A stretch of 47,106 nt of DNA, from contig JAJBUB010000061.1 of the NCBI GenBank assembly GCA_020860575.1, positions 1 to 47,106 on the forward strand. The letters run 5' to 3'. Origin of the DNA: Clostridiales bacterium (GTDB lineage Bacteria > Bacillota > Clostridia > Oscillospirales > Oscillospiraceae). Positions 1-47,106 of this stretch are shown piece by piece. The position numbers and the translations under genes are program-made. The notes below the pieces were generated by a model. The model did not search any database and was not told the DNA's origin. It saw only the letters and a program-made list of their open reading frames with translations. Numbering within the stretch: position 1 is the stretch's first letter; each line of letters begins with the position of its first letter.

Positions 1-65
1 TCATCTGGTAGAGCGCCACCTTGCCAAGGTGGAGGTAGCGAGTTCGAGCCTCGTCTTCCGCTCCA
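1..65 (+). tRNA. tRNA-Gly (GCC), 5' end cut off by the window
   Basis: The anticodon stem pairs CCACC with GGTGG around the loop TTGCCAA, giving anticodon GCC (Gly). The T arm and the 3' acceptor strand CTTCCGC follow, then discriminator T and an encoded CCA at 63-65. The first ten or so bases (acceptor 5' strand and start of the D arm) lie outside the window. Confidence 0.93.
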
Positions 66-68
66 AAT

Positions 69-101
69 GAAAACAGGAGCAATCAAGTTGCTCCTGTTTT
101 C
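69..101 (+). terminator. Perfect 14-bp hairpin between two tRNAs
   Basis: A 14-bp stem without mismatches (69-82 with 88-101) and a 5-nt loop sits four bases after the CCA of tRNA-Gly. The right arm carries four T but there is no long T tract after it. It could terminate the tRNA-Gly transcript or act as a processing hairpin between the two tRNAs. Confidence 0.6.
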
Positions 102-106
102 CATAT

Positions 107-178
107 GGCAACATAGCCAAGTGGTAAGGCGTGGGTCTGCAAAACCCTGATTCCCCGGTTCGAATCCGGGTGTTGCCT
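107..178 (+). tRNA. tRNA-Cys (GCA)
   Basis: Acceptor strands GGCAACA (107-113) and TGTTGCC (171-177) pair perfectly. The anticodon loop CTGCAAA gives anticodon GCA (Cys). The T arm is CCCGG-TTCGAAT-CCGGG. Discriminator is T at 178. CCA is not encoded, unlike the tRNA-Gly upstream, so it must be added after transcription. Confidence 0.95.
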
Positions 179-184
179 CTTTCG

Positions 185-218
185 ACCGGTTTCTGTCCTC
201 CGACAGAGGCCGGTTTTG
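185..218 (+). terminator. Terminator after tRNA-Cys
   Basis: A GC-rich stem of about 12 bp with two G-U pairs forms between 186-198 and 203-214 and is followed by TTTT. It lies just after the tRNA-Cys 3' end, so it most likely ends the tRNA transcript. Confidence 0.65.
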
Positions 219-273
219 TCTGCGTTTCCAAATGACCCTTCCCTCGTTTGGCGGCACTTCGTTAAAATCAACG

Positions 274-302
274 TTGAGATCCTGTGATTGCTGTGCTAAA
301 CA
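274..302 (+). promoter_or_regulatory. Sigma-A promoter of the esterase/ATP-grasp operon
   Basis: TTGAGA (274-279), a 17-bp spacer, then TAAACA (297-302) preceded by TGC, an extended -10. The predicted transcript starts near 309. A possible GTG start at 284 for the first esterase therefore lies inside the promoter, which supports the ATG at 350. Confidence 0.6.
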
Positions 303-349
303 TTGTAGGTACATGCGATGAAGCGATTGTACAGGAGGCAATTTCTGTT

Positions 350-1114
350 ATGATCGAAACCTGGGATATTCTCTTTCCCGCTCCCACCGGCCCGGAATCC
401 CGGCGGGCCTACGTCTACCTCCCCACCTCCTATGAGGAGATGCCGGAGCAGCGCTATCCCGTGCTCTATATGTTCGACGGCCACAACGTCTTTTTCGACG
501 AGGACGCCACCTATGGCAAGAGCTGGGGCATGGGCAAGTATCTGGACTATACCGACACGGAGCTGATCGTGGCTGCCGTGGAGTGCAACCACAGCCCCGA
601 CGGGGGCCGTCTGTCGGAGTATTCCCCCTTCACCTTCCGCGACCTCACCCTTGGCTCCATCCAGGGCCGGGGCAAGCACACCATGGACTGGTTTGTGGAG
701 GTGTTCAAGCCCCTCATCGACGGGAAATACCGCACCCTCCCCGACCGGGCCAACACCTTCCTGGGAGGCAGCTCCATGGGCGGACTGATGAGCCTGTACG
801 GGGTGCTTGCCTACAACAACGTGTTCTCCCGGGCGGCGGCCCTCTCCCCCTCCATCTGGTTCGCCACCGACCAGCTGGAGGACATGATCCTCAAGGCCCC
901 TCTTGACCCGGATACGGTGGTGTACATGGACTACGGCTCCCGTGAGATGAAGTTCCACCCCAACATGGCCCACCAGTTCGGCGAGGTCACCGCCATGCTG
1001 CTGGACCGGAGAGTGCTGCTCACCAGCCGCATCGTCCCCAGAGGCGACCACTGCGAGGCCTGCTGGGAGAAGCAGATCCCCTTTTTCCTCAACGTACTGC
1101 TGTACCGGCCCTGA
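350..1114 (+). CDS. Alpha/beta-hydrolase esterase (esterase D / PF00756-like)
   Basis: This 254-residue protein is probably a cytosolic serine hydrolase; no signal peptide is seen. The nucleophile elbow G-S-S-M-G puts the catalytic Ser at about residue 142, and a C-terminal GDH motif offers the His at about 234. The order strand, Ser elbow, late His fits the esterase D/enterochelin-esterase-like fold. ATG 350 is preferred because AGGAGG lies at 333-338 and the upstream in-frame GTG falls in the promoter. It is first of three genes; a second, different esterase and an ATP-grasp ligase follow. The family is fairly sure. The substrate is unknown; an acyl, peptide or ester bond made by the neighbouring ligase is only a guess. 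Confidence 0.85.
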   Translation: MIETWDILFPAPTGPESRRAYVYLPTSYEEMPEQRYPVLYMFDGHNVFFDEDATYGKSWGMGKYLDYTDTELIVAAVECNHSPDGGRLSEYSPFTFRDLTLGSIQGRGKHTMDWFVEVFKPLIDGKYRTLPDRANTFLGGSSMGGLMSLYGVLAYNNVFSRAAALSPSIWFATDQLEDMILKAPLDPDTVVYMDYGSREMKFHPNMAHQFGEVTAMLLDRRVLLTSRIVPRGDHCEACWEKQIPFFLNVLLYRP

Positions 1115-1160
1115 CCCGGCAGGCGCGGCGACCCACAACCCCACAGGGAGAGACAGAGAG

Positions 1161-1913
1161 ATGGAAACCAACTACTTTAAGGACTACAGCCCCGCCCTGG
1201 ACCGGGAGATGGAGTGCAAGCTCTACGGCCACGCCGGACGCCCGGTGATCTTTATCCCTTGCCAGGACGGGCGATTCTACGACTTTGAAAACTACAAGAT
1301 GACCGACGCCTGGGCCCCCTGGATCGAATCCGGCCAGGTCATGGTGCTGTCCATCGACACGCTGGACAAGGAGACCTGGTCCAATAAGAGCGGCGACCCC
1401 TACTGGCGCGCCCGCCGCCATGAGCAGTGGATGCGCTATATCACCGACGAGATAGTGCCCTTCCTCCGGGGTCTTGCCAACGAGCGCAACGGCTGGGAGG
1501 GGTATCCCGGCGTCATCGTCTTTGGGTGCAGCCTGGGAGCCACCCACGCCGCCAACCTGTTCTACCGCCGTCCCGACCTGTTTGACGGTCTGCTGGCCCT
1601 CAGCGGCATCTACACCGCCGACTACGGCTTTGACGGCTATATGGACGACGTGGTGTATCAGAACTCCCCCGTCCACTATATGGCCAATCTGCCGGCGGAT
1701 CACCCCTATATCGAGCTGTACAACCAGAAGAAGTCGGTGATCTGCGTGGGCCTGGGCAACTGGGAGCTGCCCAACTCCACCCGGCAGCTCCACGGCATCC
1801 TCCAGAGCAAGGGCATCCATACCTGGGTAGACTACTGGGGCTATGACTGCTGCCACGACTGGCCCTGGTGGTACAAGCAGGTGGCCTACTTCGTGCCCTG
1901 CCTGCTCAGCTGA
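1161..1913 (+). CDS. Second alpha/beta-hydrolase esterase (PF00756-like)
   Basis: A 250-residue serine hydrolase of the same broad fold as the upstream gene but clearly different in sequence. The nucleophile elbow is G-C-S-L-G (Ser about 124) and a C-terminal CCHDW motif gives a likely catalytic His at about 232. It has an unusually high aromatic content (many Tyr and Trp). No signal peptide is visible. GGGAG lies about 9 bases before ATG. It sits 46 bp after the first esterase and 60 bp before the ATP-grasp gene, on the same strand and with no terminator, so all three are probably one operon. Substrate unknown. Confidence 0.83.
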   Translation: METNYFKDYSPALDREMECKLYGHAGRPVIFIPCQDGRFYDFENYKMTDAWAPWIESGQVMVLSIDTLDKETWSNKSGDPYWRARRHEQWMRYITDEIVPFLRGLANERNGWEGYPGVIVFGCSLGATHAANLFYRRPDLFDGLLALSGIYTADYGFDGYMDDVVYQNSPVHYMANLPADHPYIELYNQKKSVICVGLGNWELPNSTRQLHGILQSKGIHTWVDYWGYDCCHDWPWWYKQVAYFVPCLLS

Positions 1914-1973
1914 ACCGGACGACCCGAACCATTCAACCATAAAAACCTGAGAAAATGAAAGCGAGCGATCCCT

Positions 1974-3167
1974 ATGAAAAACTTTATCTTCATCTCTCCC
2001 AACTTCCCCACCAACTACTGGCTGTTCTGCCGGGAGCTGAAGAAGAACGGAATGAACGTCCTGGGCATCGGCGACCAGCCGTATGACGAGCTGTCTGCCG
2101 ACCTGAAGGCCAGCCTGAACGAATACTACAAGGTGAGCAACCTGGAGAACTACGACGAGGTCTATCGTGCGGTGGCCTTTCTGATCTTCAAGCACGGCCC
2201 CATCGACTGGCTGGAGTCCAACAACGAGTACTGGCTGGAGCGGGACGCCAAGCTCCGCACCGCCTTCCATATCACCAGCGGTTTCCAGGTGGAGGATATG
2301 CCCCGCATCAAGTACAAGTCCAGGATGAAGACCTATTACCGCAAGGCGGGCATCCCTGTGGCTCGGTATCATCTGGTGGACACGGTGGAGGGCTGCAAGA
2401 ACTTCATCCGCCGGGTGAAGTACCCCGTCATCGTCAAGCCGGACAACGGCGTGGGGGCCTCTGACACCCACAAGCTGTCCAACGAGGAGGAGCTGAAGCG
2501 GTTCTTCGAGGTGAAGAACCCCGCCGTGACCTATATCATGGAGGAGTTCGTCCATGCGGAGGTCAACTCCTACGATGCCATTATCGACTCCAACGGAGAG
2601 CCTCTGTTTGAGACGGGCAACGTCACCCCCAATTCCATCATGGACATCGTCAACGACAACGACAACTCCATCTACTACATTCTCAAGGAGCTGCCGGAGG
2701 ACACCCGTGCCGCCGGTCGGGCCACCGTCAAGGCCTTCGGTGTCAAGAGCCGATTCGTCCACTTCGAGTTCTTCCGTCTCACCGAGGACCAGAAGAGCCT
2801 GGGCAAAAAGGGCCAGGTGGTGGCCCTGGAGGTCAATATGCGCCCCTGCGGCGGCTTCTCCCCGGATATGATGGACTTCGCCCACAGCACCGACGTGTAC
2901 AAGATCTGGGCTGACATGATTGCCTATGACAAGTCCTCCCTCCCGGAGGGAGAGCACTCCTTCTGCGCCTACGCAGGCCGCCGGGACGGCAAGGACTTCG
3001 TCTACAGCCACGCCGAAATCATGAGCAAGTACGCCGCCAACATGAAGATGGTGGGCCGCATCCCCGACGCCCTCGCCGACGCCATGGGCAACCAGATGTA
3101 TGTGGCCACCTTCCCCACTCAGGAGGCGCTGGACCAGTTCTATCAGGACGTGCTCCGGGTCAAGTGA
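1974..3167 (+). CDS. ATP-grasp domain ligase
   Basis: A 397-residue protein. The first ~115 residues look like a pre-ATP-grasp domain. The ATP-grasp core begins with a Lys-rich segment and VIVKPDNGVGAS (about 151-162), where Lys and the Gly-rich loop bind ATP. The Mg-binding motif ALEVNMRPCGG lies near 285, with the Glu and Asn typical of carboxylate-amine ligases. Such enzymes activate a carboxylate as acyl phosphate and join it to an amine or thiol. The ribosome binding site is weak (GAAAGCGAG). It is the last gene of the cassette with two esterases, so ligation followed or reversed by ester or amide hydrolysis is a reasonable inference. The acceptor and donor cannot be read from the sequence. 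Confidence 0.85.
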   Translation: MKNFIFISPNFPTNYWLFCRELKKNGMNVLGIGDQPYDELSADLKASLNEYYKVSNLENYDEVYRAVAFLIFKHGPIDWLESNNEYWLERDAKLRTAFHITSGFQVEDMPRIKYKSRMKTYYRKAGIPVARYHLVDTVEGCKNFIRRVKYPVIVKPDNGVGASDTHKLSNEEELKRFFEVKNPAVTYIMEEFVHAEVNSYDAIIDSNGEPLFETGNVTPNSIMDIVNDNDNSIYYILKELPEDTRAAGRATVKAFGVKSRFVHFEFFRLTEDQKSLGKKGQVVALEVNMRPCGGFSPDMMDFAHSTDVYKIWADMIAYDKSSLPEGEHSFCAYAGRRDGKDFVYSHAEIMSKYAANMKMVGRIPDALADAMGNQMYVATFPTQEALDQFYQDVLRVK

Positions 3168-3182
3168 GGATACGGAAAATGC

Positions 3183-3223
3183 AGCAGCACCCCCGACGAT
3201 CTCCGTCAGGGGTGTTGCTTTTT
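3183..3223 (+). terminator. Terminator of the esterase/ATP-grasp operon
   Basis: The left arm AGCACCCC-C-GACG pairs with CGTC-A-GGGGTGTT, with one mismatch and one G-U pair, and is followed by GCTTTTTG. It lies 16 bp after the ATP-grasp stop and just before the convergent M20 gene. Confidence 0.75.
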
Positions 3224-3234
3224 GCTGCCAAATC

Positions 3235-4452
3235 TCAGGCGTTTGATCCGGTTTCATACTCCGTCAGATAATCCACAGCGATCCTGGCGTGGAGGGCGGC
3301 AGCCACGGGCAAAGCCTGCTCTGACACCCGGAACTGAGGGGTGTGGGAGCGCCACCGCTCCGGCCAGGCCGGGTCCGCCGTCCCCAGTTGGAAGTAGCAG
3401 CCCGGGACCTGGTGGCTGAAATAGCCGAAGTCGTCCGTTCCCATGGATGGCTCTGTACCCACATGGACGTTTTCCGCCCCCAGCAGCCCGGCGGCGCTCC
3501 GTCGCACCAGCCGGGTCATGGCGGAGTCGTTTCGGACGCCGGGATAGCTCTCCTCAATGACCACCTCCGCCTGACAACCCATGGCCCTGGCGACAGTCTC
3601 CACCATCTCCCGGAACAGGGCGGTGATCTCCCGTCTCCGGGTATCCCCCAGGGTGCGGATGATACCGGTGAGCCGGGCCTCCGTATCCAGCACATTCCCC
3701 GCCACGCCGCTGTGGAAGGTGCCTACCGAAATGACCACCGGCTCCGTGGGAGCCGTTCTCCGGCTGACCAGGGTCTGGATGGCGGTGACGATCTGAGCGC
3801 CCGCCACGATCACGTCGTCCCCCTCGTGGGGCTTCGCCCCGTGGGCCCCCCGGCCCCGGAGGATGATCGTAAAGGGGTTGGAGGCCGCGCAGATGCGCCC
3901 CTCCATCACCGAGATCTCCCCTGTGGGGAGCTGGCTGTCACAGTGGATGCCGAAGACGGCGTCCACATGGGGCTGCTCCATGCACCCGTCCCGTATCATG
4001 AGCTGTGCGCCCCCGTCCCCCTCCTCGTTGGGCTGGAAAAAGAACTTCACATTTCCCGGCAGCTCCTCCCGGTGGGCGGCCAGGAGCTGGGCGGCTCCCA
4101 GCAGGGCGGCGGTGTGGAAGTCATGTCCGCAGGCGTGCATGACCCCCTCGTTCTGAGACGCCCAGGGCAGGCCGCTCTCCTCCCGGATGGGCAGGGCGTC
4201 CAGCTCCGCCCGGATGGCCACCGTCCTGCCCGGCCTGCCGCCCCGGAGCAAGCCCACGATGCCCGTATCCGCCACGCGCTGGGCCTCCAGCCCCATGGCC
4301 AGCAGCCGCCGCTCCACCAGGACGGAGGTAGCATGCTCCTGCCGTCCCAACTCCGGGTTCTGATGGATGATGCGGTACAGATCCCTCATCTTACCGGATA
4401 GCGCCTCCGCCTCCTGTCTCAGCGTATCGTTGCCTATCCCTTCGCCGTTCAT
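3235..4452 (-). CDS. M20-family amidohydrolase (N-acyl-amino-acid / hippurate hydrolase type)
   Basis: A 405-residue cytosolic metallohydrolase that would cleave N-acyl or N-aminoacyl amide bonds. Metal-binding features of family M20D are in order: HACGHDFH at about 104-111, the catalytic Glu in NEEGD at about 139, GIHCD at about 165, and a late His in GTDDFGYFSHQ near 370. A dimerisation domain containing GRGAHGA is inserted in the middle, as usual. AAGGAG lies 9 bases before ATG. It has its own promoter (4491-4519) and converges on the ATP-grasp operon. Exact substrate (acetyl, benzoyl or indole-acyl amino acids) is not predictable. Confidence 0.93.
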   Translation of the reverse strand: MNGEGIGNDTLRQEAEALSGKMRDLYRIIHQNPELGRQEHATSVLVERRLLAMGLEAQRVADTGIVGLLRGGRPGRTVAIRAELDALPIREESGLPWASQNEGVMHACGHDFHTAALLGAAQLLAAHREELPGNVKFFFQPNEEGDGGAQLMIRDGCMEQPHVDAVFGIHCDSQLPTGEISVMEGRICAASNPFTIILRGRGAHGAKPHEGDDVIVAGAQIVTAIQTLVSRRTAPTEPVVISVGTFHSGVAGNVLDTEARLTGIIRTLGDTRRREITALFREMVETVARAMGCQAEVVIEESYPGVRNDSAMTRLVRRSAAGLLGAENVHVGTEPSMGTDDFGYFSHQVPGCYFQLGTADPAWPERWRSHTPQFRVSEQALPVAAALHARIAVDYLTEYETGSNA

Positions 4453-4490
4453 GTCTCCACGCTCCTTACAGACGCACGAAATAATGATTT

Positions 4491-4519
4491 ATTTTATCAC
4501 GCTTTCCACATTTCATCAA
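4491..4519 (-). promoter_or_regulatory. Promoter of the M20 amidohydrolase
   Basis: Read on the minus strand: TTGATG (4514-4519), 17-bp spacer, TAAAAT (4491-4496), with TGA before the -10, an extended -10. It sits between the ftsH terminator and the M20 start. Confidence 0.65.
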
Positions 4520-4553
4520 GTCCCTGACCCGTCCGTCATCAAATTTTGAGGCC

Positions 4554-4589
4554 AAAAAGCACCGGCTCGCCAGTTGCAAGCCGGTGCTT
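4554..4589 (-). terminator. Terminator of the gdpP-ftsH block
   Basis: A perfect 11-bp stem AAGCACCGGCT/AGCCGGTGCTT with an 11-nt loop. On the minus strand it is followed by TTTTTGG. It lies about 40 bp past the ftsH stop. Confidence 0.8.
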
Positions 4590-4626
4590 TGCGCCGTATG
4601 ATCGCTCTGCCTGTTTTCCCGGCAGG

Positions 4627-6543
4627 TCAGGACGGGAGAGACGGTCCGTCGCTCCCGGATCCGTCCGCCTCTGTCTCGCCGAACCGGGAGAGGACATCCC
4701 CCTCCGGGGCGTGCTCCGCCTCCGGGTGGAACACCCGCTCGAACTCCAGGGCGGACATCGTCTCGTGCTCCAGCAGGAACCGGGCGGTCTGCTCCAGGGC
4801 GTCCCGGTGCTCCTCCAGAATGGAGCGGCACCGCTGCCCCGCTTGGTCGAGAATGGCCCGGACCTCCTGATCGATGGCGGCGGCGCTCTCCTCGGAGTAG
4901 CTCCGCTCCTGGCCCATGGAGCGGCCCAAAAAGACCTCGTTGCTGGCCGAGCCGTAGACCGCGGCCCCCAGCCGCTGGCTCATGCCGTACTTCGCCACCA
5001 TGCTGTGAGCGATCTGGGTGGCCCGTTGGAGGTCGCTGGAGGCCCCGGTAGACACGTCCCCCAGCACCAGCTCCTCCGCCGTGCGCCCGCCCAGCAGGCC
5101 CACGATCTCCTCCTCCAAGGCCCGCTTGCTCTGGTAGGGCCGGTCCTCCTGGGGCAGAGCGATGGTCATGCCCCCCGCCCGGCCTCTGGGGACAATGGTG
5201 ATCTGATGCACCGGGTCCTGGGTGGGAAGGAACCGCATGGTCACCGCATGGCCCGCCTCGTGATAGGCGGTGAGCCGCCGGGCCTGGGGGGTGACCACCT
5301 GGCTCTTTTTTTCCGGTCCGGCGATGACCTTGATCATGGCCTCGTGGAGGTCTGCCATGGAAATAAAGGGCTTGTCCCGGCGGGCGGCCAGGAGCGCGCC
5401 CTCGTTCATCAGGTTTTCCAGGTCGGCCCCGGTGAAACCGCCGGTGGCGCGGGCGATGACGCTGAGATCCACATCCTCCCCCAGAGGCTTTTTCCGAGAG
5501 TGTACCTTCAAAATGCTCTCCCGGTCCCGGATGTCCGGATAACCCACATAGATTTGCCGGTCGAACCGGCCGGGGCGCAGCAGCGCCGGGTCCAGGATGT
5601 CCTGCCGGTTGGTAGCCGCCATGACGATAACGCCGGAGTTGCCCGCAAAGCCGTCCATCTCCACCAGGAGCTGATTCAGGGTCTGCTCCCGCTCGTCGTG
5701 GCCGCCGCCCAGACCGGTGCCTCTCTGACGGCCTACGGCGTCGATCTCGTCGATAAAGACGATGGCCGGGGCGGTCTTTTTCGCCTCGCTGAACAGGTCC
5801 CGGACACGGCTGGCGCCCACGCCCACATACAGCTCCACAAAGTCAGAACCGGAGATGGACAGAAAGCGGACCTCCGCCTCTCCCGCTACTGCCTTAGCCA
5901 GCAAGGTCTTGCCGGTACCGGGAGGTCCCACCAGCAGGATGCCCTTGGGGATGCGCGCCCCCAGACGGTTGAACTTCTCCGGGTCACGGAGAAACTCCAC
6001 CACCTCCTGAAGCTCCGCCTTTTCCTCCTCCGCGCCGGCCACGTCATCAAAGGTGACCTTGGGGGCATCCGGGTCGTCGTTGCTCACTGTCCGGGCCTTG
6101 CCGAACGGGGCGGGACCCGCCCCCGGGCCCCCCAGCGGACGGGTCATCAGCCAGAACAGCAGCACGATCGCCCCCACCGTCACCAGGGAGGGCAGCATCG
6201 ACACCCACCAGGGGGTGCTGGTGTCGGGATAATAGTAGTACTGGGTGATGATCCCATCTGCCGTCTGCTCTTTGACCAGGTCGTTCAGGTCCTGGTAAAA
6301 GGTATCAAAGTCATGAATTTCGCAGGTGACGGTGGTCTCCCCGTTCACAGCCTCCTTCAGCGTCAGCTCCACCTCGTTGTCCCGGACGGAGAACTGCTCC
6401 ACCTGCTCCTGCTGGAACAGCTGGACCATTCGGCTGTAGCTGATCCCCTCCGGCTCCTCCCAGTCGGACAGCACGCTGACCAGGGAGAAGATGATGCACA
6501 GCAGCACCAGATAGGACAGGGCAGTGCGGTAGGGTCTGTTCAT
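4627..6543 (-). CDS. ftsH: ATP-dependent zinc metalloprotease FtsH
   Basis: A 638-residue membrane-anchored AAA+ protease that degrades damaged or regulatory membrane and cytosolic proteins. One membrane helix lies at about 9-26, an extracytoplasmic domain follows, and a second helix is at about 118-138. The AAA module has Walker A GPPGTGKT (about 206-213), Walker [10 protein letters not shown] and the arginine-finger motif LRPGRFDR. The zinc site HEAGH is at about 427-431, and the third ligand is expected in the [12 protein letters not shown] region. The C-terminal tail is acidic. AGGAAG precedes ATG. It is the last gene of the block, downstream of tilS and hpt, an arrangement common in Firmicutes, and ends at a strong terminator. 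Confidence 0.97.
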
Positions 6544-6582
6544 TGGCTCACTTCCTCATGGGGTGATGACCCCGCTGCATTT

Positions 6583-7128
6583 TTACTCGTAGATCTCCGG
6601 CTTCAGAATGCCGATATAGGGCAGATTTCGGTACTTTTCCGCATAATCCAGGCCGTATCCAACCACGAAGGCGTCAGGCACCAGGAATCCATAGTAGTCC
6701 GCCGTCACCGGCTTGGTACGCCGCTCCGGCTTGTCCAGCAGAGTGCAGATGCGGATGGAGGCCGCATTTCGCACGGAGAGCACCTTTTTCAGGTAATCCA
6801 TGGTGTTGCCGGAGTCCAAAATATCCTCCACCAGAATGACGTGCGCTCCGTTGATGGTGTCAGACAGGTCCTTCTTGATCTCGATCTGGCCGCTGGAGCT
6901 GGTCCCCTTCCCGTAGGAGGAGACAGACATAAAGTCCATCCGGCAGGGAATGGTGATATACCGGCTCAGGTCGGCCATAAACACATAGCAGCCCCGGAGG
7001 ATGCCCACCAGCACCACGTCCTCCTTGTCCTCATAGTCTTTGGAGATCTGCGCGCCCAGCTCCGCCACTCTGCGCTGGAGCTGCTTCTCGCTGTACAGCA
7101 CCTCGGCGATGTCCTGATCCATACCCAT
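6583..7128 (-). CDS. hpt: Hypoxanthine phosphoribosyltransferase
   Basis: A 181-residue purine-salvage enzyme converting hypoxanthine or guanine plus PRPP to IMP or GMP. The PRPP loop VLVEDILDSGNTM is at about 96-108, with the paired acidic residues that hold Mg-PRPP. The C-terminal FVVGYGLDYAEKYRNLPYIG segment is characteristic of HPRT. An AAAGGA motif lies about 10 bases before ATG; a second in-frame ATG is at codon 3. The tilS stop ends 1 bp upstream, so the two genes are probably translationally coupled. The tilS-hpt-ftsH order is conserved in many Firmicutes. Confidence 0.96.
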   Translation of the reverse strand: MGMDQDIAEVLYSEKQLQRRVAELGAQISKDYEDKEDVVLVGILRGCYVFMADLSRYITIPCRMDFMSVSSYGKGTSSSGQIEIKKDLSDTINGAHVILVEDILDSGNTMDYLKKVLSVRNAASIRICTLLDKPERRTKPVTADYYGFLVPDAFVVGYGLDYAEKYRNLPYIGILKPEIYE

Positions 7129-7129
7129 G

Positions 7130-8521
7130 TCAGTCTCTTTCCTTTCTGTCTTGATTTTGTATCATGATCTGCCAGGCCCCGCTGCCCGGCTGGGGAATCC
7201 AACTTGTATCTGTACCCAGGCCCAGGACAGCGGCCACTTGGCCCTCCGCCTCCAGCACCAGGCAATGTTCCCGGCGCTCCCTGGGGATTTTTTTCTCGAT
7301 GAGCAGCTTTTTCAGCCGTTTCCGGCACTGTCCGGGCAGCTGTATCCGGTCGCCCGGCTGTCTTGGCCGGAGGAGCAGCGTCCCCTCCGGGGGACGCAGG
7401 TAGAGGCTCCCGGCCTCCGGCGTCTCCAGGCAGAGGCGCTCCCGGCATATCACGGTTAGGCCAAGGGGCGGAAGCGCCGCTTTCTCTCCCGGAGCCAGCT
7501 CCACCGGCTCCGGCTCGTCAAGGGGCGGCCGTTCCGCTGTGACCATCAGCCGGTCATAGACCCGCAGGCCACGCAGCCCGGCAGTCAGATCGCATTGAGC
7601 GGAAGGGGCCTCCCCCGCCCCCAAAGCCAGCAGCCGCCTCCGCTGCTCCCAGGGCAGCACCGCCCCAGGGCGAACCGTCTCCGCCATCTGCTGCACCAGT
7701 CGGAGTGCGACCGCCTCCGGCTGGGCCAGGAGGTCATCTACCGAGACGGACACCCCCTCTGGCTCCTGCCGGAGCAGCTGCGCCCCCCGCTCCCGGACCA
7801 GGCCGGAGAGACATTCCTCGTCCAGCCGCAGGCTCTCCGCCGTCCGGCCCAGGGTGGGGACCAGATTGGGGTTCCGCTCCTGCAATAACGGCATCACCTG
7901 ATGCCGGATGAAGTTGCGGGTATAGGCGGTGTCGCGGTTACTCTCGTCCTCCCGCCAGGGAACGCCGTTGGCCCGGGCGTAGTCGGTCAGCTCCTGCCGG
8001 GTAATTTCCAGCAGGGGGCGGATGAGCTTCCCCCTTCTGGGTGGGATGCCCCCCAGCCCCCGGAGGCCGGAGCCCCGGAGCAGGTGAAGCAGCAGCGTCT
8101 CCGCATTGTCCTCCGCCTGGTGGGCGGTGGCGATCCAGTCCGCCCCCAGCGCCCCGGCGCAGTTCTCCAGAAAGGCATAGCGCAGGAAACGGGCGGCCTC
8201 CTCGGTGGTCTCCCCCGTCTCCCGGACACGGGCAGGCACATCTCCCCGTCCGGTGCGGACGGGGATGCTCCGCTCTCTGCACCAGTGGCAGACAAAGTCC
8301 ACGTCCTCCGCTGCGCTCTCCCGCAGCCCGTGGTCAAAGGTGGCCGCCGTCAGGGAAAAGCCCTCCCGCTGACTCCACCGCCACAGCAGATGGAGCAGAG
8401 CCATGGAGTCCACGCCCCCGGAGACGGCGCAGAGGACGGTATCTCCCCGCTCCAGAGGAAACCCCATCCGGCGGCAATAGCCCTCCACCCGGCGCTCCAG
8501 GCTCACTCCTGATGCTTCCAT
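7130..8521 (-). CDS. tilS: tRNA(Ile)-lysidine synthetase TilS
   Basis: A 463-residue protein that modifies C34 of the minor tRNA-Ile (CAU) to lysidine, so that it reads AUA. The N-type ATP pyrophosphatase P-loop SGGVDS is at about 31-36, followed by a TilS N-terminal domain with GLRESAAEDVDFV and HQAEDNAETLLL segments. A C-terminal TilS substrate-binding domain ends in LPGQCRKRLKKLLIEKKIPRE and VLGLGTD motifs. ATG 8521 overlaps the end of dnaB by 19 bp. No clear ribosome binding site precedes it, so coupling to dnaB translation is likely; a GTG start shortly downstream is possible. A further upstream ATG at 8557 lies deeper in dnaB and is unlikely. Confidence 0.93.
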   Translation of the reverse strand: MEASGVSLERRVEGYCRRMGFPLERGDTVLCAVSGGVDSMALLHLLWRWSQREGFSLTAATFDHGLRESAAEDVDFVCHWCRERSIPVRTGRGDVPARVRETGETTEEAARFLRYAFLENCAGALGADWIATAHQAEDNAETLLLHLLRGSGLRGLGGIPPRRGKLIRPLLEITRQELTDYARANGVPWREDESNRDTAYTRNFIRHQVMPLLQERNPNLVPTLGRTAESLRLDEECLSGLVRERGAQLLRQEPEGVSVSVDDLLAQPEAVALRLVQQMAETVRPGAVLPWEQRRRLLALGAGEAPSAQCDLTAGLRGLRVYDRLMVTAERPPLDEPEPVELAPGEKAALPPLGLTVICRERLCLETPEAGSLYLRPPEGTLLLRPRQPGDRIQLPGQCRKRLKKLLIEKKIPRERREHCLVLEAEGQVAAVLGLGTDTSWIPQPGSGAWQIMIQNQDRKERD

Positions 8522-9855
8522 TCCCGGTTGGCGAAGGTGGTGAACTCCGGCAGCCACTGGACCATGACCTTGCCTGTCTCGCCATGCCGGTTTTTGGCCA
8601 CGATGATCTCCGCGTGGTTCTTATATTCGCTGTTTTCGTTGTAATAGTCGTCCCGGTAGATGAACATGACCTCGTCTGCGTCCTGCTCGATGGCGCCGGA
8701 CTCCCGGAGGTCGGAGAGCATGGGGCGCTTGTCCGCCCGGCTCTCGTTGGCACGGGAGAGCTGGCTCAGGCAGAGCACCGGCACGTTCAGCTCCTTGGCC
8801 ATGATCTTCAGCGCCCGGGAGATGTCGGAGACCACCTGCTGGCGGCTCTCTCCGGAATAGTTCTGTTTGCCGCCGGAGGAGGTCATGAGCTGGAGATAGT
8901 CGATGACCACCAGGCCCAGATTTTCCACCCGCCGGCACTTGGCGTTCATGTCCGCCACGGACAGCATAGGGTTGTCGTCGATGAGGATGGAGGTTGCGTT
9001 CAAGCTCCGGCAGGCCAGAGTCAGCTTCTCCCAGTCCTCCTCCTCCAGCTGACCGGTCATCAGCTTCTGGCTGGGGATAAAGGATTCGCTGGAGATGAGA
9101 CGCATGACCAGCTGCTCCCGGCTCATCTCCAGGGAGAAGAACACCACCGACTTGCCGGAGTGCTTTCCCGCCTCCAGCAGAATGTTCAGCCCCAGAGAGG
9201 TCTTGCCCATACCGGGGCGGCCCGCCAGCAGCACCAGGTCAGAGTTGCCCAGGCCGGAGATCATCCGGTCCAGATCGGTCAGTCCGGTGGAGAGGCCGGG
9301 GACCTCGCTGTCCGACTCGGACAGCTCCCCGATGCGGGCGTACACGTCTGCCGTCACAGAGGAGATGGGAATCAGCCCCTGGGCGGCTCTGCCGTTACGG
9401 ATGGCGTAGATCTTTTGCTCCGCCGCCTCCAGCACGTCCGACCCGGTGCCGGTACCCTCGTTCACCAGTCCGGTGATCTCCTCCGCCGTCTCCGCCACCC
9501 GGCGGAGCAGGGACTTGTCCCGGACAATCTCCACATATTCCATGACATTGGCGGCAGTGGGGGTCACCTCCATCAGCTGGAGCAGAAAGGCCCGGGTGGT
9601 GCCCTCCACATAGGTCCCGTCCTGGCGCATCTGCTCCTGGACGGTCACCGGGTCGATCTTTTTGGACAGGGAGAACATGGAGTAGATGGCCTCATAGACC
9701 TCTAAATGCTGCTTGACGTAAAAGTCCTCCGGCCGCAGCTTCTCGATAACCTGGGGGATACAGCGGCTGTCGATGAGCATGGCGCCCAGCACCGCCTGCT
9801 CTGCGGCGTCGGAGTGGGGCATCTGTCGGCTCAACAGCTCATCCAGTTCGGGCAT
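8503..9855 (-). CDS. dnaB: Replicative DNA helicase DnaB
   Basis: A 450-residue hexameric helicase that unwinds DNA at the fork. The N-terminal primase-interacting domain covers about 1-110 and opens with the DAAEQAVLGAML motif. The RecA-like domain has Walker A GRPGMGKT at about 208-215, Walker B LVVIDYLQLM, and the arginine-containing LSQLSRANESR segment. There is no intein. ATG 9855 is chosen because AAGGAAG lies 8 bases upstream; the in-frame GTG at 9864 overlaps that ribosome binding site. It follows rplI, the common Firmicute order gdpP-rplI-dnaB. A 236-bp gap with repeated hairpins separates it from rplI. Confidence 0.97.
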   Translation of the reverse strand: MPELDELLSRQMPHSDAAEQAVLGAMLIDSRCIPQVIEKLRPEDFYVKQHLEVYEAIYSMFSLSKKIDPVTVQEQMRQDGTYVEGTTRAFLLQLMEVTPTAANVMEYVEIVRDKSLLRRVAETAEEITGLVNEGTGTGSDVLEAAEQKIYAIRNGRAAQGLIPISSVTADVYARIGELSESDSEVPGLSTGLTDLDRMISGLGNSDLVLLAGRPGMGKTSLGLNILLEAGKHSGKSVVFFSLEMSREQLVMRLISSESFIPSQKLMTGQLEEEDWEKLTLACRSLNATSILIDDNPMLSVADMNAKCRRVENLGLVVIDYLQLMTSSGGKQNYSGESRQQVVSDISRALKIMAKELNVPVLCLSQLSRANESRADKRPMLSDLRESGAIEQDADEVMFIYRDDYYNENSEYKNHAEIIVAKNRHGETGKVMVQWLPEFTTFANREWKHQE

Positions 9856-9899
9856 TGGTATCACTTCCTTGAAAACGAAGGCTTTCCCGGCCTCCGGCG

Positions 9900-10091
9900 G
9901 GGTACTTTTCCCCCGGGAAAAGTACCCAAAAGCGGCTCAGGGCTTTGCCCCGAGACCCCACTCTGTAGTGGGACGGCCCCTGCGGTGGCTCGCCGTTGCG
10001 TCGGTCAGAGAACCCCCTACAGAAGCCGGGCGGGGCAAAGCCCCGCATTTGTGCGCTTATTGTTCGGCTGATGCGTAGCCGATGCGGCTAC
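9900..10091. repeat. Hairpin-rich intergenic element between rplI and dnaB
   Basis: Four perfect hairpins occupy this non-coding gap: 9900-9927 (13-bp arms, 2-nt loop), 9957-9972 (6-bp arms), 10030-10046 (7-bp arms, AAA loop) and 10075-10091 (6-bp arms, directly after the rplI stop). A GGGCTTTGCCCCG segment near 9940-9952 is the inverse of CGGGGCAAAGCCC at 10031-10043, giving outer inverted repeats. This looks like a non-coding repeat or a small palindromic mobile unit inserted within an operon. Only one copy is visible in this window. Confidence 0.45.
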
Positions 10092-10535
10092 TTATGCCTC
10101 CTCCACGAACACATAGACGGTGCCGGAGACCTCATACCCCAGCTTGGCCTTCACCTGATAGCCTCCAAAGGCCTTGATGGGGTCGGACTGGAGGCTGGTC
10201 TTGGGGACATCCACCCCGTACTGCTCCTTCAGGGCCACGGAGATCTCCTTGGTGGTGACGCTGCCGAACAGCCGCCCGCCGGAGCCTGCCTTGGCCTTGA
10301 CGTGGACCGGCATATCCTTCAGTTTTGCGGCCAGCTCCAGAGCGGCGGCCCGCTCCCGGGCCTCCTTCTCCAGACGGGCCTTCTCCTGCTGCTTCATGGT
10401 GTTCACATTGTCCGCCGTGGCGGTCACCGCCAGCTTCCGGGGAATGAGGAAGTTCCGGGCGTAGCCGTCGGAGACCTCCACCATCTGGCCCTTCTTGCCC
10501 TGTCCGGCAACATCCTTTTGCAGTATGACTTTCAT
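10092..10535 (-). CDS. rplI: 50S ribosomal protein L9
   Basis: A 147-residue ribosomal protein of normal bacterial length. The N-terminal rRNA-binding domain MKVILQKDVAGQGKKGQ...DGYARNFLIP is typical. A long central helix (about 41-75) links it to the C-terminal domain, which contains GRLFGSVTTKEI. It lies 37 bp after gdpP and upstream of dnaB. AAAGGAA precedes the ATG. Confidence 0.98.
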   Translation of the reverse strand: MKVILQKDVAGQGKKGQMVEVSDGYARNFLIPRKLAVTATADNVNTMKQQEKARLEKEARERAAALELAAKLKDMPVHVKAKAGSGGRLFGSVTTKEISVALKEQYGVDVPKTSLQSDPIKAFGGYQVKAKLGYEVSGTVYVFVEEA

Positions 10536-10572
10536 ATTCTGTACGTTCCTTTCTGGTATCCTTTACGGGAGA

Positions 10573-12552
10573 TCAGCTCTCGTAATATTTGTCGATGGCC
10601 TGGAGCAGCCGCATGAGCGTATCCTGGAGGGTGCTGTTGTGTACCTGCGCCCCGGCCGCCGCCGCGTTTCCGCCGCCGCCCAGCATCTCCAGGATGTACT
10701 GGACGTTGACCTCGCCAACGCTGCGTCCGCTAATGATGACCGTATCCCCGTCGGGGTACAGCACAAAGGAGGCGTCCGCACCGGCCACGTTGAGCAGCTC
10801 GTCGGCGGCCTGGGCTGCGATGACCCGGCTCACCTGGTTGGGTACCGCCGCCACGGCGATGTCCCCGTGGACCATCTTGGCCATGCGCAGCACGTCGTAC
10901 TTGGCAATGGTGTCGTCCAGATCGTTCTGGAACAGCTTTTTCACCTCGGTGGTGTCCGCCCCCCGGCGGCGGAGGAAGGCCGCCGCCTCAAAGGTGCGGC
11001 CCCCGGTGCGGAGGGTGAAGTTCTTGGTGTCCAGCACGATGCCCGCCAGCAGCGCCTCCGCCTCGGTGCGGAGGAGATCGGACGGCTCGATGAGGTACTG
11101 GATCATCTCAGTCACTAGCTCACTGGCGGAGGAGGCGTAAGGCTCGTGGAAGTTCAGCGCCGCATTGGAGATATAGTCCGCCGCACGGAGGTGGTGATCG
11201 ATCACCGCCACCTTGGAGGCAGATTCCAGCACATCTCTGGCGATGACCTGCTCCGGGCGGTTGGTGTCCACCACCACCAGCAGGGATTTGTTGTTCAGCC
11301 GGAGCATGGCCTCCTGGCTGGTGATGAACCGACCCTCATACTCCGGGAGCTGGGAAATGCGCTTTTTCATGATGGAGCCGGGGTAGTAGGTGGGTTCCTC
11401 AATGATATAGGCCGGAACGCCCTTGTGCCGGGCGATGGCGCAGATGCCGATGGCTGCGCCCACAGCGTCCAGATCGGCGAAATGGTGTCCCATGACGAAC
11501 ACCTCGGAGCTGGTGTGGAGCAGCTCGTTGAGGGCGTTGGACATGACCCGGCTCTTGACCTTGGTGTGCCGCTCCGTCTCCTTGGTCCGGCCCCCATAGA
11601 ATTCGAAGTTGAAGCGGTTCTTGATGACCGCCTGGTCGCCGCCCCGGGAGAGGGCCATCTCGATGGCAAGACTGGCAAAGTCCTGCATCTCTCCAAAACC
11701 GGCGTCCATGCCAATGCCGATGGAAAGGGTGGCGTTGACCCCGTTGGGGCTGACCACCTTATGCACGGCGTCCAGCACAGAGAATTTTCCCTGCTGGAAC
11801 TGCTCCAGATACTGCTCTTCAAAAATGCAGAGGTAACGGTCCCGGTCATACCGGCACAGCAGGCCCCCGGAGGGCTGGAGCCAGGCGCTGATCTCGTCCT
11901 CCACCGAGGAGCGGAGGGAGCTTCTGGCCTTGTCGTTGGTGCCGCGGATCAGGTCCTCATAGTTGTCGATGAGCAGGATGGAGACCACCGGCTTTGTGGC
12001 GTAAAACTGCCCCCGGATCTGGGCCAGAGCGGTGATATCGATCCAGTAGGTGGTAGCCAGCAGGGTCTGGTTCCCCTCCCCCGACCGGGAGACGTGGCCA
12101 AAGACCATATAGCTCTTGCCGTCGATCTTGTACTCCGTGGGACACTCGGTCTTGCCGTCCAGCAGCCATTTGGTGGAAAAGCCGGGAACGGCGGCGTCGA
12201 TTTTGGTGTCAAACAGGTGTTCCCGGTCCCCGGTGATCTTCAAAAACCGGTCGTTGGACCAGATGACATCCCCGGTGTCCGGCTGAAAGATGACCATGGG
12301 GAGAGGAGAGTTGACCATGGTATCCTTGCTGGCGGCGTCGATATGGTTAGTGACCCGGGCAATGTACTTGGCCATCTCCTTCCGGCGGCGGTTCCGGACG
12401 ATCAGGTAGTAGATAAACAGCAGCAGCACCACGCCCAGCTCGATCAGGCCCAGCTGGAGCCGAAAATAACAGGTGATCCCGGCAAATGCCGCCAGAACGA
12501 TCAGGTAGAGCCTGACCTTTGGCTCCAGGATACGGTTCAGCTTCTGGTTCAC
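10573..12552 (-). CDS. gdpP: GdpP-like cyclic-di-AMP phosphodiesterase (PAS-GGDEF-DHH)
   Basis: A 659-residue membrane protein expected to hydrolyse c-di-AMP to pApA. Two N-terminal membrane helices lie at about 14-55. A PAS-like domain follows (about 75-170), then a degenerate GGDEF domain (about 175-300) and a DHH-DHHA1 module. The DHH part shows GHHFADLDAVGAA, VVVDTN and VIDHH, which bind the two Mn ions. The C-terminal Gly-rich motif reads GGGGN, where family members usually have GGGGH. GTG 12552 is preferred: a GGGGGAG site lies 6 bases upstream and a TATAAT -10 lies at 12601-12606, so the in-frame ATG at 12654 is upstream of the promoter. It heads the gdpP-rplI-dnaB block. Confidence 0.93.
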   Translation of the reverse strand: MNQKLNRILEPKVRLYLIVLAAFAGITCYFRLQLGLIELGVVLLLFIYYLIVRNRRRKEMAKYIARVTNHIDAASKDTMVNSPLPMVIFQPDTGDVIWSNDRFLKITGDREHLFDTKIDAAVPGFSTKWLLDGKTECPTEYKIDGKSYMVFGHVSRSGEGNQTLLATTYWIDITALAQIRGQFYATKPVVSILLIDNYEDLIRGTNDKARSSLRSSVEDEISAWLQPSGGLLCRYDRDRYLCIFEEQYLEQFQQGKFSVLDAVHKVVSPNGVNATLSIGIGMDAGFGEMQDFASLAIEMALSRGGDQAVIKNRFNFEFYGGRTKETERHTKVKSRVMSNALNELLHTSSEVFVMGHHFADLDAVGAAIGICAIARHKGVPAYIIEEPTYYPGSIMKKRISQLPEYEGRFITSQEAMLRLNNKSLLVVVDTNRPEQVIARDVLESASKVAVIDHHLRAADYISNAALNFHEPYASSASELVTEMIQYLIEPSDLLRTEAEALLAGIVLDTKNFTLRTGGRTFEAAAFLRRRGADTTEVKKLFQNDLDDTIAKYDVLRMAKMVHGDIAVAAVPNQVSRVIAAQAADELLNVAGADASFVLYPDGDTVIISGRSVGEVNVQYILEMLGGGGNAAAAGAQVHNSTLQDTLMRLLQAIDKYYES

Positions 12553-12600
12553 CCGAGTCTCCCCCTTTCTCGCCTGCTCAGCCCGAACAGGCTGGTTCCC

Positions 12601-12606
12601 ATTATA
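12601..12606 (-). promoter_or_regulatory. -10 box of the gdpP-rplI-dnaB block
   Basis: A perfect TATAAT on the minus strand, 48 bp upstream of the GTG start. No good -35 is seen at 17 bp (TCTGTT is weak), so an activator or an upstream element may help. The predicted leader is short, about 40 nt. Confidence 0.5.
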
Positions 12607-12842
12607 TGTCCAAATTATGGCACAACAGAGCGAGAATTGCAAGAGAATTCCCAAAATGCAGGAAAACCCGGGGGATGCGTCCCCAAGTCGCCTCCCGTCG
12701 GCTCCGGTTGTTCACAATTCGTTCCCAAACTTCTCACAAAATCTTCATGCACTTCCGCCGCGGCTCTGGTATACTTCTCATTGTCAGGAACGAAGCATTC
12801 AACAAACATCCTCCTTTCTTTTCTCTCTCTTTTTTCTCTCAA

Positions 12843-12886
12843 CCCACAGCCCGACAGACGAAAGCCTGCCGGGCTGCGGGCGTTTT
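12843..12886 (+). terminator. Orphan plus-strand terminator in the gdpP/amylase gap
   Basis: Arms 12843-12857 and 12866-12880 pair at 13 of 15 positions around an 8-nt loop, followed by CGTTTT. It is oriented for plus-strand transcripts, but no plus-strand gene lies upstream; both flanking genes are on the minus strand. The rest of the 434-bp gap (12553-12986) holds the gdpP -10 box, a possible weak extended -10 (TGGTATACT, 12767-12775, plus strand), a long pyrimidine tract (about 12809-12840) and the amylase terminator. I see no credible protein gene in it. Confidence 0.5.
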
Positions 12887-12903
12887 CCGGCTTGTCCGAA
12901 TGA

Positions 12904-12939
12904 AAAGGCTCCTCCGTTTTCCGAAACGGCGGAGCCTTT
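12904..12939 (-). terminator. Terminator of the amylase gene
   Basis: The stem AAAGGCTC-CTCCGTTT / AAACGGCGGAGCCTTT has one mismatch and a 4-nt loop. On the minus strand it ends in CCTTTTC. It lies 48 bp past the amylase stop. A TTTG on the plus side may make it bidirectional. Confidence 0.7.
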
Positions 12940-12986
12940 GTCTGTGAGGTGATTTGACGTTTTCGGTTGAAAATGCGGGAGCCTTC

Positions 12987-14861
12987 TCATTCCCCCTGCC
13001 CCCGGAACCGCAGCAAACGGCGGCCCATGGGGGGAACGGACGCCGTCAGCCGACCGTTCTCGGCGGGGACCGTCTCTCCGCTGTCCAGGTCTTCGGCGGA
13101 GGGAAAGTCCCAGGGGACGGAAATTTCGGTTTCCGTATCCCCGGCGTTGACCGCCAGGGCGATTGCCTCGTCCTCCAGCGTACGGGCGAAGGACAGCGCC
13201 TGGCCGGGGCAGTCGCCCCAGACGATCCCGCCGGAGCGGAGGCACTCGTTCTGCTTTCGCAGACTGCCCAGCTCCCGATAGCAAGCCAAAACCTCCTCAT
13301 CCTCGTTGTCCCAGGGATAGGGACGGCGGTTGAAGGGGTCCTCGAAGCCGGTCATGCCCGCCTCGTCACCATAGTAGACGGTGGGGGCACCGGGGAAGGC
13401 GAACAGCACCGCCAGCCCCAGCCGCAGCCGCTGCCAACCCTGCGTCCGCTCCTGTCCGGTCATGACATAGGTCGAACGGGTCTCCTTGCTCCACTCATAC
13501 CGCTGGGAGCCGACGCCCAAATAGGTCAGAATACGCAGGGTGTCGTGGGTACCCAGGGCGTTCATGGCGGACTAGAACGCGAAGGGCGGGGAGTTCTCCC
13601 GAAGGGTCTCCATCCGCTCCCGGAAGTCGGCCCCGGCTCCCCCCAGGAGAAAGTCGATCAGGGCGGAGCGGAAGGGATAGTTCATCAGTCCGTCCAGATG
13701 ATTGCCCAGCAGGTGCTTTCGCCGGACGCCGTAGGCCACCTTGTTGGAGCCGTCCTCCCAGACCTCTCCGATGACCACCGCCTCCGGGTTCTCCTCCCGG
13801 ACGGCCTGGTGCAGACCGCGGATAAAGTCGTCGGGCAGCTCGTCGGCCACGTCCAGCCGCCAGCCGTCCGCCCCCGCCCGGAGCCACTTGCGCACCACCG
13901 AGTTCTCCCCGCCGAAGATGAACTCCCGGTAGGAGGGGCAATGCTCGTTGACAGCAGGGAGAGAGTAGATGCCCCACCAGGATTCGTATTCATTGGGCCA
14001 GTTGGTAAAGCAGAACCAGTCGTAATAGGGGGACTCTTTGCTCTGCTTCGCCCCGGCGTCGGGGTAATAGCCGTCCCCGTTGAAGTAGCGGCTGACATAG
14101 CCGGTGTGATTGAACACGCCGTCCAGAATGACCCGGATGCCCCGCTCATGGGCCGCCTTGCAGAGGGCCTGAAAATCCTCGTTGGTCCCCAGCATGGGGT
14201 CCACTCGGTCGTAGTCCGCCGTGCCGTAGCGGTGGTTCTCCGCCGCCTCAAAGATGGGGCAGAAATAGATGGTCTCCACGCCCAGGGAGGCGATATAGTC
14301 CAGCTTTTCCTGGATGCCCTTCAAATCGCCGCCGAAAAAGTCCCGGTTGCGCACCTCGCCCCGCTCGTTGGGCCGCCACTCCGGCTCGCTGTTCCAGTCT
14401 CCGTGAACGGTGCGTCCGCCCACCATGCCCATAGGGCTGGGTACCCGGCTCCGGTGGAACCGGTCCGGAAAGATCTGGTAGCACATTCCCTTGCCAAACC
14501 AGTCAGGCACCCGGTCGGTGGGGTCATAGACGGTGAGCTGATAGGGGCCAAGCTCTTGGTACTGGCCGTTCAGCCCGGTCAGCTGAAAGGAATACCAGAT
14601 CAGGCCCAGATAATCCCCCACCGGCAGGCGACCGGAAAACACGTCGACGCCCCGATCGGTGTCTGTCCAGATCATAGGATATTCCCGGACCCGGTCGTTG
14701 TCCGCCTCAAATCGGGCGATCAGCTTGCCCTGGGAGAATCCCTCCCGGCGCAGCGGGCGGAGCTTCAGCTCCACCACCGTCCCCGGCGTCACCGCCCCAT
14801 AGGGATATTTATACTCCTCGCTCCGGGAGTAATAGGTCTGGTTGTCATACATGGCACTCAT
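12987..14861 (-). pseudogene. GH13 alpha-amylase / neopullulanase-like gene broken by an in-frame amber codon
   Basis: The reading frame from 14861 to 12987 is intact except for one TAG at 13572-13574. The protein before the stop (about 429 residues) has an N-terminal beta-sandwich-like domain (about 1-110) and most of the GH13 barrel: DGVFNHTG, GWRLDVADEL with the Asp nucleophile, and GEVWEDGS with the acid/base Glu. The part after the stop begins SAMNALGTHDT, carrying the third catalytic Asp, and ends in a C-terminal beta domain (about 195 residues). Both parts are in the same frame. The second part has no ribosome binding site. A single base change of a Tyr codon (TAC or TAT) would give TAG, though I cannot check which residue homologues carry. 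Without readthrough the product lacks the third carboxylate and should be inactive. AAAGGG lies before ATG 14861 and 14852. A sequencing error is the main alternative. Confidence 0.85.
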
Positions 14862-14887
14862 CCCTTTTGGTCTGTTGTCATTACGAT

Positions 14888-14920
14888 AGGGCACCTGCCC
14901 CTGCCTGGAGCAGATGCCCT
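14888..14920 (-). promoter_or_regulatory. Inverted repeat at the amylase transcription start
   Basis: Ten-base arms (14888-14897 and 14911-14920) match with a single mismatch and lie right at the predicted transcript start. It could be an operator for a repressor or a 5' RNA hairpin. No regulator gene is adjacent. Confidence 0.4.
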
Positions 14921-14923
14921 GTC

Positions 14924-14952
14924 AGTATAACACACAATTTGCCTTGTGAAAA
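14924..14952 (-). promoter_or_regulatory. Promoter of the amylase gene
   Basis: Minus strand: TTTTCA (14947-14952), 17-bp spacer, TATACT (14924-14929) with TGT just before it, an extended -10. It lies in the gap between comM and the amylase. Confidence 0.5.
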
Positions 14953-14988
14953 GGAAAAATTTGGGCGGCTGCACCCGGGTGTGCGGCG

Positions 14989-16503
14989 TCACTTGAAATA
15001 CTTGCTGGTACGATAGCCGATGGCCTCCGCCAGATGGAGGGCGGAGATCTGCTCCGCCCCCTCCAGGTCGGCCACCGTCCTGGCCACCCGGAGGATGCGG
15101 TCATAGCTCCGGGCAGTCAGCCCCAGCCGCTCGAACGCCTGGCGGAGCAGGGTGTTCCCCGCCTCGTCCAGCACACAGTACCGGGACAACTCCGGCTGAC
15201 CCATGTGGGCGTTGCAGTCCACCCCGGTCCCCTGGTAGCGCTGCCGCTGCCGCTCTCTGGCCCGCTCCACCCGCTCCTTGATCTGGGCGGAGGACTCTCC
15301 CGGTTTCCGGTGGCTCAGCTCCTCATAGCTCAGGGCGGGGACGTCCACCTGGAGGTCGATCCGGTCCAGCAGCGGCCCGGAGACCCGGGAGCGATACCGC
15401 TCTACCTCCCGCTGACTGCACCGGCACCGCCTGTCGTCAAAGCCGTACCAGCCGCATTTGCAGGGATTCATGGCGCAGACCAGCATGAACTGGCTGGGAT
15501 AGACCACCGTCCCTGCCACCCGGGAGATCTGCACCTTTCCGTCCTCCAGAGGCTGACGAAGCACCTCCAGGGCGTCCCGGTTGAATTCCGGCAGCTCGTC
15601 CAGGAAGAGCACCCCGTGATGGGCCAGAGAGACTTCTCCCGGTCGGAGCAGCGCACCACCGCCTGCCAGAGCAGGGGGTGAGACGGTGTGGTGGGGAGAG
15701 CGGAAGGGCCGCTGGGTGGCCATGGGGTGTTCCGCGTCCAGCTGTCCCGCCACGCTCATCAGCTCGGTGACCTCCAGCGCCTCCTCCTGGGTCATATCCG
15801 GCAGGATGGAGGGGATACGCTTGGCCAGCATACTCTTTCCCGAGCCGGGAGGACCCACCATGAGCAGGTGATGTCCTCCGGCAGCGGCGATCTCCGCCGC
15901 CCGCTTCACCTGGGCCTGGCCCTTGATGTCGGCAAAATCGGGAACGACCTCCGCACTGGGCTTTGGCGTCCAGGGGACGGCGGGGGCGATCTCCGAGCGC
16001 CCGCAGAGGTGGTCTACCAGCGTCTCCAGCCGGTCCACTGGATAGACCGTCAGCCCTTCGGCCAGAGTGGCCTCCGGGGCGTTGTCCCGGGGGACAAATA
16101 GGCGTTGGATGCCCGCCCGCCGGGCGGCCATGGCCATGGGCAGCACTCCCCGCACCGGCCGCAGCTCCCCGGAGAGGGAGACCTCTCCCAAAAAGGCGCA
16201 GTCCTCCAGGGAGGCAAAGATCTGCCCGCTGGCGGAGAGGATGCCCACCAGGATGGGCAGGTCGTACACCGTCCCCTCCTTCCTCCGGTCCGCCGGGGCC
16301 AGGTTGACGGTGATCCGCCCCACCGGGAAGGTAAAACGGCAGTTTTTCACGGCGGCGCGGACCCGGTCCCGGGACTCCCTCACGGCGGCGTCGGGCAGGC
16401 CCACCACCTCGAACCCCGGCAGCCCCGGGGCCAGGTCGCACTCCACCCGCACCTCATAGCCGGAGATCCCCTGGAGGGCCAGGGAACGGACGCTGACGAC
16501 CAT
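14989..16503 (-). CDS. comM: YifB/ComM family Mg-chelatase-like AAA+ ATPase
   Basis: A 504-residue protein. ComM is a hexameric helicase that promotes branch migration in natural transformation; the role in Firmicutes is less clear. The N-terminal Lon-protease-like S5 domain (about 1-165) starts MVVSVRSLALQGI. The AAA+ domain has Walker A GPPGSGKS at about 213-220, followed by RPFRSPHHT and GVLFLDELPEF (Walker B). The C-terminal Mg-chelatase domain includes SYDRILRVARTVADL. ATG 16503 is preferred over the in-frame GTG 16512, because GAGGTG lies 6 bases before ATG. It starts 15 bp after the HD hydrolase stop, so the two share a transcript. An imperfect GC-rich hairpin with T-rich sequence follows at about 14950-14988. 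Confidence 0.94.
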   Translation of the reverse strand: MVVSVRSLALQGISGYEVRVECDLAPGLPGFEVVGLPDAAVRESRDRVRAAVKNCRFTFPVGRITVNLAPADRRKEGTVYDLPILVGILSASGQIFASLEDCAFLGEVSLSGELRPVRGVLPMAMAARRAGIQRLFVPRDNAPEATLAEGLTVYPVDRLETLVDHLCGRSEIAPAVPWTPKPSAEVVPDFADIKGQAQVKRAAEIAAAGGHHLLMVGPPGSGKSMLAKRIPSILPDMTQEEALEVTELMSVAGQLDAEHPMATQRPFRSPHHTVSPPALAGGGALLRPGEVSLAHHGVLFLDELPEFNRDALEVLRQPLEDGKVQISRVAGTVVYPSQFMLVCAMNPCKCGWYGFDDRRCRCSQREVERYRSRVSGPLLDRIDLQVDVPALSYEELSHRKPGESSAQIKERVERARERQRQRYQGTGVDCNAHMGQPELSRYCVLDEAGNTLLRQAFERLGLTARSYDRILRVARTVADLEGAEQISALHLAEAIGYRTSKYFK

Positions 16504-16518
16504 AGCACTCACCTCAAA

Positions 16519-17103
16519 TCAGACGTTGTCGTTTTCCAGGAAATAGGTGGCCTCCATATCCGCCACCGACAGGGCGAAGGCCAGGGGGTACATCTGGAAC
16601 GCCTTGCCTACGACCCCCTTGTCCTCGCTGCCGGAGAAGCCCATGTGGTAGCGGATGGCGAAGGCCTCCTCACGGGTGAGCCGGAGATAGCCGTTGACCA
16701 CATAGACGCTCTTCTCCCCGTGGCCGTAGGGCATGGGGTCGTCGAACTGATAGGATGGCACCTGGGTCCATTTGCCGTCCTCTCCCTTCACGTTGCGGAA
16801 GGTCTTTTTGTAGCAGCCCGCCTTGCACACGTCGTGGAGCAGGGCCACCAGAGCTACCGTCTCCTCGGAGTACTCTAGGCCGTACAGCTCGTTCACCCGC
16901 TCCCGGGCCAGGTAGTCCACCAGGCAGTGGTAGACGTTCAGGCTGTGCTCGCACAGGCCCCCCTCGTAGGCCCCGTGATACCGGGCCGAGGCGGGGGCAG
17001 TGAAGAAATCGCTCTTGTTGGTGAGATAGTCCAGCAGGGCGTCCGCCCCCTTCCGGGTGATCTTCTCCCGGTAGATCTCGGTGAATTCCTCTTGGCAGGA
17101 CAT
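16519..17103 (-). CDS. HD-domain phosphohydrolase
   Basis: A 194-residue protein with a metal-binding HD motif: LLHDVCKAG at about 86-94, preceded by CEHSLNVYHC, which can supply the first His. HD proteins hydrolyse phosphoesters of nucleotides; which one is not readable here. It ends in FALSVADMEATYF, a late Asp segment seen in such hydrolases. ATG 17103 has AAGGGAG 8 bases upstream; the longer in-frame start at 17181 is upstream of the promoter -10 and is rejected. First gene of a two-gene operon with comM, divergent from zapA. Confidence 0.85.
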   Translation of the reverse strand: MSCQEEFTEIYREKITRKGADALLDYLTNKSDFFTAPASARYHGAYEGGLCEHSLNVYHCLVDYLARERVNELYGLEYSEETVALVALLHDVCKAGCYKKTFRNVKGEDGKWTQVPSYQFDDPMPYGHGEKSVYVVNGYLRLTREEAFAIRYHMGFSGSEDKGVVGKAFQMYPLAFALSVADMEATYFLENDNV

Positions 17104-17139
17104 TGAAAACACTCCCTTCTGTGGGATGTAATATGAGAA

Positions 17140-17145
17140 ATTATA
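17140..17145 (-). promoter_or_regulatory. Extended -10 promoter of the HD hydrolase/comM operon
   Basis: TATAAT on the minus strand preceded by TGC (extended -10). The -35 region 17 bp upstream is weak. It is divergent from the zapA promoter about 80 bp away. Confidence 0.6.
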
Positions 17146-17221
17146 GCATACCTCTTGCCGCTCCGCCACAGTTCCCGGCAAATTTTCGGGAAAATCGGTT
17201 TCTTTGTTTCCGGCTGTGTGA

Positions 17222-17227
17222 TATAAT
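17222..17227 (+). promoter_or_regulatory. Extended -10 promoter of the zapA-mrdA operon
   Basis: TATAAT on the plus strand preceded by TGA (extended -10). The -35 region is T-rich but not a good TTGACA. The expected leader to the zapA ATG is about 65 nt. Confidence 0.6.
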
Positions 17228-17297
17228 GAAAAAAGATATGGACAAAGGGACGGGGCGCATCGGCCCCGGCCGTTCTCTGCACTCCGGGAGGTGCCTT

Positions 17298-17630
17298 ATG
17301 AAAGAGAAAATGAACGTCACCATCGCAGGCTCCACCTACACCCTGGTCACCACCGACGACCCTGCCCATGTGGAGCAGGTGGCCGCCCAGGTCGACCAGA
17401 TGATGACCTCCGTCATCCAGCAGGCCAAGGTCTCCGCTCTGGACGCCGCCGTGCTGACGGCGATCAATGCGGTGGACTCCGCTGTCCGGGAGCAGCAGAC
17501 CAGCCAGGGCCTCCGGGACCAGATGAAGGACAACCTGGAGGAGAACCGCAAGCTCCGCCAGGAGCTGGCCGACGCTCGCCGGGAGATCACCCGGCTGAAA
17601 AAGAATCCGAGAAGCAGCGCTTCGAACTGA
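17298..17630 (+). CDS. zapA: Cell-division protein ZapA
   Basis: A 110-residue FtsZ-associated protein that bundles FtsZ filaments at the division ring. The N-terminal globular part starts MNVTIAGSTYTLVTTDDPAHVEQVA and is followed by a long helix and coiled coil (about 45-105) ending in basic residues. This is the usual ZapA layout and length. GGGAGGTG lies 8 bases before ATG 17298. It opens the operon that also holds mreC, mreD and mrdA, linking septation with elongation. Confidence 0.93.
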   Translation: MKEKMNVTIAGSTYTLVTTDDPAHVEQVAAQVDQMMTSVIQQAKVSALDAAVLTAINAVDSAVREQQTSQGLRDQMKDNLEENRKLRQELADARREITRLKKNPRSSASN

Positions 17631-17692
17631 CGCATTTTGACGTGTCGGGACGGTGTCCCGGCGCGCTGAGCAACCACAAGAGGGGAACGGAC

Positions 17693-19774
17693 ATGATGGA
17701 AATACTCTCTCCCGCTGGCTCCTATGAGGCGGTGACCGCCGCCGTCCAGAGCGGAGCGGACGCCGTCTATCTGGGGAGCAAGGCCTTCAACGCCCGGCGA
17801 GGGGCGGCCAATTTCGACGACATCAGCCTCCGATCTGCGGTAGAATACTGTCATCTTAGAGGGGTGAAGGTGTACCTCACTCTGAACACCCTGCTCAATG
17901 ACCGTGAGCTGCCCCAGGCCGCCCGACTGGTCTCCCTGTGCAGTGAGATCGGGGTGGACGCCCTCATCGTCCAGGACCTGGGGGTGGTTCGGATGGCCCG
18001 TCAGGTGGCCCCCGACCTCCCCATCCACGGCTCCACCCAGATGACCGTCCACAGCCTGGACGGGGTGCTGGCCTGCGCCGCCCTGGGGATGGAGCGGGTG
18101 GTGCTGTCCCGGGAGCTGTCCCGGCAGCAGATCGCCTTTATCTGCCGCCGTTCCCCCATCGAAATCGAGGTATTCGTCCACGGGGCGCTGTGCATGTGCT
18201 ACTCCGGTCAGTGCTTTCTCTCCTCTGCCATCGGGGGCAGAAGCGGAAACCGGGGGATGTGCGCCCAGCCATGCCGGATGATGTACGGCTGGGGCGGCAA
18301 TGCCGACAGCTATCCCCTGAGCCTGAAGGATATGTCCCTGGTCCACCACCTCCGGGAGCTGGAGGAGACGGGCGTTGCCAGCGCCAAGATCGAGGGCCGG
18401 ATGAAACGGCCGGAGTATGTGGCCATCGTCACCCGGGTCTATGCCGACGCCCTCCGGGAGGGCCGTCAGCCCACCCAAAAGGAGCTGAACGACCTGACCG
18501 CCGCCTTTAACCGCCAGGGCTTCACCGACGGCTATTACATGGGTAAGACCGGGCCGGAGATGTTCGGCGTTCGGGAGAAGGAGCAGGTCCCTGAGCGGCT
18601 CTTCGCCCAGACCCGGCAGGAGTACCGCCGGGAGCATCCGCAGGTCCCCGTCCGCTTCTCCCTGGAGATGAAGGAGAGCTGCCCTCTCCGGTTGCAGGTA
18701 GAGGATGACCTGGGAAATCAGGTCTCTGCCGAAGGCCCCGTCCCCCAGCAGGCAGTCCACCACGCCGTCACCGAGGAAGAGCTTTGCCGTCAGCTGGAGC
18801 GCACCGGCGGCACACCCTATTTTGCCGACGAGATCGAGACGGCGATCGACCCCGGTCTGTCCGTCTCTCTCTCCGCCGTCAACGGTCTGCGCCGGAGGGT
18901 GCTGGACGATCTGAACGTCCTGCGCATCCGTCCCCCGGAGCGCTCGGCGGGACAGTTTTCCCCCGCCCCGAAGCGGAAGGGCCGGGAGGAGCCGCCTGTC
19001 TTTACCGTCTCTCTGCGCAAGGGAGAACAGCTGACCCGGGGGCTGCTGGATCAAAAGCCTCAGGTTATTTATCTTCCCCCGGAGGAAATTCTCGGCAGCC
19101 GTGCCATGGTGGAGGCTGCCATGGAGCGCTCTGTCGAGGTCTGCGCCGCCCTGCCCCGGATCTGCTGGGACAGCGAGCGGGGCAAGCTGACCGGACAGCT
19201 GGAGCAGGTGCGGGAAATGGGCGTTTCCACCGCCCTGGTGGGAGAGCTGGGGGCGCTGACCCTGGCGCTGAACCTGGACTTCGCCCCACGGGGCGACTTC
19301 GGCCTGGGTGTCTACAATGGGGAGACGTTAGAGCAGCTCAAGGAGATGGGCCTCATCTCCGCCGCCCTGTCCTTTGAGCAACGACTCGCCCAGGTGCGGG
19401 ACGTGAGCAAGCCCATCGACACGGAGCTGATCGTCTACGGACGCCTCCCCCTGATGATCACCCAGAACTGCATCATCAAAAACCGGACGGGCCGGTGCGC
19501 CTGTCAGGGGACCAATATCCTCACCGACCGCACCGGGGCCAGGTTCCCGGTCCTCCCCGCCTGGGGCTGTCGGAACGAGATCCTCAACTCCAAAAAGCTC
19601 TTCCTGGCGGACAAGCCGGAGAGCTGGCAGCACCTGGGCCTGTGGGCCGCGCGGCTGAGCTTTACCACCGAAAATCCCCGGGAATGCGCCACCATCCTGG
19701 AGCGCTATCAGGGCCGCGGGAGCGTCGATCCCTCCGACATCACCCGGGGACTGTACTTCCGGGGGGTCGAATAA
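17693..19774 (+). CDS. U32-family protein (YdcP/RlhA-like)
   Basis: A 693-residue protein. The first half is a U32 TIM-barrel domain starting ILSPAGSYEAVTAAVQSGADAVYLG. The conserved Cys cluster CMCYSGQC...CAQPC lies at about 166-194. The C-terminal part has further Cys (QNCIIKNRTGRCAC near 593-604, WGCRNE near 626). In E. coli RlhA, a member of this group, the protein hydroxylates C2501 of 23S rRNA; others are annotated as collagenase-like proteases. An rRNA-modifying role is more likely than proteolysis, by family knowledge only. Two ATG codons (17693, 17696) follow an AGAGGGGA site. It is 62 bp after zapA, with a small perfect hairpin (17646-17660) between. Confidence 0.88.
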   Translation: MMEILSPAGSYEAVTAAVQSGADAVYLGSKAFNARRGAANFDDISLRSAVEYCHLRGVKVYLTLNTLLNDRELPQAARLVSLCSEIGVDALIVQDLGVVRMARQVAPDLPIHGSTQMTVHSLDGVLACAALGMERVVLSRELSRQQIAFICRRSPIEIEVFVHGALCMCYSGQCFLSSAIGGRSGNRGMCAQPCRMMYGWGGNADSYPLSLKDMSLVHHLRELEETGVASAKIEGRMKRPEYVAIVTRVYADALREGRQPTQKELNDLTAAFNRQGFTDGYYMGKTGPEMFGVREKEQVPERLFAQTRQEYRREHPQVPVRFSLEMKESCPLRLQVEDDLGNQVSAEGPVPQQAVHHAVTEEELCRQLERTGGTPYFADEIETAIDPGLSVSLSAVNGLRRRVLDDLNVLRIRPPERSAGQFSPAPKRKGREEPPVFTVSLRKGEQLTRGLLDQKPQVIYLPPEEILGSRAMVEAAMERSVEVCAALPRICWDSERGKLTGQLEQVREMGVSTALVGELGALTLALNLDFAPRGDFGLGVYNGETLEQLKEMGLISAALSFEQRLAQVRDVSKPIDTELIVYGRLPLMITQNCIIKNRTGRCACQGTNILTDRTGARFPVLPAWGCRNEILNSKKLFLADKPESWQHLGLWAARLSFTTENPRECATILERYQGRGSVDPSDITRGLYFRGVE

Positions 19775-19811
19775 CCGCCCGGGACGGGACACGCAGAAAG
19801 AGGTACACGCC

Positions 19812-20261
19812 ATGAAGCTGAACTGGAAAGCCCTCTCCCCCAAAATCGGCCGGGAGATCCCCGCCCCCTACTACGCCAGCGCGGGAGCCGCCGCCATGGA
19901 CCTCCACGCCTGTCTGGAGGAGCCGGTGACCATTCCCCGGGGAGGGCGCGTCCTCATCCCCACCGGCATCGCTATCGCCCTGCCCTCTCCGGACTATGTG
20001 GCCCTGATCTTCGCCCGCTCCGGGCTGGCCGTCCGCCACGGCATCATCCCCGGCAACTGCGTGGGGGTCATCGACAGCGACTACCGGGGAGAGATCAAGG
20101 TGGGATTGTACAATTCCGGCACCGCCGACTTTACGGTGCAGCCGGGCGACCGCATCGCCCAGATGGCCGTCGTTCCGGTCGTTCAGGCGGAGCTGGTGCA
20201 GACAGATACCCTGGACGAGACAGAGCGGGGCGGCGGCGGCTTCGGCTCCACCGGGCGATAG
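19812..20261 (+). CDS. dut: dUTP diphosphatase
   Basis: A 149-residue trimeric dUTPase that converts dUTP to dUMP and keeps uracil out of DNA. Motifs are in order: AGAAAMDLHA, FARSGLAVRHGI, GVIDSDYRGEIKV (the catalytic Asp lies in the IDSDY part), GDRIAQM, and the C-terminal P-loop-like RGGGGFGSTGR. AAAGAGG lies upstream of ATG. It is between the U32 gene and maf, both related to nucleic-acid quality. Confidence 0.97.
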   Translation: MKLNWKALSPKIGREIPAPYYASAGAAAMDLHACLEEPVTIPRGGRVLIPTGIAIALPSPDYVALIFARSGLAVRHGIIPGNCVGVIDSDYRGEIKVGLYNSGTADFTVQPGDRIAQMAVVPVVQAELVQTDTLDETERGGGGFGSTGR

Positions 20262-20306
20262 CCAGCGGCCAGTGGTTAATGGTCAGTGATAAAGGAGAAT
20301 ATGATT

Positions 20307-20882
20307 ATGTCGATTATTTTAGCCTCTCAGTCTCCCCGGCGGCGGGCGCTGCTGGAGCAGATGGGCATTACCGATTTCACCGTCCTCCCCGCCAGGGGGC
20401 AGGAGGATATGTCCGCCGAGCTGACACCGGAGCATCTGGTGGAGACCCTGGCACTGAATAAGGGCCGGGAGGTCGCCGCCAGGACAGCGGCGGGCAACCT
20501 GGTCATTGCCGCCGATACGGTGGTGGCTCTTCACGGGGAGATTCTGGGAAAGCCCCAGGACGAAGCGGACGCCTATCGGATGCTTCAGCTCCTCTCCGGG
20601 GAGACCCACGCCGTCCATACCGGCGTGGCCGTCCTCCGGGACGGGCAGACCCTGTGTGAGCATGAGACCACCCTGGTCCGGTTCCGTTCCCTCTCCGAGC
20701 GGGAGATCCGGGCCTACATCGCCACCGGGGAGCCGATGGACAAGGCCGGGGCCTACGGCATCCAGGGCCGGGGAGCCGTGCTGATCGAAGGCATTCAGGG
20801 AGATTACTGCAACGTGGTGGGTCTGCCGGTCTGCCGCCTGAGCCGGATGCTGGAGACCTTCGGCGTCCGGGCACTGGGATAA
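20307..20882 (+). CDS. maf: Maf-like nucleotide pyrophosphatase
   Basis: A 191-residue house-cleaning pyrophosphatase that hydrolyses dTTP/UTP or modified nucleotides. It begins IILASQSPRRRALLEQMGI, which has the SxSPRR loop, and holds IAADTVVALHGEILGKP and KAGAYGIQGRGAVLIEGIQGDYCNVVGLP motifs. ATG 20307 has AAGGAG 9 bases before it; the in-frame GTG 20286 and ATG 20301 do not. Maf next to mreC/mreD is an arrangement found in many bacteria and was first linked to septum formation. Confidence 0.95.
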   Translation: MSIILASQSPRRRALLEQMGITDFTVLPARGQEDMSAELTPEHLVETLALNKGREVAARTAAGNLVIAADTVVALHGEILGKPQDEADAYRMLQLLSGETHAVHTGVAVLRDGQTLCEHETTLVRFRSLSEREIRAYIATGEPMDKAGAYGIQGRGAVLIEGIQGDYCNVVGLPVCRLSRMLETFGVRALG

Positions 20883-20907
20883 GCTGCCGGGACGGGGACG
20901 GGTCACC

Positions 20908-21744
20908 ATGAAGAAATTCCTTCAAAAAAACGGCTTCGCCGTGCTCATTGTCGCCCTGCTGCTGACGGCGGCGGTGTCCATTCTCACCGCCCTGATGCCC
21001 GTAGACCCGCTCACCGATCTGGCGGGTATCCTCGCCACCCCCTTCCGGGCGGCGGCGACTGCGGTGACCTCCTGGGCGGAGGGCATCTGGGACTATGCCA
21101 CCGAGTATGAGGCGCTGAAGGAGGAAAACGAAGCACTCAGGCTCCAGGTGGCCCAGTTGGAGGAGGAGAACCGGGAGGCCACAGAGGCGCTGGAAGAAAA
21201 CGAGCGTCTCCGGGAGCTACTGGAGCTGCGGGAAAAGCGCTCCGACTTCGTCTTTGAGTCCGCCACCGTCACCGGGCGCAGCGTCACCAGCTGGTCCGCC
21301 ACCCTGACCATCAGCAAGGGCACTGCCCAGGGAATAGAGGAGGGCGACTGTGTCATCACCGAGGCCGGCTACCTGGTGGGGGTCATAGGGGAGGCGGGGA
21401 CCAACTGGTCCACCGTGGTCACGATCATCGACCCGGACACCTCTATGGGCGCCCTGGTCTTTTCCACTGGGGAGGACGGACTGCTGGAAGGCGATCTGAC
21501 TCTGATGCTGGAGGGAGCTTGCCGCCTGTCCTATCTGAGTACCGATTCGGCTATCGCCGTTGGAGATGAGGTGCTGACCTCCGGGCTGGGGGGCGTCTAC
21601 CCCTCCGGGCTGGTGATCGGCACGGTAGAGCGGGTGGAGACCACCTCCTCCGGCGTGGAGCTGTACGCCGTTCTCCGGCCTTCCGCCGACCTGGAGGCGC
21701 TGGAAGAGGTTTTCGTCATCAAAGAATTTGACATCGTAGAGTGA
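20908..21744 (+). CDS. mreC: Rod-shape-determining protein MreC
   Basis: A 278-residue scaffold of the elongasome. One membrane helix at about 9-29, a coiled coil at about 62-108 rich in Glu and Leu, and then a periplasm-facing double beta-barrel domain (about 115-275) containing GDCVITEAGYLVGVIGE and GVYPSGLVIGTV motifs. It interacts with MreD and PBP2, both encoded next to it. The stop overlaps a possible GTG start of mreD. Confidence 0.95.
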   Translation: MKKFLQKNGFAVLIVALLLTAAVSILTALMPVDPLTDLAGILATPFRAAATAVTSWAEGIWDYATEYEALKEENEALRLQVAQLEEENREATEALEENERLRELLELREKRSDFVFESATVTGRSVTSWSATLTISKGTAQGIEEGDCVITEAGYLVGVIGEAGTNWSTVVTIIDPDTSMGALVFSTGEDGLLEGDLTLMLEGACRLSYLSTDSAIAVGDEVLTSGLGGVYPSGLVIGTVERVETTSSGVELYAVLRPSADLEALEEVFVIKEFDIVE

Positions 21745-21776
21745 AGGGCATGATCAGGAATCGAAGGCAAAACCGA

Positions 21777-22307
21777 ATGAAACGTCCCCCCTCCCCTCCT
21801 CGCCGGGAGGAGGCGTCCGGCTGGCCGGTCCGTGTCGGTGTGTTGCTTCTTTGCTTTTTTCTGGAGCGGTGCGTCCTCAACCGTTTCCCCCTCTGGGGCG
21901 GCACTCCGTTGCTGATGCCCCTGGCGGTGGCGGCCATCGGCTTTCTGGAGGGTTCCGGCCCCGGGGCGGTCTGCGGCCTGGGGGCGGGATTGGCAGGCGC
22001 TCTGGCCATCGGCTCCGACGGGACCGCCCTCATCTGGTTTGAGACCGCTGTGGGCCTGGTCTGTGGCGTCACCCTGGACAAGTCCCTGGGCCGCACCTTT
22101 CCCGGCTATCTGCTCTGTGCCCTGGGGACCGTGCTTCTCTGGGAGGGGTTACAGTCGGTCATCCACATTCTCTTTCTGGGGGACGCCCCCGGGACGGTGC
22201 TGGCCCTGGCCGGGGCGGAGGGGGGCTATTCCCTGCTCTTTGCGCCGGTCATTTACCTGGTTTTTCACTTGCTCCACGACCGGTTCCGGTCGGAGCTGGA
22301 GTTTTAA
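21777..22307 (+). CDS. mreD: Rod-shape-determining protein MreD
   Basis: About 176 residues of mainly hydrophobic sequence with 5 predicted membrane segments, the usual MreD size. It forms the membrane part of the elongasome with MreC. Sequence is weakly conserved, so the call rests largely on position between mreC and mrdA and on topology. The start is uncertain: ATG 21777 has AAGG 9 bases upstream, but ATG 21750 or GTG 21741, which overlaps the mreC stop, are also possible. Confidence 0.85.
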   Translation: MKRPPSPPRREEASGWPVRVGVLLLCFFLERCVLNRFPLWGGTPLLMPLAVAAIGFLEGSGPGAVCGLGAGLAGALAIGSDGTALIWFETAVGLVCGVTLDKSLGRTFPGYLLCALGTVLLWEGLQSVIHILFLGDAPGTVLALAGAEGGYSLLFAPVIYLVFHLLHDRFRSELEF

Positions 22308-22313
22308 CGGCCT

Positions 22314-24380
22314 ATGAGACAGAATACCTTTCGCTTTCGCAGTCTAATCCTGGCCGCTGCGCTGCTGGCCGCTCTGGTGTGGTTCCTGGTGTTGCTCTAT
22401 GACGACCAGGTTGTTAACGGCATCAACATTGACGAGTCCTCCGCCGCCAACACCATCACCACCGAGGAGACGGTAGAGGCCGCCCGGGGCATCATCACCG
22501 ACCGGAACGGCCAGGTCCTGGTGAGCAACGAGACGATTTACAACGTGGCTCTGGACGTGGGAGCCATGGGAGATTACAGCGCTCAGGCCTCCGTCGTCCG
22601 ACGGCTGCTGGAGCTGTGCCAGGAGCTGGGGTTGGAGGCCAACGACGGCGGACTCCCCCTGACCTGGGACGGAGAGAGCTGGCAGTTTACCTCAGATTCC
22701 CCCTTCGTCACCGAGGACGAGGAGGGGAACGCCTCCGATACCCGGTTTGCCCAGCTCTGTCAGGAGATGGGCTGGCCCACCGACGCCTCCGCGCCGGAAA
22801 AAACGGCCCAGGCCATGCTCTCCACCTTCGGTCTGGAGGACGAGGGCGACCGGGAGATATTGGATGTGCTGTACGCCTGCTACCTCCGGGAAAAAGAGAT
22901 CCTGTGGACCACCTGGTATCTGGCCGAAGACGTGGATATCGCCTTTATCGCCACCGTCAAGGAGGAGGGCCTGTCCGGAGTGGAGATCAAATCCACCACC
23001 CAGCGGGTCTATCAGACCGCCTACGCCGCCCATCTTCTGGGCCAGGTGGGGCTGATCTCCGCCGAGGACTGGGACGAGGGGGAGAATTACCAGTCCCAGG
23101 GCTATTCCATGGATGCCACCGTGGGCATCTCCGGGGCGGAATACGCCTTTGAGTCCTATCTCCGGGGCACCTCTGGCACGGTGCAGCGGGTGACCAGTCT
23201 GGACGGGAACCTGCTCAGCGAAAGCTATGTGGAGGAGCCGGTGGCGGGCAATACCGTGGTGTTGACCCTGGATATCGGTCTCCAGGAGGCAGTGGAACAG
23301 GCCCTGGCGGAGTACACCGAGGAGATCAACGGCGGTGAGGGCGGCAGCGCCGCCGTGGTCATCGACGTCTCCGACGGCAGCGTTCTGGCGGCGGCCTCCT
23401 GGCCCACCTATGACATCTCCCAGTACCGGGCACTGTACAGTGAGCTGGCCTCAGACGAGTTGAATCCCCTGTTCAACCGAGCCTTTCTGGGTACCTATGC
23501 CCCCGGCTCCACCTATAAGATGGTCACTGCCACCGCCGGACTGAATACCGGGGTCATCACCGCCGACTCCACCATTCGCTGCACCGGCTACATGGACTAC
23601 TATGGCACCACCTTCCGCTGCTGGTACTATCGGCAATACGGTATGACTCACGGGTTAGAGACGGTGACAGAGGCGCTGCGGGACTCCTGCAACATCTTCT
23701 TCTATACCGTGGGCAGTCAGGTGGGCATTGAGACGCTGACGGAGTACGCCCAGAGCTACGGCCTGGGGGTGTCCACCGGCATCGAGCTGAGCGAATCCAC
23801 CGGCGTCAACGCCGGGCCGGAGTACAGCGACCAGGTGGGGACGGTCTGGTACCCGGGCAACACCCTCTCCGCCGCCATCGGCCAGAGCGACAACCAGTTC
23901 ACCCCCCTTCAGATCTGCAATTACATCGCCACCCTGGTCAACGGGGGAAACCGCTATTCCGTCCATCTGCTGAAAAGCGTCACCACGGCCAGGGACGGCG
24001 AGGTGATCGCAGCGTATGAGCCGGAGGTGGTCAGCACGGTGGAATTGGCCGACGGCGACCGGGCCGCCATCCTGGAGGGGATGGCGGAGGTGGTGGAGAG
24101 TACCTCCACAGTAAAGGAGGCCTTTGCCAACCTCACGGAGCAGGGCATTCAGGTGGGGGCCAAAACCGGCTCCGCCCAGGTCTCCGGTCAGGAGAACGCC
24201 AACGGCCTGTTCGTCTGCTTCGCCCCCTACGACGACCCGGAGATCGCCGTCTGCGTGGCGGTGGAAAAGGGCGGCTCCGGCGCCGCCACGTCAGTGATCG
24301 CCGCCGCCATTATGGAATACTACTTCTCTGTTGAACCCTCTGAGATGGAGTCAGAGACAGAAAGCGATCCGGCCATGTAG
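22314..24380 (+). CDS. mrdA: Penicillin-binding protein 2 (elongation transpeptidase)
   Basis: A 688-residue class B PBP that cross-links peptidoglycan along the cell side wall. One membrane helix at about 9-29, then a dimerisation/pedestal domain beginning ARGIITDRNGQVLVSNE. The transpeptidase active site has STYK (Ser about 399), SCN (about 458-460) and KTGS (Lys about 617). It ends in an acidic Glu/Ser-rich tail. It follows mreD by 6 bp, has no clear ribosome binding site, and is last in the operon before a strong hairpin. Confidence 0.95.
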   Translation: MRQNTFRFRSLILAAALLAALVWFLVLLYDDQVVNGINIDESSAANTITTEETVEAARGIITDRNGQVLVSNETIYNVALDVGAMGDYSAQASVVRRLLELCQELGLEANDGGLPLTWDGESWQFTSDSPFVTEDEEGNASDTRFAQLCQEMGWPTDASAPEKTAQAMLSTFGLEDEGDREILDVLYACYLREKEILWTTWYLAEDVDIAFIATVKEEGLSGVEIKSTTQRVYQTAYAAHLLGQVGLISAEDWDEGENYQSQGYSMDATVGISGAEYAFESYLRGTSGTVQRVTSLDGNLLSESYVEEPVAGNTVVLTLDIGLQEAVEQALAEYTEEINGGEGGSAAVVIDVSDGSVLAAASWPTYDISQYRALYSELASDELNPLFNRAFLGTYAPGSTYKMVTATAGLNTGVITADSTIRCTGYMDYYGTTFRCWYYRQYGMTHGLETVTEALRDSCNIFFYTVGSQVGIETLTEYAQSYGLGVSTGIELSESTGVNAGPEYSDQVGTVWYPGNTLSAAIGQSDNQFTPLQICNYIATLVNGGNRYSVHLLKSVTTARDGEVIAAYEPEVVSTVELADGDRAAILEGMAEVVESTSTVKEAFANLTEQGIQVGAKTGSAQVSGQENANGLFVCFAPYDDPEIAVCVAVEKGGSGAATSVIAAAIMEYYFSVEPSEMESETESDPAM

Positions 24381-24407
24381 CTTCTCTCAAACCCTGTTAC
24401 AGCTGCA

Positions 24408-24443
24408 AACGCCCCGGAACAGCGGTCGCTGTTCCGGGGCGTT
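24408..24443 (+). terminator. Terminator of the zapA-mrdA operon
   Basis: A perfect 16-bp stem (24408-24423 with 24428-24443) and a 4-nt loop. The T tract is poor (GTTGTG). It lies between convergent mrdA and modC and may serve both strands. Confidence 0.65.
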
Positions 24444-24448
24444 GTGCG

Positions 24449-25480
24449 TCATTCCTCCAAGGGCAACACCTGCTCCGGGGGCAGATAGAGCCACCGGGGG
24501 GCCGCCGTGCCGGCGGGACGGTTCCAGAGGATAGGAGCAGTCTGGGGACGGTCCGGGGGAACGAGACAGGTGCGCAGGTCGAAGGGACCGGCGATCTCCC
24601 GGAGGACCTCCGTCTCCACCACGTTGTCTCCCGGCCTGTCTGCGGGGCGGGGGCCGTTGGGACGCAGACCCACCAATGTCACGCCGGGAGACACGGCCTG
24701 GGCGGTGGTCAGCTCCACGCCCCAGCCGATGAGCCGGAGCCGATGCTCCCCCACAGGGACAGCCTCCAGAATCGTCTCACAGCCGGTGAGCCGGGCCACC
24801 TGCCGCCGCCGGGGATTGGCCAGCACCTCCTCCCGGGGGGCCTGGAGCAAAATCTGCCCCTGGTCCATGACCACCAGCTCCTTACAGAAGTGATAGACCT
24901 CCTCCAGCCGGTGGGAGACCAGAATGGCCTGCCCGGAGAAGCTGCGCAAAAAGTCGGTCAGCTCCTGCTGTAGCTCGTCCCGGAGCACCTGATCCAGGGC
25001 GGAGAACGGCTCATCCAAGAGGATGGTCTTTGGCTCTGGGGCCATCATCCGGGCCAAGGCCACCCGCTGCTGCTGGCCGCCGGAGAGCTGGGCGGGGCAG
25101 CGGCCCTCCAGCCCCTCCAGACGGAACTGGGCAACGAGGGATTGCACCCGCTCATGCCGCTGGGCCTTGGGCAAGCGGAGACCGGAGGCGATATTCTGAG
25201 CCACCGTCATGGTGGGGAACAGGGCGTAGTTCTGGAACAGATAGCCCACCTGACGGCTTCTGGGGGGCAGATCGACCTTTTGGGCGCTGTCGTACAGCAG
25301 CCGTCCGTCCACCTCGATGCGTCCCCGGTCGGGGGAGACGACCCCGGCGATGGATTTCAAAGTCATGCTCTTGCCGCAGCCGGAGGCGCCCAGGATGCCG
25401 ATGCGGGGGCACTGGCTCTCCAGGGCGATATTTAAGGTAAAACGGCCCAGCTCCCGCTCTAATTGCAGAGAGATCGCCAT
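24449..25480 (-). CDS. modC: Molybdate ABC transporter ATP-binding protein
   Basis: A 343-residue ATPase. Walker A GASGCGKS is at about 30-37, Q loop in LFQNYALFP, signature LSGGQQQR at about 130-137, and Walker B with ILLDEPFSALD. The region after about 230 is longer than a plain ATPase and probably holds a TOBE/Mop domain that binds oxyanion. ATG 25480 has an AGAGGTGGT site. The modB stop lies 1 bp upstream, so they are coupled. The ORF could extend to 25552 but would overlap modB. Confidence 0.92.
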   Translation of the reverse strand: MAISLQLERELGRFTLNIALESQCPRIGILGASGCGKSMTLKSIAGVVSPDRGRIEVDGRLLYDSAQKVDLPPRSRQVGYLFQNYALFPTMTVAQNIASGLRLPKAQRHERVQSLVAQFRLEGLEGRCPAQLSGGQQQRVALARMMAPEPKTILLDEPFSALDQVLRDELQQELTDFLRSFSGQAILVSHRLEEVYHFCKELVVMDQGQILLQAPREEVLANPRRRQVARLTGCETILEAVPVGEHRLRLIGWGVELTTAQAVSPGVTLVGLRPNGPRPADRPGDNVVETEVLREIAGPFDLRTCLVPPDRPQTAPILWNRPAGTAAPRWLYLPPEQVLPLEE

Positions 25481-25481
25481 A

Positions 25482-26186
25482 CTACCACCTCTCTTTCGGG
25501 GCAGCCGTCCGGCTGGAGAGCAGATTGATGGCAAGAATGAGGACAAAGGCAATGATGATGACCACCGCCACCCAGATGCCCGCCGTCAAATAGTCGCCGT
25601 TTTGCAGCACCATGGCGATGCGCTGGGAGATGGTGCCTGTCTTTCCGGCGATATTGCCCGCCAGCATGGAGGTGGCCCCGTACTCCCCGATGGCCCGTGC
25701 AAAGGTGAGCACTGTGCCGGAGGCCACGCCGGGGCCGGCGGTGGGGATAATCACCCGCCAGAAGATGACGGTGTCGCTCATCCCCAGGGTGCGGGCGGCG
25801 TGGATCAGGTCCACGTCCACCTGCTCAAAGGCAGCCCGGGTGTTGCGGTACATCAGGGGGAAGGCGATCACCGTGGCGGCAATCACGCAGCCCAGAAAGG
25901 TCTGCACCACCTTGATGCCCAAGTATTCGTAGAGGAAGCTGCCGAAGGGGCGACGCAGGGAGAAGATCAGCAGCAGGAAAAAGCCCGCCACCGTGGGGGG
26001 AAGCACCATGGGCAGGGTCAGCAGCCCGTCCAAAACAGCCTTCCATCTCGGAGTGGCGGACATGGCCCGGCGGGCCGCCCACAGCCCCAGAAAGAAGCTG
26101 AGGACTGTGGCGGCGGCGCCGGATTCCAGTGTGATCCAGAGGGGCGACCAGTCCAGATGGGAGATGGTCGAGATCAGCTCCTCCAT
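25482..26186 (-). CDS. modB: Molybdate ABC transporter permease
   Basis: A 234-residue inner-membrane permease with about 5-6 membrane helices. The coupling motif seen as EYGATSMLAGNI is typical of ModB-like proteins (EFGAT-type). It begins MEELISTISHLDWSPLWITL. ATG 26186 is 1 bp after the modA stop, so a longer start at 26237 inside modA is rejected. It forms the membrane channel of ModABC. Confidence 0.94.
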   Translation of the reverse strand: MEELISTISHLDWSPLWITLESGAAATVLSFFLGLWAARRAMSATPRWKAVLDGLLTLPMVLPPTVAGFFLLLIFSLRRPFGSFLYEYLGIKVVQTFLGCVIAATVIAFPLMYRNTRAAFEQVDVDLIHAARTLGMSDTVIFWRVIIPTAGPGVASGTVLTFARAIGEYGATSMLAGNIAGKTGTISQRIAMVLQNGDYLTAGIWVAVVIIIAFVLILAINLLSSRTAAPKERW

Positions 26187-26187
26187 A

Positions 26188-27198
26188 TCAGCGGTTGTCC
26201 AGGAACATATAGGTGGTAAAGACCTCCATGGCCTCATCGGAGGTGATGTAGGCCAAGAACTCCTCGGCGGCGGCGGTCTGTTCCTCAGAGACGGCGGACT
26301 CGTCCAGCGGCGCGACCTGGGCCACAGGGTAGATGATATTGCCGGTCAGGTCGGTGGAGACGTGCTCCAGGATCTCGATCCGGTCGATCTCAGAGTAGGC
26401 GTCGGAGTAGTAGACGGTGCCCACCTCGTTGGAGCCCTCGGCCACGGCCTGGAGAACGGCGGAGACATTGGCGCACTCATTGATCTCCACCCCGCCCAGG
26501 GCCTCGGAGACCTCAGCGGTGGTGATGTCAGAGGCGGTCAGGCTGCTGTCCAGCACGCCGGAGGCCTGGAGCGCGGTCCGGGTGTAGCGGCCCACGGGAA
26601 CAGAGCCGTCCGCCAGAGCGATGGAGGCGGCCTCGCTCAGGTTGTCCAGCCCGGTGACGGTGGTGCCGGAGCCCTGCCAGGTGATGACCACGACCTCATT
26701 TTTCAGCAGATCGGTGCGGGTGCCGTCCACGATGCGGCCCTCTTCCTCCAGCTGGTCGATCTCTTTGGTGGAGGCGGAGAAGAAGATATCGCAGTCATAG
26801 CCCTCCTGGATCTGGGTGAGCAGGGTGCCGGAGCTGGCGGCGTTCAGGGTGATGGTGACGTTGGGATGCTCCGCCTCATAGTTCGCCTTCAGCTCCTCAA
26901 AGGCGTTGTTCAGAGAGGCGGCGATAAACACGTTCAATGTGACCTCTGCCTCGGAAGAGGTGTCCTCCGCCTCCTCAGCGTCTCCCTCTTCTTCTGCGGC
27001 GTCGGCGTCCTCGGACTCGGTGTCGGCCTCCTCAGTCTCTGCGGCATCGGCGTCCTCCGTCTCCTCAGCAGAATCCTCCGTCTCGGCGGCAGAGGTGTCG
27101 TCGGCAGGGTCAGAGGCGTCTTCCGTCGTGCTGCCGCAGGCGGTCAGGGCGACGCCGCTCCACCGGGCCCTCAGCAGCGCCGGCAGCGTTTTCATCAT
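26188..27198 (-). CDS. modA: Molybdate-binding lipoprotein ModA with an unusual N-terminus
   Basis: A 336-residue substrate-binding protein. The mature domain (about 86-336) begins VTLNVFIAASLNNAFEELKANYE and contains NAASSGTLLTQIQEG, the usual oxyanion-binding part of ModA. A lipobox L-T-A-C places the lipid Cys at about 21, but the hydrophobic stretch is broken by R-A-R and is only about 8 residues long. From about 22 to 85 there is an acidic low-complexity linker (mostly Glu, Asp, Ala, Thr) with the unit EDADAAE present twice. Other ModA proteins have a short linker. Tungstate is an alternative substrate. It is first of the modABC operon, divergent from a LysR gene. Confidence 0.9.
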   Translation of the reverse strand: MMKTLPALLRARWSGVALTACGSTTEDASDPADDTSAAETEDSAEETEDADAAETEEADTESEDADAAEEEGDAEEAEDTSSEAEVTLNVFIAASLNNAFEELKANYEAEHPNVTITLNAASSGTLLTQIQEGYDCDIFFSASTKEIDQLEEEGRIVDGTRTDLLKNEVVVITWQGSGTTVTGLDNLSEAASIALADGSVPVGRYTRTALQASGVLDSSLTASDITTAEVSEALGGVEINECANVSAVLQAVAEGSNEVGTVYYSDAYSEIDRIEILEHVSTDLTGNIIYPVAQVAPLDESAVSEEQTAAAEEFLAYITSDEAMEVFTTYMFLDNR

Positions 27199-27265
27199 TC
27201 ATTACCCCATTTCTTCGTAATTTGGCTCGGGAGCGAATTATTTCTAAAAACAACTCCCAATCCTT

Positions 27266-27300
27266 GCAGAAAGGGGCTGCCTGTCGGCAGCCCCTCCTGC
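27266..27300 (-). promoter_or_regulatory. Hairpin at the 5' end of the mod transcript
   Basis: A perfect 10-bp stem (27272-27281 with 27286-27295) extended by GCAG/CTGC around a small internal loop. It begins about 3 nt after the predicted mod transcription start. A second possible hairpin, with GGGAG/CTCCC arms, lies further down the leader. It may stabilise the RNA or regulate it. I do not recognise a known molybdenum-cofactor riboswitch. Confidence 0.4.
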
Positions 27301-27309
27301 GTTTGCACT

Positions 27310-27338
27310 ATTCTAACATTTGACAAAAGCCCTGTCCA
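27310..27338 (-). promoter_or_regulatory. Promoter of the modABC operon
   Basis: Minus strand: TGGACA (27333-27338), 17-bp spacer, TAGAAT (27310-27315). It interleaves with the oppositely directed lysR promoter at 27320-27348. The predicted leader is about 105 nt. Confidence 0.6.
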
Positions 27339-27348
27339 ATTGTATTAT
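27320..27348 (+). promoter_or_regulatory. Promoter of the lysR gene
   Basis: TTGACA (27320-27325), 17-bp spacer, TATTAT (27343-27348), close to consensus. It overlaps the mod promoter on the other strand, so both polymerases cannot bind at once. Confidence 0.75.
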
Positions 27349-27369
27349 AGGGGTAAAGCTGATATTTCG

Positions 27370-27384
27370 ATAGGTAAAACCTAT
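27370..27384. promoter_or_regulatory. Palindromic candidate operator of the LysR regulator
   Basis: ATAGGT-AAA-ACCTAT is a perfect palindrome of 15 bp, about 15-20 nt into the lysR transcript and 21 bp before its ATG. Position suggests autoregulation or control of the divergent mod promoter. Confidence 0.5.
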
Positions 27385-27405
27385 TAACGAAAGGGGAGAA
27401 CGTCC

Positions 27406-28290
27406 ATGACCCTTCGACACCTGCGCATTTTCTGTGCTGTCTGTGAGCGGGGGAGTATGTCCGCCGCCGCCCAGAGCCTGTTTATGGCCCAGCCCTCAGT
27501 GAGCCAGGCGGTCCGGGAGCTGGAGGAACACTACGGCACCCTGCTGTTTGAGCGGCTGGGCCGTCGGCTGGCCCTCACCCCGGCGGGGGAGCGGCTCTAC
27601 CCAAAGGCGAGGGCCATGGTGGATCAGTTCGACGAGCTGGAGCGGGAGAACGCTCAGGAACGACAGCCACAGGTCCTCCGCATCGGAGCCAACCTCACCG
27701 TGGGGTGCGCCCTGCTCCACTTCTACCTGAACCGGCTGGAGACGGAGTATCCCCAGGCGGAGCTGCGGGTCTATGTCAGCCGCTCCTCCGACCTGCTGGC
27801 GCAGCTGGAGGACAACCGGCTGGATGTGGCGTTGACGGAAGCACTCCCCGGGCAACCGAATTATATTCAAATTCCCTTTGCCCGGGACCGTATCCTGGCC
27901 GCCGCCCACCCGGAGTATCCCATCTTTCGGCACACTCCCGCCACGGCGGAGACGCTTTCCCGGACCCGGCTGCTCCTCCGGGAGCGTGGCTCCGGGGTGC
28001 GGGAGCAGTTTCAGCGGCTGATGGAGCAGGCAGGCTGTCCCTGTGAACCCTACTGGGAGTCGGTGTCCTCCACTGTCCTCATCCGGGCCGCACGGGAAGG
28101 GGAGGGCGTCACCGTCCTGCCCTACCAGCTGGCCCGGGAGGCGCTGGAGACGCACCAGGACAGCTTCCGGGAGGTGCCGGTGCAGGGGATGGATTTCAGC
28201 CGGGAGCTGGTGCTGCTCTACCACCGGGACAAGTACGTCTCTCACCTCATGGGCCGGCTGATCGAGCTGGTGACGGAGCGCAAGCCATAA
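27406..28290 (+). CDS. LysR-family transcriptional regulator
   Basis: A 294-residue DNA-binding regulator. The winged helix-turn-helix is at about 1-60 (TLRHLRIFCAVCERGSMSAAAQ, then QPSVSQAVRELEEHYGTLLFER). The remainder is a periplasmic-binding-protein-like effector domain, normally used to sense a small molecule. AAAGGGGAG precedes ATG. It is divergent from modABC and shares its promoter region, so molybdate or a related metabolite is the likely signal; that is inference. Confidence 0.93.
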   Translation: MTLRHLRIFCAVCERGSMSAAAQSLFMAQPSVSQAVRELEEHYGTLLFERLGRRLALTPAGERLYPKARAMVDQFDELERENAQERQPQVLRIGANLTVGCALLHFYLNRLETEYPQAELRVYVSRSSDLLAQLEDNRLDVALTEALPGQPNYIQIPFARDRILAAAHPEYPIFRHTPATAETLSRTRLLLRERGSGVREQFQRLMEQAGCPCEPYWESVSSTVLIRAAREGEGVTVLPYQLAREALETHQDSFREVPVQGMDFSRELVLLYHRDKYVSHLMGRLIELVTERKP

Positions 28291-28293
28291 AAG

Positions 28294-28322
28294 AACTGCC
28301 GCCCGGCCTCCGGGCGGCAGTT
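28294..28322 (-). terminator. Convergent terminator between lysR and the MATE gene
   Basis: A perfect 13-bp stem (28294-28306 with 28310-28322), 3-nt loop. On the minus strand it is followed by CTTTTATGG, a better T tract than on the plus strand, so it mainly serves the MATE gene and may be bidirectional. Confidence 0.7.
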
Positions 28323-28340
28323 GCTGCAATACAGAGCGGT

Positions 28341-29723
28341 TTAATTTGTCCCGGCGGCCCGCTTCAGGCCCCGGACACGGTGACTTCCGTGGAGCCAGTC
28401 CACCTTGAGATAATAGATGCCCAGGGTGACGGCGCTGAGCAGCCAGGTCAGGGGATAGACCCAGCTGACGGTGGTGAAGGACTGGGTGATGGGGACCATG
28501 ACGGTGAGAAATCCCACCCGGACAAAGCACCAGTAGGCCATCATGGTCAGCATGGGGATCACCGCCCGTCCTGCCCCCCGGAGAACGGCGGAGACGCAGT
28601 GGCTGAAGGAGAGCAGGAAGTAGAAGGGGGTGCAGATCCTGGCCCATTGAACGCCGTAGGCAATGGCCTCCTCTTCCCGGGTAAATGCCCCGATGAGTAC
28701 GGGGATGGTTATGTAGATGATGACGCCCACCACCTCCGCCAGGGCGACGGAGCAGAGGATGCCGAAGCGGGAGCCTTTTTTGGCCCGCTCATACTCCCCG
28801 GCACCCAGATTCTGGCTGACGAAGGTGGTCAAGGCCATGGTAAAGCTGGTGATGGGGATAAAGCCGAAGCCGTCGATACGGGTGTAGGCCCCGTAGCCCG
28901 CCACGGCCATCTCGCCGAAGGCGTTGATATTGGACTGCACCACCACGTTGCCGATGGAGATAATGGAGTTTTGCAGCCCGGCGGGGAGGCCGTTGGAGAC
29001 AATCTGCTTCAGCATATCCCAGTGGAACCGGATCTCCCGGAGCCGGACCTGGTATACCTCTTTCACCCGCACCAGCCGCCACAGGCAGAGGAACGCGCTG
29101 ATGAACTGGGCAAGAATGGTGGCCAGAGCCGCTCCGCCCACCCCCAGATGGAGTACGGCGATCATGATCAGATCCAGCACTACGTTCAGAACGGAGGAGA
29201 TGATGAGGTATTGCAGGGGATGACGGCTGTCTCCCACTGCCCGCATGATGCCGGTGCAGGTGTTGTAGAATACCATGCCCAGCGCCCCGGCGAAGTAGGT
29301 CTGAATGTAGGCGGTGGCCTCCTCCAGCACCTCCTCCGGCGTTCCCATCCACAGCAGGATCTGGGGCGCCAGCAACACGCCGATCACGGTGACCGCCAGT
29401 CCGGAGGCAATGCCGAAGGCCAGGGCTGTATGGACAGCCCGGCGCAGCTCCGTCTCGTCCTCCGCACCAAAATAGTGGGAGATGACCACTCCCTCACCGC
29501 CGGCCAGGCCCATAAAGAAGCCCACCAGCAGGAAGGTCAGGCTCCCGGTGGAGCTGACTGCCGCCAGAGAGCTGTTCCCCAGCAGATTGCCCACAATGAG
29601 GGAATCCGCCACGTTGTAGAACTGCTGAAACAGATAGCCCAGAAAGATGGGAAAGGCAAAGGTGACGATCTTGCGGCCGATGGGGCCGGAGGTCATCAGA
29701 TCGGATGATTTTGACGCAGCCAC
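28341..29723 (-). CDS. MATE-family efflux transporter
   Basis: A 460-residue protein with about 12 membrane helices, the usual MATE size. The N-terminal part has FAFPIFLGYLFQQFYNVADSLIVGNLLG, a typical MATE start. MATE exporters use Na+ or H+ gradients to expel drugs or metabolites. The start is GTG 29723, with AGGAG 8 bases upstream. It is preceded by its own promoter (29863-29891) and a leader of about 130 nt that can fold, so expression may be controlled after initiation. Substrate unknown. Confidence 0.92.
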   Translation of the reverse strand: MAASKSSDLMTSGPIGRKIVTFAFPIFLGYLFQQFYNVADSLIVGNLLGNSSLAAVSSTGSLTFLLVGFFMGLAGGEGVVISHYFGAEDETELRRAVHTALAFGIASGLAVTVIGVLLAPQILLWMGTPEEVLEEATAYIQTYFAGALGMVFYNTCTGIMRAVGDSRHPLQYLIISSVLNVVLDLIMIAVLHLGVGGAALATILAQFISAFLCLWRLVRVKEVYQVRLREIRFHWDMLKQIVSNGLPAGLQNSIISIGNVVVQSNINAFGEMAVAGYGAYTRIDGFGFIPITSFTMALTTFVSQNLGAGEYERAKKGSRFGILCSVALAEVVGVIIYITIPVLIGAFTREEEAIAYGVQWARICTPFYFLLSFSHCVSAVLRGAGRAVIPMLTMMAYWCFVRVGFLTVMVPITQSFTTVSWVYPLTWLLSAVTLGIYYLKVDWLHGSHRVRGLKRAAGTN

Positions 29724-29824
29724 GAAAATGTCTCCTCTCTCGTTCAGATGGGGAGCGCAGCCTTCAGCAGCCGCTCTCCCCGTTGTGACCCGCCATGGGT
29801 CGAAACCAATTTTGCGTCATGGAA

Positions 29825-29852
29825 CCGGTAAGGCCCTGGGGCAGCTTACCGG
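29825..29852 (-). promoter_or_regulatory. Leader hairpin of the MATE gene
   Basis: CCGGTAAG pairs with CTTACCGG, and an inner GCCC/GGGC stem follows, at the very start of the predicted leader. Two more hairpins can form closer to the gene (GACCC/GGGTC; GGGGAG/CTCCCC with inner pairs). No T tract follows them, so a translational control or riboswitch-like role is possible. I do not recognise a named motif. Confidence 0.45.
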
Positions 29853-29862
29853 TCTGCGTCAC

Positions 29863-29891
29863 ATCATAGCAGAGAAAAGCGGGGTTGTCAA
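29863..29891 (-). promoter_or_regulatory. Promoter of the MATE gene
   Basis: Minus strand: TTGACA (29886-29891), 17-bp spacer, TATGAT (29863-29868), near consensus. The predicted start is about 29856, leaving a leader of about 130 nt. The whole 29724-30053 gap holds this promoter, its leader and the VanZ terminator; I see no gene in it. Confidence 0.75.
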
Positions 29892-29983
29892 TGGCCTGTC
29901 TCTGACTGAGAGACTGCGCCGTGTCCCTCGGGAGCTCCTCCGTGTGCAGCAATGACAAAAAGTGCCGATTTTGTCCTTCTTAC

Positions 29984-30031
29984 CAAAAACATCCCCGTTT
30001 TGTCCGGAGCCGGGACAAAGCGGGGATGTTT
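29984..30031 (-). terminator. Terminator of the VanZ-like gene
   Basis: A 19-bp stem with one G-U pair (29987-30005 with 30013-30031), loop of 7. On the minus strand it runs into TTTTTGG. A smaller perfect hairpin GACAAAA/TTTTGTC lies just beyond at 29954-29975. Confidence 0.8.
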
Positions 30032-30053
30032 GCTTGCCGTGGTCACCGATGGT

Positions 30054-30557
30054 CTATCGGTGTCTCCCAAACCCCAGCAGATACAGGAATCCGCCGCAGA
30101 GTACCAGGATGACCATTGCCACGCCCACTCCGGCGCAGACGCCGCCGAAGTCGATCCACACATCGGTGACGCTGGAGGAGCGGCCGGAGACATAGAGCTG
30201 GATGAACTCGTCTGTATTGGCGATGATCAGTCCCAGGAGCAGAGGCCAGCTGATGTGCCGGATATAGTGCCGGGTGTACACACGCAGACAGAGCATGAAC
30301 CAGAAGCCCAGCACCATGAACTCCCCAAAATGTGCCCATTTGCGCACGGTTGCCTCGGTCAGTGTGGACAGGCCAATGCCGGAGAGAAACTGGTTGATGA
30401 TCGCCGTCACCTCGCCGCTTCGGGCGGAGGACACCGATCCGATCTCCAGGGAATTGCTGAAGATGAACCAGGTGGTGTAGACAGCGAAAAAGGTGAACAC
30501 CACCCGAAACAGAATGAGCATCACCCTGGAGAATGTGCTTCGCTGTGTGTTGGCCAT
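30054..30557 (-). CDS. VanZ-like membrane protein
   Basis: A 167-residue protein with four predicted membrane helices (about 10-30, 75-95, 105-125, 140-160). Family motifs RKWAHFGEFMVLG and, later, TDEFIQLYVSGRSSSVTDVWIDFGG match VanZ-like proteins, in which His, Glu and Asp are conserved. VanZ of enterococci gives low-level teicoplanin resistance, but most homologues have no known function. GGGAGGGG lies before ATG. It is a monocistronic unit with its own promoter and terminator. Confidence 0.88.
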   Translation of the reverse strand: MANTQRSTFSRVMLILFRVVFTFFAVYTTWFIFSNSLEIGSVSSARSGEVTAIINQFLSGIGLSTLTEATVRKWAHFGEFMVLGFWFMLCLRVYTRHYIRHISWPLLLGLIIANTDEFIQLYVSGRSSSVTDVWIDFGGVCAGVGVAMVILVLCGGFLYLLGFGRHR

Positions 30558-30595
30558 AAGATCCCCTCCCTGCCATACCTGGCTGTCATTGCCCC

Positions 30596-30624
30596 ACTAT
30601 ATGACAGCTTTTGAGAGATGTCAA
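30596..30624 (-). promoter_or_regulatory. Promoter of the VanZ-like gene
   Basis: Minus strand: TTGACA (30619-30624), 17-bp spacer, TATAGT (30596-30601). It is divergent from the pyrE promoter 32 bp away. Confidence 0.75.
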
Positions 30625-30655
30625 GGAAAGAATGTGTGAATTTTCCCTGTCCGCC

Positions 30656-30684
30656 TTGTCTTTCCTCACCTTCAATGGTATAAT
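30656..30684 (+). promoter_or_regulatory. Promoter of the pyrE-radC-uvrB operon
   Basis: TTGTCT (30656-30661), 17-bp spacer, TATAAT (30679-30684) with TGG before the -10 (extended). A small perfect hairpin CTGCGGC-CCC-GCCGCAG follows in the leader at about 30700-30716. Confidence 0.7.
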
Positions 30685-30732
30685 TCCCGTGGAAAAGAGC
30701 TGCGGCCCCGCCGCAGGGTTGGGAGGAACATC

Positions 30733-31404
30733 ATGACCTATAAGGAAGCATTTATCACCTTTATGGTGCGCTCCGGCGTGCTGACCTTCGGGGATTTCAC
30801 CACCAAGAGTGGCCGAAAGACCCCCTATTTTGTCAACACCGGGAACTACCGCACCGGCGCTCAGGCCGCCCAGCTGGGAGACTACTACGCCGCCTGCATC
30901 CAGGAGCATATGCCCGACGGCATCGACGCCCTGTTCGGCCCCGCCTACAAGGGCATCCCCCTGGCGGTAGCCGCCGCCTCCTCCCTCTATCGGAGCTATG
31001 GCCGGGATCTGCCCTACTGCTTCAACCGGAAGGAGGCCAAGGACCACGGAGAGGGCGGCTCCATGGTGGGCTACAAGCCCCAGGACGGGGACCGCATCGC
31101 CATCATCGAGGACGTGGTCACTGCCGGGACCGCCGTCCGGGAGTCCATCGCTCTGTTTGAACACGTCGCTCAGGTGGATATCAAGGCTCTGTTCGTCTCA
31201 GTGGACCGGATGGAGCGGGGTACCCGGGACTGCTCCACCCTGGACGAGCTGCGGCAGGATTACGGCATCCAGGTCTATCCCATCGTCACCGTCCGGGAGA
31301 TCATCGACTTCCTCTATCAGACGCCCATTGACGGCGTCGTCTACATTGACGACGACAGGCGCGCCCAGATGGAGGCATATCTGACAAAATATGGCGCAAG
31401 ATAA
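30733..31404 (+). CDS. pyrE: Orotate phosphoribosyltransferase
   Basis: A 223-residue enzyme of de novo pyrimidine synthesis; it joins orotate to PRPP to give OMP. The PRPP motif IAIIEDVVTAGTAVRES is at about 121-137. The loop CFNRKEAKDHGEGG is the mobile catalytic loop. GGGAGGAA precedes ATG. It overlaps the start of radC by 14 bp, so the two are co-translated. It stands apart from other pyr genes in this window. Confidence 0.96.
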   Translation: MTYKEAFITFMVRSGVLTFGDFTTKSGRKTPYFVNTGNYRTGAQAAQLGDYYAACIQEHMPDGIDALFGPAYKGIPLAVAAASSLYRSYGRDLPYCFNRKEAKDHGEGGSMVGYKPQDGDRIAIIEDVVTAGTAVRESIALFEHVAQVDIKALFVSVDRMERGTRDCSTLDELRQDYGIQVYPIVTVREIIDFLYQTPIDGVVYIDDDRRAQMEAYLTKYGAR

Positions 31405-32116
31405 TTCGAACGAACGGCCCTCCCGCCCGGTGAGCATCCACGCAGGCCACCGCCAACGGATGAAGGAGCGCTTTCTCAAATATGGCGGGGATCAGATGGA
31501 GGATCACCAGCTGCTGGAGCTGATTCTGTTTTACGCTATCCCGCAGGGAGACGTGAATCCCCTGGCCCATCGGCTCATCAACCGTTTTGGCAGTCTCCGG
31601 GAGGTGCTAAACGCCGACCCGGAGGAGCTAAAGCAGATCGCCGGGGTGAGCAGTCACACCGCCGCCCTGCTCCGGCTGTTTCCCGAGGTGGCCGCCCGGT
31701 ATCAGCAGGCGGAGGCCATCTCCTCCGCCACAGTCATCCGCAACGCAGCCGACGCTGCGGAGATCTTTCGCAGCTGCTTTGTGGGCGCGCGGGTGGAGAA
31801 GGCGTATATGATCTCCACCGACGTCAAGGGGAAGCTGCTGGCCTGCGACCTGATCGGCCAGGGTTCGGCGGACTCCGTCGCCTTGGACAGCCGAAAGGTG
31901 GTTCGCACCGCCATCAGCCGCAACGCATGGCAGGTCTTCCTGGCTCATTGTCATGTCAGCGGCATAGCCGCTCCCTCTGTGGAAGACCAGCAGGCCACGT
32001 CCCGTCTCCAGCGTGCCCTGGGGCCGCTGGGGGTCCGGCTCTCCGATCATTTGATCTTTGCCGATGGGGACTATGTCTCCATGCTCCAGTCCGGGTTGAT
32101 GGAAATATGGCGCTGA
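31391..32116 (+). CDS. radC: RadC-family (JAMM) protein
   Basis: A 241-residue protein with an N-terminal helix-hairpin-helix-like part (QIAGVSSHTAALL) and a C-terminal JAB/MPN domain. The JAMM metal site shows HCHVSG (His about 185 and 187) where HNHPSG is usual, followed by PSVEDQQAT with the Asp. RadC was named for DNA repair, but its actual activity is not settled. It overlaps pyrE and precedes uvrB in the operon. Substitution of Pro by Val in the motif does not remove a metal ligand. Confidence 0.92.
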   Translation: MAQDNSNERPSRPVSIHAGHRQRMKERFLKYGGDQMEDHQLLELILFYAIPQGDVNPLAHRLINRFGSLREVLNADPEELKQIAGVSSHTAALLRLFPEVAARYQQAEAISSATVIRNAADAAEIFRSCFVGARVEKAYMISTDVKGKLLACDLIGQGSADSVALDSRKVVRTAISRNAWQVFLAHCHVSGIAAPSVEDQQATSRLQRALGPLGVRLSDHLIFADGDYVSMLQSGLMEIWR

Positions 32117-32149
32117 CGCAAACATGTTATTCTTCCGGGAGATGCTCTC

Positions 32150-34117
32150 ATGCCCAATTTTCAGGTGGTAAGTGAATATACCCCCAGCGGTGACCAGCCC
32201 CAGGCCATCCAGTCCCTGTCCCAGGGGGTGGAGCTGGGGCTGAACGAGCAGACCCTGATGGGCGTCACCGGTTCCGGCAAGACCTACACCATGGCCAAGG
32301 TCATTGAGGCCGTCCAGCGGCCCACCCTGGTCCTGGCCCACAACAAGACGCTGGCCGCCCAGCTGTGCAGCGAGTTTAAGGAGTTCTTTCCCCACAACGC
32401 CGTGGAGTATTTTGTCTCCTACTACGACTACTACCAGCCGGAGGCCTATATCCCCCATACGGACACCTTCATCGAAAAGGACGCCGCCATCAACGAGGAG
32501 ATCGAGCGCCTGCGCCACAGCGCCACAGCCGCCCTGTTCGAGCGCCGGGATGTGATCGTGGTGGCCTCCGTCTCCTGCATCTACGGCCTGGGCGACCCCA
32601 TCGACTACAAAAATATGGTCATCTCCCTCCGCACCGGCATGGAGAAACGCCGGGAGGACCTGCTCCGCAAACTGGTGGAGATCCGCTACGAGCGCAACGA
32701 CATCGCCTTTGAGCGCAACACCTTCCGGGTCCGGGGGGACACCATCGACATCTTCCCCGTCTACTCCAAGGACAAGGCCATTCGGATCGAATTCTGGGGG
32801 GACGAGGTGGACCGCATCTCCGAAATTCAGGCAGTCACCGGCGCCCCCACCCGTATCCTGAACCATGTGGCCATCTACCCCGCCAGCCACTACGTCACCA
32901 CCAAGGAGAAGATGGACCGGGCCATCGGGGAGATCCAGACAGAGCTGGAGCAGCGGGTGGAATACTTCAAAAGCCAGGACAAGGCTGTGGAGGCCCAGCG
33001 CATCCAGCAGCGGACGGAGTATGACATGGAGATGATGCGGGAACTGGGCTACTGCAACGGCATCGAGAACTATTCCCGGGTCATCTCCGGCCGCCCGGCG
33101 GGCTCCCCGCCCATGACCCTGCTGGACTATTTCCCCAAGGACTTTCTCCTCTTTGTGGACGAGAGCCATGTCACCCTCCCCCAGGTCCGGGCCATGTACA
33201 ATGGCGACCGGGCGAGAAAGACCACTCTGGTAGACTACGGTTTCCGTCTCCCCTGCGCCTTTGACAACCGTCCTCTGAAATTCGAGGAGTTTGAGCAGCG
33301 GCTCAACCAGGTCATCTATGTCTCCGCCACCCCCGGCGAGTATGAGCGCAGCCGCTCCGGCCAGATCGTGGAGCAGGTCATCCGGCCCACCGGTCTGCTG
33401 GACCCGATGGTGGAGGTCCGACCCATCCAGGGGCAGATCGACGACTTGGTGGGAGAGATCAACCTCCGCACCCAGCGCAACGAGCGGGTGCTGGTCACCA
33501 CTCTGACCATCAAAATGGCGGAGGATTTGACCGCCTACCTGAAAAAGTCCGGCATCAAGGTGCAGTATATGCACCACAACGTCAAGACCATCGAGCGCAC
33601 GGAGATCATCCGGGACCTGCGCCTGGGCAAGACGGACGTGCTGGTGGGCATCAACCTGCTTCGGGAGGGACTGGATATGCCGGAGGTCTCCCTGGTGGCG
33701 ATCCTAGATGCGGACAAGGAAGGCTTTCTCCGCAGCGAGACCGCCCTGGTGCAGACCATTGGCCGGGCCGCCCGAAACGCCGAGGGCAAGGTCATCCTCT
33801 ACGCCGACGAGATCACCCCCTCCATGGACCGGGCCATGTACGAGACGGCACGCCGCCGGGAGATCCAGGACCGGTTCAACAAGGAGCACGGCATCGTCCC
33901 CAAAACAGTGGTCAAGTCCGTCCGGGAGATGCTGGAGCTGTCCAAGGCGGTGGACGAGGCCGCCAAGCAGGGACGCCGGAAGGGGAAGCTCTCCCCGGAG
34001 GAGCGGGAGGAGGAGGCTCAGAAGCTGGAGCGCCAGATGAAAGAGGCCGCCTCCCGGCTGGAGTTCGAGCTGGCCGCCGCTCTGCGGGACCAGATCATCG
34101 AGCTGCGGGGAAAATAA
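32150..34117 (+). CDS. uvrB: Excinuclease ABC subunit B
   Basis: A 655-residue DNA-repair helicase-like protein that verifies damage and loads UvrC. Walker A GVTGSGKT is at about 37-44, the damage-probing beta-hairpin has [12 protein letters not shown] at about 92-103, DESH-type Walker B is seen as [15 protein letters not shown], and helicase motifs RPTG and QTIGRAARN follow. The C-terminal UvrC-binding UVR motif is present ([24 protein letters not shown]). The gene opens 33 bp after radC. Ends at a strong terminator. Confidence 0.98.
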
Positions 34118-34141
34118 TCGGTCCGACCCATACACAATCAC

Positions 34142-34182
34142 AGAGCCAGGTGTCTGCAACCAACAGACGCCTGGCTCTTTTT
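34142..34182 (+). terminator. Terminator of the pyrE-radC-uvrB operon
   Basis: A 15-bp stem with one G-U pair (34142-34156 with 34164-34178) followed by TTTTTGTC. It separates uvrB from the convergent M16 peptidase gene. Confidence 0.85.
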
Positions 34183-34186
34183 GTCT

Positions 34187-35437
34187 TTATTGTCCCAGCA
34201 GCCGCCGGTACTGCTCCTCCTCCGCCGTCCGGCCCACCACGGACAGGGAAGCCTCCTCCCAGCGGAAGGTCCGGGCCGCCAGATCGTGGACCTCCTCACG
34301 GGTCACGGCGTCGTAGGCGGCGATGATCTCCTCAGGGCTCATCACATAACCGTCCTGGAGGACGGAGCGGGCCAGGTGGTTCATATGGGCTGTGGTGGAT
34401 TCCAGCGCCATGAGGACGTTGGCCTTGGACAGCTCCCGCGCCCGGTCCAGCTCCTCCTGGGAGACGCCGTGCTGAAGAAAGTCGTCCACCACGCTGCGGA
34501 TGCTGGCGATGGCCTGTTCCTCCGTGTCCCGGCTCTGGGCAGTGCCGATGCAGAAGATACCCGTGTCCTCGTAGCTGGAGCCGTAGGTGTAAATGTTGTA
34601 GCACAGGCCCTGCTCCTCCCGGACGGTCTGGAACAGCCGGGAGGACATTCCACCGCCGAGAATGGAGCTGAGCAGCTGAAGACCGTACCGGTCCTGGTCG
34701 GCGCTGTCGATGGAGGGGAAGGCCAGGATGAGCTGGTTCTGCTCCGTGGCCTTGCGCTTGAGGGTGACGGCAGGGCGGTAGCGGCCCGCTCTCCGGCGGG
34801 GAGCCGTACCGGGGGTCATTTGGGAGAAGCGGCGTCGGATCTCCTCCACTACCTCCTCGCTGTAGGAGCCGGACAGAGCCACGATCACCCGATCGGGCAG
34901 ATAGTGGCTTTCTTTGTACGCTCGCAGCCAGTCCCCGGTCATCTTGTCCAAGGTGGCCTTCCGCCCCAGGATGGGCCGGGCTAGGGGGGTGCCACGGAAG
35001 ACGGCGGCGTTGAGCCGTTCGCTGCACACGTCGCCGGGGTCGTCCCGGTACATACCGATCTCCTCCAGCACCACACCCCGCTCCGTCTCCACGTCCTCCT
35101 GGGCGAATCTGGCGTCGAAGAACATGGAGGTCAGGATGTCCAGCCCCTCCATCAGGTGGCTGTCCAGGGCGTGGACGTAGAAGCAGGTGCATTCCTTGGT
35201 GGTGAAGGCGTTGATCTGTCCGCCGATGGCGTCCATCCGGGCGGCCATCTGGGCGGCGGTGTGGGTATTCGTCCCCTTGAACAGCATATGCTCGATAAAG
35301 TGGGCCGCCCCGGACTGGCTCGCCTGCTCGTCCCGGGAGCCAGTAGCCACCCAGATGCCCAGAGCGGCGGAGCGGACGGAGGTCAGTGGCTCCGTGAGAA
35401 CGGTGACGCCGTTGGGGAGCGTCTCCAGCTGATACAT
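34187..35437 (-). CDS. M16-family zinc peptidase (pitrilysin type)
   Basis: A 416-residue processing-protease-like protein. The inverted zinc motif HFIEH is at residues 46-50, and a downstream Glu in ETERGVVLEEIGMYRDDP (near 122) should be the third ligand. The C-terminal half is an inactive M16 domain, as in bacterial PqqL/YmxG-like proteins. ATG 35437 has AAAAGGGGA just upstream; a longer in-frame start at 35494 would overlap the acyltransferase. No signal peptide. It is probably in the same transcript as the upstream acyltransferase. Confidence 0.93.
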   Translation of the reverse strand: MYQLETLPNGVTVLTEPLTSVRSAALGIWVATGSRDEQASQSGAAHFIEHMLFKGTNTHTAAQMAARMDAIGGQINAFTTKECTCFYVHALDSHLMEGLDILTSMFFDARFAQEDVETERGVVLEEIGMYRDDPGDVCSERLNAAVFRGTPLARPILGRKATLDKMTGDWLRAYKESHYLPDRVIVALSGSYSEEVVEEIRRRFSQMTPGTAPRRRAGRYRPAVTLKRKATEQNQLILAFPSIDSADQDRYGLQLLSSILGGGMSSRLFQTVREEQGLCYNIYTYGSSYEDTGIFCIGTAQSRDTEEQAIASIRSVVDDFLQHGVSQEELDRARELSKANVLMALESTTAHMNHLARSVLQDGYVMSPEEIIAAYDAVTREEVHDLAARTFRWEEASLSVVGRTAEEEQYRRLLGQ

Positions 35438-35471
35438 AAAATTCCCCTTTTCATCGGTAAAATGGTTCTGA

Positions 35472-36605
35472 TTAGCCTTTACCATCTCCGGCAAAGGCTA
35501 CCCTTCGGGCGGCCATGCGCTTCTGCACTGTGGACACCAGGAGATAGCTCACCACCCCCACCAGCAGCACGCCGATAAAGGTGGGGAGTGCGTAATCGGT
35601 GGTCTCCTCAAGATCGAGCAGCCCGGGTACTACGCTTCTCGCCACATTTTGTCCCAGGAAAATAGGCATACTGAGCCGCCCCAGAAAATCGCACACCCGG
35701 TTCTGGAACAGTCGGCTCTCCCCCAGCAGCCCCTTTTGGCTGAAGGACAGGGTGATCGCCACGCACAGGGCGAACACGGTGAGGAACCCCAGCTTGGAGC
35801 GCCAGCCGCTGCAGAAATACAGGAGCGTTCCCAGATAACAGCCTCCCTCCACCAGCGTGACCAGCAGCCGCTGCCAGAAAGTCAGGGTGCGCTTTGCCAG
35901 CTGTTGGCAAACCTCATAGCAGGTCATGCCCAGTGACAGCTCCGCCAGCGCCCGCAGATTGCAATAGTAAGTCAGGCCGGACCAGTCGTTATAGTCTGCC
36001 AGTTTCCCCGTCTCCTGATACAGCCAGCCCAAAAGCAGCAGGGCGCACAGCGGCCCGAACAGGTGCGTATAGCTGCTGTACCAGCGCCGGGCAATGGGGT
36101 ACAGGATCGCCATTGCCAGCAGCATGGAGGAGAGATACCACTCCACCGTCAGCAGACTGCTGCCAAACAGTCCCGTCCGCTGGAGCAGGAAAAAGCCGCT
36201 CACCTGATTCAGCAGTTCAGAAAAGGTGATGCTCTGATGCGCGACACGCGCCGCCAGCATCAGCAGCTGAAAGAGGATGTGATAGGGCAAAAAGCTTTTC
36301 ACCTTGCGCCACAGGAATCGAAGGGTCTCGTCCCCCAGCGGCGAAGGGACGTACGCCTTCCCGCTGCCCTCTGCCGCTGCAATCGCCAGGGCCTCCTGCT
36401 CCCGCTGCCGGCTCAATGTGCGGGCCATCAGGAAGCCGGAGACGATGAAGAAAAATTCTACCCCCAGATTGCCGTGGCGGAACAGGTTCAGCCCGTTGGA
36501 AAACTCCTGATTCAGCCCCCAATAGGTGTAATTCAGATGGAACAGCACGACGCCGACGGCAAAAACAAAGCGCATCAGCTCGATTTTTCCGTTTCTTTTC
36601 TCCAT
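35472..36605 (-). CDS. Acyltransferase-3 family membrane protein
   Basis: A 377-residue multi-helix membrane protein. It starts KIELMRFVFAVGVVLFHLNYTYWG, the usual opening of acyltransferase-3 proteins with the key His near residue 19. About ten membrane helices follow. Such proteins O-acetylate sugars of peptidoglycan, exopolysaccharide or other cell-surface molecules. ATG 36605 has GAGGAA 9 bases upstream; an in-frame GTG 36614 lies in the same spot. No sugar-polymer genes are adjacent, so the substrate is open. It lies 34 bp upstream of the M16 gene. Confidence 0.85.
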   Translation of the reverse strand: MEKRNGKIELMRFVFAVGVVLFHLNYTYWGLNQEFSNGLNLFRHGNLGVEFFFIVSGFLMARTLSRQREQEALAIAAAEGSGKAYVPSPLGDETLRFLWRKVKSFLPYHILFQLLMLAARVAHQSITFSELLNQVSGFFLLQRTGLFGSSLLTVEWYLSSMLLAMAILYPIARRWYSSYTHLFGPLCALLLLGWLYQETGKLADYNDWSGLTYYCNLRALAELSLGMTCYEVCQQLAKRTLTFWQRLLVTLVEGGCYLGTLLYFCSGWRSKLGFLTVFALCVAITLSFSQKGLLGESRLFQNRVCDFLGRLSMPIFLGQNVARSVVPGLLDLEETTDYALPTFIGVLLVGVVSYLLVSTVQKRMAARRVAFAGDGKG

Positions 36606-36678
36606 AAACCACACTTCCTCTCTGTCTCTCTCCCAGGTTTGTTTGGATAACTTCTCTTTTCAAAATGCCCGTCGCCTG

Positions 36679-36714
36679 AAAAAGAGCCGGAGGGAAATTC
36701 TCCCTGTCCGGCTC
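36679..36714 (-). terminator. Terminator of the rpsO-pnp operon
   Basis: Stem GAGCCGGA/TCCGGCTC (36684-36691 with 36707-36714) with an inner GGGA/TCCC stem. On the minus strand it is followed by TTTTTC. It lies about 60 bp past pnp. Confidence 0.75.
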
Positions 36715-36776
36715 CTCTTCACTTGCTTTGAATGCCGTGGGCCGCAGGATACCTGCCGTCGGTCTGATTTTCTCTG

Positions 36777-38915
36777 TTACCGGTTCTCCTTCCGGGCCTT
36801 GATCTCCCGGAGAGCGTCGATGTGGCTCAAGTTGATACGGCCCTTTTCATCGATGTCGGTGACCTTGACCCAGATCATGTCGCCGATGTTCACCGCGTCC
36901 TCCACCGTGGCGATGCGGTGGTTGGCCAGCTTGGAGATGTGCACCAGACCGTCCTTGCCGGGGGCCAGCTCCACAGAGGCGCCGAACTTCATAATGCGGA
37001 CGACCTTGCCGAAGTACAGGCTGCCCACCTCGGGGACAAAGACGATGGCGTCGATGGCCTTCTTGGCGGCGTCCACGCTGGCGGAGTTGTTGCCGGAGAT
37101 ATAGATGGTGCCGTCTTCCTCCACGTCCACCTTGGCGCCGGAGTCGGCCTGGATCTTCTGAATGACCTTGCCGCCGGAGCCGATGACATCGCGGATGTTC
37201 TCCACAGCGATCTTCATCTTAATGAGCTTGGGGGCGTTGGGGGACAGCTCCGGACAGGGCTCGGAGATGCAGGGGATCATGAACTCGTCCAGGATCTGCA
37301 TACGGGCCTCACGGGTCAGCTCCAGGGCGTTCTTCACGATCTCCAGCGTCAAGCCGTCATTTTTCAGGTCCATCTGGATGGCGGTGATGCCGGTCTTGGT
37401 GCCTGCCACCTTGAAGTCCATCTCGCCGTGGAAGTCCTCCACGCCCTGAATGTCGATGAAGGTGTTGAAGCCGCCGTCGTCGTCCTGAATCAGACCGCAG
37501 GAGATGCCGGCCACGGGAGCCTTGATGGGCACGCCGGCGTCCATCAGAGCCAGGGTGGAACCGCAGATGGAGCCCTGAGAGGTGGAGCCGTTGGAGCTGA
37601 GCACCTCGGAGACCACACGGATGGCGTAGGGGAACTCCTCCTCAGAGGGGATGACGGGCAGCAGCGCCCGCTCGGCCAGAGCGCCGTGGCCATACTCCCG
37701 GCGGTTGGTGCTCTTGCTGCCCTTGGCCTCGCCCACGGAGTAGCCGGGGAAGTTGTAGTGGTGCATATACCGCTTGGACTCCTCCTCCCAGATGGTGTCC
37801 AGCTTCTGGCAGGCGGAGAGGGTGTTCAGGGTGCAGACGGAGAGAACCTGGGTCTGACCGCGGGTGAACAGGCCGGAGCCGTGGACCCGGGGCAGGACGC
37901 CCACCTCGGCGGCCAGAGGCCGGATCTCATTCCGTGCGCGGCCGTCTACCCGGTGGCCCTCCAGCAGCCAGGCCTTGACGATCTTCTTCTGGAACTTGTA
38001 GGTGATCTCCTCCAGGTACTTGTCCATGTCGGGATAGTCCTCCAGGAACAGCTCGTGCCAGTGATCCACCAGCTTGTCCCAGCGGGCCTCCCGGACGTTC
38101 TTGTCGTCGGTGTCCATGGCGGCCTTGGCCTCGTCCATGGTGGCGTCCACGATCTTGTCGAACAGCTCCTGGTCGAAGTCGGCGTGGGGATAGTCGAACT
38201 TGGGCTTGCCGATCTCCTCCACCATCTGGTTGATGAGCTTGATCTGCTTCTGGATCTCGTCAAAGGCCTTGCAGATGCCCTCGAACATGATCTCGTCGGG
38301 GATCTGATCGGCGCCGGCCTCGATCATGACGATCTTCTTGCCGGTGGCGACTACGGTGGTGGCCATCTGGCTCTTGTGGCTCTGCTCCTGGGTGGGGTTA
38401 AAGACGATCTGGCCGTCGACATAGCCCACGCTCAGACAGCCCACAGGGCCGTTCCAGGGGATGTCGGAGATGGACAGGGCGGCGGAGGTGCCGATGGTGG
38501 CGGCTACCTCAGGGGAGCAGTCCCGGTCCACCGACAGGACGGTGCAGGTGATGGCCACATCGTTGCGGAAGTCGTGGGGGAACAGGGGACGGATGGGCCG
38601 GTCGATGCAGCGGCTGGCCAGGACGGCGGGCAGGCTGGGACGGCCCTCCCGGCGCATGAAGGAGCCGGGGATACGGCCCACGGCGTACAGCTTTTCCTCA
38701 AAGTCAACAGACAGGGGGAAGAAGTCCACCCCGTCCCGGGGCCGGGAGGCGGCGGTGGCGGTGACGAGAACGGTGGTCTCGCCATAGGTGACGACCACGG
38801 CGGCGTTGGCCAGCTCGGCCACCTTGCCCACCTCCAGCTTGAGGGGACGGCCGCACAGGTCCATCTCGTAGCACTTATAGTTGGGGAACTCGCGATGCTT
38901 AATGATGATCGACAT
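36777..38915 (-). CDS. pnp: Polyribonucleotide nucleotidyltransferase (PNPase)
   Basis: A 712-residue trimeric 3'-5' exoribonuclease that uses phosphate. Two RNase PH domains (about 1-215 and 310-540) surround a helical domain. The core has FETRRR-type R and GSSxSQGS motifs seen as SSNGSTSQGSICGSTLALMDAGVP. A KH domain lies near 560-620 (IRDVIGSGGKVIQKI) and an S1 domain near 630-700 (GKVVRIMKFGASVELAPGKDGLVHIS). AAGGAGG lies before ATG. It follows rpsO with a long hairpin between, as in many bacteria where pnp is autoregulated. Confidence 0.98.
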   Translation of the reverse strand: MSIIIKHREFPNYKCYEMDLCGRPLKLEVGKVAELANAAVVVTYGETTVLVTATAASRPRDGVDFFPLSVDFEEKLYAVGRIPGSFMRREGRPSLPAVLASRCIDRPIRPLFPHDFRNDVAITCTVLSVDRDCSPEVAATIGTSAALSISDIPWNGPVGCLSVGYVDGQIVFNPTQEQSHKSQMATTVVATGKKIVMIEAGADQIPDEIMFEGICKAFDEIQKQIKLINQMVEEIGKPKFDYPHADFDQELFDKIVDATMDEAKAAMDTDDKNVREARWDKLVDHWHELFLEDYPDMDKYLEEITYKFQKKIVKAWLLEGHRVDGRARNEIRPLAAEVGVLPRVHGSGLFTRGQTQVLSVCTLNTLSACQKLDTIWEEESKRYMHHYNFPGYSVGEAKGSKSTNRREYGHGALAERALLPVIPSEEEFPYAIRVVSEVLSSNGSTSQGSICGSTLALMDAGVPIKAPVAGISCGLIQDDDGGFNTFIDIQGVEDFHGEMDFKVAGTKTGITAIQMDLKNDGLTLEIVKNALELTREARMQILDEFMIPCISEPCPELSPNAPKLIKMKIAVENIRDVIGSGGKVIQKIQADSGAKVDVEEDGTIYISGNNSASVDAAKKAIDAIVFVPEVGSLYFGKVVRIMKFGASVELAPGKDGLVHISKLANHRIATVEDAVNIGDMIWVKVTDIDEKGRINLSHIDALREIKARKENR

Positions 38916-38952
38916 AATTGTGTTTTCCTCCTTGGAATATTTTTCAACGGGA

Positions 38953-39044
38953 GGAACAGAGGGCTCTTTTTAGCACTTGAATCCGGCCTCCCGCAGACGC
39001 CGAAGGACAGATTCAACTGCTAAAAGAGGCGTTCCCTCTGTTCC
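38953..39044 (-). promoter_or_regulatory. Long hairpin in the pnp leader
   Basis: Three paired segments form one 92-nt imperfect hairpin: GGAACAGAGGG with CCCTCTGTTCC (38953-38963 with 39034-39044), CTCTTTTTAGCA with TGCTAAAAGAG (38964-38975 with 39018-39028) and TTGAATC with GATTCAA (38977-38983 with 39010-39016), with a 5-nt bulge. This resembles the RNase III target of the enterobacterial pnp leader, whose cutting lets PNPase degrade its own mRNA. Confidence 0.65.
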
Positions 39045-39069
39045 AGGACGAGCTGGGAAACGCACAGCA

Positions 39070-39095
39070 GGGGTGACGCCCTATGACGCCACCCC
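39070..39095 (-). other. Hairpin just after rpsO
   Basis: GGGGTG/CACCCC with inner G-U-rich pairs, 4-nt loop, starting 10 nt after the rpsO stop (39105) on the minus strand. No T tract follows, so it is more likely an RNA-stability or attenuating hairpin between rpsO and pnp than a full terminator. Confidence 0.45.
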
Positions 39096-39104
39096 TGGAG
39101 TGTA

Positions 39105-39371
39105 TTACTTACGAATGTCCAGCTTGGCGATGATCGCACGATAGCGCTCGATATCCTTCTTTGCCAGATAGTCCAGCAGACGGCGGCGCTTACCGACCAT
39201 TTTCAGCAGACCACGGCGGGAGTGGTTGTCGTGGGGATGCACCTTCAGGTGCTCGGTGAGCTGCTGAATACGGGTGGTGAGAATGGCGATCTGGACCTCG
39301 GGAGAGCCGGTGTCGTTCTCATGGGTGCGGTTTGCCTCGATGACGGCAGTTTTTTCCTCTTTGCGGATCAT
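39105..39371 (-). CDS. rpsO: 30S ribosomal protein S15
   Basis: An 88-residue ribosomal protein of normal length that binds 16S rRNA early in assembly. Helix signatures [20 protein letters not shown] and [20 protein letters not shown] are clear. ATG 39371 has AAGGTGG 8 bases upstream; an in-frame ATG at 39383 has none. It heads the rpsO-pnp operon behind a promoter at 39490-39518 and a leader of about 113 nt. Confidence 0.98.
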
Positions 39372-39489
39372 AATGGGTTCCACCTTTTCTTTAAATTCCC
39401 GCTGAGCTGAGTGTCAGGCCGGTGAATTGGGGATGTCTCTCTCCTGTCTCCTGAAACCAGGCCCACGGGTCTGCGTTACACGCTTAGTA

Positions 39490-39518
39490 ACTGTATCATA
39501 TTTTCAGGGCGGTGTAAA
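39490..39518 (-). promoter_or_regulatory. Promoter of the rpsO-pnp operon
   Basis: Minus strand: TTTACA (39513-39518), 17-bp spacer, TACAGT (39490-39495) with TGA before the -10 (extended). The leader from here to the ATG is about 113 nt, long enough to hold an S15 autoregulatory site, which is a known mode in several bacteria. I cannot name its fold. Confidence 0.6.
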
Positions 39519-39672
39519 GAGCTTTTTTGGGAATTTTCCCGCGCCCTTTCTTCCCTCCCAGGGCATATCCGGCAGGGTTCCGTCACCGTTTCCGGGAACG
39601 TTATCCTGCCCCGTCCGCCGCAGGCGAACGTTTTTCCGTCTTCTGCGTTCTTTCCGGAAAATTTTGTGCAAG

Positions 39673-39714
39673 TTGTCAAAGCGTCTGTAAACGTCCTGTG
39701 AAGATTTTGTCAGG
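39673..39714 (+). promoter_or_regulatory. Four Pho-box-like repeats
   Basis: Heptamers TTGTCAA, CTGTAAA, CTGTGAA and TTGTCAG occur with their TGT cores at 39674, 39686, 39697 and 39708, so spaced 12, 11 and 11 bp. A further weaker TGT lies at 39716. Reversed, they read TTGACA/TTTACA/TTCACA with 5-bp gaps, like the PhoP repeats of Bacillus subtilis. A PhoBR-like system is encoded right beside them. Confidence 0.45.
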
Positions 39715-39742
39715 CTGTTCACGGCTTTTTCGTGCTTTTCTC

Positions 39743-39771
39743 TTGAAAAATCCTGAAAAAAGGCTTAAACT
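39743..39771 (+). promoter_or_regulatory. Plus-strand promoter of the candidate small RNA
   Basis: TTGAAA (39743-39748), exact 17-bp spacer, TAAACT (39766-39771). Expected start near 39778. No protein gene on the plus strand follows before the terminator at 39849-39884. Confidence 0.6.
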
Positions 39772-39777
39772 ACAAAA

Positions 39778-39884
39778 CAGCAAGAGTTTCTTGCACGGGT
39801 CCCGCAGGAGTGGGGCCGGAATGTGTGAGAGGTTTGCTGCTTTACAAGACGTCTGAGTGCACGGCTCAGGCGTTTTGTTTTTTT
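39778..39884 (+). ncRNA. Candidate small RNA, about 107 nt
   Basis: A promoter (39743-39771) and a strong terminator (39849-39884) bound a plus-strand stretch of about 107 nt between two minus-strand genes. Inside, CAGCAA near the 5' end can pair with TTGCTG near 39831-39840, closing an inner stem GGTCCC/GGGGCC. A short reading frame of 11 codons (39821-39856, MCERFAALQDV) follows a GCAGGAG site. The RNA does not resemble tmRNA, 6S, RNase P or SRP RNA that I would recognise. It could be a regulatory RNA, a dual-function RNA or a tiny peptide message. The 39372-39893 gap also contains the rpsO leader and promoter and the Pho-like repeats. Confidence 0.5.
39849..39884 (+). terminator. Strong plus-strand terminator
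   Basis: Stem ACGTCTGAG / CTCAGGCGT (9 bp with one G-U) around a 7-nt loop, followed by TTTTGTTTTTTT. It can act only on plus-strand transcripts, because the minus side lacks T's. It ends 10 bp before the phoR stop, so it is not the terminator of phoR. Confidence 0.85.
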
Positions 39885-39893
39885 GCGCCCCGG

Positions 39894-41264
39894 TCAGTCC
39901 CCGTCCTCCGTCTCGTCTGCGGGGAAGAGCAGGCGGATCTCCGTCCCCTGCCCCGGCTGGCTCTCCAGCTGGAGCTGGGCGTTGTGGGCGGCGGCGGCGT
40001 GCTTGACGATGGACAGGCACAAACCGGTGCCTCCCACCGCCTTGGAGCGGCTCTTGTCCACCCGGTAGAACCGCTCGAACACCCGGCTCTGGTCCTCCTC
40101 CGGGATGCCAATGCCTGTGTCCGCCACCGACAGTAGCACCCGGTCTCCCAAGCGGTTCACCGTAACCACCACGCTGCCCCCGTCCCGGTTGTACTTGATG
40201 GCGTTGTCGCACAGATTGCTGATCACCTCGCCCAGCAGCTCCCTGGACCCCTGGACGATCCCGTGGGTCCCCTTCAGCTCCAGGGCGATCTCCCGGCGCT
40301 CCGCCTGGGGCCGGAAGCGGCGGAGTACCTCCTCACAGAGCGGGTACAGGTCCACCGCCGTCTTTTCCATTCCCACACCCAGGTCTTCTACCCTGGACAG
40401 CTCCAGGATATCTCCCACCAGGGTCTGGAGCCTCTGGGCCTCGTCGTAGATCTTGCCGGAGAATTCCTTCACATTTTCCGGCCGGGCGATGCCCTCATGG
40501 ATGATCTCCGCATAGCCGGAGATGGAGGTCAGGGGGGTTTTCAGCTCGTGGGAGACGTTGGCGGTAAACTCCCGGCGGAGCCGGTCCTGCCGCTGGTGCT
40601 CCTGGTCCAGCAGCTCCATCTGCCGCTTGATCTGGCGGCTCTGGGCGTTGATGCGCCGGGCCAGAGGGCGCAACTCCGGATAGACCCCGTTCTCGTCAGG
40701 ATGCTCCAGGTCGATCTCGTTCACCGGCCGGGCAATGGTCTCCGCAATACGCCAGGCCAGCAGGCCGGAGAGCAACACCGCCAGGGCCACCACCAGTAGC
40801 AGCGAGGGCCACACATCCAGCAGCATACTCAGTATCGTCCATTCCGTCCCGGAGACACGCAGCACGGTGCCGTCCGACAGGAGCAGGGCATAATAGGTGG
40901 TTTTGGTGGCCAGAGTGTCGGAGTAACGGACACTCCAGCCGCTGCCGCTCTCCCAGGCCTGAGCCACCTCCTCCCGCTGGCTGTGGTTCTCCATGGAGGC
41001 GGCGTCCGCCTCGCTGTCATAGAGCACCGTGCCGTCGGTATCGATCCAGGTGACGCGCTGCTGGGTAGCCTCCCGGTCCACCGTCTCCAGGAAGTCTCCC
41101 CCGCCGGTCTCCACGGCGGCCCCCAGATAGGCGGCCTCCTCCTCCAGGCGCTGCCGGTTGTGCTGGGAGAAATAGTCGAACACCGCCAGCACCGTCACCG
41201 ACAGGCAGGCGAGCAGCACCACCATGGCGCAGAGGAAGCTATTCCAAAACAGCTTACGCTTCAT
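39894..41264 (-). CDS. phoR: PhoR-like sensor histidine kinase
   Basis: A 456-residue membrane kinase. Membrane helices lie at about 8-30 and 152-175, with an extracellular sensor domain between. A cytoplasmic linker leads to the HisKA box FTANVSHELKTPLTSISGYAE (His about 235). The HATPase region has the N box ISNLCDNAIKYN and G1 box DTGIGIPEEDQSRVFERFYRVD. The G2 box reads GGTGLCLSIVKH, with Cys where Gly is usual. It overlaps the response regulator by 11 bp. PhoR identity rests on similarity and its pairing with an OmpR-type regulator; the signal (phosphate or other stress) is unproven. Confidence 0.88.
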   Translation of the reverse strand: MKRKLFWNSFLCAMVVLLACLSVTVLAVFDYFSQHNRQRLEEEAAYLGAAVETGGGDFLETVDREATQQRVTWIDTDGTVLYDSEADAASMENHSQREEVAQAWESGSGWSVRYSDTLATKTTYYALLLSDGTVLRVSGTEWTILSMLLDVWPSLLLVVALAVLLSGLLAWRIAETIARPVNEIDLEHPDENGVYPELRPLARRINAQSRQIKRQMELLDQEHQRQDRLRREFTANVSHELKTPLTSISGYAEIIHEGIARPENVKEFSGKIYDEAQRLQTLVGDILELSRVEDLGVGMEKTAVDLYPLCEEVLRRFRPQAERREIALELKGTHGIVQGSRELLGEVISNLCDNAIKYNRDGGSVVVTVNRLGDRVLLSVADTGIGIPEEDQSRVFERFYRVDKSRSKAVGGTGLCLSIVKHAAAAHNAQLQLESQPGQGTEIRLLFPADETEDGD

Positions 41265-41937
41265 CGTCTGTCCTCCTGATCCGGTAGCCGACCCCCCGGA
41301 CCGTCTCGATCAGGTCTCCGGCCTGTCCCAGCTTCTGCCGCAGGGTGCGTACATGGACGTCCACCGTCCGGCTCTCCCCCTGGTAGGTGTAGCCCCAGAC
41401 CTCCCGGATGAGCTGCTCCCGGGTGACCACCCGGTCCTCGTTTTTCAGCAGCAGGCACAGCAGGTCGAACTCCTTTCGGGTCAAAACCACCTCTGTCTCC
41501 GCCGCCTGGACCCGGCGCTTCTCCGGCCAGACGGTGAGGCCGTCCAGCCGGTACACCGTCTCCTGTTTTTCCCGGGCCGTCCGGCGGAGCAGCGCCCGGA
41601 CGCGGGCGGTCAGCTCCATCATGCCGAAGGGCTTGGCCAGATAGTCGTCCGCCCCCAGGTCCAGGCCCACCACCTTGTCATACTCGCTGTCCTTGGCGGT
41701 GAGCATCATCACCGGCGTCTCCGCCGTCCCCGGCGTCCGGCGCAGACGGGCCAGGATGTCCAGCCCACTCTCCTCCGGGAGCATGATGTCCAGCAGCACC
41801 AGATCAGGCGTCTGCCGCTCCACCTCCGCCCAAAACTGGGAGGGCAGGCCGAAGCCCTTCGCCTCCAGACCGGTCTGGTTCAGGGTATAGACCACCAGCT
41901 CCCGGATGTTTCCGTCGTCCTCCACCAGATAGATCAT
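41254..41937 (-). CDS. phoB: PhoB/PhoP-like response regulator
   Basis: A 227-residue OmpR-family regulator. The receiver domain has the acidic pocket ED at 6-7, phospho-acceptor Asp50 in LVLLDIMLP, and Lys in DYLAKPFGM (near 103). The winged-helix domain (about 128-225) contains LTRKEFDLLCLLL and RTVDVHVRTLRQKLG. There is no clear ribosome binding site, so it may be coupled to the SecB-like gene 6 bp upstream. The kinase that phosphorylates it is encoded next, overlapping by 11 bp. Confidence 0.92.
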   Translation of the reverse strand: MIYLVEDDGNIRELVVYTLNQTGLEAKGFGLPSQFWAEVERQTPDLVLLDIMLPEESGLDILARLRRTPGTAETPVMMLTAKDSEYDKVVGLDLGADDYLAKPFGMMELTARVRALLRRTAREKQETVYRLDGLTVWPEKRRVQAAETEVVLTRKEFDLLCLLLKNEDRVVTREQLIREVWGYTYQGESRTVDVHVRTLRQKLGQAGDLIETVRGVGYRIRRTDDEA

Positions 41938-41943
41938 GGCAGA

Positions 41944-42375
41944 TCACACGATGGGCAGGCTGGGGGGATTGTTCTCCTTCCGGGACTGAGAGACGACCAC
42001 TCTTCCCTCGTCCAGGGGGACCTTTTTCAGCATAAAGCCGGCGAACCCGGTGGAGCCAAAGAGCTGCCCCACCACCGACTGGAGATAGGGGAACAGGGCG
42101 TCATAGGCCTGGAGATGGACAGCTTTCTTGTCCTCATCGCTCATCACTCCCTGGCAGGAGAACAGCCCCTCCAGGGTGACGGAGACGGAGATGGCCTCCT
42201 CCCCGCTCTTGTCCTCAAAGCTCTGATAGAGGGTGGCCACGCAGTTCTGATTGTTGGCGGCAAATTTGACGTTAAAGTTGAAGTTGCTCCTGAGCTGGAG
42301 CTGTCCCTGCTTTTTGATGTCGTTGCGGAGATGCAGCTCCCGGGTGCGCTGCTGGAGCAGAGTAACGGTTGCCAT
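41944..42375 (-). CDS. SecB-like protein
   Basis: A 143-residue protein resembling SecB, the export chaperone that holds proteins unfolded for SecA. It has the core beta part (LRSNFNFNVKFAANNQNCVATLYQ), LEGLFSCQG, and the C-terminal segment with AYDALFPYLQSVVGQLFGSTGFAGFMLKKV, which matches the ILFPY and later-strand pattern of SecB. SecB proper is mainly a proteobacterial protein, and Firmicute SecB-like proteins are of uncertain role. AGGAGG lies before ATG 42375; a longer frame to 42474 crosses the promoter. It is first of an operon with phoB and phoR. Confidence 0.65.
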   Translation of the reverse strand: MATVTLLQQRTRELHLRNDIKKQGQLQLRSNFNFNVKFAANNQNCVATLYQSFEDKSGEEAISVSVTLEGLFSCQGVMSDEDKKAVHLQAYDALFPYLQSVVGQLFGSTGFAGFMLKKVPLDEGRVVVSQSRKENNPPSLPIV

Positions 42376-42433
42376 GGCGGTTTCCTCCTTATATGAAGTG
42401 CAAAATGGCTGAGGTTTTGTCGGGTATAGGTCA

Positions 42434-42462
42434 ATTATACCACGCATTTGAGGAAAGAACAA
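42434..42462 (-). promoter_or_regulatory. Promoter of the secB-like/phoB/phoR operon
   Basis: Minus strand: TTGTTC (42457-42462), 17-bp spacer, TATAAT (42434-42439) preceded by TGG (extended -10). The ATG is 59 bp further on. Confidence 0.7.
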
Positions 42463-42505
42463 TGCGCGAGCCACAGCTTTTGTCTCCGGCTGTCTCTCAA
42501 AGCAC

Positions 42506-42541
42506 AGACCGCCCCCGGGCTGTCTGTCCTGGGGGCGGTCT
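42506..42541 (-). terminator. Terminator of the transketolase-galM operon
   Basis: A perfect 11-bp stem AGACCGCCCCC/GGGGGCGGTCT (42506-42516 with 42531-42541). The T tract on the minus strand is short (GTGCTTTG). Confidence 0.6.
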
Positions 42542-42550
42542 CTCGATTGC

Positions 42551-43603
42551 TTATCTTACCTCCGTCAGCACGTCGAACTGATACGCCGCCTGCTGGTGGT
42601 AGGTCTCTCCGGGCCGTAGGACGGCGGAGGGGAAGTGGGGGAAATCCGGGGCGCAGGGGAAGCACTGGCTCTCCAGGCAAAAGCCCTGGCGGTTGCCGTA
42701 GGTCGCCCCTCCCTTCCCCGGCCGGGGGCCGTTGGGGGAGATATAATTGCCGGAATAGAGCTGGGTGCCAGGCTGGGTAGTGTAATAGGTCATGCGGATG
42801 CCGGTTTGGTCGCTCCAGGCGGTGGCAACAGGCCGCTCCATGGACGGCTCGTCCAGCACCATGTTCAGGTCGTAGCCGGAGCCGTAGGCCAGCATGGGAT
42901 GGTCGCCGCCGATGTCACGGCCGATGGCCTTGGGAGTGCGGAAGTCGAAGGGGGTGCCCTCTACCGGCAATATCTCCCCGGTGAGCAGGCTGGCGCTGTC
43001 GCAGGCGGTATAGCGGGAGGCGTTCATCTGCAGCAGTGTGTCCAGGATGTCACCGGTGTCGTGGCCCGCCAGGTTGAAATAGACGTGGTTGGTCAGGTTG
43101 ACGATGGTGGCCCGGTCAGTGGTCGCCTGATAGTCCAGTAGAAGGCGATTGTCCTCCGTCAGGGTGTAGCGGTAGCGGACGGAGAGGTTGCCGGGATACC
43201 CCTCCTCCCCGTCGGGGCTGAGGAAGGAAAAGGTCAGGGTGTTGCCGTCCATCTCCCCGTCAAACACCCGGAAGCAGTAGCTGCCGTGGAGGTGGTTGGG
43301 ACCCTCGTTGGCCTGAAGCTGGTAGGTCTCTCCGTCCAGGACAAACCGGGCGTCCCGGAGCCGGTTGGCGAACCGGCCCACCAGATTGCCGAAGAAGCAG
43401 CCGTCCGTCTCGTACTCCGGCACGGTGTCATAACCCAGGGCCACGTCCACTAATTTTCCCGTCCGGTCTGGGACACGGATGGCCTGAATGGCGGCGGCGT
43501 AGGAGAGGATGGACACCTCCATCCCGTTACCGTTGGTCATCTGATACCGGTACACCTTCTGTCCGTCCCGGGTGTAGCCAAAAAACGCCTTTGTAATTGA
43601 CAT
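42551..43603 (-). CDS. galM: Aldose 1-epimerase (mutarotase)
   Basis: A 350-residue enzyme that interconverts alpha and beta anomers of galactose or other aldoses. Motifs are in order: NLVGRFANRL, NHLHG, the catalytic His in NHVYFNLAGH, GYDLN with Asp, and the catalytic Glu in FCLESQCFP. A GGAGG site lies upstream of ATG. It is the third gene after the two transketolase halves, 53 bp downstream of tktC, which fits a sugar-catabolism operon. No galactose genes are in this window. Confidence 0.96.
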   Translation of the reverse strand: MSITKAFFGYTRDGQKVYRYQMTNGNGMEVSILSYAAAIQAIRVPDRTGKLVDVALGYDTVPEYETDGCFFGNLVGRFANRLRDARFVLDGETYQLQANEGPNHLHGSYCFRVFDGEMDGNTLTFSFLSPDGEEGYPGNLSVRYRYTLTEDNRLLLDYQATTDRATIVNLTNHVYFNLAGHDTGDILDTLLQMNASRYTACDSASLLTGEILPVEGTPFDFRTPKAIGRDIGGDHPMLAYGSGYDLNMVLDEPSMERPVATAWSDQTGIRMTYYTTQPGTQLYSGNYISPNGPRPGKGGATYGNRQGFCLESQCFPCAPDFPHFPSAVLRPGETYHQQAAYQFDVLTEVR

Positions 43604-43656
43604 GATGCAGACCTCCTGTCTGTTGGGAAAAGCGCCGGGGCTTCCCAGCCGGAATC

Positions 43657-44598
43657 TTACTTATTTACGAACTCCTTCGCCACCTCGGCGATATGCTCGG
43701 CGGAGAGGCCAAACTGCTTGAGCAGGGCGGCGGCGGGGCCGGAGTGTCCGAACTCGTCGTTGACGCCGATACGCCTGACCGGGGTGGGGAGCCGCTCGCT
43801 GAGCAGGCTGCACACCGCCTCTCCCAGACCGCCGATGATGGAGTGTTCCTCGCAGGTGATGACCCTGCCGCACTCCTTCGCCGCTTTCAGGACGATCTCC
43901 TCATCCAGAGGCTTGATGGTGCAGATGTTGATGACCCGGGCAGAGATGCCGCTCTCGGCCAGCGTTTTCGCCGCCTCCAGCGCCTCGGCCACCAGGATAC
44001 CGGTGGCGATGATGGCCACGTCGTTGCCCTCGGTGAGCTGCTCCCCCTTGCCGATCTCAAAGTGGAAGTCCTCGTCGTGGAACACCGGGCAGGCCGCCCG
44101 GCCAAAGCGCATATACACCGGCCCCTTGTACTCGTAGGCGGCCTTGACACACGCCCGGGCCTCCACGTCGTCGGCAGGGCTCATGACCACCATGCCGGGG
44201 ATGGTGCGCATCAGGGCGAAGTCCTCACAGCACTGGTGGGAGGCCCCGTCCTCGCCCACAGAGATGCCGCCGTGGGTGGCGCCGATCTTCACATTCAGGT
44301 GGGGATAGCCGATGCTGTTGCGCACCTGCTCAAAGGCCCGGCCTGCGGCGAACATGGCAAAGGAGGAGGCGAAGGGCACCAGTCCCGTGGTGGCAAGGCC
44401 CGCCGCCACGCAGATCATATTGGCCTCTGCGATGCCGCAGTCGATATGCCGGTCGGGGAACGCCTTTTTGAACACGCCGGTCTTGGTAGCTCCCGCCAGA
44501 TCGGCATCCAGCACCACCAGGTCCTCATGCTCGGCCCCCAACTCCTTCAGGGCGTTGCCGTAGCTCTCCCGGGTGGCGATCTTTTTCACGTCTGCCAT
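43657..44598 (-). CDS. Transketolase, C-terminal subunit
   Basis: A 313-residue half of a split transketolase. It contains the PYR domain with DADLAGATKTGVFKKAFPDRHIDCGIAEANM, a conserved Glu, and GATHGGISVGEDGASHQCCED, followed by a C-terminal domain. It pairs with the N-terminal half encoded upstream, 1 bp away, and the GGAGG ribosome binding site lies in that gene's last codons, a sign of coupling. Split transketolases are common in Firmicutes and transfer two-carbon units in the pentose phosphate pathway. Confidence 0.95.
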   Translation of the reverse strand: MADVKKIATRESYGNALKELGAEHEDLVVLDADLAGATKTGVFKKAFPDRHIDCGIAEANMICVAAGLATTGLVPFASSFAMFAAGRAFEQVRNSIGYPHLNVKIGATHGGISVGEDGASHQCCEDFALMRTIPGMVVMSPADDVEARACVKAAYEYKGPVYMRFGRAACPVFHDEDFHFEIGKGEQLTEGNDVAIIATGILVAEALEAAKTLAESGISARVINICTIKPLDEEIVLKAAKECGRVITCEEHSIIGGLGEAVCSLLSERLPTPVRRIGVNDEFGHSGPAAALLKQFGLSAEHIAEVAKEFVNK

Positions 44599-44599
44599 C

Positions 44600-45445
44600 T
44601 CAGTTTGCCTCCAATTCTGCCAGCTGCGCGCTCAGCTCGTCCATGGCGATGCGATATTCCTCATCGTTGGGGGCCTTGCCGTGCCAGCCCACCTGGTTCT
44701 CCATATAGCTGACCCCCTTGCCCTTGGTGGTCTTCATGACGATGGCGGAGGGCTTGCCCTTGGTGGCCCGGGCGGCATGGAATGCGGTCTCCAGCTGGTC
44801 AAAGTCGTGGCCGTCCACCTCCTGCACCTGATAGCCGAAGGCCTGGAGCTTGTCCACGATGGGATAGGGACTCATGACGTCGGAAACCTTGCCGTCGATC
44901 TGGAGGTTGTTGTTGTCGATGATGACGCACAGGTTGTCCAGCTTGTAGTGCGCGCCGAACATCAGAGCCTCCCAGACCTGGCCCTCCTGGATTTCGCCAT
45001 CACCCAGCAAGGTGTACACCCGGAAGTCCTTGCCCTGGAGCTTGGCTCCCTTGGCCATGCCCATAGCCACGGAGATGCCCTGGCCCAGAGAGCCGGTGGA
45101 CATATCCACGCCGGGGACGGTGTGCATATTGGGGTGGCCCTGGAGATAGCTGTCGATGTGTCGCAGCGTGGGCAGATCCTCCACCGGGAAGAAGCCCCGG
45201 TTCGCCAGGGCCGCATACAGTCCGGGGGCGGTGTGGCCTTTGGAGAGAACGAACCGGTCCCGTCCGTCCGCTTTGGGGTCCGCCGGGTCGATATTCATCT
45301 CCTTAAAATAGAGATAGGTGAACACATCTGCCGCAGACAGGCTCCCGCCGGGATGGCCCGCCTTTGCGCCGTGGGTAGCCTCGATCACGCCCATCCGCAC
45401 CCTACAGGCAGTGGCGGTAAGCTGTTTCTTTTCCTCCGAGGTCAT
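44600..45445 (-). CDS. Transketolase, N-terminal subunit
   Basis: A 281-residue half with the TPP-binding domain. GHPGGSLS (near 30-37), SKGHTAPGLYAAL, and the TPP motif GDGEIQEGQ...NNN are present; Asp and Asn hold Mg and TPP. ATG 45445 is preferred: AAAGGAG lies 9 bases upstream, and the in-frame ATG 45487 has no such site. First gene of the operon, with its promoter at 45520-45548. Confidence 0.94.
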   Translation of the reverse strand: MTSEEKKQLTATACRVRMGVIEATHGAKAGHPGGSLSAADVFTYLYFKEMNIDPADPKADGRDRFVLSKGHTAPGLYAALANRGFFPVEDLPTLRHIDSYLQGHPNMHTVPGVDMSTGSLGQGISVAMGMAKGAKLQGKDFRVYTLLGDGEIQEGQVWEALMFGAHYKLDNLCVIIDNNNLQIDGKVSDVMSPYPIVDKLQAFGYQVQEVDGHDFDQLETAFHAARATKGKPSAIVMKTTKGKGVSYMENQVGWHGKAPNDEEYRIAMDELSAQLAELEAN

Positions 45446-45519
45446 TCTCTCACGCTCCTTTATTGTCATTTTTGTCTGTTTTGTCATGATACCCCGTCAT
45501 TTTCAGGGGCGCTAGTCAC

Positions 45520-45548
45520 ATTATACACAAGGAATTCCCCCGGTGCAA
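45520..45548 (-). promoter_or_regulatory. Promoter of the transketolase-galM operon
   Basis: Minus strand: TTGCAC (45543-45548), 17-bp spacer, TATAAT (45520-45525). The -35 box and part of the spacer lie inside the hairpin at 45534-45567. Confidence 0.7.
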
Positions 45549-45567
45549 GGGGCCGCACCGGGGGAAT
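45534..45567 (-). terminator. Hairpin after the ROK gene, overlapping the next promoter
   Basis: A perfect 13-bp stem ATTCCCCCGGTGC/GCACCGGGGGAAT, 8-nt loop, about 50 bp past the ROK stop. Its loop-side bases form the -35 box of the transketolase promoter. The T tract is weak (TTCCTTG). Confidence 0.6.
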
Positions 45568-45618
45568 GTGAGAAATCGCAAAATCTGCATCAGGCGAGGA
45601 CAACATTATCCTCCCGCT

Positions 45619-46743
45619 TTAGATCTGGGAGATGAACTGGTTGACAAAGCACAGGGCTGCGCCCACACAGGTGGACCAGTAGCCAAAGCTGGAGACGGTG
45701 CAGTAGCTGCCGTCCGTCTCGAAGCAGGAGAGCTTCTGGAGCCGCTGGCGCAGGTCGTACAGATAGGGGCCGATATAGCCGCCCAGCAGACCGCCCAGCA
45801 CAGTCTGGCAGTCCAGGACCATGTGGATGTTGTTGATGCCGATGGCCAGATGATCCAGATAATCCTTCCACAGCTTCTGGTACTCCTCGTTGCCGTTCTG
45901 AAGCCCCTCGAAGAAGGCCTCGATGGAGATGCCCAGGTCCTCAGAGATGCGGTTGGTGGAGCAATACGCCTCCAGACAGCCCTTCTGGCCGCAGCCGCAC
46001 TGGCGGCCGCCGGGGACGATGGTCATGTGGCCGAACTCGCCACCGTGGAGGGTGTTGCCGTGATAGGTATCGCCGCCCAGAAGCATGGCCCCGCCGATGC
46101 CCCGGTGGAGGAACAGATAGACCATGTTCTTCTTCTCCGGGTTGACCCACCAGGTAGCCAGGCCTCCGGCGTTGGCGTCGTTTTCAAACTGCACCGGGTA
46201 GGGGATGCGGCTGGCGATCCGGTTCAGATCCAGTTCGCTCACCGGCTGCATGGGGGACATCCCGGCGACCCCCTTCTCCATATCCGGAATGCCGCAGACG
46301 GCGATACCCACGCCAAGGAGACGGTTGGTGTCGATGTTGTTGGTGTGGATAAAGTCCTCGATGGCCTTGGCCAGGAAGTCGGCGTATTCGTCGTCGTTGG
46401 CCAAGGGCTTGGTCACCCGCTGGCTGCACAGCAGCTGGGCGCGGATGTTGATACAGGCCAGATGAATCCGCTGGTGGCCGATATACACGCCGATGGCCAG
46501 ACGGACGTTGTTGGAGACGCCAATGGCCCGGGGCTTCCGTCCCCCGGTGGAATCAAAGGTGCCCTGGAACTCCAGCAGATCGGCCTCCTGAAGCTCCTTC
46601 AGGTTTTGGCCCACGGTGGGCAGGCTCAGAGACAGGGCCTGGGCAATATCCTGCTTGGTAACGGGGTGTCCGGCGGAATAGATATACCGGAACACACGAT
46701 TGCGGTTCTGCCGCCGCAGCTCGGCAGTGTTGTAGGTTGCCAT
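45619..46743 (-). CDS. ROK-family transcriptional regulator or sugar kinase-like repressor
   Basis: A 374-residue protein. An N-terminal winged HTH (about 1-70) has RNRVFRYIYSAGHPVTKQDIAQALSLS and PTVGQNL. A ROK sugar-kinase-like domain follows, with FENDANAGGLATWW, HRGIGGAMLLGG, and the zinc motif CGCGQKGCLE at about 244-253. ROK regulators usually repress sugar-use genes and are relieved by a sugar. AAAAGGAG lies before ATG. The transketolase-galM operon follows on the same strand, so it is the obvious target; this is inference. Confidence 0.92.
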   Translation of the reverse strand: MATYNTAELRRQNRNRVFRYIYSAGHPVTKQDIAQALSLSLPTVGQNLKELQEADLLEFQGTFDSTGGRKPRAIGVSNNVRLAIGVYIGHQRIHLACINIRAQLLCSQRVTKPLANDDEYADFLAKAIEDFIHTNNIDTNRLLGVGIAVCGIPDMEKGVAGMSPMQPVSELDLNRIASRIPYPVQFENDANAGGLATWWVNPEKKNMVYLFLHRGIGGAMLLGGDTYHGNTLHGGEFGHMTIVPGGRQCGCGQKGCLEAYCSTNRISEDLGISIEAFFEGLQNGNEEYQKLWKDYLDHLAIGINNIHMVLDCQTVLGGLLGGYIGPYLYDLRQRLQKLSCFETDGSYCTVSSFGYWSTCVGAALCFVNQFISQI

Positions 46744-46765
46744 AACTCTTTACTCCTTTTACCGA

Positions 46766-46779
46766 ACTTTTGGAAAAGT
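46766..46779. promoter_or_regulatory. Candidate ROK operator
   Basis: A perfect 6-bp palindrome ACTTTT-GG-AAAAGT between the proximal promoter and the ROK ATG. A related but imperfect copy (ACTTTTTCCAAAAAATGT) lies near 46849-46866. Such sites suggest autoregulation. Confidence 0.4.
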
Positions 46780-46796
46780 GATTCAACTTCATTTTC

Positions 46797-46824
46797 ATTT
46801 TATCATACCGGCGGGAAAAATCAA
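46797..46824 (-). promoter_or_regulatory. Proximal promoter of the ROK gene
   Basis: Minus strand: TTGATT (46819-46824), 16-bp spacer, TAAAAT (46797-46802). The candidate operator lies between it and the ATG. Confidence 0.5.
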
Positions 46825-47023
46825 GCCCAAAATGAAAATTTTACGCACTTTTTCCAAAAAATGTGCAATATGCGCAAAATGGCTTTTCTTTCCCTTTTGT
46901 AAATGTCTATTTTGACGATTTCCTTCCCAGGTAATCGTTTCTTTCCTGCGAACCCGAAACATTTCCCCGCAAAACGTCCGGGTCCTTTCGGCAGAAAAGG
47001 ACAATTCACCCTCCGGCGTGAGC

Positions 47024-47052
47024 ATTATAGCATGATTTTTCCCGGGTGTCCA
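47024..47052 (-). promoter_or_regulatory. Distal promoter upstream of the ROK gene
   Basis: Minus strand: TGGACA (47047-47052), 17-bp spacer, TATAAT (47024-47029) with TGC before it (extended). A 7-bp perfect hairpin (46982-47002) sits about 15 nt into the transcript. It may give a second, longer ROK transcript or serve an unknown small RNA. The 46744-47106 gap holds only these regulatory elements; I see no gene. Confidence 0.6.
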
Positions 47053-47106
47053 CGAAATGTTGATGGGCAGTTTGTGAAAATTCTCTCAGGGAAAAAGGGT
47101 TCATTC

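Follow-up and report, generated by a model that had tools for sequence, protein, structure and literature searches.

A structured small RNA gene conserved in a genus of Oscillospiraceae and likely to represent a new family

6S RNA (RF00013) is a free-standing, rod-like RNA that has its own promoter and binds protein. The trans-acting sRNAs RsaE and SR1 of Firmicutes are short and intergenic, with a sigma-A promoter and an intrinsic terminator, and most known Firmicutes sRNAs of such size pair with mRNAs. Type I antitoxin RNAs are paired with a small membrane protein. In uncultured gut Oscillospiraceae, small RNAs have to our knowledge been charted only poorly.

Here, we examined a putative plus-strand small RNA gene in a 47,106-nucleotide stretch of DNA from a Clostridiales bacterium (contig JAJBUB010000061.1), the whole of which is referred to as the window. 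Like 6S RNA, the product would be a free-standing, rod-like RNA with its own promoter, but it is shorter, has no Rfam match, and coexists with a separate 6S gene, present in 30 of the 32 genomes of the genus (own copy at G000:C38:8940-9134). Given that separate gene, and with no RF00013 match at the locus, 6S RNA was rejected. The locus shares with RsaE and SR1 a short intergenic RNA, a sigma-A-type promoter, and an intrinsic terminator; it differs from them in that no unpaired seed is conserved across the genus. It also resembles CsrB/RsmY-type decoys in being structured and in carrying GGA, which in the window occurs in the apical loop (AGGA) and in a bulge (GGAA). A decoy of this type was rejected because CsrA was found in 0 of 32 genus genomes (in the control, 3 of 14 genomes were positive) and the GGA of the loop is not kept in relatives.

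Searches of Rfam 15 gave no match on the RNA. The first-pass annotation, made from the sequence alone, had recognized no named RNA. The whole window at gathering score returned two tRNAs only. At E up to 5, positions 38500-41500 gave a single chance microRNA match elsewhere, and the loci of nine relatives gave six matches, none above gathering score and none on the RNA. A mobile origin was rejected as well, with no plasmid or phage match (distant blastn, E 0.01). The terms rpsO and Oscillospir- were absent from the main text of PMC8040213 and PMC11109978 (word search). The motif may stand unnamed in some published supplement list, and we do not claim that it is unpublished.

Signals and fold at the locus

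The features of the locus are as follows.

39686..39713, minus strand: direct repeats with an 11-bp period, TGTAAA-N5-TGTGAA-N5-TGTCAG as read on the plus strand, resembling a WalR/PhoP-type box; regulator putative
39726..39730, plus strand: T-run 5' of the -35 box, resembling an UP element by eye; function putative
39743..39748, plus strand: -35 hexamer TTGAAA, from the promoter scan and comparison of loci
39766..39771, plus strand: -10 hexamer TAAACT, from the promoter scan and comparison of loci
39778..39884, plus strand: predicted sRNA gene of about 107 nt, its probable start lying 6-7 nt past the -10 box
39778..39839, plus strand: hairpin 1, with basal stem P1 (18 bp), 3' bulge, and apical core, from the fold
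39798..39817, plus strand: apical core GGUCCCGCAGGAGUGGGGCC; family consensus GGnYYYGCARnnGYRnnnCC
39818..39821, plus strand: purine bulge (GGAA) at the 3' flank of the core, from the fold and alignment
39844..39884, plus strand: intrinsic terminator with a 15-bp stem, 5-nt loop, and T tail, from the scan, fold, and alignments

The promoter had been described as near-textbook. A promoter-like site is indeed present on the plus strand, with TTGAAA at 39743 and, after a 17-nt spacer, TAAACT ending at 39771, but it is only a 9-of-12 match. The terminator (39844-39878, followed by TTTTTT) is stronger than claimed: its stem of 15 pairs, closed by a 5-nt loop, is longer than the 9 bp first reported. 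Across the 3 kb around the locus, the scan returned three promoter-like sites (shuffles: 0.6, sd 0.9), the remaining two both on the minus strand, and five terminator-like sites (shuffles: 2.6, sd 2.0). Because these scans exceed the shuffles only slightly, the promoter and terminator by themselves are weak evidence and little proof of a gene.

The fold was the first strong sign of a real RNA gene. The 109 nt from 39778 folded at -54.5 kcal/mol (z -6.23; none of 200 shuffles reached so low an energy) into a long hairpin followed by the terminator hairpin. For the opposite strand (39772-39891), the value was -31.9 kcal/mol (z -0.86; 39 of 200 shuffles as low). A poor antisense fold is expected, because the G-U pairs of one strand are A-C mismatches on the other.

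Both flanking genes, rpsO (39105-39383) and the kinase gene (39894-41264), lie on the minus strand, as first reported, and in the window the 3' end of the phoR-like kinase gene is convergent with the RNA at a distance of 9 nt. The annotation had also stated that no plus-strand protein gene would use the terminator, and none is evident there. Overlapping plus-strand frames do appear at the locus in a frame listing that carries no coding-potential score, and an ATG frame of at least 10 aa was found in only 8 of 29 related hairpins (GTG and TTG starts uncounted). With no ATG frame conserved, a coding or dual-function RNA is unlikely.

Conservation of the RNA in the genus and beyond

By BLAST at the DNA level, 13 of 59 genomes, the own genome among them, have a match to the region, and all 13 belong to the 32 of the genus. 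The covariance model R1, built from these 13 first-found loci, gave matches with E values of 1.5e-7 or lower in 28 of the 32 genus genomes. The other four had no acceptable match (E 0.009 to 0.27), and two of them are at least 95% complete; the weak matches L068 and L069 were inspected, lack the core, and look like the ends of coding sequences, whereas those of G014 and G015 were judged by E value. Among four close relatives (L002, L003, L004, and L006), identity is 92.6-98.1% over the sRNA and 92.6-100% over the promoter and sRNA, with 78-86% in the nearby spacer and 89-93% in the phoR coding sequence. The rpsO leader, at 91.7-96.2%, is about as conserved as the sRNA. Across the 13 first-found loci, the terminator hardly varies in either stem or loop, and a pattern scan for the terminator motif in named genomes returned 10 records, one of them from Candidatus Onthomonas avicola (Oscillospiraceae).

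A promoter was picked in all 30 loci, 22 of them with a 17-nt spacer, by a script that took the best site per locus, slightly favored 17, and was run on unshuffled loci only; the pick at L051, counted here, looks wrong by eye. T-runs 5' of the -35 box in relatives resemble UP elements (by eye), and a separate terminator hairpin is present in all family members but one. As predicted from these loci, the unit would have its own promoter and intrinsic terminator, as is characteristic of a small RNA gene.

The core regex GGnYYYGCARnnGYRnnnCC was matched by 29 of the 30 hairpins tried, the exception being L126; in these 29, the basal stem counts 12-20 pairs and the core 6 or 8. At its middle, the core is paired in the window's clade; in the rest of the genus, a tandem pyrimidine-pyrimidine mismatch is usual there. 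The bulge 3' of the core is rich in purines in most relatives, with a second G that hardly varies. Eight columns of hairpin 1 are invariant in a 26-row alignment, all in the core and seven of them paired; the unpaired one is an A of the apical loop, while the rest of that loop and the linker vary. Scored alone, hairpin 1 gave modest z values (median -2.7 sense and -1.1 antisense over 29 loci), with 12 of 29 sense and 3 of 29 antisense values below -3. L067 scored 0.2, and at L048 and L125 the antisense strand scored better than the sense strand.

Pairing was counted in a model-fitted alignment of 26 distinct rows from the 28 loci, in which 92.7% of cells were paired, against 83.5% in shuffles and 37-45% when the partner was slid as a control, and 15 of 26 pairs had double changes, against 9.9 in shuffles. 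As an alignment of this kind leans toward its own structure, the count was repeated on a plain MAFFT alignment (26 of 28 loci, core and terminator only). Here, 98.9% of cells were paired (shuffles 95.3%), and 7 of 18 pairs were doubly changed (shuffles 3.7); shuffles were as high in 0 of 500 cases on percentage paired, 1 of 500 on doubly changed pairs, and 17 of 500 on pair types. Because the basal stem is beyond what MAFFT can align, the P1 arms of nine lineages sharing little sequence were compared. The arms averaged -17.7 kcal/mol (-13.8 to -23.2) with their own partners and -8.3 (sd 3.1) with swapped partners, in a test that favors own partners by construction because the arms were picked from predicted stems; the swapped partner was the stronger in two of nine rows (L047 and L056). 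These comparisons point to a conserved secondary structure with compensatory changes, a further mark of a small RNA gene. The conservation check proposed with the first-pass annotation was run, and its small-RNA interpretation is supported and right in substance: promoter, stems, and terminator are kept, with compensatory changes, in 28 of 32 genus genomes.

Outside the genus, we found two convincing members, in one genome of each of two genera (G084 and G168). The G084 member (L072/L126) was accepted by eye and misses the core regex. In G168 (L125, about 1759-1844, minus strand), the RNA consists of one hairpin, the basal stem of which leads directly into T-runs, and hairpin 1 seems to act as its own terminator, doing both jobs; the one other genome of that genus had no acceptable match, judged from scores. 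A wide distribution across the family was rejected. The model R2 matched 133 of 300 genomes family-wide at E 0.01, yet among 24 of its matches outside the genus (L071-L094) the core regex was found in none, by eye only L072 has the core, and the remainder look like unrelated terminators. A scan with the core pattern located 41 places, spread over 38 of 400 genomes, fewer than its reversed control (about 69, hand count), with a pattern that misses the window's own clade; 26 of the 32 places outside the genus were inspected, and one, L125, was convincing.

Since 28 of 32 genus genomes and one genome in each of two other genera carry the same gene, we regard its status as settled and are highly confident that a real small RNA gene lies at 39778-39884 on the plus strand. 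That there is no gene, only a relic hairpin flanked by chance resemblances to a promoter and a terminator, would fit the slight excess over shuffles in the simple scans, but conservation and covariation speak against this, and we consider it very improbable. The comparisons support a conserved, structured, non-coding, free-standing transcription unit, presumably transcribed, that gave no Rfam match and is best read as a new sRNA family of a known kind.

Neighboring genes and upstream repeats

The placement between rpsO and a PhoR-like kinase, as first described, is true in the window and local to it: rpsO stands beside the RNA in at least 14 of 28 genus loci and the kinase gene in at least 8 of 28, counts that are lower bounds because the flanks covered about 1.5 kb a side and some were cut by contig ends. 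As the neighbors change, the RNA is taken to be a free-standing gene. The facing genes vary too, and include phoR, a small membrane-protein-like gene, a TetR-like gene (by eye), and others. Opposite the RNA, the small membrane-protein-like gene is found at 16 of 26 genus loci (a survey that left out L040 and L041) and at both other-genera loci; it was assigned by eye, at L049 and L051 by C-terminal ends only, with tblastn support for others. Its uncharacterized product has about 80-110 aa, an NVIDFxxY-like motif near the N terminus, and a C-terminal hydrophobic stretch. It was seen at L125:1415-1720 and L053-L063, and several other genomes have it close to rpsO. Pfam returned no match to the two forms tried, nor did NCBIfam to the one form tried.

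A profile of this small protein matched 55 of 400 family genomes, and the window's own genome had no match among the 13 of 45 candidates scored. For the 46 matching genomes outside the genus (besides G084 and G168), we inspected 23 loci, of which 6 had rpsO and 2 ended before any downstream sequence. In all 21 loci with downstream sequence, the core regex, which does not pick up a divergent core of the G084 kind, was absent near the gene. By this survey, the membrane protein and rpsO adjoin in genomes in which no RNA was found, and the RNA occurs without either. We rejected rpsO, phoR, or the small membrane protein as an obligate partner, as the neighbors vary. The convergent small membrane-protein-like gene does liken the RNA to a type I antitoxin; that identity does not fit, since there is no constant toxin partner, the facing gene differs, none was found in the own genome among the candidates scored, and in other genera the gene is present with no core regex in its vicinity. 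The RNA could instead be a cis element, an antisense RNA or convergent terminator tuning the 3' end of the facing gene. It does face the 3' end of a minus-strand gene, only 9 nt from phoR in the window, and the recurrence of the small membrane-protein-like gene opposite it fits such a role. Against this, the facing gene differs among relatives, the antisense strand folds poorly in the window, a shared terminator would need neither a promoter nor a 60-nt hairpin, and the absence of the core regex from 21 of 21 loci suggests that the membrane-protein gene does not need the RNA; we think a cis role improbable.

On the minus strand, the upstream repeats read TTCACA-N5-TTTACA. Their first pair has one mismatch to the WalR consensus TGTWAH-N5-TGTWAH, as given in PMC9210968, and the repeats of L047, L050, and L052 match that consensus exactly (by eye). 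TGTNA[AGT] pairs 11 bp apart were found upstream in 10 of 30 loci, in a scan of unshuffled sequence, and we group them as five lineages, namely the six loci of the window's clade and, one each, L046, L047, L050, and L052. The own genome has six exact TTNACA-N5-TTNACA sites, one at 39686-39702 of the window, and the reversed control one; none is at the pst operon, and the own pstS promoter has no perfect box. One such site (L039) lies some 460 bases before an mreB-like gene (by eye). In NCBIfam, the top model for the neighboring regulator is PhoB (220 bits, cut-off 296); for the neighboring kinase it is PnpS (260 bits, cut-off 400), then PhoR. Three other regulators of the genome outscore the neighbor as PhoB, and the true phosphate regulator is not obvious because no PhoB match passes the cut-off; the own genome (G000) has 15 places that align to almost the full PhoB model at 151-236 bits, and all fall short of that cut-off. 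A SecB-like protein (Pfam SecB 29.4 bits, cut-off 26) is encoded at 41944-42474 of the window, minus strand, directly upstream of the PhoB-like gene.

An sRNA of the Pho or Wal regulon, under the adjacent PhoB/PhoR-like pair, is a possible but less likely reading of these data. The best-scoring assignments of regulator and kinase favor it, as do the 11-bp repeats. The review PMC4415409 groups PhoR-PhoB, PhoR-PhoP, and PnpR-PnpS together as a single type of system that uses 11-nt direct repeats. The pstS promoter without a perfect box, the kinase gene beside only 8 of 28 loci, and repeats in 10 of 30 count against it. Because both neighbors score below their cut-offs and three regulators score higher as PhoB, we do not call this a Pho sRNA.

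Possible mode of action

Our best explanation of the whole, held with moderate confidence, is a free-standing, non-coding, trans-acting sRNA of ~107 nt that presents a hairpin to a protein. Its plus-strand transcription would start at a sigma-A-type promoter of its own and stop at an intrinsic terminator that likewise belongs to it, and in the rpsO-linked lineages a response regulator of the WalR/PhoP type may tune it via the upstream 11-bp repeats. The sRNA would act in trans, mainly by offering a protein this hairpin, a long rod with a purine-rich 3' bulge and a GCA-containing apical core. Whether the mode is protein binding could, in our judgment, go either way. We prefer it over mRNA pairing because nearly all invariant positions of hairpin 1 are paired and because no unpaired stretch of seed length is conserved across the genus; selection would appear to keep a shaped core and not a pairing seed.

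Pairing with mRNAs in trans, through a sub-clade seed in the terminator loop (UGCACGG) or the apical loop (AGGA), is possible but doubtful. It would be the usual mode for a Firmicutes sRNA of this size, and a seed would also explain the near-invariance of the terminator in the 13 first-found loci and the constancy of the terminator and apical loops in the window's clade. The terminator loops, however, differ by sub-clade (UGCACGG, UGAUGCA, CCGCCG, and others), and two 3' positions of the apical loop vary. A crude duplex test against six leaders (rpsO, pnp, secB-like/phoB, phoB, phoR, and pstS) gave no signal for those leaders (z -1.4 to +1.3). An unpaired seed is absent across the genus, yet the loops are constant within the window's clade.

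Protein binding also admits a bolder reading, which we consider unlikely, in which the RNA founds a family of protein-binding sRNAs in CsrA-less Oscillospiraceae, global in reach and switched by a WalR/PhoP-type regulator. The arms might then be free to change, with the core and purine bulge held for a candidate RNA-binding protein, and the core, often with tandem pyrimidine-pyrimidine mismatches, might serve in a style comparable to 6S or CsrB. The family is defined well enough, with 28 genus members, covariance models, and a consensus core, to be searched for in existing metatranscriptomes. If protein binding is true, the core would be a ready bait for an RNA-binding protein in bacteria in which no CsrA was found.
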